A stretch of 60,924 nucleotides of DNA from an uncultured Lachnospiraceae bacterium (GTDB lineage: Bacteria > Bacillota > Clostridia > Lachnospirales > Lachnospiraceae): positions 1 to 60,924 of the forward strand of contig CANQCY010000009.1 in the NCBI GenBank assembly GCA_947591245.1. The letters are read 5' to 3'. The translations under genes were made by a program, and so were the position numbers. The notes below the pieces were generated by a model, which saw only the letters and a list, made by a program, of their open reading frames with translations, searched no databases and was not told the origin of the DNA. Below are positions 1 to 60,924 of this stretch, in pieces. The first letter of the stretch is position 1; each line of letters opens with the position of its first letter.

Positions 1-92
1 AAGTGGTGTTTGTTTACCCCCAAAAGTTACACATAAAGAAAAACAGGAAAAGTGCCAACGCATACTTGACACAAACATCGTAAATAGAAAAC

Positions 93-121
93 TTGCGGTT
101 AGGGAACAATAGTGTTATAAT
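93..121 (+). promoter_or_regulatory. Sigma-A type promoter for the first gene
   Basis: TTGCGG at 93-98 and TATAAT at 116-121 are separated by 17 bases, and TGT just before the -10 box makes an extended -10. The transcript would begin about 35 bases before the ATG at 166. A TTGACA at 66-71 lacks a matching -10 box. Confidence 0.7.
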
Positions 122-165
122 GGGAGCATTGGAATGTTTTAACAAGATTGTGAGGAAGCCGAGAT

Positions 166-2271
166 ATGGATAAAATAACGGTTCGATTAAGCGGATCATC
201 CTATATTAACGATATGGAGCTGGATGACAGATTTAAAGTAATTAAAGACAGCCTGTGGATTTCTCTGCTCTCGCTCGCCGGCAATCCGGACGGCGCGACC
301 GTGACGCCGGAAGGGAAGGTGTCTTCTTATCTGGTAATGGATTTGGAAAAGCGGCTGCCCCAGTCGCTGGAAGAAAATCCGGCGGAATTTCTCGTGGTCG
401 ATATGTGTTATACGGCAAGCCACGGGCTTTACCAGTGGAAGGATCAGGTCTTTACAGAAAATCCCCAATTCCTCAAGAGCGATTTTCTGGCTGAGCATGA
501 GCCGGAGATGCAGTATATCGATGTGATGAATGACCGGGATTTTGACTGGAAACCATATATGGACGCTTATATTAAGCTGATCGGAAAATATTTTGACGCA
601 GACCATACAATCCTTGTCAAATCCAGATGCGCGGATTGGTATGTGACCCATACGCATGTGCGGAAGCTCAGAAGAAAGGAAAAAGAAGCGTATAATCGGC
701 GGATAAGTGAGTTGGAAGATTATTTTGCGGAGCGGATGAACCCGTATATCGTGGATATTTATTCCCACTATTACTTCGATTACAACCACAGGGACGGGCT
801 GATGCTGTCCGGCTACGAGCGCTCGTTCTATCTGCATGCGAGGCGGCTTGTTTCCCAAATTATCCGTACCCGCCCCAAACAGAGGGTGTTTACGGAGCAG
901 GAATTTTTTATCCGTTTCGGACGCTTTATCAAATATTATGACCATCTGTTTGCAAAAAATAATGTTTCGCTTTTTATGGATGACCGCATATTTATCGATC
1001 ATCTTGTGCTGCAGATGAGCAGGGAAATCCTCCATACGTATGAAAGCGATTTTGTGAAAATAGAGGAAAAGGGATACCGAAGCATAAAAGAGATACTGGA
1101 AAATCATAATTTCAGATTCGCGCAGCCCTTAAAGGAATGCCTGCTTGCGGTTTGGGCGGTGGAAGAGGGGGATCTTTTCCGCGAAGGCGTGGATTATAAC
1201 TGCATCTTTGAATATCATTTAAAAATTGCGGACAAGTTTACGGAGCTGGTTTGCGATGAAGTGGAAAAACAGGGGTTGATCCCGGATAAAGTAAACGTAA
1301 ACGTCCATAACGTCCGTCATTATTACGCCATGCTTACCGCTGTCCGCAATAAAAAGACCGCCCGCTTCGGGAGATATTTGCTCGGAATCAGCGGCGAGCC
1401 GGAGGAAAAGCAGAAGATGAAGGGATTGCTCCGTTCGATGAAACGGGAGTACGGAAATGGGATTCAGGCGTATTTGTGTGCGATGAACCGTTATTTCAAA
1501 CCGATTTACGTAGATTTGTGGGGGTCATGCGTCACGAGGGAGATATTGAATGAAGATAAGGGGCGGTTTCAGATCCGGGAATATGCGTACCGCAACTGTT
1601 TCCTGTTTGCTTTCGATGATCCGGTGCCTTATGAGGAAAGCAAGTTTGATGATTTATCCCTGTTTGAAGACAGCAGCTGGCGGATGAGGTGCATTCGCAG
1701 CGCGTTTCACAAAGACCTGCCGGACCGCCTGATGGCGACGGATTCGGAATGGCTGCTCTTGGATTTTTATGATTTGGTCTGCGATATCGTAAAGTACCAT
1801 GGCGGCGTCCTGACGGCGGATAAGGAGATTCGCAGGCTTGGGTTTTATAAAGAGATCGAGGACGAGTGCGCGGTGACGGATATTGGCGCTGAGCTTGACG
1901 ATGATGAAATACGAAAGCGCTTTGATGTATTTATCGAATTTATCCGAAAACGGTATGGAAAAAATATTGTGTTCGTCAAGTCGGATGTGAAGACGCAGTT
2001 TCTTGATTTCCAAAGAAAACTGACGCCGATGAAGGGATACAAAAAATCAAGCCTGATGAAAAAAAAGAAATTTTTGAATAAATGGCAGAAATATTTTCTT
2101 GAGCACGCGGACTGCTACGTCTTGGACTATGCCGGACAGTATCAGGCAGATGATTTGTGCGTGTCGGGAGCGTTTATGGTCCACTATGAAAAAGAATTTT
2201 ATGAAAAGGGATACGCTGCTCTTTACGATATCATTTATAAGGGGTCGGGGAAGAAGCATTACCGGAAATAA
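166..2271 (+). CDS. Tandem DUF6270-like protein (701 aa)
   Basis: The C-terminal third begins with a GSCVTREIL motif at about residues 451-459 and ends with the pattern LDYAGQYQADDLCVSGA, which fits my recollection of the DUF6270 family found in polysaccharide loci (possibly SGNH-hydrolase-like; function unproven). The N-terminal part seems to be a second, degenerate copy: it opens with VRLSGSSYINDM, has FLVVDMCYTASHGLY and ends with VDIYSHYYFDYNHRDG. The two are joined by about 200 helical residues. No signal peptide or membrane segment is seen, so it is likely cytoplasmic. The first gene after a good promoter. Substrate unknown; transfer or removal of an acyl group on a sugar is only a guess. 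Confidence 0.7.
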   Translation: MDKITVRLSGSSYINDMELDDRFKVIKDSLWISLLSLAGNPDGATVTPEGKVSSYLVMDLEKRLPQSLEENPAEFLVVDMCYTASHGLYQWKDQVFTENPQFLKSDFLAEHEPEMQYIDVMNDRDFDWKPYMDAYIKLIGKYFDADHTILVKSRCADWYVTHTHVRKLRRKEKEAYNRRISELEDYFAERMNPYIVDIYSHYYFDYNHRDGLMLSGYERSFYLHARRLVSQIIRTRPKQRVFTEQEFFIRFGRFIKYYDHLFAKNNVSLFMDDRIFIDHLVLQMSREILHTYESDFVKIEEKGYRSIKEILENHNFRFAQPLKECLLAVWAVEEGDLFREGVDYNCIFEYHLKIADKFTELVCDEVEKQGLIPDKVNVNVHNVRHYYAMLTAVRNKKTARFGRYLLGISGEPEEKQKMKGLLRSMKREYGNGIQAYLCAMNRYFKPIYVDLWGSCVTREILNEDKGRFQIREYAYRNCFLFAFDDPVPYEESKFDDLSLFEDSSWRMRCIRSAFHKDLPDRLMATDSEWLLLDFYDLVCDIVKYHGGVLTADKEIRRLGFYKEIEDECAVTDIGAELDDDEIRKRFDVFIEFIRKRYGKNIVFVKSDVKTQFLDFQRKLTPMKGYKKSSLMKKKKFLNKWQKYFLEHADCYVLDYAGQYQADDLCVSGAFMVHYEKEFYEKGYAALYDIIYKGSGKKHYRK

Positions 2272-2318
2272 AACGGGGTTCGTCATGTGCAAGGAGTGTG
2301 TGCGAATGGAGGAAAAAA

Positions 2319-2864
2319 ATGAATAAGCTTGGTATAAAACTTTGGAATTTAATAGAAACTATAGTAAGAGCCGTCTTTGGGCTGGCGTTTAAACTGCTCA
2401 AAATCGATTTTTCAGAAGAGCAATGGGAATCGCTTTTGCAGTTTGTGCGGTTTGGGCTTGTCGGCGCGTGGAATACGGTGTTTAATTATATGCTGTATGC
2501 GGCGAGCCTGCTGGCTTTTCAGAAGCTCGGCGTTTTGGCGCAGTACGATTTAGACATGTATGTTTCGATGCTGATTTCCTTTATTATCAGCGTGTTTGTA
2601 TCTTTTCTCCTCAACAGCAGGTTTGTGTTCGCGGCGCAGGAGGGGGAGAAGAGGAATTTTTGGAAAGCTTTATTCAAGTGCTACCTCTCTTATGCGTTTA
2701 CCGGGCTGATTTTGAATCCGATTCTCAACACGCTCTGGGTAAGATGTTTGCCTCTGCCGGCAGATGCGGCAAAACTTGTTGCACCGCTTATCAGCCTTGT
2801 GATTTCGATTCCGATCAATTTCTTTATGAACAAGCTGTGGGCGTTTAAAACAGAAAAAGGCTAA
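2319..2864 (+). CDS. GtrA family membrane protein
   Basis: A 181-residue protein with four hydrophobic segments and the GtrA hallmarks FVRFGLVGAWNTVFNY near residue 43, LLNSRFVF, and a C-terminal NFFMNKLWAFK. GtrA proteins are thought to move polyprenyl-phosphate-linked sugars across the membrane. I chose the ATG at 2319 because a GGAGG lies just upstream, rather than the in-frame GTG at 2298. It follows the DUF6270-like gene by 47 bases and precedes a GT2 enzyme that could load its lipid carrier, though a promoter separates them. The sugar is not known. Confidence 0.88.
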   Translation: MNKLGIKLWNLIETIVRAVFGLAFKLLKIDFSEEQWESLLQFVRFGLVGAWNTVFNYMLYAASLLAFQKLGVLAQYDLDMYVSMLISFIISVFVSFLLNSRFVFAAQEGEKRNFWKALFKCYLSYAFTGLILNPILNTLWVRCLPLPADAAKLVAPLISLVISIPINFFMNKLWAFKTEKG

Positions 2865-2871
2865 AAAAGCT

Positions 2872-2899
2872 TTGCAAAAGTGGAAACATATGGTATAAT
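2872..2899 (+). promoter_or_regulatory. Promoter upstream of the GT2 / GDP-sugar genes
   Basis: TTGCAA at 2872-2877 and TATAAT at 2894-2899 with a 16-base spacer. It lies right after the GtrA stop codon and about 50 bases before the GT2 start, so it can drive the GT2-manA-manC-gmd-rmd run. Confidence 0.65.
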
Positions 2900-2950
2900 G
2901 TGTTTTCGGAACAATGTTTTTTTGCTCTTTTTTGGTTTTGGAGGAATATT

Positions 2951-3658
2951 ATGGGAATTAGCGTCGTATTACTGGCATATAAAGAAGAAGAAAATTTGCG
3001 GGTTCTTTTGCCGCAGATTATAGATGAGATAAAAAAGACAGGCGAGGAATATGAGATTCTTGTCATTGATACAGCGGAACCGCTTGATAATACAAAAGGC
3101 GTGTGCGAGCAATATGGGGCAAGGTATATCAATCAGGAAGAACCGGCGTTTGCGGGGGCTTTTAAAACCGGCATTAAGTATGCGTCTATGGACAAGTTTC
3201 TCATTTTGGACAGCGATGGCTCGCACAATCCAAAATATATTCCCGCGATTTACGAGAAATTTACGAAGGAGAAATGCGACGTTGTGATCGGTTCCCGTTA
3301 TGTGGAAGGCGGAAAGACGAATGATGCGAAGAGCTCTATCGTGATGTCGCACATCTTAAATGGAATGTTCCGATTTTTCCTGGGAATTAAAGCGAAGGAT
3401 ATTTCAACGGATTATCGTATGTATGAGACGGAACAGCTCAAGAAAGTTAAGCTTTCGTGTCATAACTATGACGTGCTTCAGGAGGTGCTTCTGCGCATGC
3501 GCCTGAATAAAACGGATAAGAAATTAAAGATCGGCGAGGTTCCGATTGTTTTTGATAAGCGCATATACGGCGAGTCCAAACGGCGTTTAATCCCATTCAT
3601 TATGAGTTATATTAAAACTTTGTGCAAACTGACTATTACACGAGTGTTTGGAGGATAA
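2951..3658 (+). CDS. GT2 glycosyltransferase, dolichol-phosphate-mannose-synthase-like
   Basis: A 235-residue GT-A fold enzyme. It starts MGISVVLLAYKEEENL and carries the metal-binding DSDGS near residue 93. It has no membrane segments, as in DPM1-type soluble synthases. The ATG at 2951 has GGAGG a few bases upstream; longer readings begin in the promoter. It probably transfers a sugar from a nucleotide donor to a polyprenyl phosphate, which would suit the adjacent GtrA protein and the GDP-mannose genes directly downstream. The donor is inferred from context only. Confidence 0.82.
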   Translation: MGISVVLLAYKEEENLRVLLPQIIDEIKKTGEEYEILVIDTAEPLDNTKGVCEQYGARYINQEEPAFAGAFKTGIKYASMDKFLILDSDGSHNPKYIPAIYEKFTKEKCDVVIGSRYVEGGKTNDAKSSIVMSHILNGMFRFFLGIKAKDISTDYRMYETEQLKKVKLSCHNYDVLQEVLLRMRLNKTDKKLKIGEVPIVFDKRIYGESKRRLIPFIMSYIKTLCKLTITRVFGG

Positions 3659-3661
3659 AGC

Positions 3662-4624
3662 ATGTATCCGATGAAACTGTCTCCCGTGTACAAAGATTAT
3701 CTCTGGGGAGGACATGAGCTGGAAAAGCTATACGGCAAAATTTCGGACGGGGATCGCACGGCTGAGAGCTGGGAGCTGTGCTGCCATCCGGAGGGAGAGA
3801 GCGTGATAAAGAACGGGAGTTATAAGGGCTGCCGTTTGAGCGATATATTAAAGGAAAATCCTGCATTTGTTTCCGACCGGTTTCGTAAAGAGGATAAATT
3901 TCCGATCTTAATTAAGTTTATCGACGCCAAGGAAAAACTGTCGGTTCAGGTACATCCGTCGGATGAGACGGCAAACGGCGAGCTGGGTGAAGAAGGGAAG
4001 GCAGAAATGTGGTACGTCATTTCAGCAAAACCCCGCGCGTTTTTATATTATGGGCTCAGTCGGACGATATCAAAGGAAAAGCTGGAAGAAAAAATCAAGG
4101 ATGGATCTGTCTGCGATGTGCTGAATAAAGTGAAAGTACATGCGGGAGATGTGTTTTTTATTCATCCGGGGACAATTCATGCGATCGGGGCGGGCTTGGT
4201 GGTTGCCGAGATTCAGCAGAACTCGAATACGACATTCCGGATCTATGATTATTTGCGCAAGGACTGGGAAGGGAATTACCGGCAGCTTCATATTGAACGC
4301 GCAATTGATGTCATTGACCGGACGCCGATCGTTCCTTCACAGGAGTTTAATAACAATGAGGTCAGCCTGCGGAGCGGCCGAATACGCCGTTTGTTCGGAT
4401 GCCCTTATTTTAATGTGCTTCAAATCGAGAACTGGGGAGGAAAGATCAAGTTTTGGTGCGACAGGAGTTCGTTCCACTCCCTTCTTGTCATTCGGGGAAT
4501 GGGTCATCTGGAGTATAAAGGGCGGAGGTATGATTTTTCATCCGGCGACAGTATTTTCGTTCCTGCCGGAATGGGAGAATATTATTTAAGCGGAAGGCAC
4601 GAGATTTTAATGTCTAAAATATAA
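3662..4624 (+). CDS. manA: Mannose-6-phosphate isomerase, class I
   Basis: Interconverts fructose-6-P and mannose-6-P and feeds GDP-mannose synthesis. The 320 residues show the class I pattern: PVYKDYLWGG at the N-terminus, SVQVHPSD (zinc ligands Gln and His) near residue 96, EMWYVI (Glu ligand), and HPGTIHAIGAGLVVAEIQQNS with a ligand His and the conserved C-terminal part of the site. The length matches short Firmicutes enzymes. It starts 3 bases after the GT2 stop, with its GGAGG inside the end of that gene, and is followed by manC, so it clearly belongs to the same operon. Confidence 0.93.
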   Translation: MYPMKLSPVYKDYLWGGHELEKLYGKISDGDRTAESWELCCHPEGESVIKNGSYKGCRLSDILKENPAFVSDRFRKEDKFPILIKFIDAKEKLSVQVHPSDETANGELGEEGKAEMWYVISAKPRAFLYYGLSRTISKEKLEEKIKDGSVCDVLNKVKVHAGDVFFIHPGTIHAIGAGLVVAEIQQNSNTTFRIYDYLRKDWEGNYRQLHIERAIDVIDRTPIVPSQEFNNNEVSLRSGRIRRLFGCPYFNVLQIENWGGKIKFWCDRSSFHSLLVIRGMGHLEYKGRRYDFSSGDSIFVPAGMGEYYLSGRHEILMSKI

Positions 4625-4652
4625 ACAGATGGTGACAGAAAGGATGTTAGAT

Positions 4653-6768
<2,116 letters not shown>

Positions 6769-6784
6769 TGGAGAAATTGCTTCT

Positions 6785-7729
6785 ATGAAAAAAGTATTGA
6801 TTATCGGGGGAGCCGGGTTTGTCGGCGGGTATCTGGCAGAGTATTTGCAGGATGAGTGCGGATACAAGGTGCGTGCGACAAAGATGAAACAGGAAGAGAT
6901 TCCCGGAGCAAAATATGAAGTGGCGGACATGGACCTTCTCGTTAAAGGGGAAGTGGAGAAGGCGATAAAGGATTACGAACCGGATTTCATCTTTCATCTG
7001 GCGGCGCAGAGTTCGGTTGCCGTTTCATGGTCGAATCCGCAACTCACAGTCGATGTTAATATCAAAGGATCGCTGCAGCTGCTTGATGTTTTAAAGGAGC
7101 TTGAATACAAAGGAAGGGTTTTGCTGATCGGTTCTGGAGAAGAGTATGGGCGGATTCAGCCGGATGAGGTTCCGATTGCAGAGAACACGATTTTGCGTCC
7201 GGGCAATATTTACGCGGCTACAAAATGCTGCCAGAATATGCTTGCGTCCATCTATGCCAAAGCATACGGATTAAATCTTATTATGGTACGCGCATTTAAC
7301 CACGTTGGGCCGAAGCAGACAACGCAGTTTGTCGTCTCCGATTTTTGCAAACAGGTGGCGGAGGCCGAGAAAGGCTTGCGGGATCCCGTTATTCATGTGG
7401 GGAATCTGAAAGCAAAGCGGGACTTTACTGACGTGCGGGATGTGGTTGCCGCCTACGAGTGCCTGATCCGTCAGGGAGAGAGCGGGGAAACGTATAATGT
7501 AGGTTCCGGTATCGCTTATTCGATCGAGGAAATATTGAACCAGATTATCGAGCTTTCAGGACAGGAAATCCGGGTTGAGGTGGAGGCGGAGCGCCTGCGT
7601 CCGATCGATGTTCCGATCATTGTCGCTGATATTTCAAAAATAGAGGCGCAGACAGACTGGAAGCGCAAAATATCCATGAAGCAGACTCTTCAGGATACGC
7701 TTGATTATTGGAGGGCGTCCCTGGCATAG
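6785..7729 (+). CDS. GDP-6-deoxy-D-mannose reductase-like (GDP-rhamnose synthesis)
   Basis: An extended short-chain dehydrogenase of 314 residues: GGAGFVGGYLAEYL for cofactor binding, HLAAQSSVAVSW, GSGEEYG, and NIYAATKCCQN with the Tyr-Lys pair. Its place directly behind gmd, and its similarity to the Gmd substrate-pocket pattern (RDFTDVRDVV), suggest RMD, which reduces the 4-keto group to give GDP-D-rhamnose. A GDP-fucose synthase is less likely because the length and the simple reductase layout fit RMD better. Spacing from gmd is 16 bases; the ribosome site is a weak GGAG. Confidence 0.78.
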   Translation: MKKVLIIGGAGFVGGYLAEYLQDECGYKVRATKMKQEEIPGAKYEVADMDLLVKGEVEKAIKDYEPDFIFHLAAQSSVAVSWSNPQLTVDVNIKGSLQLLDVLKELEYKGRVLLIGSGEEYGRIQPDEVPIAENTILRPGNIYAATKCCQNMLASIYAKAYGLNLIMVRAFNHVGPKQTTQFVVSDFCKQVAEAEKGLRDPVIHVGNLKAKRDFTDVRDVVAAYECLIRQGESGETYNVGSGIAYSIEEILNQIIELSGQEIRVEVEAERLRPIDVPIIVADISKIEAQTDWKRKISMKQTLQDTLDYWRASLA

Positions 7730-7771
7730 TAGTCGGCATTTGCATGATTAAGCGTGAAGAAAGGATAGAAA

Positions 7772-9448
7772 ATGGACATTATGGACAATTACAGCAGATG
7801 GCTGGAATATGTAAAAGAGGATGATCTTCTCGAAGAACTAAAGCAAATCGAAGGCAGGGAAGATGAGATCAGCGACCGTTTTTACCGTGAGCTGGAGTTC
7901 GGAACGGGAGGGCTCCGAGGCGTGATTGGCACCGGAAGTTACCGGATGAACGTATATACTGTGGCAAAGGCAACGCAGGGGTACAGTAATTATCTGAATA
8001 AACAGCCGTCTCCACAGCTGTCTGTGGCGATTGCTTATGACAGCCGCATTAAGTCCGATTTATTTGCGAGGACGGCGGCGGGGGTATTTGCGGCGAATGG
8101 CATTCAGGTGCATATTTACCGGGAATTGATGCCGACGCCGGCGCTTTCCTATGCGGTCCGCGCCCTGAACTGCGATGGCGGCGTTGTCATTACGGCGAGC
8201 CACAATCCGGCGAAGTACAATGGATATAAGGTATATGGGCCGGATGGATGCCAGATCACTTTGGAGGCGGCAGAAGCGATCTTAGAAGAAATTGAGGGCG
8301 TGGACGTCTTTGATGATGTGAGAAGGGTGGATTTTGAAGAAGGATGCAATGCCGGTACAATCCGGATGATCGGGGACGAGGTGGTAACCGGGTTTATTGA
8401 TGCGGTGTCTGAACGCGCGCTGAACCCCGCCGAGATTGATAAAGACGTGTCAATCGTATACACGCCGTTAAACGGGACGGGCCGCTATTCGGTGACAAGA
8501 TGTCTGCGTGAAAACGGATATACGCAGATTACGATTCCTGCAGAACAGGAACTGCCGGACGGCAATTTTACGACGTGTCCTTATCCGAATCCGGAGATCC
8601 GGGAGGCTCTTGAGGTGGGATTGGAGAAGGCGAAAGAGATCGGAAGCGATTTGCTGCTGGCGACGGATCCGGACTGCGACCGGGTGGGCGTGGCAGTGAA
8701 GGACGGCTCGTCTTATAAGCTGATTTCTGGAAACCAGATGGGAATTTTATTGTTTGATTATATATGCAAGATCCGCCGGGAAAAAGGGACGATGCCCGAA
8801 CAGCCGATTGTTGTCACAACAATCGTTTCTACGAGAATGATCGATAAGATTGCGGCGCATTATGGCGTGGAGGTGAAACGGGTGCTGACGGGATTTAAGT
8901 TTATCGGGGAACAGATCGGCTTTCTGGAGAAAAAGGGAGAAGAAGAACGCTATATATTCGGTTTTGAAGAGAGCTATGGATATTTGAGCGGCGGACATGT
9001 AAGGGACAAGGACGGCGTCAATGCCTCCCTGCTTATATGTGAAATGTTTGCCCATTACAAGGCGAAAGGCGTGTCTCTCTTGGAGGCGCTCGATTCACTG
9101 TATGAGGAGTATGGGTATTACGGAGAGGCGCTGCAGTCTATTTCTTTCGAGGGCGAAAGCGGCGCAAAGAAAATGTCAGAGCTGATGGAGCGCCTTAGAA
9201 ACGATCCTCCGGAAGAGATTGCCGGCTATCCGCTGCTGGGCGTGAAAGATTATGCGCAGGGCGTGGACGGGCTTCCGAAATCAAATGTCCTTGAATTCAA
9301 TATGGAGCAGGATGTAAATGTGCTTGTCAGACCGTCCGGCACGGAACCTAAAATCAAGATGTATTATCTGGTAAGGGGCGAGAGTGAAGCGGATGGTTTG
9401 AAAATCGTATCCTCGTTGGAGGAATACTTTACAAGCGTATGCGGGTGA
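7772..9448 (+). CDS. Phosphoglucomutase / phosphomannomutase
   Basis: An alpha-D-phosphohexomutase of 558 residues. The phosphoserine loop is TASHNPAKYNGYK near residue 145, the metal loop is DPDCDRVG near residue 300, the sugar-specificity loop is GFEESYGY, and the phosphate-binding loop is RPSGTEPKIK near the C-terminus. The length matches the PgcA-type enzymes of Firmicutes. It can supply mannose-1-P to manC or glucose-1-P to rfbF elsewhere in the window. The start has AAGGA 6-7 bases upstream. The next gene overlaps its end by 10 bases. Confidence 0.92.
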   Translation: MDIMDNYSRWLEYVKEDDLLEELKQIEGREDEISDRFYRELEFGTGGLRGVIGTGSYRMNVYTVAKATQGYSNYLNKQPSPQLSVAIAYDSRIKSDLFARTAAGVFAANGIQVHIYRELMPTPALSYAVRALNCDGGVVITASHNPAKYNGYKVYGPDGCQITLEAAEAILEEIEGVDVFDDVRRVDFEEGCNAGTIRMIGDEVVTGFIDAVSERALNPAEIDKDVSIVYTPLNGTGRYSVTRCLRENGYTQITIPAEQELPDGNFTTCPYPNPEIREALEVGLEKAKEIGSDLLLATDPDCDRVGVAVKDGSSYKLISGNQMGILLFDYICKIRREKGTMPEQPIVVTTIVSTRMIDKIAAHYGVEVKRVLTGFKFIGEQIGFLEKKGEEERYIFGFEESYGYLSGGHVRDKDGVNASLLICEMFAHYKAKGVSLLEALDSLYEEYGYYGEALQSISFEGESGAKKMSELMERLRNDPPEEIAGYPLLGVKDYAQGVDGLPKSNVLEFNMEQDVNVLVRPSGTEPKIKMYYLVRGESEADGLKIVSSLEEYFTSVCG

Positions 9449-12150
9449 AGGATAAAAACCGGATACCGAAAAATGAGAAGCAAAAAAGAGGTTTATTTTT
9501 GCTTCTATTTTCTATTGCCTTTTTTGCCATTTATTTGATTGCGTATGCGCCTTTTTTCCGGAATGGAAAATCTTATATTTGGGATTATGACGGGATCAAA
9601 CAGCATTATGCGGCGCTCGTCTATCTTGGCAGGTATTATCGGGAAGCGGCAGCCTCCTTTTTGCATGGGGACTTTACGCTTCCCATGTTCGATTTTTCGA
9701 TCGGGATGGGGGAAGATATCGTTACGACGCTGAATTTTTATGGGCTTGGCGATCCGCTTACTCTGCTGGCTGCTTTCGTTCCGGATGCCCATATGGAAAA
9801 ACTTTATAATTTCCTCGTCGTCTTCCGCATGTATTTGGCCGGACTGTCGTTTGCGTATATGTGCCGCAATAAGGGCAAGGCTTATGGCAGCACGTTCCTG
9901 GGCGCCCTGATTTATTGCTTTTCCGGATATGTGCTGCATGTGGCGGTCAAACATCCCTTTTTTGTCAGCCCCATGATTTTTTTACCGCTTTCTGTCATTG
10001 GCGTGGAGAGGGCGCTCGAGCGAAAAAGACTTACCCTGCTGACGGGCATGGTATTTTTGACCGCGCTCAACGGTTTTTATTTCTTTTATATGAATACGGT
10101 ATTTCTCGTCTTATACGCGGCGGTCTATGTTGTCTGCCGCCGTCCGCAGTCTCCGGCGAGAAGGCTTTTTCGGTGTGCGGCCGCCTATGCGACGGGCGTT
10201 TTGATGTCTGCGAGCCTGTTTTTTCCGGTTGTGGCTGCATACTTATCAAGCGCGCGCAGCGACAGCGCCTCGGAACCGGGAAATTTATTTTTCTTTTCAC
10301 TGAGGCGTTATGGAATTATTTTTTCGAGAATGATCGGGACGCCGAGGATTACGTGGGATTATCTCGGACTTGCCTCGCTTCTGATTCCCGCGCTTATCGT
10401 GCTGTTTCACAGTCGTTTCAGAAAAAACATGGAATTGAAAGTCAATATAATTCTGTGGACCGCGCTAATGCTTGTTCCGTTCGGCGGGTATGCGCTCAAT
10501 GGTTTTGCGTATGTGTCGGGGCGCTTTATGTATCTGGTCGCTTTTGCGTATTCGCTGGCGATCGTGGAAGCACTGCCGGAGATGCTGCATATGCGGCGGA
10601 GGACGCTGCTGATATGCGCTGTGTGGGTTTTGCCGTACGGAGCAGCGGTGCTTTTATCCGGCGATGGGAAAAAATGGTATGGCTGGTTCGGACTTTGCAT
10701 GCTGGTGGCGGCCCTGCTCGTATTGCTGTTTGGAGCGATGCGGAAATGGCGGCAAAAAACGGTATTTATAGCGCTGTCGGGGGTTGTAGCCATAAATTTA
10801 ATCGGAAACGCATGGCTTCTTTTCTGGGGCAGGGCGCAGGGATATGTAGAGGAATTCATAGAGGCGGGAACTGCGCAGCCATTTTTGGAGGCGTCGCCGG
10901 AGACGGGCATTTTGGCGGCGGAGAAGGCGGATGATGGGACGGGCGGCGGAACGGATGCGTTCTACCGTATTGATGCATTGGGGAAGAGTACCGAAAATGC
11001 GGCTATGGTGAATGGGTATTACGGAATTTCAAGCTATTTTTCCCTCACAAATCCAAATCGGCTCCAGTATTTGTCAGAAGTGGAAAACGGCGGCGTGCTC
11101 GACAGTATGTTTAAGATCGCCGGGCTGGATGAACGGACATTTTTAGAGACGCTTGCTTCCGTCAAGTATTTTGCTGCTCCCGCCGAAGCCGGGACGGACG
11201 CCGTGCCTTTTGGATTCAATTTTGTGAGAGAATATAGCCGGGGAGGCAAACGGTGGGCGCTGTATGAAAATGAATTTTTCCTGCCGCTTGGCGTTACGTT
11301 TGACAGTTATGTCAAAAAAGAGGATGCGGTCGCTTCCACAGGGATCCGGCAGCAGGAAGGTATGATGAAGACGGTTGTTTTGGAGAAAGATGTGGCGGGC
11401 GTTAAGAAGCGGCCCGCATTTCCGGAATCGGATATAAGCAGTGCGCCCTGCCGGGTTGTGAAGACGAAAAATGTGAAAATCGACGGAGACAAGGTGGAAG
11501 TAAAACGGGGCGGGGGGAGCCTTCAGATAAAATGGGATCAGGCGGATGAGGGAGAGCGGTATGTGAGGATTGGCGATTTCAAGATTACGCAGGACAAGAA
11601 AGAGATCTGCGAGATAACGGTGAGCTGCGGAATGCGGAAGAAGACGGCGCAGGCGCTAAGTCCGGGGCAGAACTGGTATTTTGGGCGTAAAGATTATTTG
11701 TTCAATATGGGGTTCGCGAACGATGATGAATGCACCGTCCGCTTTTCATGCGGAGGAACGTTTTCGCTGTCGAACCTGAATGTGTATGTGCAAAAAATGG
11801 AACATTATAGCGAGGCCGTACGCGAACGGAAGGAAGATATTTTGCAAAATGTCTCTGTTGGGAAAAATAGCGTGAGCGGAGATATTTCGCTGTCGGAAAA
11901 GAAAATGCTGTTTTTATCGATTCCCTTTAGCAGTGGGTGGCGGGCGTTTGTGGATGGCAGAGAGACGGAGATTTACCAGGCGGATACGGCTTATATGGCG
12001 CTTGCGTTGGAGCCTGGCAGCCACCGCGTTACTCTGCAGTACAGTACGCCATATTTGGCGGCAGGCGGCGCGGCGTCACTGTTCGGTATTGTGATCTTTG
12101 CTATTTATGTTGTGATGGCGGGAAGAAAGGAGCGGCGGCATGGAGCATAA
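9439..12150 (+). CDS. YfhO family multi-membrane protein
   Basis: A 903-residue integral membrane protein. The first half contains about a dozen hydrophobic segments with an early loop carrying WDYDGIKQHYAALVYLGRYY, a YfhO/GT-C-like feature. A soluble region of about 400 residues, probably outside the cell, follows, then one last membrane segment near residues 870-895. YfhO proteins of Gram-positives take part in glycosylating wall or lipoteichoic polymers from lipid-linked sugars. It overlaps the mutase by 10 bases and the following polymerase-like gene by 11, so these are translationally coupled. Acceptor unknown. Confidence 0.85.
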   Translation: MRVKDKNRIPKNEKQKRGLFLLLFSIAFFAIYLIAYAPFFRNGKSYIWDYDGIKQHYAALVYLGRYYREAAASFLHGDFTLPMFDFSIGMGEDIVTTLNFYGLGDPLTLLAAFVPDAHMEKLYNFLVVFRMYLAGLSFAYMCRNKGKAYGSTFLGALIYCFSGYVLHVAVKHPFFVSPMIFLPLSVIGVERALERKRLTLLTGMVFLTALNGFYFFYMNTVFLVLYAAVYVVCRRPQSPARRLFRCAAAYATGVLMSASLFFPVVAAYLSSARSDSASEPGNLFFFSLRRYGIIFSRMIGTPRITWDYLGLASLLIPALIVLFHSRFRKNMELKVNIILWTALMLVPFGGYALNGFAYVSGRFMYLVAFAYSLAIVEALPEMLHMRRRTLLICAVWVLPYGAAVLLSGDGKKWYGWFGLCMLVAALLVLLFGAMRKWRQKTVFIALSGVVAINLIGNAWLLFWGRAQGYVEEFIEAGTAQPFLEASPETGILAAEKADDGTGGGTDAFYRIDALGKSTENAAMVNGYYGISSYFSLTNPNRLQYLSEVENGGVLDSMFKIAGLDERTFLETLASVKYFAAPAEAGTDAVPFGFNFVREYSRGGKRWALYENEFFLPLGVTFDSYVKKEDAVASTGIRQQEGMMKTVVLEKDVAGVKKRPAFPESDISSAPCRVVKTKNVKIDGDKVEVKRGGGSLQIKWDQADEGERYVRIGDFKITQDKKEICEITVSCGMRKKTAQALSPGQNWYFGRKDYLFNMGFANDDECTVRFSCGGTFSLSNLNVYVQKMEHYSEAVRERKEDILQNVSVGKNSVSGDISLSEKKMLFLSIPFSSGWRAFVDGRETEIYQADTAYMALALEPGSHRVTLQYSTPYLAAGGAASLFGIVIFAIYVVMAGRKERRHGA

Positions 12151-13942
12151 AGAGAAGTTGTCTGAAATGGATGATGAGATGATATGTAAGTCGAAAGCGG
12201 CGGCGGAAGAAAAGATTTATGTTCTTTCTGAAAGATATGGCAGGGATGTCCGGAAGGAGATGGAATACCGCAAGGGCAGACTGTATTTTCACGGTCACAG
12301 GATTTATTCTTTTCGTTCAAAATCAATGTTTTCGGTAGACGTTCTGGAGATAAGGGACGGCATGCTCTGTCTTGCGGGGCGGATCTGGTGCCCGTTTGCC
12401 GACGAGCTTGAAATTTACTTTGAAGATGAAAAGAAGAGACGGATTGCAGTCGCCCAGACCCCGGCAGAATTTAGAAAGGCGCCGGTTTCGCCGAAAGAAG
12501 AAATGCGCGTGCGCGTGTATGAGGCGGAGCTTCCGTTAGAGGGAGTGCGCAGATACTGCGCGTACGGACAGTACGGGGAAGAGGGCCGCCGGATCCGGCT
12601 TCATATCCGGGCGGGAAAGCATTCGCATCTCAGCCATGCGGTGGAAGAGCTTTATTATGAGGACGGCGGATATATGGTTGGCTTCAGGGACGGCGGCAGT
12701 TTTTGGATTTGCCCGGCGCGCTTTTTTCCGCATGTCAAAAAAGAATTAAGGATTTTGATGAGATGCGTGCGTGATCATAAGTTTGCGATTGCGGGTTACC
12801 GGATTTTGAGCAGATTGATCCGACCATTTCTGCGGCGCGAGCGCTGGATCGTGATGGAACGCATTTATGTGGCGGGGGATAATGCAGAATGTTTTTATAA
12901 ATATCTAAAGGAGCATGAGGACAAAGATATTAAATCCTATTTTGCTATTTTGAAGGAGAGCTCGGACTATAAGCGCATGAAGCAATTGGGCGGAGTCATT
13001 GCGTTCCGTGGGTTTAAGCATAAATTAAATATGCTTTTGTGCAAGTATGTCGTGTCCTCGCAGGCGGAGGATAATATTTTTAATGCGTGGGATGGGGATG
13101 GCAAATATATTCGGGATCTCTATAAATTCCGCAGCATTTTTCTCCAGCACGGAATAATAAAGGCTGATTTATCCGCTTGGTTAAATAAGTTCAACAAAAA
13201 TCTGGGCATGTTCGTGACTTCGGCGGAGCCAGAGTACCGCTCGATTTTGCAGGGCGATTATTTTTATGATAAATCTGTCGTAAAGCTGACGGGTCTGCCT
13301 CGATACGATAGGTTAAAACAAAATAAAACTCACGAAAAGACCATTGTTTTCATGCCGACGTGGCGCTCCGTGCTGGCTGGCCCGGTAAATCCGCATACCG
13401 GAGCGCGCGAGTACAATCCGAAGTTCCGAGATACGGAATATTTTCAATATTATCAAAAACTCATACAGGATGAACGCCTTGTTCATGCGTTAAAAAGAAA
13501 TGGCTATAGGGGAAGATTTGTACTCCATCCCCACCATATGGTACAGATGAAAGATTTTTCAGATAATGAGGCCATTCGTCTGGTGAGAGGGATCGTTGAC
13601 TATCCAAGAGAGTTTAGCAGCAATGCTTTGCTAGTGACGGACTTTTCCAGCGTGGCGTTTGACTTTGCTTATTTGAAAAAACCGGTTATCTATTCTCATT
13701 TTGATAAAGACAGCTTTTTTGAGGGACAAATATATGATGAGGGCTACTTTGACTATGAAAGGGACGGCCTGGGGCCGGTTTGCTATGATTATGAGACGAC
13801 GCTGCAGACGATCATAGACTATGTGGAGAGGGACTGCAGTCTGGAGGAAAAATATGCTGACAGAATCCGCCGCTTTTACCGCTGGTTTGACTGCGGCAAT
13901 TGCCGGAGAGTGTATGAGGAAATTCGCGCACTTGACTTATAA
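12140..13942 (+). CDS. CDP-glycerol/ribitol glycerophosphotransferase family protein (TagB/TagF-like)
   Basis: The 600-residue protein ends with a GT-B polyol-phosphate transferase domain: FLQHGIIKADLS near residue 334, FMPTWRS, LHPHH and VTDFSSVAFDFAYLKKPVIY. About 200 residues in front form a beta-rich region of unknown role (LEIRDGMLCLAGRIWCPF), a layout seen in several TagF-like proteins. AAGGAG lies 7 bases before the ATG. With tarI and tarJ directly downstream, the likely donor is CDP-ribitol, but CDP-glycerol cannot be excluded. Peripheral membrane enzyme on the cytoplasmic side. Confidence 0.88.
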   Translation: MEHKEKLSEMDDEMICKSKAAAEEKIYVLSERYGRDVRKEMEYRKGRLYFHGHRIYSFRSKSMFSVDVLEIRDGMLCLAGRIWCPFADELEIYFEDEKKRRIAVAQTPAEFRKAPVSPKEEMRVRVYEAELPLEGVRRYCAYGQYGEEGRRIRLHIRAGKHSHLSHAVEELYYEDGGYMVGFRDGGSFWICPARFFPHVKKELRILMRCVRDHKFAIAGYRILSRLIRPFLRRERWIVMERIYVAGDNAECFYKYLKEHEDKDIKSYFAILKESSDYKRMKQLGGVIAFRGFKHKLNMLLCKYVVSSQAEDNIFNAWDGDGKYIRDLYKFRSIFLQHGIIKADLSAWLNKFNKNLGMFVTSAEPEYRSILQGDYFYDKSVVKLTGLPRYDRLKQNKTHEKTIVFMPTWRSVLAGPVNPHTGAREYNPKFRDTEYFQYYQKLIQDERLVHALKRNGYRGRFVLHPHHMVQMKDFSDNEAIRLVRGIVDYPREFSSNALLVTDFSSVAFDFAYLKKPVIYSHFDKDSFFEGQIYDEGYFDYERDGLGPVCYDYETTLQTIIDYVERDCSLEEKYADRIRRFYRWFDCGNCRRVYEEIRALDL

Positions 13943-14005
13943 AAAGCAAAGCATTAGAATATAGGTGGGATCGTTGAATAATTGACAATTGGAGAGGAGA
14001 TTGTT

Positions 14006-14722
14006 ATGATATACGGAGTTGTACTGGCGGGCGGCGTGGGAAACCGCATGGGCAATGTCGGGAAACCGAAACAATATCTGCTGATCGGGGATAAGCCGAT
14101 CATCATTCATACGCTTGAGAAATTTTACATGCAGAGCGACTTTGAGAAAGTTCTCGTGCTCTGTCCGCCCGAATGGCTGTCACATACGAGGAACCTGATT
14201 AAAAAGTATATTCAGGACGCGGAACGGGTCATTGTGCTAAAAGGGGGAGAGACCCGTAACGAAACGATTATGAATGCCATTTCTTATATAGAGTCAGAGG
14301 GAAAGCTTGATGAAGAGACGATTATCGTTACCCATGATTCGGTGCGTCCGTTCGTAACGCAGCGGATTATTGAGGAAAATATACGGTATGCCAGGGAGTA
14401 CGGCGCCTGTGATACTGCCGTTGCCGCCACGGATACGATTGTGTGCAGCGACGACAATGTAGTGATCAGCGATATTCCCGAGCGCAGAAGGATGTATCAG
14501 GGACAGACGCCGCAGACGTTTAAGGCATTGAAGCTGAAAAACCTGTATCAGTCCCTGAGCCCGGAGGAAAAGGCGGTTCTGACAGACGCCGCAAAGATTT
14601 ACGTCATGAAAGGCGAGAAGGTTCATATTGTGGATGGCGAAGTATTTAATATAAAAATAACGTATCCGTACGACCTTCGCGTAGCAGAGGCGCTGCTTGG
14701 GGAAGGGGAAAAGGTCAAATAG
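14006..14722 (+). CDS. tarI: D-ribitol-5-phosphate cytidylyltransferase
   Basis: An IspD/TarI-type nucleotidyltransferase of 238 residues with VLAGGVGNRMGNVGKPKQYL at the N-terminus, HDSVRPF, AATDTIV and PQTFK. IspD and TarI are close in sequence, but the next gene is TarJ-like and the flanking genes are polyol-phosphate transferases, so CDP-ribitol formation is the better call. The ATG at 14006 has GAGGAG a few bases upstream; an in-frame start at 13982 lacks a site. Confidence 0.88.
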   Translation: MIYGVVLAGGVGNRMGNVGKPKQYLLIGDKPIIIHTLEKFYMQSDFEKVLVLCPPEWLSHTRNLIKKYIQDAERVIVLKGGETRNETIMNAISYIESEGKLDEETIIVTHDSVRPFVTQRIIEENIRYAREYGACDTAVAATDTIVCSDDNVVISDIPERRRMYQGQTPQTFKALKLKNLYQSLSPEEKAVLTDAAKIYVMKGEKVHIVDGEVFNIKITYPYDLRVAEALLGEGEKVK

Positions 14723-14745
14723 ATGTATTATAAATGGAGGCAATT

Positions 14746-15801
14746 ATGCTGAATGCGATATACCGCCTTGTAGCGCCAAGACGCTTTGAAGTGGAATTTA
14801 CGGATATTGATCTGCGGAGCGGGAACGTGATCGTGCGCCCGACCCATTTGTCGATCTGCAATGCGGATCAGCGCTATTACCAAGGAAAACGTGCGGACGA
14901 TATATTAAAGCAAAAACTGCCGATGGCGCTGCTGCATGAGGGAATCGGAGAGATTGTGTTTGACCCGGAACGGGAGTTTCAGCCAGGTGAACGGGTCGTC
15001 ATGATACCGAATACTCCGGTGGAGATTTCACAGGCGCAAACGCCGTCCGACGATTTGGACGACGGGGTGATCGCCGAGAATTACCGGACGGATTCAAAAT
15101 TCCGCGCAAGCGGCTTTGACGGTTTTATGCAGGATGTTGTTGATATCCGGCGCGATCGGCTCGTGAGGCTGCCGGAGGGCATTGACCCGTGCGTTGCCGC
15201 CTTTACCGAGATCGTGACAGTCAGCGTTCATGCGCTGCGCCGTTTTGACTGCGTTGCGCATCGGCGCCGGGATGCCGTGGGGATATGGGGCGATGGGAAT
15301 CTCGGTTATATTACTGCCCTGCTCTTTCGGACAATGTTTCCGTCGTCAAAGCTGTATGTGTTCGGGATGAACCGGGACAAGCTTTCGGATTTTACATTTG
15401 CGGACGATACGTTTTCCGTTACCGATATTCCGCCGGATATCCGGCTGGATCACGGTTTTGAATGCGTGGGCGGCGAAGGCGCGCCGAAGGCAATCAACCA
15501 GATCATTGACGCCATCAGCCCGGAGGGAACCATTTCGATTTTGGGCGTTTCGGAAAATCCGGTTCCGATAAACACAAGGCTGATGCTGGAAAAAGGACTT
15601 CGGATGTTTGGCAGCAGCCGAAGCGGAAGGGATGATTTTCTCCGCACGATCGAGCTGTATGAGTCCAATCCGGAACTGCTGGAATATTTAAAAAACATTG
15701 TCAGTGCGGAATTTGAGATTCGCACGATAGATGATATGAGGCTTGCATTTGAAGCGGATATCCACAAGGATTTCGGAAAAACAATCTTGCTTTGGAAATA
15801 A
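14746..15801 (+). CDS. tarJ: Ribulose-5-phosphate reductase, TarJ-like
   Basis: A zinc-type medium-chain dehydrogenase-like protein of 351 residues that should reduce ribulose-5-P to ribitol-5-P for TarI. Seen motifs are SICNADQRYYQGKR near residue 42, LLHEGIGEIV, GERVVMIPN and the nucleotide-binding GIWGDGNLGYIT near residue 180. The usual structural-zinc cysteine cluster is absent, as in other TarJ proteins. GGAGG is 5 bases before the ATG at 14746. It directly follows tarI, giving a complete CDP-ribitol supply. Confidence 0.88.
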   Translation: MLNAIYRLVAPRRFEVEFTDIDLRSGNVIVRPTHLSICNADQRYYQGKRADDILKQKLPMALLHEGIGEIVFDPEREFQPGERVVMIPNTPVEISQAQTPSDDLDDGVIAENYRTDSKFRASGFDGFMQDVVDIRRDRLVRLPEGIDPCVAAFTEIVTVSVHALRRFDCVAHRRRDAVGIWGDGNLGYITALLFRTMFPSSKLYVFGMNRDKLSDFTFADDTFSVTDIPPDIRLDHGFECVGGEGAPKAINQIIDAISPEGTISILGVSENPVPINTRLMLEKGLRMFGSSRSGRDDFLRTIELYESNPELLEYLKNIVSAEFEIRTIDDMRLAFEADIHKDFGKTILLWK

Positions 15802-15875
15802 CGAATAATCCCGCAGCAAGCAGTGAAGACATGCGTCTGGCTCAATGTGCATGCGAGAATAAACTGGAGGTTTTT

Positions 15876-17930
15876 ATGAGTGGCTTACTTTCTAATAAGA
15901 ATAAAAGGTTTTTGAAAAAGCGAATTAAATTTTGGTTTTACTGTGTGCTGCATCCTATTTTAAATGAACATTTAATCGTGTTCGAGGCGTTCAGCGGAAA
16001 GCGCTGCGGCGGAAATTTGCGTGCGATCTATGAGGAAATGATGGAGGATCAGCGCTACCGGGATTTCCGTTTTGTTTGGATCGTGAACGATGTGGAAGGA
16101 CACAGGGACTTAAAGGTGAGGCGGCACACAAGAGTGGTAAAAAAAGATTCCCGTTCTGCCTTTATTCTGTATGCAAAAGCTAAATACTGGTTTAACAATG
16201 TGGCTCTTCCGAATTATTTGGTTCCCCGTCCTCATCAGGTGTATGTAGAGACGTGGCATGGGACGCCGTTAAAGAAATTGGGAAACGATATCGAATACGA
16301 AGTCGATCCGAGGCAGTCGCTCGCCGAAATGCATAAAAAGTATTATATTAAAGGCAAAAAGATGGACTACCTTATATCCCCGTCCCGTTTTTATACGGAA
16401 AAAATGATTTCTTCATTCCGGCTGGATAAATGCCATAAGGAAAATATCATTCTCGAGACCGGGTATCCGCGAAACGACGCGCTCTTTACCTTTACGGATG
16501 AGGACGTGAAACGGATTAAGGAGGAGATCGGCGTACCGGAGGGCAAAAAAGTCATTCTCTATACTCCGACATGGCGGGACAACCAGTTTAAAAAGGGAGA
16601 AGGCTTCCAGTACAATACGGAGCTGGATTTTGCTTCCCTGATGGAGGAACTGGGAGACGAGTATATATTTTTGTTCCGCGCCCATCATCAGATCGGGTTT
16701 AAGGACATTGCGCATGATGTGCGGGGCGTGATCGATGTGACGGAGGTGGATGACGTCAATGACCTCTACATCATCAGCGACCTTATGATTACTGACTACT
16801 CGTCCACCATGTTTGATTATGGGGATTTGAAGCGTCCGATGGTCTTCTATATGTACGATTTGGATGAGTATCAGGGTGAGATCCGTGATTTTTACTTTGA
16901 CATTCATGAGCTGCCCGGACCGATCGTGAAAACGCAGAAGGATCTCGTGCAGGCGGTCAGGGATCAGTTTGAACACTTCCAATATGACGAGAAGTACAAG
17001 GCGTTTACTGAAAAATTTAACTATCTCGACGACGCCCATTCGGCAAGACGGGTAGTGGAGGCTACCGTCAAGACGGAGTTGGGGATGCCGTTCCGCTTTT
17101 ATAAATGGGCGATCCATATGAAGAATGTCATCAGGAAGGGATTCCGTGACGCCTATATCGCATTTTCCGGCATGCTCCGCTGTATGGGGTTGTGCCGCAC
17201 AAAAAACAGCAAACTATTGTATTCGTATAAAAATAAGCACAAGGGGGAGAGATGTTTCCTCGTCGGAAACGGGCCGAGCCTGCGCATATCCGACCTTGAG
17301 GGCCTTCAGAAAAACGGGGAGATTACGTTTGGATGCAATCTTGTCACGAAAGTATTCAGAGAAACGTCCTGGCGTCCTGATTATTATTTTCTCATCGACC
17401 GTATCTGTGCGAAATTCCAGAGCGCGGAGATCAATGAGGCGATCAAGGATATTCCGTTATTTACTAATATAACGACCTACAATATTTTCCGAAACAAGCC
17501 GAGAAATCCGGTTATCTTGTACAATATAGCGAGAGATGAGTATAAGGTAAAGCGTTCGCCGCTCGCCTACTATATTCCTTCCGGCTCAACTGTTATGTCG
17601 CTCATGATTGAGATGGCGGTGTACATGGGCTTTTCAGAGATTTATCTGATCGGCTGCGACTGCACGTCGACATTTAGCGGCAATACCCACTTTATACAGG
17701 GATATACGGACGATAAGCTTAAGCAGCGTGATGCGAAGAAGATCATTGACCGGATGCATCGGCTCGGAATCGAAGGCGAAGATTATGAGAAGTTTTTCCT
17801 TGACGGTTCCATGAATGCCTATATGCTTTTGAAAGAACATGCCGTCAAGCGCGGAGTAAAGATTTATAATGCGACGAGAGGCGGAGCGCTGGAGGTATTT
17901 GAGCGCGTGGATCTGGATCAGTTTGTTTGA
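15876..17930 (+). CDS. Fusion of TagF-like polyol-phosphate transferase and DUF115 (MptE/Maf-like) domain
   Basis: Residues 1 to about 430 form a CDP-glycerol glycerophosphotransferase domain: ETWHGTPLKKLG near residue 126, YTPTWRDN, FRAHHQ and ITDYSSTMFDYGDLKRP. From about 450 to 684 there is a second domain: GERCFLVGNGPSL near 464, FGCNLV, YLIGCDCT near 592 and IYNATRGGALEVF near 664. This second part matches the DUF115 pattern; DUF115 also occurs in Maf proteins, which transfer CMP-nonulosonic acids to flagellin, and resembles sialyltransferases. The protein may therefore add both a polyol phosphate and an acidic sugar. GGAGG stands 5 bases before ATG 15876. A paralogue lies at 21731-23815. 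Confidence 0.82.
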   Translation: MSGLLSNKNKRFLKKRIKFWFYCVLHPILNEHLIVFEAFSGKRCGGNLRAIYEEMMEDQRYRDFRFVWIVNDVEGHRDLKVRRHTRVVKKDSRSAFILYAKAKYWFNNVALPNYLVPRPHQVYVETWHGTPLKKLGNDIEYEVDPRQSLAEMHKKYYIKGKKMDYLISPSRFYTEKMISSFRLDKCHKENIILETGYPRNDALFTFTDEDVKRIKEEIGVPEGKKVILYTPTWRDNQFKKGEGFQYNTELDFASLMEELGDEYIFLFRAHHQIGFKDIAHDVRGVIDVTEVDDVNDLYIISDLMITDYSSTMFDYGDLKRPMVFYMYDLDEYQGEIRDFYFDIHELPGPIVKTQKDLVQAVRDQFEHFQYDEKYKAFTEKFNYLDDAHSARRVVEATVKTELGMPFRFYKWAIHMKNVIRKGFRDAYIAFSGMLRCMGLCRTKNSKLLYSYKNKHKGERCFLVGNGPSLRISDLEGLQKNGEITFGCNLVTKVFRETSWRPDYYFLIDRICAKFQSAEINEAIKDIPLFTNITTYNIFRNKPRNPVILYNIARDEYKVKRSPLAYYIPSGSTVMSLMIEMAVYMGFSEIYLIGCDCTSTFSGNTHFIQGYTDDKLKQRDAKKIIDRMHRLGIEGEDYEKFFLDGSMNAYMLLKEHAVKRGVKIYNATRGGALEVFERVDLDQFV

Positions 17931-18000
17931 GAAGCGTGCGGAGGCTATAAATTATTATTTATTTACGCCGATAAATAATTTAAGAAACCAACTTTGTTTA

Positions 18001-18018
18001 CGGCAAAAGGATTTGCCG
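18001..18018. repeat. Short inverted repeat in the 17931-18072 gap
   Basis: CGGCAAA at 18001-18007 and TTTGCCG at 18012-18018 form a perfect 7-bp stem with a 4-base loop. There is no T-run after it, so it is not a clear terminator. The rest of this 142-base gap holds AT-rich sequence around 17950-17985 with imperfect symmetry and no convincing promoter. Confidence 0.4.
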
Positions 18019-18072
18019 GCGGCGCGGCAGTGATGCAAAAGAAGCGCGCCGTTGATTAAGGGAGTGATTTTG

Positions 18073-18747
18073 TTGAGTATGACGGTTTCGGATAATTATG
18101 ATTTGGCATTACAGAATATGAAGCGCTGCGTGGAAGAGCGGAAGCGGGCGGCGGCGTCGCTGAAAAAAATGAGCGTGAAACAGAAAAGCAAGAGAAAAAA
18201 GAAGGTCAGCTATGACGCAAGGGAAATAGCGTCGCTGCTTATGAGGACGACTCATTCCATGGGAGCGAGACAGGCGCTCGTGCGTGCGAACAGCAAGCTT
18301 CAGAGCCTGCAAATGTGTCTGGCCTCGGGCGACTATGATGTGAACGAACTTCGGGCGGCCATTAACCATGCGAAGCGGATGGTAAAGTGCGCGCGGAAGA
18401 AGTTGAAGAACCTTCAGGAAGAAGAGAATGTCGAGGGCCAAAAAAGGAAAAAGAATCCCGGAAATGACGCGAACAGGGAACGGATCGCCAAAATGAAACT
18501 GGAGCGCAAATTAAGCAAGCTGCGGCGGCGCCACCGTGGGGACGAGCAAAAGGAAATGGAAGAAGCGAAGCATGAATATCTGCGGGAGAAGGCAAGTGCG
18601 GAGCGCGCAGAGGCATATATGGCGGAGTCTGCAGCGGCAGTGAGTACGGAGGGAACGGGAGAAGCCGGAGATGCGGGAGCAGAAGAAATGGCGGATCTGG
18701 GCGACCCGCCTTCGGAAGCGGCAGTATCTGTCGACGTCTGCCTGTGA
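18073..18747 (+). CDS. Hypothetical lysine-rich coiled-coil protein
   Basis: I do not recognise this protein. It has about 224 residues, is strongly basic in the first two thirds (a KQKSKRKKKVSYDAREIAS patch, later KRMVKCARKKLKNLQEEE and KLERKLSKLRRRH), is predicted helical, and ends in an acidic alanine/glutamate-rich tail. No signal peptide or membrane segment is seen. The start is uncertain: AAGGGAG at 18058-18064 suits the TTG at 18070 or 18073 better than the ATG at 18079. It sits at the end of the plus-strand run, facing the convergent kdsC-like gene only 24 bases away. Confidence 0.6.
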   Translation: MSMTVSDNYDLALQNMKRCVEERKRAAASLKKMSVKQKSKRKKKVSYDAREIASLLMRTTHSMGARQALVRANSKLQSLQMCLASGDYDVNELRAAINHAKRMVKCARKKLKNLQEEENVEGQKRKKNPGNDANRERIAKMKLERKLSKLRRRHRGDEQKEMEEAKHEYLREKASAERAEAYMAESAAAVSTEGTGEAGDAGAEEMADLGDPPSEAAVSVDVCL

Positions 18748-18771
18748 TAATATGATGCCGGGGTTAAAAGA

Positions 18772-19284
18772 TTATAAATCTAAAAAATCATTGAAATCAT
18801 AGCGTTCTTTCAGTATCAAATCAATGGCCTCCCTCACCGCGGCCTCGCCGCCGGGTTTTGTGAGGATGATATCGATGAATGGCTTGAGGCTTTCAGCGCA
18901 GTCGGATGGCGCAAAAGAAATGCCGGCGGTGCGGACTGCGCTCAAATCATTCATATCGTCGCCGATGTACGCTGTCTGATCTGCGGTGACATGATATTTT
19001 TCCATGAGTTCATGAAGCTTGGCAGCTTTATTTTTTACGCCCTGGTGAAGCTCATTCAAGCCGATTTCACGGCAGCGGTTTTCCACGATTTTGGACGTTC
19101 TGCCGGTGATGATGGCGGGGGTGATGCCATAATCGTTCAGCAGCTTGATGCCAAGCCCGTCTTTTACGCTGAACGACTTAAACATCTCTCCGTCGTTTCC
19201 CATGAAAATGCATCCGTTTGTCAGGGTGCCGTCCACATCCATGGCAAACAATTTAATGTTGTCAAAATTAAACGTCTTTTTCAT
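18772..19284 (-). CDS. KdsC-like HAD phosphatase
   Basis: A 170-residue HAD-superfamily phosphatase of the KdsC/YrbI class with no cap domain. Visible motifs are the catalytic FAMDVDGTLTNG, ITGRTSKIVENR, and YIGDDMNDLSAV with the metal aspartates; GVKNKAAKLHEL is also typical of KdsC. KdsC removes phosphate from Kdo-8-P, and homologues act on sialic-acid-9-P. It is the last gene of the minus-strand operon after the aldolase and KdsB-like genes, so its substrate is probably the phosphorylated ulosonic acid made by that aldolase. GGAGG precedes the ATG. Confidence 0.87.
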   Translation of the reverse strand: MKKTFNFDNIKLFAMDVDGTLTNGCIFMGNDGEMFKSFSVKDGLGIKLLNDYGITPAIITGRTSKIVENRCREIGLNELHQGVKNKAAKLHELMEKYHVTADQTAYIGDDMNDLSAVRTAGISFAPSDCAESLKPFIDIILTKPGGEAAVREAIDLILKERYDFNDFLDL

Positions 19285-19311
19285 TCTTATCCTCCATATG
19301 CGCGCAAATAA

Positions 19312-20931
19312 CTATAAATCAGTGGCAGGTATTTCAAAACGGGATGGTGTGAGAAAATGTATCGGGCAGTCGGATTGCCTCGTATTCATGTAATCCTCCA
19401 GCATGCTCTGTACCTCCCGGTTTGCGTCGTCCGCATTTGTCGTGTTTCGTGTTTTTTCCATTTCCTTATGCATGTAGTTCACGCTTGTAGAATCGTTGCT
19501 GTAGCCGTCAAATCCGGCGATGGCGATAGAAGCGACCTCCAGCTTGTCCAAAAGCCGAAGGAGAAGGATGCCGGAATTGTCCAGCTGATCCCAGCCGCAT
19601 TTGATCAAACTGGTAAAGTCGAGGATCATCTGATTCTTTTCCTCGATATTGGTGACGTTAGAAGTCACGATTTTTTTGTATTCGCTGAAACGGCTCGCGC
19701 TTTTCCAGTAATTGTATCGCTTTTTATTGCTGAAATATACATAATTGATCGGATAATCATGGGAGAGCAGATTGACGCTGATGACAACCGGTTTTTTTTC
19801 TGCGCAGTAATCCAGTATCTGATCCTTATGGCTGACGATGCTGTGTCCGGGAAGAAGCATGACGACGTCCTTTCCCTGCAGACTGTTTCTCAGAGCGGAT
19901 ACTTCCTTTTCATCATTCCGGATTGCGCCCATATATTCGATATATGTCTTTTCAAGCAGATCATAATCGTAGCGTTTTCTCGCTTCGCCGCCGATGCGAT
20001 TGAGCAGATAATTGATATCGCGGCTGGAAATGCCCGCTTTCGCCGTCAGGTACGAAATATTATTGACATGCGCGCTGTAGGAGCCCGCCAGGAAATACGG
20101 TATGGAATATCCCCAGCTGCAGCTGTTGCGGATGCCGTCGATATAATTGTCGATCAGGTCGAGAACGGTATCAATGTCGTATCCGGAATTGTATTTGCGG
20201 TTCATATATTGCATGACAAGTTCGGTATTTGTATTTCCGGCGCCGCGCCCCATTCCTCCCATCGTTGCATCAATTACGATTTTGCGGAGCCCCTGCGTCA
20301 TGTCGATAAACTCCTGAGAAAGCGAGAAAGACATCTGCAGGTTGTTATGGGAGTGGAATCCGATGCGGGAAGCAGAGTTTAAATTCCGGTTGATCAGATA
20401 AAACACGCGCCGGAGGTCTTCCTTATACATAGACCCGAATGTATCCACGATAGAGAAAGCATATGGTTCAATCGGATTGACCATTTCGATCAGTTCCAAA
20501 AGCTCTGCGTCAGTATAGCCGAGAATATCCACCGGTTGTACGTAGAGTTTGTATCCTTTCGCCGCGATATCTTTACAGAAATCGATGACGTCATAGCGTT
20601 CTTTTTTAAAGAAGCAGGCGCGGACGCCGTCGATTGAAGTTCCGTCAAATGGTTCCAAATTTGAGATTGTGTATCTGCTGTAGTCGGCAAGGCAGACAAA
20701 AGACGTCTGTCTGCGATCTTCCGGCAAAAAGGAACGAAGCTGCGCCGCATTATTAAAAATGGTGCTTCCTTTTACATGCGGCTCATCTTTTAAGAAGCCG
20801 CACTCTACGACATCGATTCCGCTGTCAGCCAATCCCTTGATCATTCCCTTTATGACAGTGTTTCCAAATTGTGCATCTACGAGATAACCGCCATCGCGTA
20901 GTGTACAGTCCAGCAATTGCACTCGTTTCAT
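19312..20931 (-). CDS. HMGL-like pyruvate aldolase with extra C-terminal domain
   Basis: Residues 1 to about 290 are an HMGL-type TIM-barrel aldolase like 4-hydroxy-2-oxovalerate aldolase: LLDCTLRDGGYLV at 6-18 (metal Asp and catalytic Arg), SIVDTFGSM, RIGFHSHNNLQMS near residue 190 (HxH metal pair) and GMGRGAGN. A linker of helices follows. From about 350 to 539 there is a separate alpha/beta domain starting GKDVVMLLPGHSI, with VISVNLLSH and IAGFDGY, recalling the glycine-rich opening of DUF115/sialyltransferase-like domains. Such enzymes condense pyruvate with an aldehyde. Between a KdsB-like and a KdsC-like gene it probably builds a 3-deoxy-2-ulosonic acid. GAGGT is 4 bases before the ATG. 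Confidence 0.8.
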   Translation of the reverse strand: MKRVQLLDCTLRDGGYLVDAQFGNTVIKGMIKGLADSGIDVVECGFLKDEPHVKGSTIFNNAAQLRSFLPEDRRQTSFVCLADYSRYTISNLEPFDGTSIDGVRACFFKKERYDVIDFCKDIAAKGYKLYVQPVDILGYTDAELLELIEMVNPIEPYAFSIVDTFGSMYKEDLRRVFYLINRNLNSASRIGFHSHNNLQMSFSLSQEFIDMTQGLRKIVIDATMGGMGRGAGNTNTELVMQYMNRKYNSGYDIDTVLDLIDNYIDGIRNSCSWGYSIPYFLAGSYSAHVNNISYLTAKAGISSRDINYLLNRIGGEARKRYDYDLLEKTYIEYMGAIRNDEKEVSALRNSLQGKDVVMLLPGHSIVSHKDQILDYCAEKKPVVISVNLLSHDYPINYVYFSNKKRYNYWKSASRFSEYKKIVTSNVTNIEEKNQMILDFTSLIKCGWDQLDNSGILLLRLLDKLEVASIAIAGFDGYSNDSTSVNYMHKEMEKTRNTTNADDANREVQSMLEDYMNTRQSDCPIHFLTPSRFEIPATDL

Positions 20932-20950
20932 GTTTACCTCATTTCTGCAA

Positions 20951-20967
20951 GGCGAACCGCGTTCGCC
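20951..20967. repeat. Perfect hairpin between the kdsB-like and aldolase genes
   Basis: GGCGAAC (20951-20957) and GTTCGCC (20961-20967) form a 7-bp stem with a CGC loop in the 53-base gap. There is no T-run on the minus strand, so it may tune mRNA stability or translation of the aldolase rather than stop transcription. Confidence 0.4.
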
Positions 20968-20984
20968 CTGTCTTATTGCGCTTG

Positions 20985-21725
20985 TTAGTCCAGTTTATCG
21001 ATTCCCTTGATGACCCGTTCTACTTTTTCAATATGTTCCGGCAGGTCTACGCCGATCGAAGAATGTTTTGTCTCCTTGAGCCGCATTTTGTAACCGCGTT
21101 CCATTGCGCGCAGCGGTTCAATCCCCTCTCCGAGTTCCAGCTCGGTCTGGGACATCTTAGAGAATTCTTTCAAAAAATCGCGTTTATACGCATAGATTCC
21201 CACATGCCGGAATACTCGCGCCCGGTTGCCATCCTTTACATTGGACGGAATGACAGAGCGTGAAAAATACATGGCGTCGCCTTTTTGGTCGGTCACGACT
21301 TTGACTGTGCTTGCCGCTTCGATTTCCGCGGGATCCGTAATTTCTTTTTTCAGGCTTCCGAATGTAACCGACTCGTCCTCAAAAAAGATGGAGATGACCT
21401 CGCGTATCATTTCGGGGTTGATAACCGGCTCGTCGCCCTGAATATTGATGAATAAATCGCCGCTCACTTTTTCTGCCACCTCGGCGACGCGGTCGGAGCC
21501 GGTTTCATGCCGGTCGGAAGTCATGATTACTTTCATATTATGTTCATCGCAGGCGGCTTTAATACGCTCGTCATCCGTAGCGACATACACCTCGTCAAAT
21601 TCGCTGACTTTCATCGCCTGCTGGTATACCCACCAGATCATGGGTTTTCCGCATATATCCACGAGAGGCTTCCCGGGAAAACGGCTGGATTTGTATCTTG
21701 CCGGAATAACTCCTATTATTTTCAT
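20985..21725 (-). CDS. KdsB-like CMP-ulosonate (CMP-Kdo) synthetase
   Basis: A 246-residue cytidylyltransferase. It opens MKIIGVIPARYKSSRFPGKP, followed by ATDDERI, MTSDRHETGSDRVAEVAEKV, FINIQGDEPVINPEMI, HVGIYAYKRDFL and EGIEPLRAMERG, the standard KdsB series. KdsB activates Kdo with CTP. True Kdo is rare in Gram-positives, so the substrate may be Kdo or a related 3-deoxy-2-ulosonic acid. On the minus strand AAAGGA is 8 bases before the ATG at 21725; an ATG three codons earlier overlaps that site. The gene lies 5 bases after the TagF-DUF115 gene. Confidence 0.9.
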   Translation of the reverse strand: MKIIGVIPARYKSSRFPGKPLVDICGKPMIWWVYQQAMKVSEFDEVYVATDDERIKAACDEHNMKVIMTSDRHETGSDRVAEVAEKVSGDLFINIQGDEPVINPEMIREVISIFFEDESVTFGSLKKEITDPAEIEAASTVKVVTDQKGDAMYFSRSVIPSNVKDGNRARVFRHVGIYAYKRDFLKEFSKMSQTELELGEGIEPLRAMERGYKMRLKETKHSSIGVDLPEHIEKVERVIKGIDKLD

Positions 21726-21730
21726 TTTCC

Positions 21731-23815
21731 TCATCCTTTCTGATTTTTGTTAGCGTTCAATACGTCTTCAAGGGCGATTCTCGGGAAAATTTCCAGATTT
21801 CCGCCCCGTGTGGCGTTGTAAATACGGATTCCCTTTTTGTCCGCATATTTTTTCAAAAGGCGGTAGACCGCAAGGGATCGGTCGATAATGTGTTTCCCAA
21901 TCTGTTCCGTCGTCATATTTTCCTGCTGCGTACGTGTTTTTATACGTGAAATATCGGTTTGGGCGATTTCTTTCGTCGTATAATTTTCAGTAAAATGCCC
22001 GCCCGCTACGTGGGGATTGGTACAGTCCACGCCTAGCAGATAGATCTCGGAAAATCCCATGTGGAAAGCAAATTCCATAGCAAGGGTCATAACGGTCGCT
22101 TTCACCATGCAGTAAGCAAATAGGTTGCCCTTTACTTTATACCGTTCGCTCGCAACTGTATGGACATATGTCGTATCCGGCGGCCGTTTTGTCATTCTCT
22201 GATACGTCTTTTCAATGGTAAACAGCGGCGACTTGACATTTTCATAGAGCTCATCCTTGAGCCTGGTCGCATAAATGCTGTCCGAAACGCAGTGAAAACT
22301 CGGGCGCCAGTCCGTCCTGTCAAATATTTTATACACCATGTTTGTTCCGAATGTATACTCGTCTTTTAACAGGTGCAGATCATTCGGGGACAGGCTGGGG
22401 CCGTTGCCGATCAAAAAGCACCGTTCCCCCTTGTGCGAGTCTTTCATGCGCATCAGCTTCCGTCCGTTTTCGCTTAAAAACATACCATGCTTATTAAACC
22501 AGCCGGTGATGTTGTAGCGTACGATAGAATAGACGATGCGCACGCGGTTGATCATTTTCTTATAGAAAAGTACAAAACGCTCCCACGGGCCTTTCTGGTG
22601 CGCCGGGATGGCGATGCACTGCATGATCGCCCGGTGCGCCGCCTCGCCGTCTTCCCAAACATTGAATTTATCGTGAAACGCCTGGTATTTCTGATCAGAG
22701 TCGTAATCGAACGAGTCCAGAAGATCTCGGATCGCATCTGCCAGCTGTTCTTCTGTGGCGGTGATCGGACCGGGCAGTTCTGATATGTCAAAATAAAACC
22801 CGCGGATGTTTTTTTCATACTCATCCCGATCGTACATATGGAATACCATCGGGCGCTTGAGATTGCTGAAATCAAACATGGTAGAGGAATAATCCGTTAC
22901 CATCAGGTCGCTGATCATATAGAGCTCGTTAATATCGTCTACTCCGGTTACATCAATGATGCGTTCCGAATTTTGGATGATGCCGGAAATCCCGTTCTGA
23001 TGGTGGGCGCGAAATAAAAGGACGCAATTCTCCGGAAGAAGGCTCATCACCTTCTGCAGGTCGACCGGGCTTTTGTACTCAAATCCCCGTTCTGCGCTGT
23101 GGTCGGTATCCCGCCACGTCGGTGTGTACAAGATGATCTTGCTGTTTTCGGGGATGCCGAGTTTCCGGCAGATCCGGCTCGTATCTTCAGAAGTAAAGCG
23201 GAACAGGGCGTCATTTCTCGGATAACCGCAATTGACAAATGCTTTCCGCTTTTTTTTGTCCAGACCGAAAGCAGAAGCGATTTTTTCATTGTAATACGGA
23301 GAGGGCGAGAGAAAGCGGCTGACCTTTCTTCCCTTTTTTTTGTAGCGCCTGTGCATGCGTTCCTTTGATTGCCTGGGGTCGCTGTCTGTCTCAATGTCGC
23401 AGCCCAGCCGTTTGAGCGGCGTGCCGTGCCATGTCTCAATATAGACCTGATGCCGTCCGGGTATGAGAAAATCAGGAACGCTGACATTATTTATCCAAAA
23501 ACGGGACGCAGCATAATACCTGAAATAATCGGAAGATCCTTTTTTTACCAAAAGAGTGCGGGGCTTGTCCGCCAGCCAGCTATGCGCTTTCGGATCGGTA
23601 AATGCCCATACGAATGTATAGTCGCGAAACAGATCGTCGTCAACCATAGCGTCATAAATCGCCTTTACGCTGTCGCCGCACCGTTTGCCATGATAGGACT
23701 CAAACATCACCATTTTATCATGCGTCATGAAGAAGATGCGGTAGCATTTATATTTAATTCTGTTTTTCAGCCAGGACAGATCCTGCCTGAGTTTATATTT
23801 TAACCGTTGCTTCAT
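21731..23815 (-). CDS. Second TagF-DUF115 fusion, first gene of the CMP-ulosonate operon
   Basis: A 694-residue paralogue of the protein at 15876-17930 with the same order of domains. The polyol-phosphate transferase half has IETWHGTPLKRLG near residue 130, YTPTWRDTDH and VTDYSSTMFDFSNLKRP. The DUF115 half has GERCFLIGNGPSL near 468, FGTNMV, YLLGVDCTNPH and IYNATRGGNLEIF near the end. It leads the operon with kdsB-like, aldolase and kdsC-like genes, which suggests that its second half uses the CMP-sugar these genes make. The ribosome site is weak (GAAAGAATGAGA). The two paralogues are well diverged at DNA level, so the duplication is old. Confidence 0.82.
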   Translation of the reverse strand: MKQRLKYKLRQDLSWLKNRIKYKCYRIFFMTHDKMVMFESYHGKRCGDSVKAIYDAMVDDDLFRDYTFVWAFTDPKAHSWLADKPRTLLVKKGSSDYFRYYAASRFWINNVSVPDFLIPGRHQVYIETWHGTPLKRLGCDIETDSDPRQSKERMHRRYKKKGRKVSRFLSPSPYYNEKIASAFGLDKKKRKAFVNCGYPRNDALFRFTSEDTSRICRKLGIPENSKIILYTPTWRDTDHSAERGFEYKSPVDLQKVMSLLPENCVLLFRAHHQNGISGIIQNSERIIDVTGVDDINELYMISDLMVTDYSSTMFDFSNLKRPMVFHMYDRDEYEKNIRGFYFDISELPGPITATEEQLADAIRDLLDSFDYDSDQKYQAFHDKFNVWEDGEAAHRAIMQCIAIPAHQKGPWERFVLFYKKMINRVRIVYSIVRYNITGWFNKHGMFLSENGRKLMRMKDSHKGERCFLIGNGPSLSPNDLHLLKDEYTFGTNMVYKIFDRTDWRPSFHCVSDSIYATRLKDELYENVKSPLFTIEKTYQRMTKRPPDTTYVHTVASERYKVKGNLFAYCMVKATVMTLAMEFAFHMGFSEIYLLGVDCTNPHVAGGHFTENYTTKEIAQTDISRIKTRTQQENMTTEQIGKHIIDRSLAVYRLLKKYADKKGIRIYNATRGGNLEIFPRIALEDVLNANKNQKG

Positions 23816-23863
23816 CGTCTCATTCTTTCTATTTTCCGGGAATCCAATCCCAGCATTTTATAA

Positions 23864-23890
23864 CATGTGTACCAGTCTTTGGTACATATG
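23864..23890. promoter_or_regulatory. Inverted repeat at the start of the minus-strand operon transcript
   Basis: Left arm CATGTGTACC (23864-23873) and right arm GGTACATATG (23881-23890) pair with one G-T wobble across a 7-base AGTCTTT loop; the inner six pairs are perfect. It lies just downstream of the minus-strand -10 box and spans the expected transcription start, so it can be an operator or a 5-prime stem-loop. Confidence 0.6.
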
Positions 23891-23895
23891 TATTT

Positions 23896-23923
23896 ATTTT
23901 ACCATAATAAATGCGTATGTCAA
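23896..23923 (-). promoter_or_regulatory. Promoter of the CMP-ulosonate operon
   Basis: On the minus strand TTGACA (23918-23923) and TAAAAT (23896-23901) are 16 bases apart. It is the only good promoter in front of 23815 and should drive the four-gene minus-strand operon. It stands back to back with a plus-strand promoter. Confidence 0.7.
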
Positions 23924-23941
23924 TTCAAAGAAAATAAAAAA

Positions 23942-23970
23942 TTGACACAAAGGCGTGTATCATGTAAAAT
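23942..23970 (+). promoter_or_regulatory. Promoter of the GtrB-like gene
   Basis: TTGACA (23942-23947), 17 bases, TAAAAT (23965-23970). It is divergent from the minus-strand promoter; the two -35 boxes are only 18 bases apart, so one regulator could affect both. Confidence 0.7.
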
Positions 23971-24015
23971 AATAGGAACCAGTGAAGTGGAAATGCGAAA
24001 GGCGTGGTGACTGAC

Positions 24016-24969
24016 ATGAAGGATAGAAGTATTCTGTACTTGGTAGTGCCCTGTTACAATGAAGAAGAGGTTCTTGATGAGACGGCGAAGCAGGTGAATC
24101 GGAAGATCGAAAATCTGATTAACGCCGGGAAAATAAGTGATGCAAGCCGGATATTGTTTGTGAATGACGGTTCCAAAGACCAGACATGGATGATCATCAG
24201 CCGCCTGCACGAGGAGTATAAGTACGTGAGCGGCCTGAATCTTTCGAGGAACCGCGGACATCAGAATGCGGTCCTGGCGGGGCTCATGTATGCGAAAGAA
24301 CGCGCGGATATGGCGATATCGCTCGATGCGGATCTACAGGATGACGTCAACGCCATTGATGAGATGGTGGAAAAATATTATGCCGGAAACGATGTGGTTT
24401 ACGGTGTGCGGAGCAGCCGTAAAAAGGATACGTTTTTCAAGAAGACGACGGCAGAAGGATTTTATAAAATTATGAAGTGGATGGGCGTGGATATTGTGTT
24501 TAACCATGCAGATTACCGTCTGATGAGCAAGAGGGTGTTAAACCAGCTGGAACAATATAAGGAAGTCCATCTGTTTTTGCGGGGGATGGTGCCGCTGATC
24601 GGGTATCCGTCGGACGTTGTTTATTATGAGAGAAATGAGAGGTTTGCCGGAGAGAGCAAATACCCGCTCAAAAAAATGCTCGCCTTTGCGTTTGACGGCA
24701 TCTCTTCGTTTAGCGTGAAGCCGATCCGCTTTATCGTCTGGATCGGTTTTCTGGTATTTTTTATCAGCCTTCTGATGCTTTTATACTCCGTCGTCCGCCA
24801 TGCGATGGGGGACACGGTACTTGGCTGGAGCAGCCTGATCGTATCGATCTGGGCGCTGGGGGGGCTGCAGCTTTTGTCGATCGGGGTGATCGGGGAATAT
24901 ATCGGAAAGGTGTATATGGAGACGAAGGGCAGGCCCAAATATGCGGTACAGGATATTCTGGATGATTGA
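24016..24969 (+). CDS. GtrB-like GT2 glycosyltransferase (polyprenyl-phosphate sugar synthase)
   Basis: The enzyme has 317 residues. The GT-A domain begins ILYLVVPCYNEEEVL, has FVNDGSKD and the metal-binding SLDADLQDD near residue 100, and ends in two membrane segments at about 233-258 and 270-298. This is the GtrB/ArnC-type layout of enzymes that load glucose or another hexose onto undecaprenyl phosphate on the inner face of the membrane. The start is not certain: GAAAGG at 23997-24002 could also serve the GTG codons at 24004 or 24007. A matching GtrA flippase is not adjacent; the GT2-GtrA fusion lies next door on the other strand. Confidence 0.85.
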   Translation: MKDRSILYLVVPCYNEEEVLDETAKQVNRKIENLINAGKISDASRILFVNDGSKDQTWMIISRLHEEYKYVSGLNLSRNRGHQNAVLAGLMYAKERADMAISLDADLQDDVNAIDEMVEKYYAGNDVVYGVRSSRKKDTFFKKTTAEGFYKIMKWMGVDIVFNHADYRLMSKRVLNQLEQYKEVHLFLRGMVPLIGYPSDVVYYERNERFAGESKYPLKKMLAFAFDGISSFSVKPIRFIVWIGFLVFFISLLMLLYSVVRHAMGDTVLGWSSLIVSIWALGGLQLLSIGVIGEYIGKVYMETKGRPKYAVQDILDD

Positions 24970-24999
24970 TTTTGCAACGGTTCCTTGCCATACGCTGAT

Positions 25000-25044
25000 G
25001 CGGCGGGGGGCGCTTTCGGGCGCCCGGCTATCTGCCGCTTTTTT
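25000..25044 (+). terminator. Terminator at a convergent junction
   Basis: An outer stem GCGGC/GCCGC encloses a GC-rich inner hairpin GGGCGC...GCGCCC and is followed by TTTTTT at 25039-25044. It overlaps the last codons of the opposing gene, so it mainly ends the plus-strand transcript of the GtrB-like gene. Confidence 0.7.
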
Positions 25045-26143
25045 CGTGCGCGGGCTTGAAGACCCATTCCCTCTGGATCAGGAAACTCACGGCAAAAAGT
25101 ATCGTGTCGATAATGCATTTGCGTATTGTAGTCGAGGCGATGAACGTGAGCGCCTTGTCCACTAAGAGGGATGACAGGATCAGCTGGCAGATGCACAGCG
25201 CATAATATTTCAGCAAAATAGTTATATCTTTTGAATCATTGTGGAATACCCTGTTTTTGTTCAGGGTAAAGTTGTACAGCGACGAACCGAGCCTTGACAG
25301 CACGCTTCTCAACAGAATAAGCAGGGAGATCTGCAGCCCGAAAAGGGAGACCTGAATTTTGCTTCCGATGATTGGACTGAGCAGCCGCCCGAACAGGTAA
25401 TACAAAGCGATGTCGAAAATAAAGCTGGAAAAGGAAATGAGCATAAATGTAAAGAACACTTTGTAAATCCGGATCGAATCGACGAATGGATTGAAGTGCG
25501 AGCTTTCATTATTTTCCAAATAAACCGTCTGAATCGGGAATTCCTGTATCGGTATCAGGTGCTCTCTGGCACAGAGAAGCATATTCATCTCATACTCAAA
25601 ACGTTCTCCCTTTGTCTGTGCGAAATGCTCCCGGATGAGCGATCTCGACATGCCGCGCAATCCGGTCTGGGTATCCGAAATATTGATTCCGCATAACAGT
25701 TTTATGAACTGTTTTGTAAATTTATTGCCAAAGCGGCTGCGCAGAGGTATGTCCCCGTTGTCAAACTGGCGGCAGCCGAGAATGAGATGATCCGGCTTCT
25801 CCAGCGTGAGCTTGGCGCAGGTGACGATGTCTTTCAGCACATGCTGTCCATCGCAGTCTGCTGTCACGGTGCCGGCGATGTCCGGACAGTTGTCCAATAT
25901 ATGATTAAATGCAGACTTTAATGCCATGCCTTTTCCGAAATTAATCACATGCCGGATGACATAACAGCCATAGTTTTCTTTACATGCCTTAAAATAGGCT
26001 CTGTTTTCGATTTCACTGCCATCGTCCACGAGAATAACGTTTTCAAAACCCGCATCTTTCAGCTCCTTTACGAGCGCGACCATCCGGCCGTCCGGATTGA
26101 GGGCGGGAATAACGATCGCGATGTCTGTCTTATAAGTCCCCAT
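25028..26143 (-). CDS. GT2-GtrA fusion protein
   Basis: The first ~225 residues of this 371-residue protein are a GT2 domain: IAIVIPALNPDGRMV, VDDGSE, ADCDGQH as the metal motif, and DTQTGLRGMSR. From about 235 to the end is a GtrA-like membrane domain with four hydrophobic segments and a closing SFLIQREWVFK. It thus combines synthesis and flipping of a polyprenyl-phosphate sugar in one chain. I chose the ATG at 26143 (MGTYKTD) with GGGG upstream; a reading from 26305 adds 54 unlikely residues that cross its own promoter. Confidence 0.85.
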   Translation of the reverse strand: MGTYKTDIAIVIPALNPDGRMVALVKELKDAGFENVILVDDGSEIENRAYFKACKENYGCYVIRHVINFGKGMALKSAFNHILDNCPDIAGTVTADCDGQHVLKDIVTCAKLTLEKPDHLILGCRQFDNGDIPLRSRFGNKFTKQFIKLLCGINISDTQTGLRGMSRSLIREHFAQTKGERFEYEMNMLLCAREHLIPIQEFPIQTVYLENNESSHFNPFVDSIRIYKVFFTFMLISFSSFIFDIALYYLFGRLLSPIIGSKIQVSLFGLQISLLILLRSVLSRLGSSLYNFTLNKNRVFHNDSKDITILLKYYALCICQLILSSLLVDKALTFIASTTIRKCIIDTILFAVSFLIQREWVFKPAHEKSGR

Positions 26144-26190
26144 AGTTTTCCCCAAAATTATTCTTAAGTTTAGTTCCTTTACTTCACTAT

Positions 26191-26219
26191 AGTATAATTG
26201 TTTTTTTGCGGAAGGGCAA
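26191..26219 (-). promoter_or_regulatory. Promoter of the GT2-GtrA fusion gene
   Basis: On the minus strand TTGCCC (26214-26219), 17 bases, TATACT (26191-26196). The transcript start would be about 40 bases before the ATG at 26143, which argues for that start codon. Confidence 0.6.
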
Positions 26220-26255
26220 GAGTTTTTTGCAGTTCTTCCTCTTCCTTTTCGATCT

Positions 26256-27371
26256 TCATTCGCGCGCATTTTTCCTGTAATAGGAAAGCAGGAGTTTTGT
26301 GACATCGGCGTAATTCGGTTCTGCGCCGTAGTATTGCATATAGGCTTCCGTGAACTCGCCGCTGGCGGCGGCTACCGCCTCGGAGTCAATAATTTCTTTT
26401 GTGTTGGCAAGCTCTTCGTATGTTGCGGCAGTGTAACTGGCGGCGTCCCTTTGCACCCGTTCGGAGATGGTCGGAATAGAAGGAACTTCCTCATCCTGGA
26501 TGATCTGCCAAAAATCCGCGTCAATATAATTCAGCACGCCGAGGTACCCCGCGTACTGCAGCTGTTCATCACTGCTGCCGGTACAGGCAAGGTAGGCGAT
26601 GAAATCCGCTTCGTCTTCGTAGATATAGCCTTTCAGGTGGGCGAGCTCATGACATGCTACGTGCGGATACCGGATGTCGCTGATGTATGTATTGTAATTT
26701 GCTTCCAGAGTAAATGGAAAGTAAACGCCGTCGTAACCCGCCTGGTACATGAAAAAGGAGCCCAGCATCGGTTTTGGATTCGGATAATAGCCGGATAGCC
26801 GCGGATAGCTTTGCGAGAGCCGCCGCATGGCGTCATGTATCTTTTCATTCATATCCCCTGCCGTTACAACATTGCCGTTTTCATCCCGCATCATTTTTTC
26901 GGAAAGGGTATTGCACCTTTCAACGATAAAATTCCTCAATGTGATGATCTCGCTTCTTTCAAATTCCGTGCCGCCCCCTTCGCCGGCGTTCATATGAGAA
27001 CAATGATAGAGGGTTGAACAGTTCATAATAAAGATCCATAAAACGGCAAGGAAGACGGAAAGCATGCTTTTCGAATATCCTTTGGCAAATTTTATGTATT
27101 TTGCTTTTTTTCGCAGCGGAAAAAGGAAAAGCACGAGCAGGATCTGAAGCAGCAAAAGAAACGCTGCCAGAACAATCAGTATCTCGCCCGCCGAAAAGGG
27201 CAAGAGCCCCATAACGGCTCCCAGCGTATACATTCCGAATGAAAACATGTGATCTGCGTAAAAATCACAGAACGCCGTATTTTTTGATAAAAGGATGCAT
27301 ACAGCGGTAAGAAGGGTTAAAATGATGATAAATACCCAGTAAGGGGACAAATGATATCTTTTTTCCGTCAT
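26256..27371 (-). CDS. DUF3810 family membrane metallopeptidase-like protein
   Basis: A 371-residue protein with three hydrophobic segments in the first ~150 residues (the first at about 10-30, then 40-85) and an outer domain containing HVACHELAHLKGY near residue 240, an HExxH zinc motif, followed by EDEADFIAY, which may give the third ligand. This is the DUF3810 pattern known to me from Firmicutes; the substrate is unknown. The ATG at 27371 has GAGGT 5 bases upstream; a longer reading from 27473 lacks support. It ends 113 bases before the next minus-strand gene and does not look functionally tied to sugar synthesis, though it could process a surface protein. Confidence 0.8.
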   Translation of the reverse strand: MTEKRYHLSPYWVFIIILTLLTAVCILLSKNTAFCDFYADHMFSFGMYTLGAVMGLLPFSAGEILIVLAAFLLLLQILLVLFLFPLRKKAKYIKFAKGYSKSMLSVFLAVLWIFIMNCSTLYHCSHMNAGEGGGTEFERSEIITLRNFIVERCNTLSEKMMRDENGNVVTAGDMNEKIHDAMRRLSQSYPRLSGYYPNPKPMLGSFFMYQAGYDGVYFPFTLEANYNTYISDIRYPHVACHELAHLKGYIYEDEADFIAYLACTGSSDEQLQYAGYLGVLNYIDADFWQIIQDEEVPSIPTISERVQRDAASYTAATYEELANTKEIIDSEAVAAASGEFTEAYMQYYGAEPNYADVTKLLLSYYRKNARE

Positions 27372-27450
27372 GACAGACCTCGTTTCTGCAAGTAATCGAT
27401 TGTATGCGCCGCCTGTGTTTCCATAACGCGCCTTGCAATATCTCAACATA

Positions 27451-27459
27451 ATTATAGCA
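27451..27459 (-). promoter_or_regulatory. Extended -10 promoter candidate for the DUF3810 gene
   Basis: TGCTATAAT on the minus strand gives a full extended -10 element. No good -35 box is visible 16-18 bases upstream. Confidence 0.45.
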
Positions 27460-27571
27460 TGATTTCCGCGCAAAAAAAGCGGTACCAGATATTTCTATGA
27501 GGTTTGCAGGACAATCGCATTAAGAAACGATCCGTGTGCAAAAAGCTCTTTCCTTTTGAAATAAAAAAGCG

Positions 27572-27577
27572 TATAAT
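27572..27577 (+). promoter_or_regulatory. -10 box candidate for the ExoA-like gene
   Basis: TATAAT lies 50 bases before the GTG start at 27627. The -35 region (TTTCCT, 17 bases upstream) is poor, so the promoter may need an activator. The 255-base gap 27372-27626 holds these two divergent signals and nothing else seen. Confidence 0.4.
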
Positions 27578-27626
27578 AGATACGTTAAAGGATTGGAAAA
27601 AATAATGGCAAGGAGGCGGAAAACCC

Positions 27627-28658
27627 GTGAATGTTTCCGTAGGCATTGTTGCGCTGAATGAGGAAAAACGGCTTCCGAAACTGCTTCAGGATATATTGGG
27701 ACAGAGTTATCCGCATGAGAAAACGGAGCTTGTGTTTGTAGACAGCATGTCGGAGGATAAAACGAAAGATCTGATGAGGGAATTTGCATTGGAGCATAGG
27801 GCGGAATTTCTCAATATTCAGGTGGCGGATAATCCGGGCAGAAGCCAGAGCTGCGGATGGAACGAGGCGATTCGCGCCTTTACGACAGAGGTGCTGATCC
27901 GTATTGACGCCCACAGCAGTATTCCGCCGAATTTTATAGAAAAAAATATGGAAGCGCAGAAAGAGGGAGAGTATGTGACAGGGGGCGTCCGGCTCAATAT
28001 CGTGGAGAAAGATTCTCCGTGGCAGGAGACGCTTCTGATGGCGGAGAGCTCCATGTTCGGAAGCAGCGCGGCGCCATTCCGGCGCACGGCAAAAAAGCAA
28101 TACGTCAAGTCTTTTTTCCACGGCGCTTACCGGCGGGAGGTGTTTGAGAAGGCAGGCGGGTTTCGGGAAGATCTCGGACGGACGGAAGATAATGAATTTC
28201 ATTACCGCATCCGTCAGAATGGGTTTCGCCTCTGTATGTTTCCGGATATCGTATCTTATCAGATGATACGTCCGAATTTGAGGCAGATGTGCCGCCAGAA
28301 ATTTGGAAACGGATATTGGATTGGTTTGACGGCCGGCGTTTGTCCCGGATGCCTGTCTTTGTATCATTTTGTACCGTTTGCTTTTGCGTGCGGAATCATT
28401 TTGACTACGGTTCTTGCGGCCTGCGGTTATCCGCTGTTTGCGATTGCGATGTGGTCTCTGTACTGGTTTTTAGCCGTAGTGATGGCGGCCGGTGCGGTGC
28501 GGCGGGCGAAATGGCATGCCGGGTGTTTGTTGCTGCCGTTTTTGTTTTTTTTGCTGCATGCCAGTTATGGGATCGGAACTGCCGCGGGAGTGATTATAAT
28601 GCCATTTTGGAGGAGAAAGCATTGGGCGAAACGAAAGAATATACCGAAGAAGAGCTGA
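27627..28658 (+). CDS. ExoA-like GT2 glycosyltransferase with membrane tail
   Basis: The protein has 343 residues, starts MNVSVGIVALNEEKRLPKLL, and has VDSMSEDKT, IRIDAHSSIP as the DxH/DxD site near residue 92, and TEDNEFHYRIRQNGF in the acceptor region. Three hydrophobic segments follow from about 245. This matches the ExoA/succinoglycan group of GT2 enzymes that extend a lipid-linked oligosaccharide. The start is a GTG at 27627 with AGGAGG 10 bases upstream. The following licD gene begins inside its last 40 bases, so the two are coupled. Confidence 0.85.
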   Translation: MNVSVGIVALNEEKRLPKLLQDILGQSYPHEKTELVFVDSMSEDKTKDLMREFALEHRAEFLNIQVADNPGRSQSCGWNEAIRAFTTEVLIRIDAHSSIPPNFIEKNMEAQKEGEYVTGGVRLNIVEKDSPWQETLLMAESSMFGSSAAPFRRTAKKQYVKSFFHGAYRREVFEKAGGFREDLGRTEDNEFHYRIRQNGFRLCMFPDIVSYQMIRPNLRQMCRQKFGNGYWIGLTAGVCPGCLSLYHFVPFAFACGIILTTVLAACGYPLFAIAMWSLYWFLAVVMAAGAVRRAKWHAGCLLLPFLFFLLHASYGIGTAAGVIIMPFWRRKHWAKRKNIPKKS

Positions 28659-29467
28659 AAGGGTTGCACAGGGTCAGTCTGGAGATGGCCGAGGCGTTTG
28701 TTGAATTTTGCGAGGAATTCCACCTGCTCTGTTATTTTTGCGGCGGAGGCTGTATCGGGGCGATCCGGCATAAGGGGTTTATTCCGTGGGATGACGATTT
28801 GGATTTTTTTATGCCGCGGGACGATTATGAGGCGTTTGTGCGCTACTGGGGCACGTACCAAAAGGGAAAGCGATATGTGCTGTCGGATACGACGAGGGAA
28901 TATGTGGACCGAAACAATTTTGCTACGCTGCGCGATACGCAGACGACGCAGGTCAAGCCGTATCAAAAAGATCTGGATATCGTGCACGGCGTCGCTCTGG
29001 ACGTGTTGCCGTTAGACGGTTATCCGGAGGGAAAGTGGAAGCGGAAATGCCAGTGTATGTGGGCGATGATTTATTCGCTGTTTCGGGCGCAGACCGTACC
29101 GGAAAAGCACGGCGGCATGATGGCGTTCGGAAGCCGGCTGCTGCTCGGCATTTTTTGCGGAAAAGGAGTGCGGTATCGTATCTGGAAATTTGCCGAACGG
29201 AAAATGACGAAATATCCGATTTCTGAATGCCGCTATATAACGGAGTTATGTTCCGGCCCGTATTATATGAAAAAGAAATACCGGAAAGAGTGGTTTGAAA
29301 AAGCGGTGTTTGTTGAATTTGAGGGGACGAAAATGCCGATTCCGGCTGGGTATGACGGGTATTTGCGCGAGGCGTTCGGAGATTATATGCGGCTGCCGCC
29401 GGAGGAAGAGAGGAAGGCGCACCATGACTGCGTGCGGCTGGATTTAAACCGCCCGAGCAGAGTATAA
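28622..29467 (+). CDS. LicD family protein, copy 1
   Basis: LicD-type nucleotidyltransferase-fold protein of 281 residues: FCGGGCIGAIRHKGFIPWDD followed by a DLDFFMPRDDY stretch gives the paired metal aspartates. LicD proteins transfer phosphocholine or similar phospho-groups to wall polymers. The start is set by GGAGGAG at 28609-28615 and a TTG at 28622, inside the end of the previous gene; the open frame reaches further upstream but that part has no family features. Copy 2 follows 33 bases later. No choline kinase or cytidylyltransferase (LicA/LicC) is seen nearby. Confidence 0.8.
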   Translation: MGETKEYTEEELKGLHRVSLEMAEAFVEFCEEFHLLCYFCGGGCIGAIRHKGFIPWDDDLDFFMPRDDYEAFVRYWGTYQKGKRYVLSDTTREYVDRNNFATLRDTQTTQVKPYQKDLDIVHGVALDVLPLDGYPEGKWKRKCQCMWAMIYSLFRAQTVPEKHGGMMAFGSRLLLGIFCGKGVRYRIWKFAERKMTKYPISECRYITELCSGPYYMKKKYRKEWFEKAVFVEFEGTKMPIPAGYDGYLREAFGDYMRLPPEEERKAHHDCVRLDLNRPSRV

Positions 29468-29500
29468 AGGACGGCCTGTTTGGGCGAGCGGAGGAAAAAT

Positions 29501-30394
29501 ATGCTGAGTGAAAAGGAATTGTGCGGCCTGAAGGAGCTTCAGGCGAAATGCCTGGAGATTGCGCTTGTATTTAAAGAGTTTTGTGACAGGCACGGGCTTT
29601 TATTTTATTTTTGCGGCGGAGGCTGTATCGGGGCGATCCGGCACAAAGGCTTTATTCCGTGGGATGATGATATCGATGTGTTTATGCCGCGGGATGATTA
29701 TGAGAAAATGTGCCGCCTGTGGAAACAGGAGATGGATGGCGGGAAATACCGCTTGAGCAGAACGAGCGGCGACGAATTTCTGCGTTCCCAGCTTACGGCG
29801 ATTACAGATGAGGATACGACGTTTATCAAGGAGCGGCAGATGGATCTGGACATGGCGCATGGGATACGGCTGGAAATTTTGCCGCTGGATGGCTGTCCGT
29901 CGTCTGCATTCAAGAGAAAGCTCCAGCTGTTGTGGGGGCTGGCATATCAGATCTATATCAATCAGGAAGCTCCTACGAGCAAGGGAAAGTTTTTGTACGG
30001 AGTCGGGAAGATCATGTTGGCGCTGGCGCCGGGATGGAAGAACCGCTACCGGATGGCGCATCTCTGCGAGAGGCAGATGTCAAAATACCCGATCCGGGAC
30101 TGCGAGTATGTTACAGAGCTCTGCGTCCGCTATAATTATATGGTAAACGAGTATCCGAAAGAGATTTTTGCATCTGCCGTTGAAAAAGAGTTCGAGGGGC
30201 ATATGATGCCGGTTCCGGCGGGCTATGATGCGTATCTTACGATGGCGTTTGGCGATTATATGCAGCTGCCGCCGGAGGAAAAGCGGGTACCGTCGCACGA
30301 CGGCGTCTGCATAGATGTTCATAACAGTTACCGGAAATATAAGGGGAAGTATTATCCGGTCAAACGGCAGCCGGAGAAACGGAGTGGTGTATAA
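29501..30394 (+). CDS. LicD family protein, copy 2
   Basis: A 297-residue paralogue of the preceding gene with the same FCGGGCIGAIRHKGFIPWDD core, here followed by DIDVFMPRDDY. A 39-base stretch of DNA (29605-29643) is identical to 28732-28770 in copy 1, although the rest has diverged. GGAGG lies 6 bases before the ATG at 29501. The next gene starts directly after its stop codon. It probably adds a second phospho-substituent or acts on another position of the same polymer; which group is transferred cannot be read from the sequence. Confidence 0.87.
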   Translation: MLSEKELCGLKELQAKCLEIALVFKEFCDRHGLLFYFCGGGCIGAIRHKGFIPWDDDIDVFMPRDDYEKMCRLWKQEMDGGKYRLSRTSGDEFLRSQLTAITDEDTTFIKERQMDLDMAHGIRLEILPLDGCPSSAFKRKLQLLWGLAYQIYINQEAPTSKGKFLYGVGKIMLALAPGWKNRYRMAHLCERQMSKYPIRDCEYVTELCVRYNYMVNEYPKEIFASAVEKEFEGHMMPVPAGYDAYLTMAFGDYMQLPPEEKRVPSHDGVCIDVHNSYRKYKGKYYPVKRQPEKRSGV

Positions 30395-31369
30395 ATGGCG
30401 AAGAAGGGTCTGATTTCGATTATTATACCCGTATATAATTCGCGCGATGGGCTGGCTCAGTGCCTGGACAGCGTCGTTTCGCAGAGCTATGGGAAACTCG
30501 AGGTGATCATCGTCGATGATTGTTCTACGGACGGAAGCTTGGATATTTGCCGCGAATATGAGCGGAAATATCCGTATGTGCGCGTCTATACGAAAGCGAA
30601 TGAGGGTGTGTCTGCGGCGAGAAATTTCGGGATGTCGAAAGCGGAAGGAGAATATCTGCAGTTTGCCGACAGTGACGACCGAATGGAGCCGGATGCGTGC
30701 CGGCTTCTCGTCAGCCGCATGGAAAGGGATGGGAGCGATCTGGTGATCGGCGGCTATTTTGATGAAAAAAAGCGTCAGGATATTATTTATCCGTCCCGTT
30801 TTTTTTCGGGAACGGCAGCGTTTATAGAAGAATTTCCGCAGCTGTTTATCCGTTTTTTCCTTCACGCGCCATGGAATAAGCTGTACCGGAGGGATGCGTT
30901 TCAGGCGGAATTTCCGGAAGATTTGAACAAGGGAGAGGACTTGATTTTTAATCTCCGTGCATTTGCAAGGGCGAAATGCATCAGCGTGTTGGACCAATCT
31001 GTATATTTTTACCACAATACGGGAGAGGATTCGCTTTCGTTCCGATTCAGAGAGGACGCAATGGAGATCGAGGAGCGGCTGTACCGGGAAGTAATGGCGT
31101 TTTATACAAAGCACGGAGGAAGGGAGCCGCAGTTTTTGTACCGATTCTATCTGAATGCTGTTAAAAACAAATGTTATGCGCTTATGGGAAAATCGGGATT
31201 TGACCGCAGGAAATGCTGTGCCGTGCTTCGGAAATGGGCGGAAAAAGAAAGCATACGGGAGCTTTGGTTCAAACGGAGTTTGTTTCGCGGAAAAGACCGG
31301 ATCCTTTTATATTTGCTCTGCCGCAGGCGGGCGCTGTTTTTGTATTTGTATTACAAAAGGATGGTTTAA
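30395..31369 (+). CDS. GT2 glycosyltransferase
   Basis: A 324-residue single-domain GT2 with LISIIIPVYNSRDGLAQCL at the start, VDDCSTDGS near residue 45, and FADSDDRMEPD (DxD) near residue 90, then NKLYRRDAF and the typical acceptor-side NKGEDLIFNLRAF. The C-terminal third is basic and aromatic with no clear membrane segment. It starts on the base after the licD stop codon, with its ribosome site inside licD. Sugar and linkage cannot be told; it belongs to the capsule-type GT2 group that uses UDP-hexoses. Confidence 0.87.
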   Translation: MAKKGLISIIIPVYNSRDGLAQCLDSVVSQSYGKLEVIIVDDCSTDGSLDICREYERKYPYVRVYTKANEGVSAARNFGMSKAEGEYLQFADSDDRMEPDACRLLVSRMERDGSDLVIGGYFDEKKRQDIIYPSRFFSGTAAFIEEFPQLFIRFFLHAPWNKLYRRDAFQAEFPEDLNKGEDLIFNLRAFARAKCISVLDQSVYFYHNTGEDSLSFRFREDAMEIEERLYREVMAFYTKHGGREPQFLYRFYLNAVKNKCYALMGKSGFDRRKCCAVLRKWAEKESIRELWFKRSLFRGKDRILLYLLCRRRALFLYLYYKRMV

Positions 31370-31393
31370 AATGGCGGGGAAGTGAGGAATGGC

Positions 31394-32500
31394 GTGATAA
31401 AGATAGCGTTCATAAATTTTGACATGAGCACGAGGGGCGGCGCCCAGCAGGTGATTTATAACATAGCCAATGCTCTGTGCGAAGAGGAGAAATATGATAT
31501 TCATGTGATCAGTCTGATCCACAAACAGGATGGATGCGCGTATGCGCTTAAACCGGGCATACATTATTATAACATACTCCCTTATGAAGGAAGGCTGCGG
31601 GATGTGGCGCTCAAGGGCGGCAGAGCGTTTCGCCGGTACTGTCAGGAACAGGGTATAGACATTTTGTTTTATATGGGCGTCTATGCGGGATTTTGCTGCG
31701 GGCTTTTTGGCAGAAGGATGAAGATCCCCAGAATTTTTTGTGACCACGGGGCGATTATGAGCCAGTGGGATGACCGGAAAGTGCGTCTTATGCGCGCGAT
31801 CGGATCCCGCTATTCGGATCAGACGGTCGTGCTTACGAAACAGAGCGAGACGGCATATTATGAAAAGTTTTCTTATAAGCCGGGACGGGTCATTACCATT
31901 TATAATTGGATGGACGAGTTCATCCTGGACAATGCCATGCCTTACGATGCGGATTCGCGCCGCATACTGACAGCGGGCAGATTTTCAAAGGAAAAGGGCA
32001 TGGACTTGCTCGTAGACACGGCAGCGCGCCTGAAAGAGAAGACGGAGGATTTCGTGTGGGATGTGTATGGGGACGGCGATCTGTTTGATGAGATCCGGGT
32101 ACGCGTGCGGCGTGAAGGCCTGGCGGAGCATGTGCGTCTGCACGGTCTGACGAATGAGATGGAGAAGCGTTACCGGGGGCATGCGATGTACGTGCTCACC
32201 TCGTATCGGGAGGGGCTGCCCCTTGTGCTTTTGGAGGCAAAGGCAAACCATCTTCCGCTTGTCAGCTTTGACATTGTGTCCGGACCGGCGGAAATCATTA
32301 CGGATGGAAAGGACGGCGTTTTGATTCCGCCCTATGATACGGAACGTATGGCGGCATGCATATATGAGCTGCTTCAGAACCGTCAGAAGAGAGAGGCGTT
32401 TTCGGCGCAGTCCGGTCTGAACATAGAAAATTTCAGCAAAGAAAAAATTCTCAGTCAGTGGAAATCGCTGATTGGGGAACTGGCTCATTTGCATGGATGA
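31394..32500 (+). CDS. GT4 glycosyltransferase
   Basis: A GT-B enzyme of 368 residues. The N-terminal IKIAFINFDMSTRGGAQQV and the C-terminal AGRFSKEKGMDLLVDT, SYREGLPLVLLEA and NHLPLVSFDI are standard for GT4. It retains configuration and commonly uses UDP- or GDP-sugars. The start is GTG at 31394 with GAGGA 5 bases upstream; the GTG at 31382 is badly placed. Its last 50 bases overlap the end of the convergent polymerase gene on the minus strand. Confidence 0.87.
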   Translation: MIKIAFINFDMSTRGGAQQVIYNIANALCEEEKYDIHVISLIHKQDGCAYALKPGIHYYNILPYEGRLRDVALKGGRAFRRYCQEQGIDILFYMGVYAGFCCGLFGRRMKIPRIFCDHGAIMSQWDDRKVRLMRAIGSRYSDQTVVLTKQSETAYYEKFSYKPGRVITIYNWMDEFILDNAMPYDADSRRILTAGRFSKEKGMDLLVDTAARLKEKTEDFVWDVYGDGDLFDEIRVRVRREGLAEHVRLHGLTNEMEKRYRGHAMYVLTSYREGLPLVLLEAKANHLPLVSFDIVSGPAEIITDGKDGVLIPPYDTERMAACIYELLQNRQKREAFSAQSGLNIENFSKEKILSQWKSLIGELAHLHG

Positions 32501-33857
32501 TGTAACCGATGCCGATAAACAAAAGCATTGTCTCGATATTCACCGTAAAGAATATATCGTGGAACGCAGCCATAAACAGCAGCACGGATACGGTGAGCGA
32601 TGCAAATAAAAAGTAGCTGTCGCTGACGGCTTCTTTTTTTTGCACCCTTCTAAGCGAGTGTAGGAAGAATAGTATGAAAAAGGCCCCCATTACGGAAAAT
32701 CCGGTCAGTCCGGTTTCAACGAGCAGAGAGAGATAGCTGTTATGGGTTACATACTGTGTTTCGGCGAGGTAGCTGCCCGGATATTTTTCAGTAGCATAGG
32801 GCAGCGCGCTCCGTAAGGAAAAACCGAAAACCGGCTTGTCCGTGTAAAGCTCGAGGTAGCGCTGCCAGATCGTGGAGCGGTTATTCGTAATATTTTCAAT
32901 ATTGACGTCGTCCCTTACCATATCGTTGATATCCCGGTCGGGTGCGATGAGATACCCGATTCCGCGGAGCGGGAAAAAGATAACGGCATAAATGGCGGCG
33001 GCCGCCGCCAGAGCGAGAGCTGTTTTTTTTGCGAGATCCCGGAGAAACCGCGCCCGGTCCCAAGAACCGGATTCCCGGTGCAGACGGTATGTTCTCAGCA
33101 GGACGGAAAATAACAGCGTTCCCACAGCTGCGATATAAATTGTTCTCGAATTTGACATGATCATATAGGCGAGATTGATCGCGATGCAGACAATGCAGTA
33201 GATGAAAAACGGTTTTTGAAATTTAACGTCCAGCGCCGTTTCGTTTTTGCAGCGCTTCATGGCATAGATCAGGAGCAGGATGATTATGAGGGAGGTAAAG
33301 GCTGCAAAATTGGGGTCGGAAAACAGGCCGAACAGCCTGCCGTCGACGATGCCCTGCCGTACCATGCGTTCTTCCGGGCTTTGCGTTATATAGTGTACAT
33401 TTATGATATACTGGCATAAAGAGAAGGCGCATCCGGGAGTCCAGAAAAATGAGCTGAAAAAGGCTGTGCGTATCAGGCATAGGCTCATCTCGTTTTCTGA
33501 CATAACCTTCGGCAGAACGCAAAAGACGACGAGCTGTGCGGCAAAAGTGGCGATGCCTGTTATATTTCCCATAAATTCGTACTGCCTGTTCGTGAACGCT
33601 GAGATTCCCAAAATAACGATAAAAACTGCCAGAAGCAGCATAAATTTATCCGGGCGTACCGACCGCGGCAATAAAATAATATGCGCCAGCGCCAGAAGCC
33701 CGGCGCCGATGATAATGGTTTTATAAAGAAGGTCTGCCGGAAGTCCCTCGCACAAAATTGCCGTTGGCATAAAGCGGGTAGAGAGGCTGTATACGGCATA
33801 AAAGACAATATACCAGCAGGTGACTGTATTCAGGTAACGTTTGATCCGTGGTTTCAT
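32451..33857 (-). CDS. O-antigen ligase / Wzy-like polymerase
   Basis: An integral membrane protein of 468 residues with about 11-12 hydrophobic segments. The largest outer loop lies near residues 290-390 and contains the conserved RSTIWQRYLELYTDKPVFGF and YVTHNSYLSLLVETGL, the marks of the O-antigen ligase/polymerase family. It would polymerise or ligate lipid-linked repeat units on the outer face. AGGAGG stands before the ATG at 33857. It is the only gene in the window of this type, and is transcribed from a promoter back to back with that of the ThDP enzyme gene. Confidence 0.85.
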   Translation of the reverse strand: MKPRIKRYLNTVTCWYIVFYAVYSLSTRFMPTAILCEGLPADLLYKTIIIGAGLLALAHIILLPRSVRPDKFMLLLAVFIVILGISAFTNRQYEFMGNITGIATFAAQLVVFCVLPKVMSENEMSLCLIRTAFFSSFFWTPGCAFSLCQYIINVHYITQSPEERMVRQGIVDGRLFGLFSDPNFAAFTSLIIILLLIYAMKRCKNETALDVKFQKPFFIYCIVCIAINLAYMIMSNSRTIYIAAVGTLLFSVLLRTYRLHRESGSWDRARFLRDLAKKTALALAAAAAIYAVIFFPLRGIGYLIAPDRDINDMVRDDVNIENITNNRSTIWQRYLELYTDKPVFGFSLRSALPYATEKYPGSYLAETQYVTHNSYLSLLVETGLTGFSVMGAFFILFFLHSLRRVQKKEAVSDSYFLFASLTVSVLLFMAAFHDIFFTVNIETMLLFIGIGYIIHANEPVPQSAISTD

Positions 33858-33947
33858 TAGCGGTTCCTCCTAAATGCTTTGCGTGCCGTGCGTTTCGCTG
33901 ATATATGATGGCGCATGGGTCAAAAAATACCCTTTAACCCCATCATT

Positions 33948-33976
33948 ATAATAAGGGAACGGTTTATTCGTGTCAA
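33948..33976 (-). promoter_or_regulatory. Promoter of the Wzy-like gene
   Basis: On the minus strand TTGACA (33971-33976), 17 bases, TATTAT (33948-33953). The leader before ATG 33857 is about 80-85 bases. Confidence 0.65.
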
Positions 33977-34072
33977 TAGCCAAATTTTTCCCTTTTATGC
34001 GCTGGATACAATGAATTATTTGGCGATTGTTCTGGAATAATACGATTTTTTATGGTAAAAACAGCCATAACG

Positions 34073-34081
34073 TGATATACT
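34073..34081 (+). promoter_or_regulatory. Extended -10 promoter candidate for the ThDP enzyme gene
   Basis: TGATATACT contains the TGN element and TATACT. The region 17 bases upstream (TGGTAA) is a weak -35. It lies about 35 bases before the ATG at 34116. Confidence 0.5.
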
Positions 34082-34115
34082 AATGGCAAATGCATGCAGA
34101 AATTGGAGGAAGAGG

Positions 34116-35936
34116 ATGAAGATAAAACTATCGAACTATGTGGCGCAGTTTTTGGTGGATCACGGTATCGATACCGTATTTACGGTAACGGGCGGCGGCG
34201 CCATGCATTTGAATGACGGGCTGGGCCATCAGGACGGGCTTCATTGCGTGTACCAGCATCATGAACAGGCATGTGCGATTGCGGGGGAGGCTTATGCCAG
34301 AATGCATAATAAAATAGGCGCGGTATGCGTGACTACCGGGCCGGGCGGCACGAATGCCATCACGGGAGTGGCGGGCGGCTGGCTGGATTCTATACCGATG
34401 CTAGTGATTTCCGGGCAGGTTCGTTATGATACGACGGCGCGAAGTACGGGGCTTCGCATACGCGCGATGGGAGACCAGGAATTTGATATATGCCGCGCGG
34501 TAGAATGCATGACAAAATACTGCGAGATGGTGATCGAGCCGAACGATATCAGATATTGTCTGGAAAAGGCGTTGTATCTGGCGCAGACGGGCAGACCGGG
34601 ACCGTGCTGGCTAGATATCCCCCTGAATGTTCAGGGCGCTTATATCGAGGCCGAAAATCTGCGGGGATTTGACCCGTCAGAGTGCGGGGACGAGCATCCG
34701 AAGGCTCCTTCGGCGGAAACGATACGGTCGATTTTAGAAAAAATCAAATCGGCGAAACGTCCGGTCATAAATGCCGGAAATGGAATCCGGATATCCGGCG
34801 GGTATGAGGAATTCTGCCGCCTGGTGGAAAAGCTGAATATACCGGTTGTTACGGGGTGGAATAGCATCGACCTGATCGCAGACGAGCATCCGCTGTATGT
34901 CGGGAGAGGCGGAATAATGGGCGACCGCGCCGGAAATTTTGCGATTCAGAACAGCGATCTGGTGCTTTCACTGGGAAGCCGTTTGAGCATCCGCCAGGTG
35001 GGGTACAATTATAAGACATGGGCGAGAGAGGCGTATACGATCGTTGTCGATGTCGACAGCGAGGAATTGAAGAAACCGACGATACATGTGGATATGCCTG
35101 TATGTGCGGATGTAAAAGACGTCATGAGGCTTATGAATGAAGAACTCGGGGACTCGGCGCTTTCTGCCGATCCGTTCTGGCTTGAAAAATGCGCCCACTG
35201 GAAGAAAACATACCCGGTTGTGCTGCCAAAGCACTATGAGCAAAAGGGAGCGGCGAACGTCTATGCGTTTATCAAAGAGCTGAGCAGGACGCTTCCCGAA
35301 GGATATGTGACCGTTGTAGGGAATGGATCGGCGTGCGTAGTGGGAAGCCACGGCTATGAGATAAAAAAGGGACAGCGGTTTATCATAAATTCGGCGATTG
35401 CCTCGATGGGTTATGATCTTCCGGCGGCGATTGGCGCATGTGTGGCGGAAGGCGGAAAGGAAATCGCATGCCTGAGCGGGGATGGCAGCATCCAGATGAA
35501 TATTCAGGAACTGCAGACGATCCGGACGAACCGCCTGCCGATCAAAATCTTTGTCATTAACAATAATGGTTACCATTCGATACGTCAGACGCAGTCCAAT
35601 TTTTTCGGCGAACCGTATGTCGGGATCGGGCCGCAGAGCCATGACCTGGAATTTCCGGATATGGAAAAGATCGCCTATGCGTATGGGTATCCGTTTTTCC
35701 GCTGCGAGAGCAATGAAACATTGGCAGGCACGATCGCTCAGGTGTTTCAGACGGAAGGGGCGGCGATCTGTGAGGTCGTCGTATCCACAGATCAGAATTT
35801 TGAGCCGAAGTCGGCGACGAGACGATTGGAAGACGGAACGCTCGTTTCGCCTCCGTTGGAAGATCTGGCGCCGTTTTTGGACAGAGAGGTATTTTTGAAG
35901 GAAATGATTATAGAGCCGGTTCGCACGCCGGAATAA
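34116..35936 (+). CDS. ThDP-dependent enzyme, YerE-like (acetolactate-synthase fold)
   Basis: A 606-residue protein with the three domains of acetohydroxyacid-synthase relatives: VTGGGAMHLND, catalytic Glu50 in QHHEQACAIAGEAYARM, TGPGGTNAITGV, and the ThDP/Mg motif GDGSIQMNIQEL...NNNGY near residues 455-482. A biosynthetic acetolactate synthase would not sit in a sugar locus. With rfbF, rfbG and rfbH in the same window and an SDR reductase next door, the closest known role is YerE, which adds a two-carbon unit from pyruvate to a CDP-3,6-dideoxy-4-ketohexose on the way to yersiniose. The substrate is inferred. GGAGG lies before the ATG at 34116. Confidence 0.8.
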   Translation: MKIKLSNYVAQFLVDHGIDTVFTVTGGGAMHLNDGLGHQDGLHCVYQHHEQACAIAGEAYARMHNKIGAVCVTTGPGGTNAITGVAGGWLDSIPMLVISGQVRYDTTARSTGLRIRAMGDQEFDICRAVECMTKYCEMVIEPNDIRYCLEKALYLAQTGRPGPCWLDIPLNVQGAYIEAENLRGFDPSECGDEHPKAPSAETIRSILEKIKSAKRPVINAGNGIRISGGYEEFCRLVEKLNIPVVTGWNSIDLIADEHPLYVGRGGIMGDRAGNFAIQNSDLVLSLGSRLSIRQVGYNYKTWAREAYTIVVDVDSEELKKPTIHVDMPVCADVKDVMRLMNEELGDSALSADPFWLEKCAHWKKTYPVVLPKHYEQKGAANVYAFIKELSRTLPEGYVTVVGNGSACVVGSHGYEIKKGQRFIINSAIASMGYDLPAAIGACVAEGGKEIACLSGDGSIQMNIQELQTIRTNRLPIKIFVINNNGYHSIRQTQSNFFGEPYVGIGPQSHDLEFPDMEKIAYAYGYPFFRCESNETLAGTIAQVFQTEGAAICEVVVSTDQNFEPKSATRRLEDGTLVSPPLEDLAPFLDREVFLKEMIIEPVRTPE

Positions 35937-35955
35937 AACAAGATAGGAGATTATG

Positions 35956-36885
35956 ATGAAAACAGCAGTGATTACAGGCGCTTCCGGCATGCTCGGGCAG
36001 GCGCTCGCCAGATATCTGACCGGAAAAGGCATACGGGTATATGCGGTGGTGCGTCCGGGATCGGAACGGAATGAAAGGATGTTCTGCCATGAGCTGGCGA
36101 CCCGGGTTGAGTGTGATCTGTCCGAGATGGCAAAACTGCCGGAGCGGATCGGCGTCCGTTGCGATGCATTTTTTCATTTCGGATGGGGAGGCACATATGG
36201 CGGCGGCCGGAATGATCTGTACGGGCAGTTAGACAATGTGAGACATACGATAGGGGCGGCGGAGGCGGCGCACTGTCTTGGCTGCCGGGTGTTTTTGGGA
36301 GCGGGTTCCCAGGCGGAATACGGGAGAGTAAAGGACGGTGTAAAACTATCAGGCGAGCTGGCGGCAAATCCGGAGACCGGATACGGCATTGCGAAATTAT
36401 GCGCAGGACAGATGAGCCGTGCGTTTTGCAGGGAAAAAGGAATCCGGCATATATGGACCCGCATACTGAGCGTGTACGGACCCGGCGATCAGGACCGGAC
36501 GATGGTCATGTCCGGCATACTTGCGATGCTGAATGGTACGGCGCCGAAATATACAGAGGGAGAGCAGATCTGGGACTATCTGTACTGCGATGACGCGGCG
36601 GAAGCATGTTACCTTGCGGCAAAAAAGGGCCGGGACGGCGCCGTCTACTGCGTCGGGAGCGGTATGGGGCGGCGCCTCCGCGACTATATTGAGGATATCC
36701 GGGATGTGGTAAATCCGGCGCAGGATATTGCATTTGGGGAAATACCGTACTATGATAAACAGGTTATGTATCTTTGCGCGGATATAAGCCGTCTCAGAGA
36801 AGATACCGGTTTTGAGCCGAAAACAACGTTTAAAGAAGGGATTCGGAGAACGGCGGAGTGGAGGAAGAGCGTTGATGCGAAGTAG
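35956..36885 (+). CDS. NAD(P)-dependent epimerase/dehydratase, YerF/abequose-synthase-like
   Basis: Extended SDR of 309 residues: VITGASGMLGQALARYL, FHFGWGGTYGGGRND, GAGSQAEYGR with the Ser-type site, and ETGYGIAKLCAG (YxxxK). The FxFGWGG pattern is shared with CDP-3,6-dideoxyhexose reductases. Next to the YerE-like gene the likely task is reduction of the added acetyl ketone (YerF role). Reduction of the ring 4-keto group to a plain 3,6-dideoxyhexose is the alternative. AGGAG precedes a double ATG; 35956 gives better spacing than 35953. The next gene overlaps by 11 bases. Confidence 0.8.
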   Translation: MKTAVITGASGMLGQALARYLTGKGIRVYAVVRPGSERNERMFCHELATRVECDLSEMAKLPERIGVRCDAFFHFGWGGTYGGGRNDLYGQLDNVRHTIGAAEAAHCLGCRVFLGAGSQAEYGRVKDGVKLSGELAANPETGYGIAKLCAGQMSRAFCREKGIRHIWTRILSVYGPGDQDRTMVMSGILAMLNGTAPKYTEGEQIWDYLYCDDAAEACYLAAKKGRDGAVYCVGSGMGRRLRDYIEDIRDVVNPAQDIAFGEIPYYDKQVMYLCADISRLREDTGFEPKTTFKEGIRRTAEWRKSVDAK

Positions 36886-38872
36886 ATTTTCTGTGGATAA
36901 AAAATGCCTTTTGTTTGGGGGGATCGCTGTTCTGCAGCTGCTGTTTTTGCTGTATTTAAATATCAGAACCATTCAATTTCAGGCGGATTTTGACTCCAGC
37001 AGCGGGATGAGCCAGCTTGTGGAGATTTGGCGGCAAAAAACGTTCCTTATAAAAGATTGGGGATACCAGACGACGGCGGGATGGGATATTCCTCTGTTTT
37101 TTGCAGTGTTTATATATGGCGCGGTAAGAGATGTATTCCTGTCAATGGGCATTGCAAATTGCCTGCTTATCGCCCTGTTTGTATGGTGTGTATTTGATAT
37201 CCTTAAAATTACCGGGATCCGAACCGGCAATTGCCTGATGGCGCTGTCGTTTATGCTCGTTCCGTATACGGTTGACGCGCTCGGGTATCTGCCCATGCTT
37301 TTTACGGGGACGCAGTCCTACATGATGAAGCTTTTGATCACGCTTTTGCTCGTGCAGATTTTTCTGCGCATTGGTGAAAAGAAGAATCGCAAGGCAACGC
37401 TGTTCAGTTTTTTGTGTTTTCTGTTCTTTTCCTTCCTGTCGGCGGTATCATCGGGGATTTACATGCTGGTTTGCGGTATTGCGCCCCTTCTGGCATACCT
37501 TATTTTTGAGGCGCTTTCCGGGTGTGACTGGAAACGGCTTCTGTCAGCGAGGGGGATTGCCATAGCGGGGGGAATGCTCGCATTTGGATGCGGCATGCTT
37601 GCGGCGAGGCGGTGGGGATTCACAAATTCCTCCTCTTCCATGAACCTTCTGACTTCAGACAAGGTGGCGGACAATGCGCTCCGGTGTCTGGTGGGGATTG
37701 GGGAACTGCTGGGAGCCTTTACAAGCCACAAAACGATACGCGTGCTGTCGCCGGAAGGTATTGCGTCTCTTTTTTGCGCGCTTGTATTTGCATTTGTAGT
37801 ATTTACGGTGATTTACTATTTTGTGCGCGTGGTGAAAAAAAAGGAACGGCGCCCGCTTGTGAAGATCGTTCTCTGGATACAGCTTGCTAATCTGTGCGTC
37901 CTTTTTCTGACCGATACAACGTACGGAACACAAACCTTTGAATACCGGTACCATATCGTGTCCGTTGTTCCTGCGATGCTGCTTATCGGCGTGTTCTTCA
38001 ATGACATGAAAGATGTAATGAATCGCTATTTCCGTCGTATGTTCGCGCTCGTGTCGGTAGCGGCGCTGGCAGTTGTCAGCGTTCTTAACGGAAAGAGTTT
38101 CCTGGACATTTTAAATTTTAATCAATCAAAGCTGGAAAAATTATCCCGTATTACAGAAATTGCCAAAGAATGGGACGCGCGGCTGATCGTCGGCATGTCG
38201 GATGATGAGGGGGGAATCGGGGACATGAGGCTCTTGAGGGTCTGCGATTTCGATATAAATGTCGCGGTGGTAAGGGATTCTCAGACCGGAGTGGTCTGGG
38301 GGGCGAGCGACCGATATTTTGAAAACGGGAACCATAGGGGAAAGACTCTGCTGGCAGTAAAAGAAAATAAGTCGGGCCAGATCCCGACATATATTTTAAA
38401 TAAGATGAAAAAGATAGAAAAAGTGGATCAGTATGAAATCTATTATGCAGAAAATAATCCGTTTGATCTTTATACAAAGCTGCCGGACAAAGGGCAGACA
38501 TGCGTGGATTTTCCTTATTCGCCGGGATACAATATAGACGGGGAGATCAATGAGGAAGGAGAGCTGGAAGCAAATGGAGCCGGAGGCGTGGTTATGATGT
38601 CGGCACAGATGGAAGCGCGGGAAGGCGACTACCGAATCACCGTGCATTACCAGACGGAGGGAAGCGCTGCTGCAGGGCGGGAGGAAGCCGGACTGCTCAA
38701 GGTTTATTATGGAAAAAACGAGGTGCTGCGTGAGGCGCCGATTCGGAATGGCAGTACGGAAGCAGTGGTTTCGTCCGTGCATCTGGATCAGGGATCCAAG
38801 CCGATCCATGTTGAGATTCATGCGATTCCGAATTCGGGAATCCGGGTTCAGTCGGTTGAGATACAGGGCTGA
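36875..38872 (+). CDS. Large membrane protein, GT-C-like, copy 1
   Basis: A 665-residue protein that I cannot assign to a named family. About 10-11 hydrophobic segments fill residues 8-420, and a soluble region of about 240 residues follows, probably outside. The first outer loop holds ADFDSSSGMSQLVEIWRQKT with acidic residues where GT-C enzymes keep their catalytic Asp. LTDTTYGTQTFEYRYHI near residue 348 is shared with its paralogue at 39011. It overlaps the YerF-like gene by 11 bases; GGAGG lies 10 bases before the ATG. It likely uses a polyprenyl-phosphate sugar to decorate the polymer; this is inferred from shape and context. Confidence 0.72.
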   Translation: MRSRFSVDKKCLLFGGIAVLQLLFLLYLNIRTIQFQADFDSSSGMSQLVEIWRQKTFLIKDWGYQTTAGWDIPLFFAVFIYGAVRDVFLSMGIANCLLIALFVWCVFDILKITGIRTGNCLMALSFMLVPYTVDALGYLPMLFTGTQSYMMKLLITLLLVQIFLRIGEKKNRKATLFSFLCFLFFSFLSAVSSGIYMLVCGIAPLLAYLIFEALSGCDWKRLLSARGIAIAGGMLAFGCGMLAARRWGFTNSSSSMNLLTSDKVADNALRCLVGIGELLGAFTSHKTIRVLSPEGIASLFCALVFAFVVFTVIYYFVRVVKKKERRPLVKIVLWIQLANLCVLFLTDTTYGTQTFEYRYHIVSVVPAMLLIGVFFNDMKDVMNRYFRRMFALVSVAALAVVSVLNGKSFLDILNFNQSKLEKLSRITEIAKEWDARLIVGMSDDEGGIGDMRLLRVCDFDINVAVVRDSQTGVVWGASDRYFENGNHRGKTLLAVKENKSGQIPTYILNKMKKIEKVDQYEIYYAENNPFDLYTKLPDKGQTCVDFPYSPGYNIDGEINEEGELEANGAGGVVMMSAQMEAREGDYRITVHYQTEGSAAAGREEAGLLKVYYGKNEVLREAPIRNGSTEAVVSSVHLDQGSKPIHVEIHAIPNSGIRVQSVEIQG

Positions 38873-38946
38873 GTATTTGCAGACGGCGGGTTTGCGAAGG
38901 CGGCGTAAAAATTTTTGCGCTTGCCCTACGCAAAATCCGGCAGGAC

Positions 38947-38975
38947 TTGACAATAAATTTAGTTATGGATATAAT
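38947..38975 (+). promoter_or_regulatory. Consensus sigma-A promoter
   Basis: TTGACA (38947-38952), exactly 17 bases, TATAAT (38970-38975): both boxes perfect. It drives the membrane protein gene at 39011 from a very short leader of about 28 bases. Confidence 0.85.
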
Positions 38976-39010
38976 TGGTTGATGGGTTTTAACATACAAG
39001 GAGGAGCAAC

Positions 39011-41035
39011 ATGAAATTTGAAATTGCGATGAACGGAACGGGTATAAAAAAGGGGATAAAGATCGGCGCTTTTGTTTTTTTTGCGCTGATGGCCTGCCTG
39101 CAGTTCGGGATGCTGCTTTACGCTAATTATACCCTTGCGGAAGGGATGCTTGATTTTGATTCAAGTCTGGCAATCCGGCATGCGGTAGAAATGTGGAAGC
39201 ACCGTACCATTGACCTGCCGTATTTTAAGTATGGCTCAAGCATGGAATTAGACTGCGCTGCCTTTTTTGCCGCTCCCATTTACATGGCAACAAATAATCT
39301 GGGATTGTCTATGGCTCTTGTTCACGGAATTTTATATATTATGATTGCAGCGATAATTCTGGGGCTTTGCAGGAATTTGAGGACGGCGTGGCATGTTCCG
39401 TTCATTGCCGTGCTGGTCGTATTTACCCCGTATGCATACGGGATGTTGGACTGGTCCAATATGCTGTTTATATCGGCGGGACAGTATGAATTCAGGATAA
39501 TGAGCTTGCTGCTGATGTTAGACCTGATGTTCTGGAATGCGGAAAAGAGAAGCGGGAAACTGTTCTGGGCGCTGGCGGCGCTGGAATTTCTCCTCATATT
39601 CTGGACGGCGGTATCATGTGGAAATTATGTGCTTCTCATGATCGTTCTGCCGCTTCTGCTCTGGATTGGTTTGGAATGGCTGCTGAAACGGAGAGAAAAA
39701 TTGTTTACAAGGCAGACCGTTCTGCTGGCTGTATATGCCGTCGGCAGCGCAGCGGGCTATGTTGTGCACAATGCGTTTACGCAGGTGACCCACAGGGGCA
39801 ATCTTCCGTATATTGCGGCAACGGATTTTTTTACTAATATAAAAAACTGTTTAACCGGCGTGATTATGCTTTTGGGCGGTTTTCCCATTGCGGGAGGGGT
39901 AAGCATTATCTCTTCGCAGGGAATCGTATGTCTGGTGCGGTTTGTTTTTCTTATTGCCTGTATTGTGTTTGTTGTATGCCGGCTGCGTTTTGCCAGGCGG
40001 AAAACGTCTGCGAAAGGGATGGCAAATGTGCTGGCATTCTGCTGTACCGTATACGCATGCTTTTCTTTATTCATTTTAATGATGACGGACTCTACATATG
40101 GTTCCCCGGTTTTTGAGTACCGCTACCATATTCTATGGGTTTATTTGCTGCTTGTCACGGCAACCGTTCTTGTTTTTGAAAAAAATCAGCGTGTACCGGA
40201 ACGCCTGATGGTTGCGCTGCAGATCGGCTTTTTGTGTTGCGTGGCGCTGATCAATGTTTCAGGCTGGCGGATGATGAACAGGGCGTATGCCTCGAATAGC
40301 CTGGAAACAGAGAAAAAGGTTTTGGAGTGCGCGGATAAATATGATGCGGACGCCGTTTATTTTATCGGTGGGGAGCAGGAAGGACACAGAATCCGCGCGT
40401 TAGATTTAGAACAGTACTGTATATCCTTTACGAAAAACGACGGCGAGCTTCAGATGCATTATTTCGACTTTTATAGTTTTTATGGGGATATCAGTCTCGG
40501 AGGGCAGAAAAACATAATCGTTTGCTCCCAAAAGGATTTTAAAGATTTGCCGGAATGGAGAAAAAATCCGTATCGCTTGGTGGATGAAATAGGGGACTGG
40601 CAGATATACTATTCGGATATCAATACGTGGGATGGCATGATGGGGCCTCCGGTCGGCTGGATGAAAAAAAGCGCGGACTGCCCTTCGTCGTACGGCTGGT
40701 TCTGTGAAGGGACGCTGAAAGAGGACGGCTTTTTGTATACGGATCCGGCATTTGAGGGGTATGTTTTCAGAAGCGCGCATATGGGGGCGGAGACAGGAAC
40801 GTATGACATCGCTCTTTCCTATGAAAATATATCGGGAGTCACGGACGGCGTGATTGACGTCATTACGGACGGCGGGGAGAAAATTCTCGCGGCCGAGCCG
40901 CTGGCGGACGGAAAGTCGAAGATCAAACTGAAGAATGTGCGCATCGATAAAACAGATACGCTGGAGATTCGCGTTTCAAAGGCTGCCGGCTGCGAGCTTG
41001 TGATTAAGAAGCTTGAGTATACCAAAAAAAAGTAA
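39011..41035 (+). CDS. Large membrane protein, GT-C-like, copy 2
   Basis: A 674-residue paralogue of the protein at 36875. The first outer loop is LDFDSSLAIRHAVEMWKHRT, and MTDSTYGSPVFEYRYHI near residue 360 matches copy 1. There are about 10-11 membrane segments up to residue 420, then a soluble tail ending in a beta-rich domain. GGAGG stands before the ATG. It has its own strong promoter, unlike copy 1. Likely a glycosyltransferase acting outside the membrane, perhaps using the lipid-linked sugar made by the GT2 at 42128 and moved by the small membrane protein at 42853; not shown by the sequence. Confidence 0.72.
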   Translation: MKFEIAMNGTGIKKGIKIGAFVFFALMACLQFGMLLYANYTLAEGMLDFDSSLAIRHAVEMWKHRTIDLPYFKYGSSMELDCAAFFAAPIYMATNNLGLSMALVHGILYIMIAAIILGLCRNLRTAWHVPFIAVLVVFTPYAYGMLDWSNMLFISAGQYEFRIMSLLLMLDLMFWNAEKRSGKLFWALAALEFLLIFWTAVSCGNYVLLMIVLPLLLWIGLEWLLKRREKLFTRQTVLLAVYAVGSAAGYVVHNAFTQVTHRGNLPYIAATDFFTNIKNCLTGVIMLLGGFPIAGGVSIISSQGIVCLVRFVFLIACIVFVVCRLRFARRKTSAKGMANVLAFCCTVYACFSLFILMMTDSTYGSPVFEYRYHILWVYLLLVTATVLVFEKNQRVPERLMVALQIGFLCCVALINVSGWRMMNRAYASNSLETEKKVLECADKYDADAVYFIGGEQEGHRIRALDLEQYCISFTKNDGELQMHYFDFYSFYGDISLGGQKNIIVCSQKDFKDLPEWRKNPYRLVDEIGDWQIYYSDINTWDGMMGPPVGWMKKSADCPSSYGWFCEGTLKEDGFLYTDPAFEGYVFRSAHMGAETGTYDIALSYENISGVTDGVIDVITDGGEKILAAEPLADGKSKIKLKNVRIDKTDTLEIRVSKAAGCELVIKKLEYTKKK

Positions 41036-41042
41036 CTACCGT

Positions 41043-41071
41043 TTGACAATTAATATGACGTATGATAGACT
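41043..41071 (+). promoter_or_regulatory. Promoter of the Gfo/Idh gene run
   Basis: TTGACA (41043-41048), 17 bases, TAGACT (41066-41071). It lies directly after the copy 2 membrane protein and could drive the genes from 41131 to 53910, which are all closely spaced. Confidence 0.6.
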
Positions 41072-41130
41072 AACTTAGAGTTTGATGGTAATTTTTGAGA
41101 AAACGGATAAAGAAAAGAGGAGTGGTCGAT

Positions 41131-42114
41131 TTGTTGAGAGTGGTACAGGTAGGGTATGGTTATTGGGGGGCAAATATTTCAAACAAGCTTGTGGAGTCGC
41201 CTAAATTTGAATTTAAAGCTTTGTGCGAACTGCTTCCGGAGAGGCGGGAAAAGGCGGAGAAGAAGCTGCCACCCAGCATAGAGATTAATGATGATTATAC
41301 GCAGTACCTGGCAGATGATTCCGTTGATGCATTTGTGATTGCCACGCAGACGGAATACACATATGAGATCGGCATGCGTGCGATGGACGCAGGCAAACAT
41401 GTTTTTATGGAAAAACCGCTCGCAACCACGGTTGAGCGTTCCCTGAAGCTCAAAGCAAAGGCGGAGGAAAAGGGAATGATCCTCCACTGCGACCACATTA
41501 TGTTATACAATCCATACTACCGTTATATCAAGAAAATGTACGACGCCGGGGAATTGGGCGACCTCATTTATTTTGATGTGGAAAAATTAAATCTGGGACC
41601 GATCCGGAAGGATGTGAATGCCCTGATGGATTTGGCGGTGCATGACGTGGCGGTAATCGACTGGTTTTGCAACGGCATGGAGCCGAAGAAATTGTCTGCA
41701 TTCGGAGAGACGCCGTTTGGGCGCCAGGAGACGCTCACGTATCTGACGATGAAATACGACGGCTTTATCGCCCATTTGAAATCGAGCTGGGTTTCCCCGA
41801 AAAAGGTGCGTCAGACTGTGATTGCAGGAACGAAAAAAATGGTGATTTTTGATGATATCAGTATCGATGAAAAGGTAAAGGTGTATGACTGCGGTATTGA
41901 GGTGATGCCTGCGAAGGAATACCTCGACTATGCGTTCCTGAATCGTAAGGGAGATATTTTTATACCGAATATCGAATTTGAAGATTCGCTGAAAAACAGC
42001 CTTGAGTTTTTTGAAAATTGCGTTCAGACGGGGACGCAGTCGCTGTCGGGACCGGATGCGTCGCTGCGGGTTATGAAGGTGCTTGAATGGGCGCAGAACG
42101 ACTTAAAGGAATAA
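41131..42114 (+). CDS. Gfo/Idh/MocA family oxidoreductase, copy 1
   Basis: A nucleotide-sugar-type oxidoreductase of 327 residues: VVQVGYGYWGANISNKL for the cofactor, AGKHVFMEKPLATTVE with the conserved EKP near residue 90, and MDLAVHDVAVIDW with the catalytic-type His. The start is a TTG at 41131 with GAGGAG 8 bases upstream; an earlier TTG at 41095 has no such site. It is not the same protein as the Gfo/Idh at 44985. It probably oxidises or reduces a nucleotide-linked sugar, perhaps at C3, for the aminotransferase at 43214; the substrate is not visible. Confidence 0.85.
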   Translation: MLRVVQVGYGYWGANISNKLVESPKFEFKALCELLPERREKAEKKLPPSIEINDDYTQYLADDSVDAFVIATQTEYTYEIGMRAMDAGKHVFMEKPLATTVERSLKLKAKAEEKGMILHCDHIMLYNPYYRYIKKMYDAGELGDLIYFDVEKLNLGPIRKDVNALMDLAVHDVAVIDWFCNGMEPKKLSAFGETPFGRQETLTYLTMKYDGFIAHLKSSWVSPKKVRQTVIAGTKKMVIFDDISIDEKVKVYDCGIEVMPAKEYLDYAFLNRKGDIFIPNIEFEDSLKNSLEFFENCVQTGTQSLSGPDASLRVMKVLEWAQNDLKE

Positions 42115-42127
42115 GGATGATGAATAA

Positions 42128-42856
42128 ATGAATCGTACGGTGTCAATAGTAATGGCGGGATACAATGAAGAAGATTCCGTATTGGATAGCGTAAGAATGG
42201 TATGGAAGGCGTTTTCCGAATCCGGCATGGAATTTGAGATGCTTTTGATTGACGACGCTTCTTTGGATAACACGCTCTCTTTAATGCGCGAATGTGAAAA
42301 ACAATATGATAATGTAACCGTCTATCCGAATTATGCAAATTTAAATTTTGGTGCTTCCGTGCTGCGCGGATTATTTGCGGCAAAGAATGAATATGTTATT
42401 TACAACGCCTTTGATTTGCCGGTAAGTCCCGAGGATATGGTCAGTGTGGTGGCGGGGATCCGTGACGAGGATGTTATCGTGCTGGAGCGTCTGGATTATA
42501 AGACGACAAAGTGGAGGCGCATTACCTCGGATGTGAACCGGTTGCTGCTGAAAATACTGTATCCGCGGCTGACGAAAGGGACGCCGGTTTTAAATTATGT
42601 TCAGGTGTTCCGAAGGGAATGCATGGATGTCGTAAAACCGTGGGCGAGGAGTCCGATCTTTGTCTGGCCGGAGATGGTTTTCCGCGCTAAGTTAAATGGT
42701 TTAAAACTGAAAAATATACCGGTGAAATGCCGGGTTGAAAACGTCAGAAAGGGCTCGTTCGGGCATCCCCATGACATCATGTGGGGCATGTATGAGATGC
42801 TGCGTTTTCGGATCCGTGCGTGGGGGAACAAAAGAAAAGGAGGAATCATAAAATGA
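42128..42856 (+). CDS. GT2 glycosyltransferase without membrane segments
   Basis: A 242-residue DPM1-like GT2 with VSIVMAGYNEEDSVLDSV at the start, LIDDASLDNT, and NAFDLPVSPED where a DxD motif would be expected; the usual DxD is replaced by FDLP. That may weaken or change metal use. The rest keeps the family pattern (YVQVFRREC, FRAKLNGLKLKNIPVKC). Its stop overlaps the next start in an ATGA, so synthesis is coupled to a small membrane protein. Together these look like an ArnC/ArnEF-type pair that makes and flips a lipid-linked sugar. Confidence 0.8.
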   Translation: MNRTVSIVMAGYNEEDSVLDSVRMVWKAFSESGMEFEMLLIDDASLDNTLSLMRECEKQYDNVTVYPNYANLNFGASVLRGLFAAKNEYVIYNAFDLPVSPEDMVSVVAGIRDEDVIVLERLDYKTTKWRRITSDVNRLLLKILYPRLTKGTPVLNYVQVFRRECMDVVKPWARSPIFVWPEMVFRAKLNGLKLKNIPVKCRVENVRKGSFGHPHDIMWGMYEMLRFRIRAWGNKRKGGIIK

Positions 42857-43200
42857 TAGGTCTGTTTATCTATGTGATTATGTCGTCTCTGGGACTGACA
42901 TTGATTAAGATCGGAACTGCAAATGATTTTTCCCTGAAGTTAGATCGGGTTGGCGTGCAATTCCAGATTAATTATGTGTTAGTTGCGGGGATGTGCATTT
43001 ATATTATTAGTTTTCTTTTGTCAATGATGGTCATGAAGAAGATGAATCTCAGCGTTTTTTATCCGATTTCAGCGGGATTAATATATATTTTAATATGTTT
43101 ATTGAGTATTTTTGTGTTGAAGGAGAAAGTTTCTGCCAACCAGATGGTCGGCATGGGAATTATTCTCGTCGGAATTGTGGTTATGAATTTTAAGAAATAA
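42853..43200 (+). CDS. Small EamA/SMR-like membrane protein (ArnE/ArnF-like)
   Basis: A 115-residue protein made of four hydrophobic segments (about 3-22, 35-60, 70-90, 95-112) with the SMR features SLGLTLIKIGT and FYPISAGLIYILICLLSIFVLKE split across segments 3 and 4. Two-subunit relatives (ArnE/ArnF) flip undecaprenyl-phosphate aminoarabinose. Only one subunit is seen here, so it may work as a homodimer. AGGAGG lies 9 bases before the ATG at 42853. Confidence 0.8.
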   Translation: MIGLFIYVIMSSLGLTLIKIGTANDFSLKLDRVGVQFQINYVLVAGMCIYIISFLLSMMVMKKMNLSVFYPISAGLIYILICLLSIFVLKEKVSANQMVGMGIILVGIVVMNFKK

Positions 43201-43213
43201 GGGGTTGTCTAAG

Positions 43214-44407
43214 ATGGATGTAAAGATTTTGGATTTGACAAGGCAGTATGAAGGAATCCGGGACGAGGTCGAGGCGGCTGTCTGCGAGCAGATGCAGAGC
43301 GGTATGTTTATCGGCGGAAAAGCGGTGTCGGATTTTGAAGAGGAATTTGCAAAATTTATCGGCGTAAAATATGCGATTTCCGTGAACAGCGGAACGGATG
43401 CGCTTGTGATCGCAATGAAAGCGCTCGGTATCGGAGAAGGTGATGAGGTCATTACAACCCCGTTCACCTTTTTTGCGACTGCGGAGACGATACGAATGAC
43501 GGGCGCAACGCCGGTTTTCGCTGATGTAGAAGAGGATACCTACAATATTGATCCCGAGAAAATAGAAGAGAAAATAACGGAAAAGACGAAAGCGATTTTG
43601 CCTGTCCATATTTTCGGACAGCCGGCATACATGGCGCGCATTCAGGAGATTGCAGACAAGCACGGCCTTTTTGTGGTTGAGGACGCCTGTCAGGCGGTTG
43701 GGGCGTCGATAGGGGGACAAATGGTTGGCAGTATGGGCGACGCCGCCTGCTTTTCTTTCTTTCCCACAAAAAACCTGGGAGCGTTTGGCGATGGCGGCAT
43801 GATTACGACAAATGACGAGAATACCGCAGTGGTGTGCCGGGCGTACAAAGAGCACGGAATGGCTCAAAACGGTGCAAAAGCCAGATATATACTGGAAGGG
43901 GTCGAGGACGATCTGGCGGGAACCGTGTCGCCGGACGGACTCTATAATCCGTATAAGTATTACAATTATCTCATTGGGTATAATTCAAGATTAGATGCGA
44001 TTCAGGCGAGGGTTCTGTCGATAAAATTAAAAAAACTGGACGGCTATAATAAAAGACGTACGGAAATCGCTGCTTTTTATGAAAAGGAGCTGGCGGACTG
44101 CGCCGGCGTCGCGACGCCGAAAATCAGAGACGGCGTTGTCTCCGTTTGGCACCAGTATGCGTTCTGCTGTGAAAAGAAAGACGAGATGGGAGAGTTTCTC
44201 GCTTCAAAAGGGATTGGGAGCGCAGCGTTTTATCCGGTTCCGCTTCATCTGCAGAAAGCGTTTGCCGGACTGGGATATCAAGAAGGCGATCTGCCGGTTG
44301 CGGAAAAGATTACGAAACAGACGGTTTGTCTGCCGATCTTTCCTGAATTGCAGCAGGATGAGCTGGAATATGTGGTAAGCGGAGTAAAGAATTTTTTTAA
44401 ACGATAA
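43214..44407 (+). CDS. DegT/DnrJ/EryC1/StrS sugar aminotransferase
   Basis: PLP-dependent aminotransferase of 397 residues acting on a keto nucleotide sugar. Motifs: MFIGGKAVSDFEEEFAKF, SVNSGTDALVIAMKALGIG, VEDACQAVGASIGG (PLP Asp), and FSFFPTKNLGAFGDGGMI with the Schiff-base Lys near residue 187. Followed by an acetyltransferase and a second oxidoreductase, it fits the WlbC/WbpE or FdtB group that makes 3-amino sugars. The ATG at 43214 has AAGGGG 9 bases upstream. It is part of the closely packed 41-54 kb run. Confidence 0.9.
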   Translation: MDVKILDLTRQYEGIRDEVEAAVCEQMQSGMFIGGKAVSDFEEEFAKFIGVKYAISVNSGTDALVIAMKALGIGEGDEVITTPFTFFATAETIRMTGATPVFADVEEDTYNIDPEKIEEKITEKTKAILPVHIFGQPAYMARIQEIADKHGLFVVEDACQAVGASIGGQMVGSMGDAACFSFFPTKNLGAFGDGGMITTNDENTAVVCRAYKEHGMAQNGAKARYILEGVEDDLAGTVSPDGLYNPYKYYNYLIGYNSRLDAIQARVLSIKLKKLDGYNKRRTEIAAFYEKELADCAGVATPKIRDGVVSVWHQYAFCCEKKDEMGEFLASKGIGSAAFYPVPLHLQKAFAGLGYQEGDLPVAEKITKQTVCLPIFPELQQDELEYVVSGVKNFFKR

Positions 44408-44434
44408 GGTAAAAACTAACAATTGGAGGAAGGT

Positions 44435-44992
44435 ATGAGCGTTTTTATTCATCCGACAGCGGAAGTATCCGAGCGGGCAAATGTGGGAGATGGAACAAAG
44501 ATATGGAATTTAGCGCAAGTCAGGGAAAATAGTACGATTGGGAAAAACTGCATTATAAGCAAAAATGTATATGTGGATTCAGACGTTGTTATAGGGAACG
44601 GTGTTAAAATTCAAAACAATGTAAACGTATATCACGGCGTGACTGTCGAAGACGACGTGTTTTTGGGACCGTCCATGACGTTTACGAATGATATGTATCC
44701 GAGAGCATTTAATCAAGACTGGAAAGTGACGGATACGCTTGTGAAGAAAGGGGCGTCCATTGGCGCAAATGCGACGGTCGTATGCGGAAATACGATCGGA
44801 GAGTATGCGACAGTCGGGTCAGGCAGCGTTGTTACGAAGGATGTTCTGCCCCATGCCCTGGTTGTAGGAAATCCGGCGAAACAGATTGCCTGGGTATGCA
44901 AATGCGGTTTTAAACTGGATGAAAAAGGCAACTGTAAAGAATGCGGAACGAAGTATCCACAGTATGGAGAGGAGCAGGAAAAAAATGATTAA
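44435..44992 (+). CDS. Left-handed beta-helix acyltransferase with C-terminal zinc ribbon
   Basis: A 185-residue hexapeptide-repeat acetyltransferase (about 20-150: FIHPTAEVSERANVGDGTKI, VYHGVTVEDDVFLGPSM, IGANATVVCGNTIGEYATVG). The HGVTVEDDVFLGP pattern is that of WlbB/WbpD-type N-acetyltransferases, which acylate a 3-amino group. A tail with CKCG and CKECG spaced by 9 residues looks like a small zinc ribbon. GGAGG is 5 bases before the ATG at 44435; the next gene overlaps its end by 8 bases. It likely acts on the product of the aminotransferase. Confidence 0.88.
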   Translation: MSVFIHPTAEVSERANVGDGTKIWNLAQVRENSTIGKNCIISKNVYVDSDVVIGNGVKIQNNVNVYHGVTVEDDVFLGPSMTFTNDMYPRAFNQDWKVTDTLVKKGASIGANATVVCGNTIGEYATVGSGSVVTKDVLPHALVVGNPAKQIAWVCKCGFKLDEKGNCKECGTKYPQYGEEQEKND

Positions 44993-46034
44993 AGTTGGAA
45001 TTATTGGTTTTGGCTATATGGGGAATTTTCATTTGAATAAGACGCGGGAGACAGAGGGGGCTCAGGTTGTTTCGGTATTTGACACGGCGCAGGACAAGCT
45101 GGAAGATGCAGAAAAAGAAGGGCTGAAAACATATGCGGATCTGGAAAGCTTTTTAAAAGACGATTTGGATCTGGTCGTGATCGCCACGCCAAACCAGTGG
45201 CACGCGCAGTACGCGATCGCCGCCATGGAGGCGGGCAAGCATGTTTTGTGTGAGAAACCTGCTACGATGTCCGTACAGGAGATTGAAGACGTCAAAGCAT
45301 GCTCGGAGAAAACGGGCAAATTCTTTACTGTTCACCAGCAGAGGCGGTTTGACCCGGATTATCGTGCCGTGTGCGATGTTGTAAGAGCGGGTACGATCGG
45401 AAAAATCACGACGATCGAGTCCCGCGTGCTGGGAGAGAGAGGCGTGTGCTTCGGCTGGCGCGCAGATCCGGAATCAGGCGGCGGCATGCTGTATGACTGG
45501 GGCGTGCACCTGATTGACCAGATGCTTCAGCTGTTCGAGGGCGAGAAGGTTACGAGCGTGTATGCCCGTATTTTGAGCGTCCTGACGCCGGCAGTTGACG
45601 ACTTTTTTGAGATTAACCTGAATTTCAGCGGCGGAACATGCGCCAAGGTCGTCGTCGGTACGTTTGCGCTGCAGAAACTGCCGAGGTGGTTTGTGTTCGG
45701 AGACCGGGGAACGATGAAGCTGGATGATTTTTCGGGAACAGAGGGCGGCGTGGCGCGTATACGCGGAGAGGTTAAAGGCTTTGACAGCGTTGTCGGAAAA
45801 AAGGATCTGGGACCGAGCCGCACGATGGCGCCGCTTGAAAAAGAAATGTTAGAGACGTTGGAAATTCCTGCGGAGGAGGATATGACGCTGGAATATTGGA
45901 AAAATTTGATTGCTTCCGTTGAGAACGGGCAGATTCCATATGTCAAGATCGATGAAATTATCCGCCAGATGAGGCTTGTGCAGGCGGCGTTTGAATCAGC
46001 GGAAAAGAATCAGGTTGTCGAGTGCGAAATATAA
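44985..46034 (+). CDS. Gfo/Idh/MocA family oxidoreductase, copy 2 (WlbA-like)
   Basis: A 349-residue NAD-dependent oxidoreductase: IKVGIIGFGYMGNFHLNK, VVIATPNQWHAQ, AGKHVLCEKPATMSVQE with EKP near residue 93, QQRRFDPDY, and GGMLYDWGVHLIDQM with the catalytic-type His. With the aminotransferase and acetyltransferase just upstream, it completes a WlbA-WlbC-WlbB type set that oxidises C3, aminates and acetylates. A UDP-GlcNAc 6-dehydrogenase was not seen. The ATG at 44985 overlaps the acetyltransferase stop; GAGGAG lies upstream. Confidence 0.87.
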   Translation: MIKVGIIGFGYMGNFHLNKTRETEGAQVVSVFDTAQDKLEDAEKEGLKTYADLESFLKDDLDLVVIATPNQWHAQYAIAAMEAGKHVLCEKPATMSVQEIEDVKACSEKTGKFFTVHQQRRFDPDYRAVCDVVRAGTIGKITTIESRVLGERGVCFGWRADPESGGGMLYDWGVHLIDQMLQLFEGEKVTSVYARILSVLTPAVDDFFEINLNFSGGTCAKVVVGTFALQKLPRWFVFGDRGTMKLDDFSGTEGGVARIRGEVKGFDSVVGKKDLGPSRTMAPLEKEMLETLEIPAEEDMTLEYWKNLIASVENGQIPYVKIDEIIRQMRLVQAAFESAEKNQVVECEI

Positions 46035-46067
46035 GATCATCTTGCGATCAATCAATGGGAGGAAAAG

Positions 46068-46844
46068 ATGAAGGCAGTATTGTTGGCGGGCGGATTCGGA
46101 ACGAGAATCAGCGAGGAGAGCTACCTGAAACCAAAACCGATGGTGGAAATCGGAGAGAAGCCGATTTTATGGCATATCATGAAATTATTTTCCCACTATG
46201 GGGTAAATGAGTTCATCATATGCGTGGGATATAAGCAGCATGTGGTTAAGGAATGGTTTGCGGATTATTATCTTCACAATAGCGATATCACGTTTGACTA
46301 TGCAAAAGGCGGGGAGATGACGGTGCACAGCAATATCTCCGAGCCGTGGAAGGTAACGATCGTGGATACGGGGCTGAACACCATGACCGGAGGACGCATC
46401 AAAAGGATTAAAAAGTATGTGGGAGACGAGACTTTTTTTATGACGTACGGCGACGGCGTCAGCAATATTGACATCAATGCGCTGGCGCAGTTCCACAGGG
46501 ATCACGGAAAAATAGCTACGATCAGTTCCTATAATGTAGGTCAGCAGTTCGGTGTTCTCGATGTAAATGAAGAAGGCTGCGTCACTGCGTTCCGTGAGAA
46601 ATCCAATACGGACGGGGGACTTATCAACATCGGTTTTATGGTTTTGGAGCCCGCCATTTTTGATTATATTGAGGGTGATGCTACCGTATTTGAAAAAACT
46701 CCGCTCGAGGAGCTTGCAAAGCAGGGGCAGCTGGCAGCCAGAAAGCATGACGGATTCTGGCAGTGCATGGATACGCAGAGGGATAAAATGAAGCTGGAAC
46801 AGATGTGGGCTTCCGGCGCGGCTCCATGGAAGCTGTGGGAATAA
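46068..46844 (+). CDS. rfbF: Glucose-1-phosphate cytidylyltransferase
   Basis: Makes CDP-glucose from glucose-1-P and CTP. The 258 residues contain VLLAGGFGTRISEESYLKPK, MVEIGEKPILWHIMK, CVGYKQHVVKEWF, MTYGDGVSNIDI and GFWQCMDTQRDK, all RfbF marks. GGAGG is 5 bases before the ATG. It is the first step of the CDP-sugar branch, followed at once by rfbG and rfbH. Glucose-1-P may come from the mutase at 7772. Confidence 0.95.
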   Translation: MKAVLLAGGFGTRISEESYLKPKPMVEIGEKPILWHIMKLFSHYGVNEFIICVGYKQHVVKEWFADYYLHNSDITFDYAKGGEMTVHSNISEPWKVTIVDTGLNTMTGGRIKRIKKYVGDETFFMTYGDGVSNIDINALAQFHRDHGKIATISSYNVGQQFGVLDVNEEGCVTAFREKSNTDGGLINIGFMVLEPAIFDYIEGDATVFEKTPLEELAKQGQLAARKHDGFWQCMDTQRDKMKLEQMWASGAAPWKLWE

Positions 46845-46877
46845 ACGGAAAACACGTGAATAAGCGGAGGCTGTGAG

Positions 46878-47927
46878 ATGGATCTTTCTTTTTATAAAGG
46901 AAAAAGGGTTTTTATAACCGGACATACCGGATTTAAAGGGACATGGATGTGCCGTGCTCTGGAAGGGGCGGGCGCAAAGGTGACCGGATATGCGCTGGAA
47001 GCGCCTACAAATCCCAATTTGTTCGGCATGGCAGACGTAGAGGGAAATATGCGCTCTGTCATTGGCGATATACGGGATCTCAAGACGTTGGCGCGGGCAT
47101 TTGAACAGGCGCAGCCGGAAATCGTCATTCATATGGCGGCACAGCCGATCGTGCGCGATTCGTATAAGGATCCCGTGTATACGTACGAGACGAATGTGAT
47201 GGGCACGGTTAATGTTTGCGAGTGCGTGCGCCAGAATGAATGCGTAAAGAGCTTTTTAAACGTGACGACGGATAAAGTATATGAAAATAAAGAATGGGAG
47301 TGGGGGTACCGCGAAAATGAACCGTTAGACGGCTACGACCCGTATTCCAACAGTAAATCCTGCTCGGAGCTTGTGACGCATTGTTACAAAAATTCATTTT
47401 TCACGGATGGACGCGTGGCGGTATCGACGGCCAGGGCGGGCAATGTCATCGGCGGCGGGGACTTTGCCAACGACCGGATCGTGCCGGACTGCATCAGGGC
47501 GGCGAAAGAGAAAAAGGATATTATTATTAGAAATCCGTATTCTGTCAGACCGTTCCAGCATGTTTTGGAGCCGGTTATGGCGTACCTGATGATCGCAAAA
47601 GAACAGTATCTTGACGGGAAGTATCAGGGGTATTATAATGTCGGGCCCGATGAGGCGGACTGCGTCACGACCGGAGAGCTGGCAGATCTCTTTGCAGAAC
47701 AGTGGGGCGAAGGGATAAAATGGGTGAACAAGTATGACGGGGGACCGCATGAGGCGAATTTCTTGAAGCTGGACTGCTCAAAACTAAAGTCCGTATTTGG
47801 ATGGAAGCCGCGCTGGTTCGTGTCGGAAGCGATGAAAAAAACGGTTGAGTGGACAAAGGCGTATTTTTCGGGCGAAAGCGTACCCGAGGTTATGGATAGG
47901 CAGATATTAGAATTTTTAAATGAATGA
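46878..47927 (+). CDS. rfbG: CDP-glucose 4,6-dehydratase
   Basis: Converts CDP-glucose to CDP-4-keto-6-deoxyglucose. An SDR of 349 residues with FITGHTGFKGTWMCRALEG, HMAAQPIVRDSYKDP, NVTTDKVYEN, YDPYSNSKSCSEL (YxxxK) and ARAGNVIGGGDFANDRIVPD, a set that marks RfbG rather than GDP- or dTDP-dehydratases. GGAGG is 7 bases before the ATG. It lies between rfbF and rfbH with short gaps. Confidence 0.95.
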   Translation: MDLSFYKGKRVFITGHTGFKGTWMCRALEGAGAKVTGYALEAPTNPNLFGMADVEGNMRSVIGDIRDLKTLARAFEQAQPEIVIHMAAQPIVRDSYKDPVYTYETNVMGTVNVCECVRQNECVKSFLNVTTDKVYENKEWEWGYRENEPLDGYDPYSNSKSCSELVTHCYKNSFFTDGRVAVSTARAGNVIGGGDFANDRIVPDCIRAAKEKKDIIIRNPYSVRPFQHVLEPVMAYLMIAKEQYLDGKYQGYYNVGPDEADCVTTGELADLFAEQWGEGIKWVNKYDGGPHEANFLKLDCSKLKSVFGWKPRWFVSEAMKKTVEWTKAYFSGESVPEVMDRQILEFLNE

Positions 47928-47936
47928 GGAAAAGAA

Positions 47937-49277
47937 ATGTTTGATCAGATGAATGAAGAACAGGCAAGAAAACAGATACTTGAGATGACGGCGGAATATT
48001 GCAGAAAGTACCACAATCAGGACAAGCCCTTTGAGGAGGGCGACCGCATTCCATATGCTTCCCGGTATTATGGAGAAGAGGAAATGGTAAATCTCGTGGA
48101 CAGCTCGCTGGAATTTTGGCTGACGGCGGGAAGGTATACGGATCAATTTGAAAAAGAGCTTTGCGAGTATCTGGGGATAAAATACTGCTCTCTGGTCAAT
48201 TCGGGTTCTTCGGCAAATCTTCTGGCATTTATGGCGCTCACATCTCCGCTCATGGGTGAGAGAAGAATCTTGCCGGGGGATGAGGTGATCACAGTGGCAG
48301 CGGGATTTCCGACGACGATAGCGCCGATTATACAGTACGGAGCGGCGCCGGTGTTTATTGATATGACGATTCCGCAGTACAATATGGACGTTTCCATGCT
48401 GGATGAGGCTCTTTCTGACCGCACCAAGGCGGTCATGGTCGCACATACTCTCGGCAACCCGTGGGATCTGGGGGCGGTCAAAGGCTTTTGCGACGAACAC
48501 GGACTCTGGCTTATCGAAGATAACTGTGATGCATTGGGCTCAAAATATACGCTGGACGGCGAAGAAAAATTTACCGGAACGATCGGGGATGTGGGGACAT
48601 CAAGTTTTTATCCGCCGCACCATATGACGATGGGAGAGGGCGGCGCCGTGTACACGGACAATCCCCTCATTCACAAAGCGGTGCGTTCTTTGCGGGATTG
48701 GGGACGCGACTGCGTGTGCCCGCCCGGGCGGGATAATATGTGCGGACGCCGGTTTGACAGGCAGTACGGCGAGCTTCCGCTTGGATATGACCACAAATAC
48801 GTGTATTCGCATTTCGGGTATAACCTGAAAGCGACAGATATGCAGGCGGCAATAGGCTGCGCCCAGCTGGCGAAATTTCCTTCATTTGTGGAGAGGCGCC
48901 GGCACAATTTCGACCGTTTGCGGAATGCGCTTGCAGATACGGAGGACAAGCTCATTCTTCCGGAAGCGTGTCCGAACTCAAAGCCAAGCTGGTTCGGTTT
49001 CCTGATCACCTGCCGGGAGGGCGTGGACAAAAACAGGCTTGTGCAGTATATTGAGGGGCGCGGCGTACAGACGAGAATGCTTTTTGCTGGAAATATTGTA
49101 AAACAGCCTTGTTTTGATGAGATGAGAAAGACAGGGAAAGGATACCGCATAATCGGCAGTCTTGCGGTTACGAACCGGATCATGACGGATACGTTCTGGC
49201 TCGGCGTTTATCCGGGCATGACAGACGAAAAGATTGATTATATGGCAAAGGTAATAAAAGAAGCATTGGCACAGTAG
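47937..49277 (+). CDS. rfbH: CDP-4-keto-6-deoxyglucose 3-dehydrase
   Basis: The E1 enzyme that removes the 3-hydroxyl group. Its 446 residues form a DegT-like fold in which the PLP lysine is replaced by His: SSFYPPHHMTMGEGG near residue 227. A CVCPPGRDNMC cluster near 258-268 with a further Cys gives the 2Fe-2S site that sets RfbH apart from plain aminotransferases. It needs a reductase partner (E3, RfbI/DdhD/AscD), which I did not find in the window. The gene starts 10 bases after rfbG and supplies the 3,6-dideoxy-4-keto intermediate for the YerE/YerF-like pair. Confidence 0.95.
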   Translation: MFDQMNEEQARKQILEMTAEYCRKYHNQDKPFEEGDRIPYASRYYGEEEMVNLVDSSLEFWLTAGRYTDQFEKELCEYLGIKYCSLVNSGSSANLLAFMALTSPLMGERRILPGDEVITVAAGFPTTIAPIIQYGAAPVFIDMTIPQYNMDVSMLDEALSDRTKAVMVAHTLGNPWDLGAVKGFCDEHGLWLIEDNCDALGSKYTLDGEEKFTGTIGDVGTSSFYPPHHMTMGEGGAVYTDNPLIHKAVRSLRDWGRDCVCPPGRDNMCGRRFDRQYGELPLGYDHKYVYSHFGYNLKATDMQAAIGCAQLAKFPSFVERRRHNFDRLRNALADTEDKLILPEACPNSKPSWFGFLITCREGVDKNRLVQYIEGRGVQTRMLFAGNIVKQPCFDEMRKTGKGYRIIGSLAVTNRIMTDTFWLGVYPGMTDEKIDYMAKVIKEALAQ

Positions 49278-49299
49278 CTGTGCGTGGATGGTGGTTAAT

Positions 49300-50253
49300 A
49301 TGAAGGGACGAATCAGCGTGCTGGTGCCTACGTTTAATGAAGAAGAAAACGTGGCGCCGTTGAGCGAAGCGATTATAGAAGAGTTTGAAAAAAGCCTGCC
49401 GCAGTATGAATATGAAATAGTTTTTATAGATAATAATTCCACTGACGCGACAAAAGGGAAGATCCGGGAGTTATGTGCAAATAACTCCAGAATCCGCGCC
49501 ATTTTTAACGCGAAGAATTTTGGACAGTTCAATTCCCCGTATTATGGTCTTTTGCAGACCTCCGGCGATTGTACGATTTTGATGTGCGCTGATTTTCAGG
49601 ATCCGATCAATATGATACCGGTATTTGTAAAAGAGTGGGAAGCCGGCAATAAGATTGTGATTGGCATTAAGTCAAAAAGTAAAGAGAATAAGATCATGTA
49701 TTTTTTGCGCAGCTGCTATTACAAGCTGATCAAGAAGATGTCAAGCGTGGAGCAGATCGAGCATTTTACAGGGTTTGGCCTGTATGACAAAGAGTTTATC
49801 GATGTGCTGAGAGGGCTGGATGACCCGACTCCGTTCCTGCGCGGCATCGTTGCCGAGCTGGGATACAAAAGGAAAGATATCGAGTACCAGCAGGAAAAAC
49901 GGCGTGCCGGGAAAACGCACAACAACTGGTATACTCTCTATGATGCGGCGATGTTAAGCTTTACGTCCTATACAAAGGTGGGGATGAGGATTGCTACGAT
50001 CGCAGGATTTGTCCTGTCGGGAATCAGTATTGTAGTGGCGCTGCTCTACCTCATTATGAAGCTGGTTTTCTGGGACCGTTTTGCCGCGGGGATGACGCCG
50101 ATCCTGCTCGGGATTTTTATTTTTGGTTCTGTGCAGCTGTTTTTTATCGGTTTGCTGGGTGAATATATTATGAATATCAATTCGAGGGTGACGCGTCGTC
50201 CCCTTGTGATCGAAGAGGAGCGTTTGAATTTTGAAAACGAACAGGAAGACTAA
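49300..50253 (+). CDS. GtrB-like GT2 glycosyltransferase, second copy
   Basis: A 317-residue enzyme with ISVLVPTFNEEENVAPL, FIDNNSTDATK, and MCADFQDP as metal site near residue 92, then two membrane segments at about 230-255 and 265-290. The layout is that of GtrB-type polyprenyl-phosphate sugar synthases. The ATG at 49300 has GGTGG in front; an ATG at 49288 is also in frame. The following membrane protein begins within its last 23 bases. That overlap suggests that the lipid-linked sugar made here is used by the DUF6311 protein or the GT39-like protein that follow. Confidence 0.85.
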   Translation: MKGRISVLVPTFNEEENVAPLSEAIIEEFEKSLPQYEYEIVFIDNNSTDATKGKIRELCANNSRIRAIFNAKNFGQFNSPYYGLLQTSGDCTILMCADFQDPINMIPVFVKEWEAGNKIVIGIKSKSKENKIMYFLRSCYYKLIKKMSSVEQIEHFTGFGLYDKEFIDVLRGLDDPTPFLRGIVAELGYKRKDIEYQQEKRRAGKTHNNWYTLYDAAMLSFTSYTKVGMRIATIAGFVLSGISIVVALLYLIMKLVFWDRFAAGMTPILLGIFIFGSVQLFFIGLLGEYIMNINSRVTRRPLVIEEERLNFENEQED

Positions 50254-52435
50254 CTTAACGGTAGGAAAGTGGAAAACAAAGAAAATCAATGTTAATATAA
50301 GTCGGGAAGTAAAAATTTATTTCGGAATCGGAGCTTTGGTCGGGCTTGTTCTGTTTTTGGCGGTGTATGGATTCCGCGTGCTGGATTTTACTTATGACAA
50401 CTGGCTTTTGACCGGAAAGGATTTGCAGCAGCATTATCTGGGGTGGAAATATTTCAGGAGGTCGCCATGGACATTTCCGATCGGTATGCATGACAGCTTT
50501 ACGGCTCCCAATTCGATCAGCGTGCTCTATACGGATTCCATTCCGCTGTTTGCCCTGTTTTTTAAGCTGTTGTCTCCGATTCTTCCGCAGACGTTTCAAT
50601 ATTTCGGGCTGTTTGGCCTTATGTGCTATGTCCTGAACGGGGGCATGGCTTCGCTTATTATCTCCAAATTTAATAAATGTAAGATCGTATGCGGGGCGGG
50701 CAGCGTATTTTTTATCCTTTCTCCCCCTGTTTTACAGCGGCTTTACGGCGTATTGACGGAAAATTCCAGACATACGTCCCTGGCTGCGCATTTTTTGATT
50801 CTCGGTGCGCTTGCGGTGTGGCTTTTTAAGGACAAGTTTCAGGATTACAAAAAAGACGCCATTGCATGGGCGGTACTGGCGGTGCTCTGCGTGCTCATTC
50901 AGATGTATATTATATTTATGGTAGGCGGCATATTGTGCGGTTATCTGCTTGATCGGCTGATCTCGGACAAGGACTGGAAGAGGCTTATTTATGTTTTCTC
51001 CGCATTTGCCGGCAGTTTTTTGTTTTTCTTTTTCATCGTTGGCGGATTTACCAGCCTGCTGTCTTCGGGCGGTTCCGGTTTTGGGTTCTTTTCGGCGAAT
51101 CTCAATACGTTTATTAATGCGTGGCATTATTCCACGTTTTTTGATGGTTTAGCGATGACCGACCTGCAATACGAGGGCTTTGCCTATCTCGGACTTGGTA
51201 TGATTATCCTTTGCATTATTGCTTTTGCTCTGCTTCTGAAAAAGGCGGCGGGGTTAATACGGCGTAAATGCTTTTGGGAGACGTTCGTCAAAAAAGTGAA
51301 AAAGAACTTTTCCGTTATCGTTCCGCTTGGGATCGTTGTATTTGTATTTTCCATACTGGCGTTTTCAAACCTTGTCTATTTAGGCGACAATATTTTTATT
51401 GAGGTACACTGGCCGAAAGCGATTGATGATCTGCTCGCTGTGATCCGTTCATCGGGGCGCTTTATCTGGTGCGTGATGTACATTCTCATGATTTTGGCGT
51501 TGTATGTCGTTTCAAAATACTTTAATTCAAAGGTACAGAAGGCAGTCATTATTTTGTGCGTATTGATCCAGATCGTGGATCTGGCGGCGCCCATTCACCG
51601 CATTCAGAAACAATATTATGGCGCGGTGGCGGAGGATGATAGTCTGGTGCCAGGAGATTTCTGGACGGAAGAGATAAAAAATTATGACAGAATTGTTTAT
51701 TTTCCGTCTGAAGCGTACAATCCAACGGAGATGCTGCAGATCGGCTCAAAAGCATCGGCTGTCAAAAATATGAAGATGAGCAACTTTTACCTGTCGCGCT
51801 ATATGACGAAAAAGGCGACGAAGGAAAAGGATAAAGAGACGGAAAAAATATTCCGCGAGGGCCAGCTTGACGGCAGGACGATTTATATATTAGATTATGA
51901 TAAGGCGCACAAATATAAGGATATGTGCAATATTTATATTGTGGACAATAAAATAATCGCACTCAAAAATCCGATTTACGGTTATGAGAAATATACGGAT
52001 TTCCTTGTGGGAACGCATACTCCCGTCGTAGAGCTGGATATGTCTTTTGCAGGACTGGGAACGAGTTTCCTTCACCGCGGATGGCATTCGACTGAATACG
52101 GCGACGAGGGAACGTGGACGTCATATCTGAGCGTAATCCGGGTGTATTCGGATGATGCGCAGAAGGCGAAGATTTCGATTCATTATGAGGGAGGCAAAAA
52201 GAAGGGGACAACGGAAGTCAGAATGAACGGGAAACGGATTGGGAAGATCCAAAATAATACGTCCGGTACGGCGACCTTTGAGACGGCCCTGAAGCCGTGC
52301 AAGAATATCAAAAAATCAAAGTATATCAACTGGCTGTTTTTGGAGTCGGATGACGTCAAAAAAGCAAAAAAGGCCGGCGAGAAGGATGGGAAGGGAATCT
52401 TTGTCAAAAAAGTCACGGTAACTTATGTGGAGTGA
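50231..52435 (+). CDS. DUF6311-like multi-membrane protein
   Basis: The protein has 734 residues. About a dozen hydrophobic segments cover 28-445 and a soluble outer part of about 290 residues closes it. The pattern LTGKDLQQHYLGWKYFRRSP near residue 60 with YTDSIPLFALFFKLL and FQYFGLFGLMCYVLNGG fits DUF6311, a GT-C-like family of unknown substrate. The start is a TTG at 50231 inside the previous gene, with GAGGAG 10 bases upstream; no later ATG comes before the first membrane segment. Coupled to a GtrB-like GT2, it probably transfers a lipid-linked sugar outside the cell. Confidence 0.8.
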   Translation: MKTNRKTNLTVGKWKTKKINVNISREVKIYFGIGALVGLVLFLAVYGFRVLDFTYDNWLLTGKDLQQHYLGWKYFRRSPWTFPIGMHDSFTAPNSISVLYTDSIPLFALFFKLLSPILPQTFQYFGLFGLMCYVLNGGMASLIISKFNKCKIVCGAGSVFFILSPPVLQRLYGVLTENSRHTSLAAHFLILGALAVWLFKDKFQDYKKDAIAWAVLAVLCVLIQMYIIFMVGGILCGYLLDRLISDKDWKRLIYVFSAFAGSFLFFFFIVGGFTSLLSSGGSGFGFFSANLNTFINAWHYSTFFDGLAMTDLQYEGFAYLGLGMIILCIIAFALLLKKAAGLIRRKCFWETFVKKVKKNFSVIVPLGIVVFVFSILAFSNLVYLGDNIFIEVHWPKAIDDLLAVIRSSGRFIWCVMYILMILALYVVSKYFNSKVQKAVIILCVLIQIVDLAAPIHRIQKQYYGAVAEDDSLVPGDFWTEEIKNYDRIVYFPSEAYNPTEMLQIGSKASAVKNMKMSNFYLSRYMTKKATKEKDKETEKIFREGQLDGRTIYILDYDKAHKYKDMCNIYIVDNKIIALKNPIYGYEKYTDFLVGTHTPVVELDMSFAGLGTSFLHRGWHSTEYGDEGTWTSYLSVIRVYSDDAQKAKISIHYEGGKKKGTTEVRMNGKRIGKIQNNTSGTATFETALKPCKNIKKSKYINWLFLESDDVKKAKKAGEKDGKGIFVKKVTVTYVE

Positions 52436-52440
52436 TAAAA

Positions 52441-53910
52441 ATGGAAAACAAAAGAGGGATACGCATTTTGCCGTATGTTCTGATGGCGCTGCTTATGTAC
52501 GCTGTTATGGTGGGGTATTCGGGAATACAGGAATTTTGGTATGACGAGGTCTATCAGCTCGGTATGGTTCGGGATGGAATCAGTGTGAAGGAAATGCTTT
52601 TGGAGTATGCGCAGCTGCGGGATTATACTCCCCCGCTGTATGCTCTTATGTGCTATTTCTGGGTTCGTCTGATTCCGTTTTCATTTCGCTGGATGCTGCT
52701 TTTATCAGAGGGATTGGTGGCGCTGGGAGTTTTTGTGACGGCGCTGTTGGGCGAACGCGCCGGCGGCCGGCGGCTCGGCATACTGACGTGTATTTTTGCT
52801 ATTACCTCGCGTGTTCTTATTGTATCGGCCGGTTATGAATTTCGGGCATATGCATTGTACTATTTTGCGGCGGCGCTGGCATGTTATTTTCTTGCATGCC
52901 GGATTCAAAACAGCAGCAAAAAAGTTTCGCTTTGTTATTTCGGCTCGCTTGTTTTACTGCTCTATTCTCATTATTATGGAGCCGTTCTTTTTGGCGTGCT
53001 GTTTTTGATTGAGTTTTTGTTTGCGGCAGCAAAATGCGTGAAGTGGAGAAGCCTTGTGGCATATATAGCGTCAGGGGCGCTTTTTCTTCCGTGGATGATC
53101 ATGGTATTTATCTATAAGCTGAGAAGCGTGACGGAATTTTGGATACAGCCTCCGGATTTGGCTTCTCTGATCAATTTGTTTCGGTATTTGTGCAGCGGCA
53201 ATTCTTTTGTGTTTGGTCTGTTCTGCCTCGGCTTCTCCGTTGTTATTGTGACGCTTGCCGGCGCGTGCAGAAAGAAAGCGTTTGCCTATGAAAGAGACGG
53301 GATTTGGGTCTGCCTCGCGGGCGAGGTAGCCGGGGCAGCGCTTTTGATGTATGCGTATGGAGCGTATATCAATCCGTCGGGGGGGATTTTTTATAACAGA
53401 TATTTTATCGGGCTGCTGCCCGCGTGTTTCGTTATTACTGCGGCGGGGATGAAATGGCTCGTGGAAGCATTGGAAAAAGACCGCCGCCGGCGTTCCCGAA
53501 TTTTTGCGGTGGCAGCTGTATTTGTCTTTCTGTTGGCGGCCTCTCAGAATGGGGAGAGCCTGATGAAAAAGATCGGCAAAAAGCCGACGGTTTCATATAC
53601 GGGAGCCGTTCATGCGATGTCGCGCTGCGAAGATATTGAGTCTCCCGATGTCGCTGTGGTGACAACGGATAACCCGTGGGTGCGCGCGGGAATCGAGATG
53701 TATTTTCATAAGCTGTTTGGTACGCGGGCGGTCGTTTTGTCCCAGTATGATGATGAATTTCAGGAACAGGTTGGGAAGTACAGGAAGATTTACCTCTTTA
53801 AGGGCAAGCAGGCGATGCGGAAGGAGACGGAGGAGGCGCTCGCCGCATATCAGGGCGGAGAGAAGCTGCCCGGGCAGCGGGTTTATAAGTATGAAAAATT
53901 TTATCGATAA
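52441..53910 (+). CDS. GT39/ArnT-like glycosyltransferase
   Basis: A 489-residue GT-C enzyme with about 10 membrane segments. The first outer loop has EFWYDEVYQLGMVRDG near residue 32, carrying the acidic Asp-Glu pair that is catalytic in ArnT/PMT-type proteins, followed by TPPLYALMCYFW. An outer C-terminal part of about 110 residues follows. It uses a polyprenyl-phosphate sugar as donor, by family knowledge. The ATG at 52441 has GGAG 8 bases upstream. It is the last gene of the long polysaccharide run. Confidence 0.87.
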   Translation: MENKRGIRILPYVLMALLMYAVMVGYSGIQEFWYDEVYQLGMVRDGISVKEMLLEYAQLRDYTPPLYALMCYFWVRLIPFSFRWMLLLSEGLVALGVFVTALLGERAGGRRLGILTCIFAITSRVLIVSAGYEFRAYALYYFAAALACYFLACRIQNSSKKVSLCYFGSLVLLLYSHYYGAVLFGVLFLIEFLFAAAKCVKWRSLVAYIASGALFLPWMIMVFIYKLRSVTEFWIQPPDLASLINLFRYLCSGNSFVFGLFCLGFSVVIVTLAGACRKKAFAYERDGIWVCLAGEVAGAALLMYAYGAYINPSGGIFYNRYFIGLLPACFVITAAGMKWLVEALEKDRRRRSRIFAVAAVFVFLLAASQNGESLMKKIGKKPTVSYTGAVHAMSRCEDIESPDVAVVTTDNPWVRAGIEMYFHKLFGTRAVVLSQYDDEFQEQVGKYRKIYLFKGKQAMRKETEEALAAYQGGEKLPGQRVYKYEKFYR

Positions 53911-53915
53911 AAAGA

Positions 53916-53944
53916 TTGACTGCTGGTCATTTTTGTGATACACT
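53916..53944 (+). promoter_or_regulatory. Promoter of the MMPL operon
   Basis: TTGACT (53916-53921), 17 bases, TACACT (53939-53944). The spacer itself contains TGGTCATT at 53924-53931, a half-site of the downstream operator, so a bound repressor would cover the promoter. Confidence 0.75.
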
Positions 53945-53959
53945 GCATATAGTGTTGTA

Positions 53960-53976
53960 AATGACCAGTGGTCATT
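53960..53976. promoter_or_regulatory. Operator, probably for the TetR protein at 58100
   Basis: AATGACCAGTGGTCATT is a perfect 8+1+8 inverted repeat just after the expected transcript start. The same TGGTCATT occurs between the -35 and -10 boxes, and ACACT/AGTGT lie symmetrically between them. The operon ends with a TetR gene, which makes self-repression the simplest reading. Confidence 0.75.
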
Positions 53977-54012
53977 TTTCAAAAAACAAGCATTTATTAG
54001 GAGGCTGTACAC

Positions 54013-56088
54013 ATGAATCAATTTGGGAAATTTATTACAAGGCACAGGATTGCCATACTGGTGATCGGGATTCTTCTGATTATTCCCTCCGTGATCGGAA
54101 TGAGCATGACAAGGATCAACTATGATGTGCTCAGCTACCTGCCCAAGTCGTTAGAGACGGTGGAGGGGCAGGACATCATGGTAGATGAGTTTGGCATGGG
54201 GGCGTTTTCCATGATTATTGTAGAAAATATGGAAAACAAAGAGGTGGTAAAGCTAAAGGAGAAGGTTGAGAAGGTAGAGCATGTGGAGAAAGTTATATGG
54301 TATGATTCGGCGGTGGACATTTCCATGCCGACCGTGCTTCTTCCCGATGATCTGAAAAATGCTCTGTTCCATGATGACGCGACAATGATGATTGCATTGT
54401 TTGATGATACAACATCAGCGGACAGCACGATGAATGCCGTTACCGAGCTGCGCGAAATCGTGAGAAATCAGGCGTTTATCAGCGGCATGTCGGGCGTCGT
54501 GACGGACATCAAAAACCTGGCGTTGGCGGAAATGCCCATTTATGTGACGATTGCCGCCCTGCTGTCCCTGCTCGTGCTGATGTTTACGATGGAATCGTTT
54601 GTGACGCCGATTATTTTCCTGTCAGGGATTGGAATTTCGATCTTGTACAATCTCGGCAGCAATCTTTTCCTCGGCGAAATTTCCTATATTACGCAGGCGC
54701 TGACTGCCGTGCTGCAGCTTGGCGTGACGATGGATTATTCTATCTTTTTGCTGGAAAGCTATCAGACGAATAAAAAGCGGTTTGAAGGGGATAAGGAGCG
54801 GGCGATGGCGCATGCGATCGGAAACACGTTTAAATCTGTCGTGGGAAGCTCCGTGACGACGGTAGCCGGATTTGTCGCATTGTGTTTCATGACATTTGCG
54901 CTCGGACGCGATCTGGGAATCGTGATGGCAAAGGGAGTTGTCATCGGCGTTATTACGTGCATTACCCTGCTTCCGGCGATGGTTCTGATCTTTGACAAAG
55001 CGATCGAAAAAACGACGCATCGCCGGATTTTCCCGGAATTTGAGAAAACGAGCCGCTTTATTACGAAACACCATATTGTGGCGCTTGTCATTTTTGCAAT
55101 TGCATTCTTCCCGGCGCTTTATGGAAATAAGCATTATAGTATTTACTACAATATCGACAGATCGCTGCCGCAGACGCTTCCGTCCGCTGTGGCGAATCAG
55201 AAGCTGGAAGAAGAATTTAATATGAATAATGTGCATGTTCTTCTTTTAAAAAACGGGATGTCGGTCAAAGATAAAAACGACATGAAGAAGAAAATCGAAG
55301 CGGTAGATGGAGTGAAATGGGTGCTTGGGATCAATTCTGTTGTAGGATCGAGGGTGCCGGACAGCATGGTTCCGGATAAATTTCTGGATATGCTGATGAG
55401 CGATAACTACGAGCTGCAGTTTATATGTTCGGATTACAAATCGGCGACGAAAGAGGTCAATGACCAGATTAACAAAATCAATGAAATCGTAAAGGGTTAC
55501 AGCGGGGATTCCATGGTGATCGGGGAAGCGCCTCTGATGAAGGATCTCGAAGGGGTGACGGATATCGACCTTGCGATGGTGAATTATATATCTATCACAG
55601 CGATTTTCATCATTATTTTATTCGTGTTCAAATCGATTTCGCTGCCGGTTATTTTGGTCAGCGTGATTGAGTTTGCGATATTTGTCAATATGTCGTTTGC
55701 CTACTACGCAAATATTGAACTTCCGTTTGTGGCAAGTATTGTGATCGGAACGATACAGCTCGGAGCCACGGTGGATTATGCGATCTTGATGACGACGAGA
55801 TACCACAAGGAGCGCGTCGTGAATAAGAAAACGAAGAAAGAGGCGGTGGCGATCGCGCACAGGGCCTCCATTAAATCAATTATCATAAGCGGAATGAGCT
55901 TTTTTGCCGCGACGTTTGGCGTATGCGCATATTCGAGCATTGACATGATCAGCTCGATCACGACGCTTTTGGCGCGGGGCGCAGTGATCAGCACGGTGGT
56001 AGTGATCTGCATCCTGCCGGCGATGCTGACGGTATTTGATAAGCTGATCTGTAAGACGACATGGGATATGAGGCGGATAGATTATTAG
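54013..56088 (+). CDS. MMPL/RND family transporter
   Basis: A 691-residue transporter made of two similar halves, each with one N-terminal segment, an outer domain and five more segments. TMDYSIFLLESY near residue 243 and TVDYAILMTTRYH near residue 590 are the paired proton-relay Asp-Tyr motifs of RND/MMPL proteins. It may export lipids, peptides or drugs. GGAGG lies before the ATG. The next gene, encoding a secreted coiled-coil protein, starts 35 bases later, and a TetR regulator ends the operon. Confidence 0.9.
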   Translation: MNQFGKFITRHRIAILVIGILLIIPSVIGMSMTRINYDVLSYLPKSLETVEGQDIMVDEFGMGAFSMIIVENMENKEVVKLKEKVEKVEHVEKVIWYDSAVDISMPTVLLPDDLKNALFHDDATMMIALFDDTTSADSTMNAVTELREIVRNQAFISGMSGVVTDIKNLALAEMPIYVTIAALLSLLVLMFTMESFVTPIIFLSGIGISILYNLGSNLFLGEISYITQALTAVLQLGVTMDYSIFLLESYQTNKKRFEGDKERAMAHAIGNTFKSVVGSSVTTVAGFVALCFMTFALGRDLGIVMAKGVVIGVITCITLLPAMVLIFDKAIEKTTHRRIFPEFEKTSRFITKHHIVALVIFAIAFFPALYGNKHYSIYYNIDRSLPQTLPSAVANQKLEEEFNMNNVHVLLLKNGMSVKDKNDMKKKIEAVDGVKWVLGINSVVGSRVPDSMVPDKFLDMLMSDNYELQFICSDYKSATKEVNDQINKINEIVKGYSGDSMVIGEAPLMKDLEGVTDIDLAMVNYISITAIFIIILFVFKSISLPVILVSVIEFAIFVNMSFAYYANIELPFVASIVIGTIQLGATVDYAILMTTRYHKERVVNKKTKKEAVAIAHRASIKSIIISGMSFFAATFGVCAYSSIDMISSITTLLARGAVISTVVVICILPAMLTVFDKLICKTTWDMRRIDY

Positions 56089-56123
56089 AAATTTTATTGG
56101 AAAACAGAAAGGAGAGGCATATT

Positions 56124-58100
56124 ATGAGAAAAATGACAGAAAGAATCGGAAAAACAATGATTTCCGGACTTGTAATAACCGCAATGGTTCTTGGCAATGG
56201 GGCGTTTATACAGGCGGAGAAGGTAACAAAGGAAGAATCGGTGTATGTAAATGCCGACGCTTCCGGAACTGCGACGATGATCACGGTTTCGGACTGGCTG
56301 AAAAATGCGGGCGTCAATGGAACGGTGAGCGACAGATCGACGCTTAAGGATATCACAAATGTGAAAGGGGAAGAGGCCTTTTTGCAGAGCGGCGATGGAG
56401 TACAGTGGAGCGCCGGAAGCGAAGATATTTATTATCAGGGAACGACGGATCAGGAGCTCCCGGTCGGCGTATCGATCACATACGAGCTGGATGGCGCCGA
56501 AATTTCACCGCAGGAAATTGCAGGCAAGAGCGGCAAGGTAAAGATCCGGGTCGCTTATACAAACCGTCTGAAAGAACAAAAAACGATAAACGGCGAAAAA
56601 GAACAGCTTTATATTCCGTTCTTAATGGCTACAGGGGTCGTCCTTCCGACGGAGAATTTTACGGATGTCGAAGTTGACCACGGCAAGGTGATCAATGAGG
56701 GAACCAATAATATCGTACTCGGATTTGGCGTGCCGGGCATGGCGGAGAGCCTTGATGCGGACGGCAAGCTGGCGGAAAAGATGCCGGATGCGTTTGAGAT
56801 CACGGCGACGGCGACAGATTTTTCCCTGGGAAATACGATCACGTATGCCAGCGCAAGCATTTTGTCGGAGCTGGAAATAGATGATGACGATACGTTTGAG
56901 GATTTGGAGGATTCCCTTGATACGCTTGTGGATTCATCGGAGGAACTCGTGAAGGGATCGAAAACATTATCGGAGTCTCTCGGCGAATTGGAAAGTCAAT
57001 TTAAGACGTTTTCAGACGGCGAAAGGGAACTCAATAAGGGGATCGAAACGTTGCAAAAGAGCGGGGGAACGCTTGTAAAGGGCGTGAAGGATTATACGTC
57101 CGGCGCATCTTCTCTTGCCAAGGGAGTGCAGGATTATGTGGGCGGAGCGAAAAAAATCACGTCCGGCAACAAGAGCCTTTATGAGGCCGTGAAGGCGATG
57201 CCGAAAAGCTATAAGGAATTCTCCGATGGCATCAAACAGTATACGGGCGGGGTTGATGAGCTGGCTAAGAAGGAGACGGCGGCTGCTTTACAAAACGGGG
57301 CGACAGGCGTCTCGGATGGGATTTCAAAGTTGAACACGGGGCTTTTGGCATTGGAAGGATCGTATGAAAACGCCGCGCTCCTAATCACGTCGCTGCGCGC
57401 ACAGGCGTCGCAGATCGAAAATGAGGAACAGAAGCAGGCGATGCTGCAGACGATTCAGACGCTGGAGGAACTGTCCTCCGGACAGAAGTCGAGCGTGTCG
57501 AGTCTTGTTGCGGCTACAAGCGCAACGAGCGAACTGAAATCCGGGGTCGATCAGGTTTCGGCAGGGATCGGTAAAGTGCTTCAGGGAGCTTCCGCCCTCT
57601 CGGAAAAATCGGGCGAGCTGCGTTCGGCGGATACAGAGATGACCGCGAGTATTCAGAAACTTGTCGCCAATACCAAACAACTAAAAGAGGGCGGCAAAAA
57701 ACTCAGTGCGAATGACAAAAAACTGCTCGCAGGAGCGAAAAAGATTATGAAAGCCGGAAAAACGGTAAAAAATGGAAGCAAGCAGTTGGCAAACGGCGTT
57801 GAGAAGCTGAAAAAGGGCAGTGATTCACTGGATCAGGCGACCGGAAAGCTGTCAGACGGTATTGGAAAATTGGAAGACGGCGCAATGGATTTGTATGACG
57901 GCATGGATCGTTTTGATTCCGAGGGGATTCAGGAGATCAATACAAAGTATGAAGAGGATTTCCGCAGCTTGAAGGATCGCCTGTCTGCGCTTTTGGACAT
58001 GTCCAAAGAATATAATAACTTCTCCGGGATCGGTGACGGCATGGATGGCGATGTGAAATTTATCATTGAGACGGAGGAGATTAAGAAAGAGGCGGAATAA
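56124..58100 (+). CDS. Secreted coiled-coil protein, YhgE-ectodomain-like
   Basis: A 658-residue protein with a signal peptide (basic MRKMTERIGK, hydrophobic core ISGLVITAMVLGNGAF), a beta-rich region to about 250, and a long coiled coil of repeats in which Gly and Leu recur every 7-11 residues (LSESLGELESQFKTF, LVKGVKDYTSGASSLAKGV, KLSANDKKLLAGAKKIMKAG). Such repeats occur in YhgE/Pip outer domains, but there is no C-terminal membrane anchor here. The ATG at 56124 has AAGGAGA upstream. Between the MMPL gene and tetR it is probably a partner of the transporter. Confidence 0.8.
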   Translation: MRKMTERIGKTMISGLVITAMVLGNGAFIQAEKVTKEESVYVNADASGTATMITVSDWLKNAGVNGTVSDRSTLKDITNVKGEEAFLQSGDGVQWSAGSEDIYYQGTTDQELPVGVSITYELDGAEISPQEIAGKSGKVKIRVAYTNRLKEQKTINGEKEQLYIPFLMATGVVLPTENFTDVEVDHGKVINEGTNNIVLGFGVPGMAESLDADGKLAEKMPDAFEITATATDFSLGNTITYASASILSELEIDDDDTFEDLEDSLDTLVDSSEELVKGSKTLSESLGELESQFKTFSDGERELNKGIETLQKSGGTLVKGVKDYTSGASSLAKGVQDYVGGAKKITSGNKSLYEAVKAMPKSYKEFSDGIKQYTGGVDELAKKETAAALQNGATGVSDGISKLNTGLLALEGSYENAALLITSLRAQASQIENEEQKQAMLQTIQTLEELSSGQKSSVSSLVAATSATSELKSGVDQVSAGIGKVLQGASALSEKSGELRSADTEMTASIQKLVANTKQLKEGGKKLSANDKKLLAGAKKIMKAGKTVKNGSKQLANGVEKLKKGSDSLDQATGKLSDGIGKLEDGAMDLYDGMDRFDSEGIQEINTKYEEDFRSLKDRLSALLDMSKEYNNFSGIGDGMDGDVKFIIETEEIKKEAE

Positions 58101-58714
58101 TGGGAAAGCTGGCTGAAAAGAAAAAGAGAAAAAGAATGGCGCTTCTGGATGCCGCCTATGACCTTTTTACGTCAAAAGGGGTAAATGAAACTTCGATTTC
58201 CGATATTGTTCAGGGGGCGGAGCTGGCAAAAGGCACGTTCTACCTGTATTTTAAGGATAAGTCGGAGATTTATACCGAACTGGTTACGCAAAAGGCGGCA
58301 GAGCTGTTTTCGGTCATCCGGGAACAACTTCCTGGTGATGGCAATTCCTCTTTGGAAGATACCGTCGTCCAACTGGTAGATATTCTGGTGGATATGCTCA
58401 ATGCAGATAAAGCCCTTTTGGAGTTTATTGCAAAAAACCTGCGTTGGGGAGTTTTTCACAAGGTTATGTTGGAGGGAGGAAATGAGGTGTCGGATAGCTT
58501 TTTTGAATGGTATACGAAGCTCATTGCGAATTCCGGCAGAAAATTCCGCAATCACAATCTCATGATTTATATGATTGTGGAGCTGGTCAACGCCACCTGC
58601 TACAACGTGATTTTGTACGAGGAGCCGGTGACGCTGCCCGAACTGAAAGAAGAGCTGGCGAAGCTGATACCGGTCATTATACGGAATAAGGAGGTGGTGG
58701 ATAAGGCTGAATAG
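58100..58714 (+). CDS. TetR family regulator
   Basis: A 204-residue regulator. The helix-turn-helix is at about 12-58: ALLDAAYDLFTSKGVNETSI, DIVQGAELAKGTFYLYFKDK. The C-terminal part is all helical and would bind a ligand. Its ATG shares one base with the previous stop (TAATG), so the three genes form one operon. The 17-bp palindrome at 53960-53976 in the operon leader is its likely target. Confidence 0.92.
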   Translation: MGKLAEKKKRKRMALLDAAYDLFTSKGVNETSISDIVQGAELAKGTFYLYFKDKSEIYTELVTQKAAELFSVIREQLPGDGNSSLEDTVVQLVDILVDMLNADKALLEFIAKNLRWGVFHKVMLEGGNEVSDSFFEWYTKLIANSGRKFRNHNLMIYMIVELVNATCYNVILYEEPVTLPELKEELAKLIPVIIRNKEVVDKAE

Positions 58715-58835
58715 CCGATATCACCGACAATGGCGCTGCCATGGCAAAGACAATCCGGAAGAGCATCGTGCGCTGTACCGCATGATGCAGCAGGAAAAAT
58801 GGAAGCCAGCCACGCATAACAGGCAAACCCAGACC

Positions 58836-58868
58836 AGCCTCCGGCTCATAAAGCCGGGGGCTTTCTTT
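58836..58868 (+). terminator. Intrinsic terminator after tetR
   Basis: AGCCTCCGGCT (58836-58846) and AGCCGGGGGCT (58852-58862) pair over 11 positions with one G-T, followed by TTCTTT. The 170 bases between tetR and the IS also contain an open frame from 58719 to 58880 with no start codon near its beginning. Confidence 0.8.
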
Positions 58869-58885
58869 GAAGTGATATAATAAAG

Positions 58886-58912
58886 TTGTAACAGGAGTGG
58901 CTAATGAGGTAT
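58886..58912 (+). repeat. Left terminal inverted repeat of the IS
   Basis: It begins TTGTAACAGGAGTGGCTAAT and matches the reverse complement of 60254-60280 in the blocks TTGTAACA, GGCTA and a terminal TAT; two 5-base blocks between them differ. Confidence 0.75.
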
Positions 58913-58915
58913 AAT
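58886..58915 (+). promoter_or_regulatory. Transposase promoter overlapping the left IS end
   Basis: TTGTAA (58886-58891) at the very tip of the inverted repeat and TATAAT (58910-58915) are 18 bases apart. AGAGGT stands 7 bases before the OrfA ATG at 58944. Confidence 0.55.
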
Positions 58916-58943
58916 AAAAATTAAAAGGAAAGAGGTACTCATT

Positions 58944-59195
58944 ATGTCACAAAATTACACGCCGGAATTCAAAAAGAAAATTGTCCGTCTCCATTTGGAG
59001 GAAGGCCGTACATACAAAAGCATTACCGCAGAGTATGGCGTATCTAAGGCCAGCATCTCCAAATGGTGCAGTGAATTCAGCCAGGAATGCCAGACAAGCC
59101 CCCAAGCCCAAGAAGATTACAACTCTATGAAAGAGAATCTCCGTTTAAAGCGGGAAAATGAAGAACTGCGAAAGGAGAACGCTTTCCTAAAATAA
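58944..59195 (+). CDS. IS3 OrfA transposase
   Basis: An 83-residue protein with the helix-turn-helix TPEFKKKIVRLHLEEGRTYK and YGVSKASISKW, and a leucine-zipper-like end NLRLKRENEELRKENAFLK. It stops at a TAA (59193-59195). The usual OrfA ending (AFFAKEID and stop) is still present just downstream but in another frame, reading KAIATEGGIAFFAKEID to a TAG near 59246. So OrfA looks shortened by a one-base shift, for example an extra T at 59193. The family pattern of the end is from memory. Confidence 0.85.
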   Translation: MSQNYTPEFKKKIVRLHLEEGRTYKSITAEYGVSKASISKWCSEFSQECQTSPQAQEDYNSMKENLRLKRENEELRKENAFLK

Positions 59196-60107
59196 AGCCA
59201 TAGCCACCGAGGGTGGCATTGCATTCTTTGCGAAAGAAATCGATTAGAGGCTTATCGATTCATTGACCAGTATTATAGGGAATTCGGCGTTCGCTGGCTG
59301 CTCCGGCGGCTGGGGATCTGCCCGAATGCTTACTATAACTACCGGAAGCACCGGAAAGCAGATTACTATGCACAAAAAACAGAGACTCAAAAAAAAATAG
59401 ATGCCATTTACCACAGGCACAACGGCATTGACGGCTGCCGCAGCATGACGGTTTATCTGGAGCGGGAGGGATACCGCTACAGTGCCGCCACCATTCATAA
59501 ATACATGAACAAAGAGCTGGGGCTGCGTTCCATTGTGCGTCCCAGAAAGCCGGGCGCAAAACCGGGGAAACCCCATAAAATATTCGAAAACAGGCTGGAT
59601 CAGGATTTCCATGCGGACAAACCGAATCAGAAATGGTGTACGGATTTTACCTATCTGTTTTTGAAGAACAGGGATATCCGGTACAACTGCACAATCGTAG
59701 ATCTCTACGACCGGAGCGTGGCAGCCAGCATAACGGACCGGCACATTACCAGTGACCTTGCCATCCGGACCCTGCAGAAAGCATTAGACTCCCAGCATCC
59801 GGCAAAAGGGAGCCTGCTCCTGCACAGCGACCAGGGAAGCCAGTATACATCAAAAGCATTTATTGAATTCTGTGAATCTGTCCATGTAAGCCAGAGCATG
59901 AGCAAAGCCGGATACCCATACGACAATGCACCGATGGAAAGATACTTCAACACACTGAAAAATGAATGCACCAATCTGTATGAATTCCGGACGGAAGAAG
60001 AACTGTATCAGACGGTGGAAGAATTCGCTTATGTAACCTACAACCATGTTCGTCCACACAGTTATAACGGTTACAGCACACCGCATCAGGCACGCATGAA
60101 AGCATGA
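59196..60107 (+). CDS. IS3 OrfB transposase (DDE integrase), start not clear
   Basis: This frame is open from the base after the OrfA stop and is the same frame as OrfA. The OrfB-like sequence EAYRFIDQYYREFGVRWLL begins at about 59247. The first ATG is only at 59445, which would cut off the N-terminal part. The integrase core has WCTDFTYLF (Asp), LLHSDQGSQYTS (Asp) and YDNAPMERYFNTLKNE (Glu), so the catalytic triad is complete. In IS3 elements OrfB is usually made as an OrfAB fusion by a -1 frameshift; here stop-codon readthrough or a double shift would be needed. It may be inactive. Confidence 0.75.
   Translation, partial: SHSHRGWHCILCERNRLEAYRFIDQYYREFGVRWLLRRLGICPNAYYNYRKHRKADYYAQKTETQKKIDAIYHRHNGIDGCRSMTVYLEREGYRYSAATIHKYMNKELGLRSIVRPRKPGAKPGKPHKIFENRLDQDFHADKPNQKWCTDFTYLFLKNRDIRYNCTIVDLYDRSVAASITDRHITSDLAIRTLQKALDSQHPAKGSLLLHSDQGSQYTSKAFIEFCESVHVSQSMSKAGYPYDNAPMERYFNTLKNECTNLYEFRTEEELYQTVEEFAYVTYNHVRPHSYNGYSTPHQARMKA
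59203..59217. repeat. Hairpin at the OrfA-OrfB junction
   Basis: GCCACC-GAG-GGTGGC is a perfect 6-bp GC stem with a 3-base loop, 7 bases after the OrfA stop and next to the A-rich CTAAAATAAAG. Its position resembles a recoding stimulator. Confidence 0.5.
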
Positions 60108-60253
60108 CGGGTGGCGTGAGTAGCCCCGGCCATTCGATTGCCTGATCACCCGGAATCGGGGATGGCAATTTTGGTCAAAGGCGCAGCCGCATAGCGGTGC
60201 GAAGCACCATTGACAAAGGTTGACAGTTCCGATAAGTTTTAGATAGCAATCTG

Positions 60254-60280
60254 ATAACTTTTTAGCCATAAGTGTTACAA
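60254..60280 (-). repeat. Right terminal inverted repeat of the IS
   Basis: Ends AAGTGTTACAA and mirrors the left end. Between OrfB (60107) and this repeat lie about 145 non-coding bases with small hairpins, such as GGTGC-GAA-GCACC near 60198. Confidence 0.75.
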
Positions 60281-60369
60281 AAAAGCTTGACCACAACAAA
60301 CTGGGGCAGATGTAATAACGGAACAGACCGTCTGGTGTATTCTGTGAATGGCAGGAAAAATAAAAAGGG

Positions 60370-60413
60370 TAAGCCATTGTGGAGACTAAAAATCCATGAT
60401 GGCTTATTTTTGT
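60370..60413 (+). terminator. Strong intrinsic terminator
   Basis: TAAGCCATTGTGGA (60370-60383) pairs with TCCATGATGGCTTA (60393-60406) over 14 positions with two G-T pairs, followed by TTTTTGT. It lies 90 bases beyond the IS. Confidence 0.8.
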
Positions 60414-60424
60414 AAAAAGGTTAA

Positions 60425-60470
60425 GGCAGTTTGGCCGGAGTAAAAACTTTCTGGCGGACTGCCATTTTTT
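60425..60470 (+). terminator. Second terminator-like hairpin
   Basis: GGCAGT (60425-60430) and ACTGCC (60458-60463), extended by wobble pairs, are followed by ATTTTTT. It follows the previous terminator by only about a dozen bases. Confidence 0.6.
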
Positions 60471-60481
60471 AATGGAGGAGA

Positions 60482-60505
60482 GAGTGAAAAATGAATTTTT
60501 CACTC
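60482..60505. repeat. Perfect 11-bp inverted repeat
   Basis: GAGTGAAAAAT (60482-60492) and ATTTTTCACTC (60495-60505) flank a GA. The symmetry covers the ATG at 60491 of a tiny reading frame and sits just after a GGAGGAG ribosome-site-like sequence, so it could hide the start of translation or be a protein-binding site. Confidence 0.6.
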
Positions 60506-60592
60506 GGCAAGTTTGTGTCTGCGTTGCGACACAAACATTGCATTATGCGCAAAAGGCAGTGCAGAAATGAGGTTAGATATGGCAGAAATTAA
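60491..60592 (+). CDS. Tiny open frame (33 aa), doubtful
   Basis: It starts MNFSLGKFVSALRHK and is basic. GGAGGAG stands about 10 bases upstream. I recognise no family. It overlaps two inverted repeats, so it could be a leader peptide or chance. Confidence 0.25.
   Translation: MNFSLGKFVSALRHKHCIMRKRQCRNEVRYGRN
60511..60536. repeat. Hairpin with 9-bp perfect arms
   Basis: GTTTGTGTC (60511-60519) and GACACAAAC (60528-60536) with an 8-base loop. No T-run follows. Confidence 0.55.
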
Positions 60593-60704
60593 ATTCACAT
60601 ACGGGAACGTGTATTTGTACGACATTATGGAAATAAAAAAGAAACGAGCAGACTTTTCCAGTCCGGAGACCTTACTCAGTAGAAGAACCCATTTCCTTTT
60701 GTAA
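60579..60704 (+). CDS. Short open frame (41 aa), possible gene fragment
   Basis: It begins MAEIKFTYGNVYLYDIMEIK with GAGGT upstream and overlaps the end of the tiny frame at 60491. I recognise no family. It may be the broken start of a mobile-element gene. No other gene is seen from here to the end of the window. Confidence 0.25.
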   Translation: MAEIKFTYGNVYLYDIMEIKKKRADFSSPETLLSRRTHFLL

Positions 60705-60806
60705 AGATCATAAAGAAATAACGGTGTTCTGTCAAGCGGAAATTTTTGTAAGGACAGACCGGAACGAAAAGCAGCAACTGAAAATAGAAAGTAAAACCAA
60801 TGCAAT

Positions 60807-60843
60807 AAAGCGTATGGAGCGTAACCGTTTCCTGCGCTTTTTT
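60807..60843 (+). terminator. Possible terminator
   Basis: AAAGCG (60807-60812) and CGCTTT (60835-60840), with an inner GGA/TCC pairing and a T-run, form a plausible but imperfect terminator. Confidence 0.35.
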
Positions 60844-60882
60844 GTGTGAAAAAGCATTCCTATAGAGAATGAAATTTGAACT

Positions 60883-60910
60883 TTGACAAAATAAAATCTC
60901 CCTGTATGAT
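60883..60910 (+). promoter_or_regulatory. Promoter at the right edge
   Basis: TTGACA (60883-60888), 16 bases, TATGAT (60905-60910). It would drive a gene beyond the window. Confidence 0.55.
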
Positions 60911-60924
60911 GTATATGAGTTTCG

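Follow-up and report, generated by a model that had tools for sequence, protein, structure and literature searches.

A four-gene operon in the genome of an uncultured Lachnospiraceae bacterium probably directs the PEP-independent synthesis of a 3-deoxy-2-ulosonic acid and its activation with CMP; the PF01973 domain of its first protein is the putative transferase that would attach this ulosonate to a polymer of the wall or capsule. Kdo and nonulosonic acid biosynthesis starts with the PEP-dependent synthases KdsA and NeuB, and because the established routes start with these enzymes, genomes without them are read as making no such sugars. In the window (the whole stretch of DNA that we analyzed, 60,924 nucleotides), a pyruvate aldolase appears to take the place of the synthase. 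From gene content and order, conservation, linkage, and retained residues, we infer the reactions, acceptor, product, and polymer discussed below.

All four genes lie on the minus strand in the order TagF-PF01973, KdsB, DmpG-type aldolase, and KdsC (Table 1). The kdsB-like gene overlaps the preceding TagF-PF01973 gene by 4 bases, and the remaining intergenic gaps are 53 and 27 bases. The operon promoter is one of the two best among 15 promoter-like sites between positions 17800 and 24300, where shuffled sequences led us to expect 8.9, and identical promoter boxes are found 5′ of the same first gene in the close relatives L056, L057, L058, and L074. The single promoter and the gene order described in the initial annotation were thereby confirmed in their coordinates, families, and TTGACA-16-TAAAAT boxes. 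The operon sits amid glycan assembly genes. Among its plus-strand neighbors, the D-ribitol-5-phosphate cytidylyltransferase scores 363.4 bits against NF001183 (cutoff, 166), and this group of genes could supply CDP-ribitol. The zinc-type dehydrogenase encoded in the same group is TarJ-like by position only.

Table 1. Features of the operon and its neighborhood, with positions in the window.
Feature	Position	Strand	Remarks
TagF-type polyol-phosphate transferase fused to PF01973 (DUF115/Maf_flag10/MptE-like)	21731..23815	-	694 aa; PF04464 + PF01973
TagF region, residues 31-396	22628..23725	-	PF04464
PF01973 domain, residues 454-599, proposed CMP-ulosonate transferase	22019..22456	-	PF01973; profile likeness to sialyltransferases
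KdsB-like CMP-ulosonate synthetase	20985..21734	-	249 aa; PF02348 + TIGR00466
DRE-TIM metallolyase (HMGL-/DmpG-type pyruvate aldolase) with extra C-terminal domain	19312..20931	-	539 aa; PF00682
Aldolase catalytic domain, residues 1-335	19927..20931	-	R12, D13, H193, H195 align with DmpG R17, D18, H200, H202
Aldolase C-terminal domain, residues 340-535	19327..19914	-	motifs PG.S, N, SN, R, TSN, DNS, AGFDGY conserved
KdsC-like HAD phosphatase	18772..19284	-	170 aa; TIGR01670
Operon promoter, sigma-70-type, TTGACA-16-TAAAAT, extended TG	23896..23923	-	11/12 consensus matches
Ribitol/TagF neighbor genes	13982..17930	+	D-ribitol-5-phosphate cytidylyltransferase, zinc-type dehydrogenase, second TagF-PF01973 fusion

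The aldolase scores 64.4 bits against PF00682 (cutoff, 29) and carries the signature of DRE-TIM/class II pyruvate aldolases, that is, the PF00682 fold, the metal ligands D and HxH, and an arginine preceding the aspartate. It falls below the NCBIfam equivalog cutoff for 4-hydroxy-2-oxovalerate aldolase (TIGR03217, 73.8 versus 286 bits), and a Foldseek search returned 3dxi as the best match, followed by DmpG-type aldolases. R12, D13, H193, and H195 are kept in 76/76 type I and type II aldolases (types defined below) from the best 80 of 571 relatives. The position of DmpG His21, a catalytic residue of that enzyme, is Tyr16 in the window aldolase and in the same 76 members, and the chemistry may therefore differ from that of DmpG. 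Residue 83, which takes the place of BphI Leu-89, is Asp in the window aldolase and in 22/22 type II aldolases; in type I (n = 54), it is D in 28, L in 10, A in 9, N in 5, M in 1, and R in 1. BphI Leu-89 is described as the chain-length residue (PMC3962088); since residue 83 varies among the aldolases, it gives no guide to the acceptor. The C-terminal domain (residues 340-535) has no Pfam match. In an hhalign comparison of the whole aldolase profile with the PF01973 profile, it was this domain that aligned (172 columns, E 0.008, probability only 4.9), which is only a hint of a GT42-like origin. Our searches turned up no member of this aldolase branch whose reaction has been demonstrated.

Gene neighborhoods tie the aldolase to CMP-sugar synthetases. 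KdsB adjoins the aldolase in all 21 genomes of the same genus that carry a close aldolase. Beyond the genus, we compared the best 80 of 571 confirmed aldolase matches, many of them from metagenome bins and five (L076-L080) near kin of the window; because these are the best matches, the sample leans to close relatives. Among these best 80 of 571, a CMP-sugar synthetase directly precedes the aldolase, at no more than 150 bases, in 49 loci (23 KdsB-type and 26 NeuA-type) and is found within 6 kb in 5 more, which brings the synthetase-linked loci, termed type I, to 54/80. No CMP-sugar synthetase was present in 23 paralogue loci that served as a control (Fisher p 1.1e-9 for 54/80 versus 0/23, a statistic that ignores the relatedness of the genomes). 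Mere co-residence in a glycan cluster was rejected as the explanation because all 23 paralogue loci lack KdsB, NeuA, KdsC, PGP-like, PF01973, c9, and PF07388-like genes; the paralogues are not necessarily located in glycan clusters, so the comparison controls for the fold family better than for the type of cluster. Their sole flag was an RfbF-profile match of 46 bits (L169); this profile also matches IspD/TarI genes, so the RfbF flags in type I loci are partly false.

A KdsC- or PGP-like phosphatase lies within 4 kb in 35/54 type I loci and was not found within that distance in 19/54, some of which stop at contig ends. Transferase candidates in the type I stretches comprise PF01973 (13/54), PF07388 (polysialyltransferase)-like proteins (10/54), and c9 (20/54), an unnamed family included solely for its linkage; 38/54 stretches have one or more of these three. 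Another 22 of the best 80 of 571 aldolases, termed type II, lie in a CDP-glucose and/or thiamine-enzyme context, with a phosphatase in 5/22 and PF01973, PF07388-like, or c9 genes in 0/22. This context would also fit an aldolase that makes 2-oxo acids, the donor class of acetolactate-synthase-type enzymes. The initial annotation had proposed conserved kdsB/kdsC linkage as a check, and such linkage was found in the type I loci for the synthetase, of either KdsB or NeuA type, and in 35 of them for the phosphatase. Along a quick aldolase tree, KdsB- and NeuA-type synthetases alternate; the labels change 8 and 13 times, and well-supported branches force at least 6 and 9 of these changes, counts that include switches to other labels. 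The aldolase-synthetase pairing was not found in any title or abstract opening among the open-access papers listed.

The initial annotation spoke of Kdo or another 3-deoxy-2-ulosonic acid. Were the product Kdo, the aldolase would join pyruvate to arabinose-5-phosphate to give Kdo-8-phosphate, a reading that we regard as unlikely. In its favor, the KdsB-like enzyme exceeds the TIGR00466 kdsB cutoff (196 versus 155.2 bits; it also exceeds that of NF003952, 307.1 versus 193), the phosphatase exceeds the TIGR01670 subfamily cutoff (165.4 versus 106.95 bits), and the best PDB sequence match of the synthetase is the CMP-Kdo synthetase 1gq9, the E. coli capsule enzyme. However, both proteins fall below the equivalog cutoffs, the synthetase for NF003948 (196.7 versus 281) and the phosphatase for NF007019 (162.1 versus 208); the phosphatase is likewise below the cutoff of the Kdn-9-P phosphatase NF058599 (118 versus 180). 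The synthetase residues R13, R18, K22, D101, and D230 are kept in 40/40 aligned KdsB-branch members, a set with near-duplicates in which some stretches occur twice (e.g., L058 and L077), and the Gln of the LEQLR motif, common to the four canonical KdsB sequences aligned, is lost in 40/40. The part of PMC3149649 available to us describes the CTP and metal residues of KdsB, and we found no Kdo-contacting residues in that part. KdsD/KpsF (TIGR00393) was over the cutoff in 0/22 genus genomes, the best match being partial (111.7 versus 203.7 bits) and partial matches of 86-112 bits occurring only in three of them (G013, G015, and G028). Finally, the same aldolase lineage also stands beside NeuA-type synthetases. 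The ulosonate logic of the initial annotation stands, but Kdo itself is unlikely because KdsD is missing at the cutoff, the LEQLR Gln is lost, and NeuA-type neighbors occur.

An ulosonate could also come from NeuB or another synthase encoded elsewhere, leaving the aldolase a different job in the polymer, such as extending another sugar by a Claisen-type or aldol reaction; this, too, seems improbable to us. KdsA (TIGR01362) gave no match at E ≤ 0.001 in 22/22 genus genomes, source genome included (completeness is 85% for the source assembly and at least 90% for 16/22 genomes, source included), in line with the absence of KdsA and KdsD claimed in the initial annotation. NeuB (PF03102) was found neither in the source genome nor in 6/21 genus relatives, two of which (G024 and G028) are 98% complete, but it is present in 15/21 on another contig than the aldolase, which in a draft genome is no proof of distance. 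A kdsA or neuB gene coupled to the operon had been named in the initial annotation as evidence against the aldolase route; the missing KdsA and the NeuB-less source genome speak for this route, while NeuB in the 15 relatives weakens the point. In tblastn searches, five NeuB and two KdsA queries gave no match at E 1e-3 in the window or in 120 fetched stretches, which include near-duplicates (e.g., L058 and L077) and six (L068-L073) that carry neither a type I nor a type II aldolase; as a sensitivity control, the same NeuB queries find one another at 28-62% identity. Outside the genus set, the tests covered 29/54 type I genomes: 20/29 lacked NeuB above 50 bits and 9/29 had it, KdsA over the cutoff was absent in 27/29, and 9/14 tested NeuA-type genomes had no NeuB above 50 bits. 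Cultured bacteria with an aldolase of this family include Lactimicrobium massiliense, Niameybacter massiliensis, and Proteocatella sphenisci; the first is a type I species that lacks NeuB above 50 bits. KdsA or NeuB elsewhere was rejected as the obligatory source given that KdsA is absent from 22/22 genus genomes and NeuB from the source genome and 6/21 relatives. The sole PF00793 match of the source genome is AroF-like (TIGR00034, 240.6 versus 173.2 bits). The replaced DmpG His21 and the type II loci would favor a different job for the aldolase, but the type II context suits a 2-oxo-acid-making enzyme as well, and the immediate adjacency of the synthetase in most of the best 80 of 571 loci argues against it. 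By far the least probable alternative is that the aldolase cleaves, disposing of or salvaging external ulosonic acids while KdsB activates a scavenged sugar. DmpG-type aldolases do act in catabolism, but salvage of free ulosonates should need no KdsC-type phosphatase, the operon is placed among glycan assembly genes, and 0/30 window proteins scanned (genes up to position 41035) match sugar transporter or sugar kinase families.

For the transfer step, the PF01973 (DUF115) domain is the most likely sugar transferase by sequence, and we favor it over TagF because the catalytic half of TagF is absent in 7/14 same-genus relatives with wide context (two short forms were aligned). The initial annotation had named the whole TagF-DUF115 protein as the transferase, an assignment we retain for the DUF115 part but not for TagF. 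The TagF region scores 316.9 bits against PF04464, with WHG and RAHH motifs in the translation, and falls below the NCBIfam TarF cutoff (257.3 versus 550); the WHG His and a second His are described in PMC11666461. The PF01973 domain scores 42 bits (cutoff, 34.6), and the ten best PDB matches of its profile (E 1.2e-5 to 8.9e-4) are nine alpha-2,3(/8)-sialyltransferase chains, 9c08 among them, and 5mu5, labelled uncharacterized in the PDB. The former are of Cst-I/Cst-II type, and 5mu5 is the Maf structure. A Foldseek search with the PF01973 model placed 8sd5 (archaeal HPPK, a pterin pyrophosphokinase) at the top, and sialyltransferases were absent from the 50 matches listed. According to PMC11339370, CMP-Neu5Ac and CMP-Kdo are used by a clostridial Maf, which also belongs to PF01973.

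The core of the initial annotation, a pathway of ulosonate type with a pyruvate aldolase substituted for the PEP-using enzyme, draws support from the synthetase linkage, from KdsA and NeuB being absent or unlinked, and from the sialyltransferase likeness of PF01973. In this pathway, the aldolase would add a metal-bound pyruvate enolate to a phosphorylated aldehyde, yielding a 2-oxo-3-deoxy-acid phosphate; candidate aldehydes from central metabolism are glyceraldehyde-3-P, erythrose-4-P, or a pentose-5-P. By removing the phosphate, the KdsC-like phosphatase would draw the reversible aldol reaction toward synthesis; the KdsB-like enzyme would couple the free sugar acid to CMP, and the PF01973 domain would transfer the ulosonate onto the polymer. 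The fused TagF domain may attach polyol phosphate taken from a CDP-polyol, in which case both units could occur in one polymer.

The operon shares a phosphatase, CTP-dependent activation, a proposed CMP-ulosonate transferase, and the order of steps with the Kdo and nonulosonate pathways (KdsD-KdsA-KdsC-KdsB; NeuB-NeuA). It differs in having a DRE-TIM aldolase at the C-C bond step in a genus without KdsA, linked NeuB, or KdsD over the cutoff, and in lying in a Gram-positive wall-polymer cluster rather than serving lipopolysaccharide. With the class II 4-hydroxy-2-oxovalerate aldolases DmpG/BphI, the aldolase has in common the fold, the TLRDG motif, the Asp and two His metal ligands, and the Arg beside the Asp; unlike them, it has an extra C-terminal domain, a glycan gene context, and no aldehyde dehydrogenase in the operon, and it is only 16-17% identical to 1nvm in a structural alignment. 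Its best solved relative, by sequence as well as by Foldseek, is the putative aldolase BVU_2661 of Bacteroides vulgatus, with which it shares the motif LDCTLRDGGY; the 3dxi entry covers the N-terminal domain only and is itself titled "putative". The GT42-like Maf/Cst-II CMP-nonulosonate transferases share the PF01973 (Maf_flag10) domain, the GNGPSL motif, and the sialyltransferase profile similarity, but in the operon, the domain is fused to TagF and probably acts on a polyol-phosphate polymer rather than on flagellin or lipooligosaccharide. A precedent for ulosonic acids in the wall polymers of Gram-positive bacteria is teichulosonic acid, the Kdn polymer of the Streptomyces coelicolor wall (PMC7831098). 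That polymer is phosphate-free and contains a C9 sugar, whereas the TagF domains of the operon suggest polyol phosphate.

On a broader view, which we hold to be evenly balanced, these aldolases form a large unrecognized DRE-TIM family and a third, PEP-independent ulosonate route beside KdsA and NeuB, widespread in Bacillota and present in other phyla, serving two types of CMP synthetase and leading to sugar acids not yet described. In the genus of the window, TagF fused to a CMP-ulosonate transferase would then insert the sugar into a wall polymer of polyol phosphate, and a nested branch of the family would supply 2-oxo acids to thiamine enzymes making branched CDP-sugars. Should the aldolase route hold, current annotation would be missing the CMP-activated ulosonic acids of many Gram-positive bacteria, which would carry these sugars on surface polymers with possible host contact; by their database record titles, a good part of these bacteria come from animal guts. 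A common aldolase family without an assigned function would gain testable substrates, and a one-pot enzymatic route from pyruvate to new CMP-sugar acids may become possible.

All four genes that the initial annotation had placed behind one promoter, in the order TagF-PF01973 fusion, KdsB, aldolase and KdsC, are present on the minus strand, as is the promoter itself. The first two genes overlap by 4 bases, and spacers of 53 and 27 bases separate the rest. The inverted repeat near the promoter might serve as an operator or form a hairpin; none was seen by eye in the relatives' upstream regions that were compared. The surroundings are a wall or capsule polymer cluster which, among window genes scanned up to 41035, also contains GDP-mannose-type genes, LicD proteins and glycosyltransferases, and which includes two bifunctional-looking TagF-PF01973 transferases. 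The host cell is Gram-positive by affiliation, its nearest named relatives being recorded as Eubacteriaceae, Lachnoclostridium and Clostridia.

Features of the operon and the surrounding polymer cluster
Feature	Coordinates	Strand	Length	Description
Operon	18772-23923	-		one promoter, four closely packed genes
Gene 1		-	694 aa	TagF-type PF04464 region and C-terminal PF01973 domain
Gene 2		-	249 aa	KdsB-like cytidylyltransferase
Gene 3		-	539 aa	HMGL-like aldolase domain at N-terminus
Aldolase C-terminal domain	19327-19914	-	about 195 aa	conserved
Gene 4		-	170 aa	KdsC-like HAD phosphatase
Inverted repeat	23863-23891			13 pairs, immediately downstream of the operon promoter -10 box
Neighbour genes	13982-17930	+		D-ribitol-5-phosphate cytidylyltransferase, zinc-type dehydrogenase, second TagF-PF01973 fusion
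Second TagF-PF01973 fusion	15792-17930	+		adjoins the ribitol-5-P cytidylyltransferase
Thiamine-pyrophosphate enzyme	34083-35936	+		within the polymer cluster

A search of 38 other genomes of the genus found the aldolase in 21, at 73-91% identity. KdsB adjoins it in all 21 loci fetched, and KdsC and a PF01973 protein are each adjacent in 19, all four absences falling at contig ends. Wide context was available for 14 of these relatives: seven of them have the long TagF-PF01973 form of the first gene, and the other seven (L060, L061, L062, L063, L064, L066 and L067) a 415-427-aa form. This short form, of which two examples were aligned, keeps the PF01973 domain (62-67% identity) and a TagF-like N-terminus and lacks the TagF catalytic half. 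Since half of the wide-context relatives lack that half, the constant core is PF01973, KdsB, aldolase and KdsC.

Beyond the genus, species genomes were scanned with an aldolase alignment, and the neighbours of the best 80 of 571 confirmed relatives were identified by profile searches. In 49 of these 80 loci a synthetase lies at most 150 bases upstream of the aldolase on the same strand (23 of the KdsB type and 26 of a shorter NeuA/PseF-like type, one representative of which was above the PF02348 cut-off and another under the PseF cut-off), and 5 further loci have a CMP-sugar synthetase within 6 kb; we call these loci type I. Type II loci (22 of the 80) carry a glucose-1-phosphate cytidylyltransferase and/or an acetolactate-synthase-like thiamine enzyme, and 4 loci are of neither type, among them L149 and L155 with an adjacent KdsC. 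The thiamine enzyme occurs in 2 of 54 type I loci versus 21 of 22 type II loci of this set. At least one of PF01973, a PF07388-like protein and c9, an unnamed family whose candidacy as a transferase stems from its linkage alone, is found in 38 of the 54 type I stretches (13, 10 and 20, respectively), whereas none of the 22 type II stretches has any. As a control, we used 23 loci of a paralogous aldolase (about 330 aa, 27-30% identity), taken from the source genome and from related ones, and none of the 23 stretches contains KdsB, NeuA, KdsC, a PGP-like phosphatase, PF01973, c9 or a PF07388-like protein. The kdsB linkage that the initial annotation proposed to look for takes the form of a KdsB- or NeuA-type synthetase in 54 of the best 80 of 571 (Fisher p 1.1e-9 against the paralogues, only indicative because the rows are related). 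As for kdsC, a KdsC-/PGP-like phosphatase lies within 4 kb in 35 of the 54 type I loci, 5 of the 22 type II loci and 2 of the 4 others. Type I pairs also occur outside Lachnospiraceae, in Helicobacter (L094), Gastranaerophilales (L096), Paludibacteraceae (L139) and Paenibacillus (L148); three of the four lie outside Bacillota, which suggests transfer between phyla.

In a quick tree with 84 rows, type I loci are spread over the main branches of the aldolase, and type II forms a single nested clade (21 of 22, L144 excepted). The KdsB-type and NeuA-type labels alternate on this tree: the former changes 8 times and the latter 13 times (no fewer than 6 and 9 of these being forced by well-supported branches), compared with means of 21.2 and 22.5 after shuffling. 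The best explanation for an aldolase that stays put when the synthetase beside it changes is that its product belongs to one shared class in either setting, a free 2-ulosonic acid. Type II loci such as L097, L100, L105, L119 and L144, where a 4,6-dehydratase and a DegT aminotransferase are often present, resemble yersiniose-type branched CDP-sugar pathways. Since the acyl donors of acetolactate-synthase-type enzymes are 2-oxo acids, both contexts fit an enzyme producing a 2-oxo acid; in type II the aldolase might provide a 2-oxo acid donor with a longer chain.

The predicted aldolase model is confident (mean pLDDT 88.8). By sequence profiles and by model, the closest proteins are 3dxi, a "putative aldolase" from Bacteroides vulgatus, and DmpG-type 4-hydroxy-2-oxovalerate aldolases, ahead of isopropylmalate synthases, homocitrate synthases and HMG-CoA lyase. 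Residues R12, D13, H193 and H195 align with DmpG R17, D18, H200 and H202, to which we ascribe catalytic and metal roles, and are kept in all 76 type I and II members among the best 80 of 571; the position of DmpG His21 is Tyr16 in the same 76. The C-terminal domain had no match in a Pfam search and aligned faintly with the PF01973 profile (E 0.008, probability 4.9), which hints, and no more, at a nucleotide-binding origin, possibly as a degenerate relative of the PF01973/GT42 fold.

A conventional ulosonate synthase was sought as the alternative source of the sugar. The stated absence of KdsA and KdsD stood: neither the source genome nor the other genus genomes match KdsA (TIGR01362, 0 of 22), and none of the 22 exceeds the KdsD cut-off (TIGR00393). 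Partial KdsD matches of 86-112 bits in three of them (G015:C58, G013:C31, G013:C211 and G028:C7) may represent the SIS-only type of arabinose-5-P isomerase known from Bacteroides, or other isomerases. NeuB (PF03102) was not found in the source genome, nor in 6 of the 21 relatives from the genus, a group of six that includes two genomes of 98% completeness. No kdsA or neuB coupled to the operon, the counter-evidence named at the outset, was detected, although NeuB is present on a contig other than that of the aldolase in the remaining 15 relatives. Among 29 tested genomes of the 54 type I loci (best 80 of 571), 27 lack KdsA above cut-off, the exceptions being a Gastranaerophilales and a Paludibacteraceae bin (G155 and G165), and 20 lack NeuB above 50 bits, as do 9 of the 14 tested with a NeuA-type synthetase. 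Searching 120 fetched stretches and the window by tblastn with five NeuB and two KdsA proteins gave nothing at E 1e-3, while the five NeuB detected one another at 28-62% identity and the two KdsA at 54%. The sole PF00793 gene of the source genome was rejected as a ulosonate synthase, being AroF-like.

KdsB residues R13, R18, K22, D101 and D230, kept in all 40 members, correspond by position to CTP and metal residues whose roles in the Aquifex enzyme are described in PMC3149649. All four canonical KdsB aligned have a Gln in the LEQLR motif that is Pro in the operon protein and missing in 40 of 40 members, which may point to a sugar other than Kdo. Against all PDB sequences, the ten best matches of the PF01973 profile (E 1.2e-5 to 8.9e-4) were nine sialyltransferase chains (of the Cst-I/Cst-II type, and 9c08) and 5mu5, the Maf structure, which is labelled uncharacterized. 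PMC11339370 describes the Maf PF01973 domain as Cst-II-like and reports a Clostridium Maf that can use the CMP-activated forms of both Neu5Ac and Kdo for transfer. The Foldseek ranking of the PF01973 model counts against this sialyltransferase-like reading: its first match is 8sd5, an archaeal pterin pyrophosphokinase, and the 50 matches listed include no sialyltransferase.

In the pathway that we propose, the aldolase would join pyruvate to an aldehyde phosphate, KdsC would dephosphorylate the resulting ulosonate phosphate, KdsB would activate the free ulosonate with CMP and the PF01973 domain would transfer it. The reversible aldol step, which PEP drives in KdsA and NeuB, would here be pulled forward by the release of phosphate and the consumption of CTP. 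Most type I aldolases among the best 80 of 571 have no accompanying gene cluster beyond synthetase and phosphatase, so central metabolism is the likelier source of the aldehyde phosphate. The operon follows the step logic of Kdo and nonulosonate pathways but is not a member of them, as KdsA, KdsD above its cut-off and a linked NeuB were tested for and not found. No paper on the aldolase-synthetase pairing was found in the open-access literature searched. Ulosonic acid in Gram-positive walls is known from Kdn teichulosonic acid (PMC7831098), and any novelty would therefore lie in how the C-C bond is formed and not in the kind of product.
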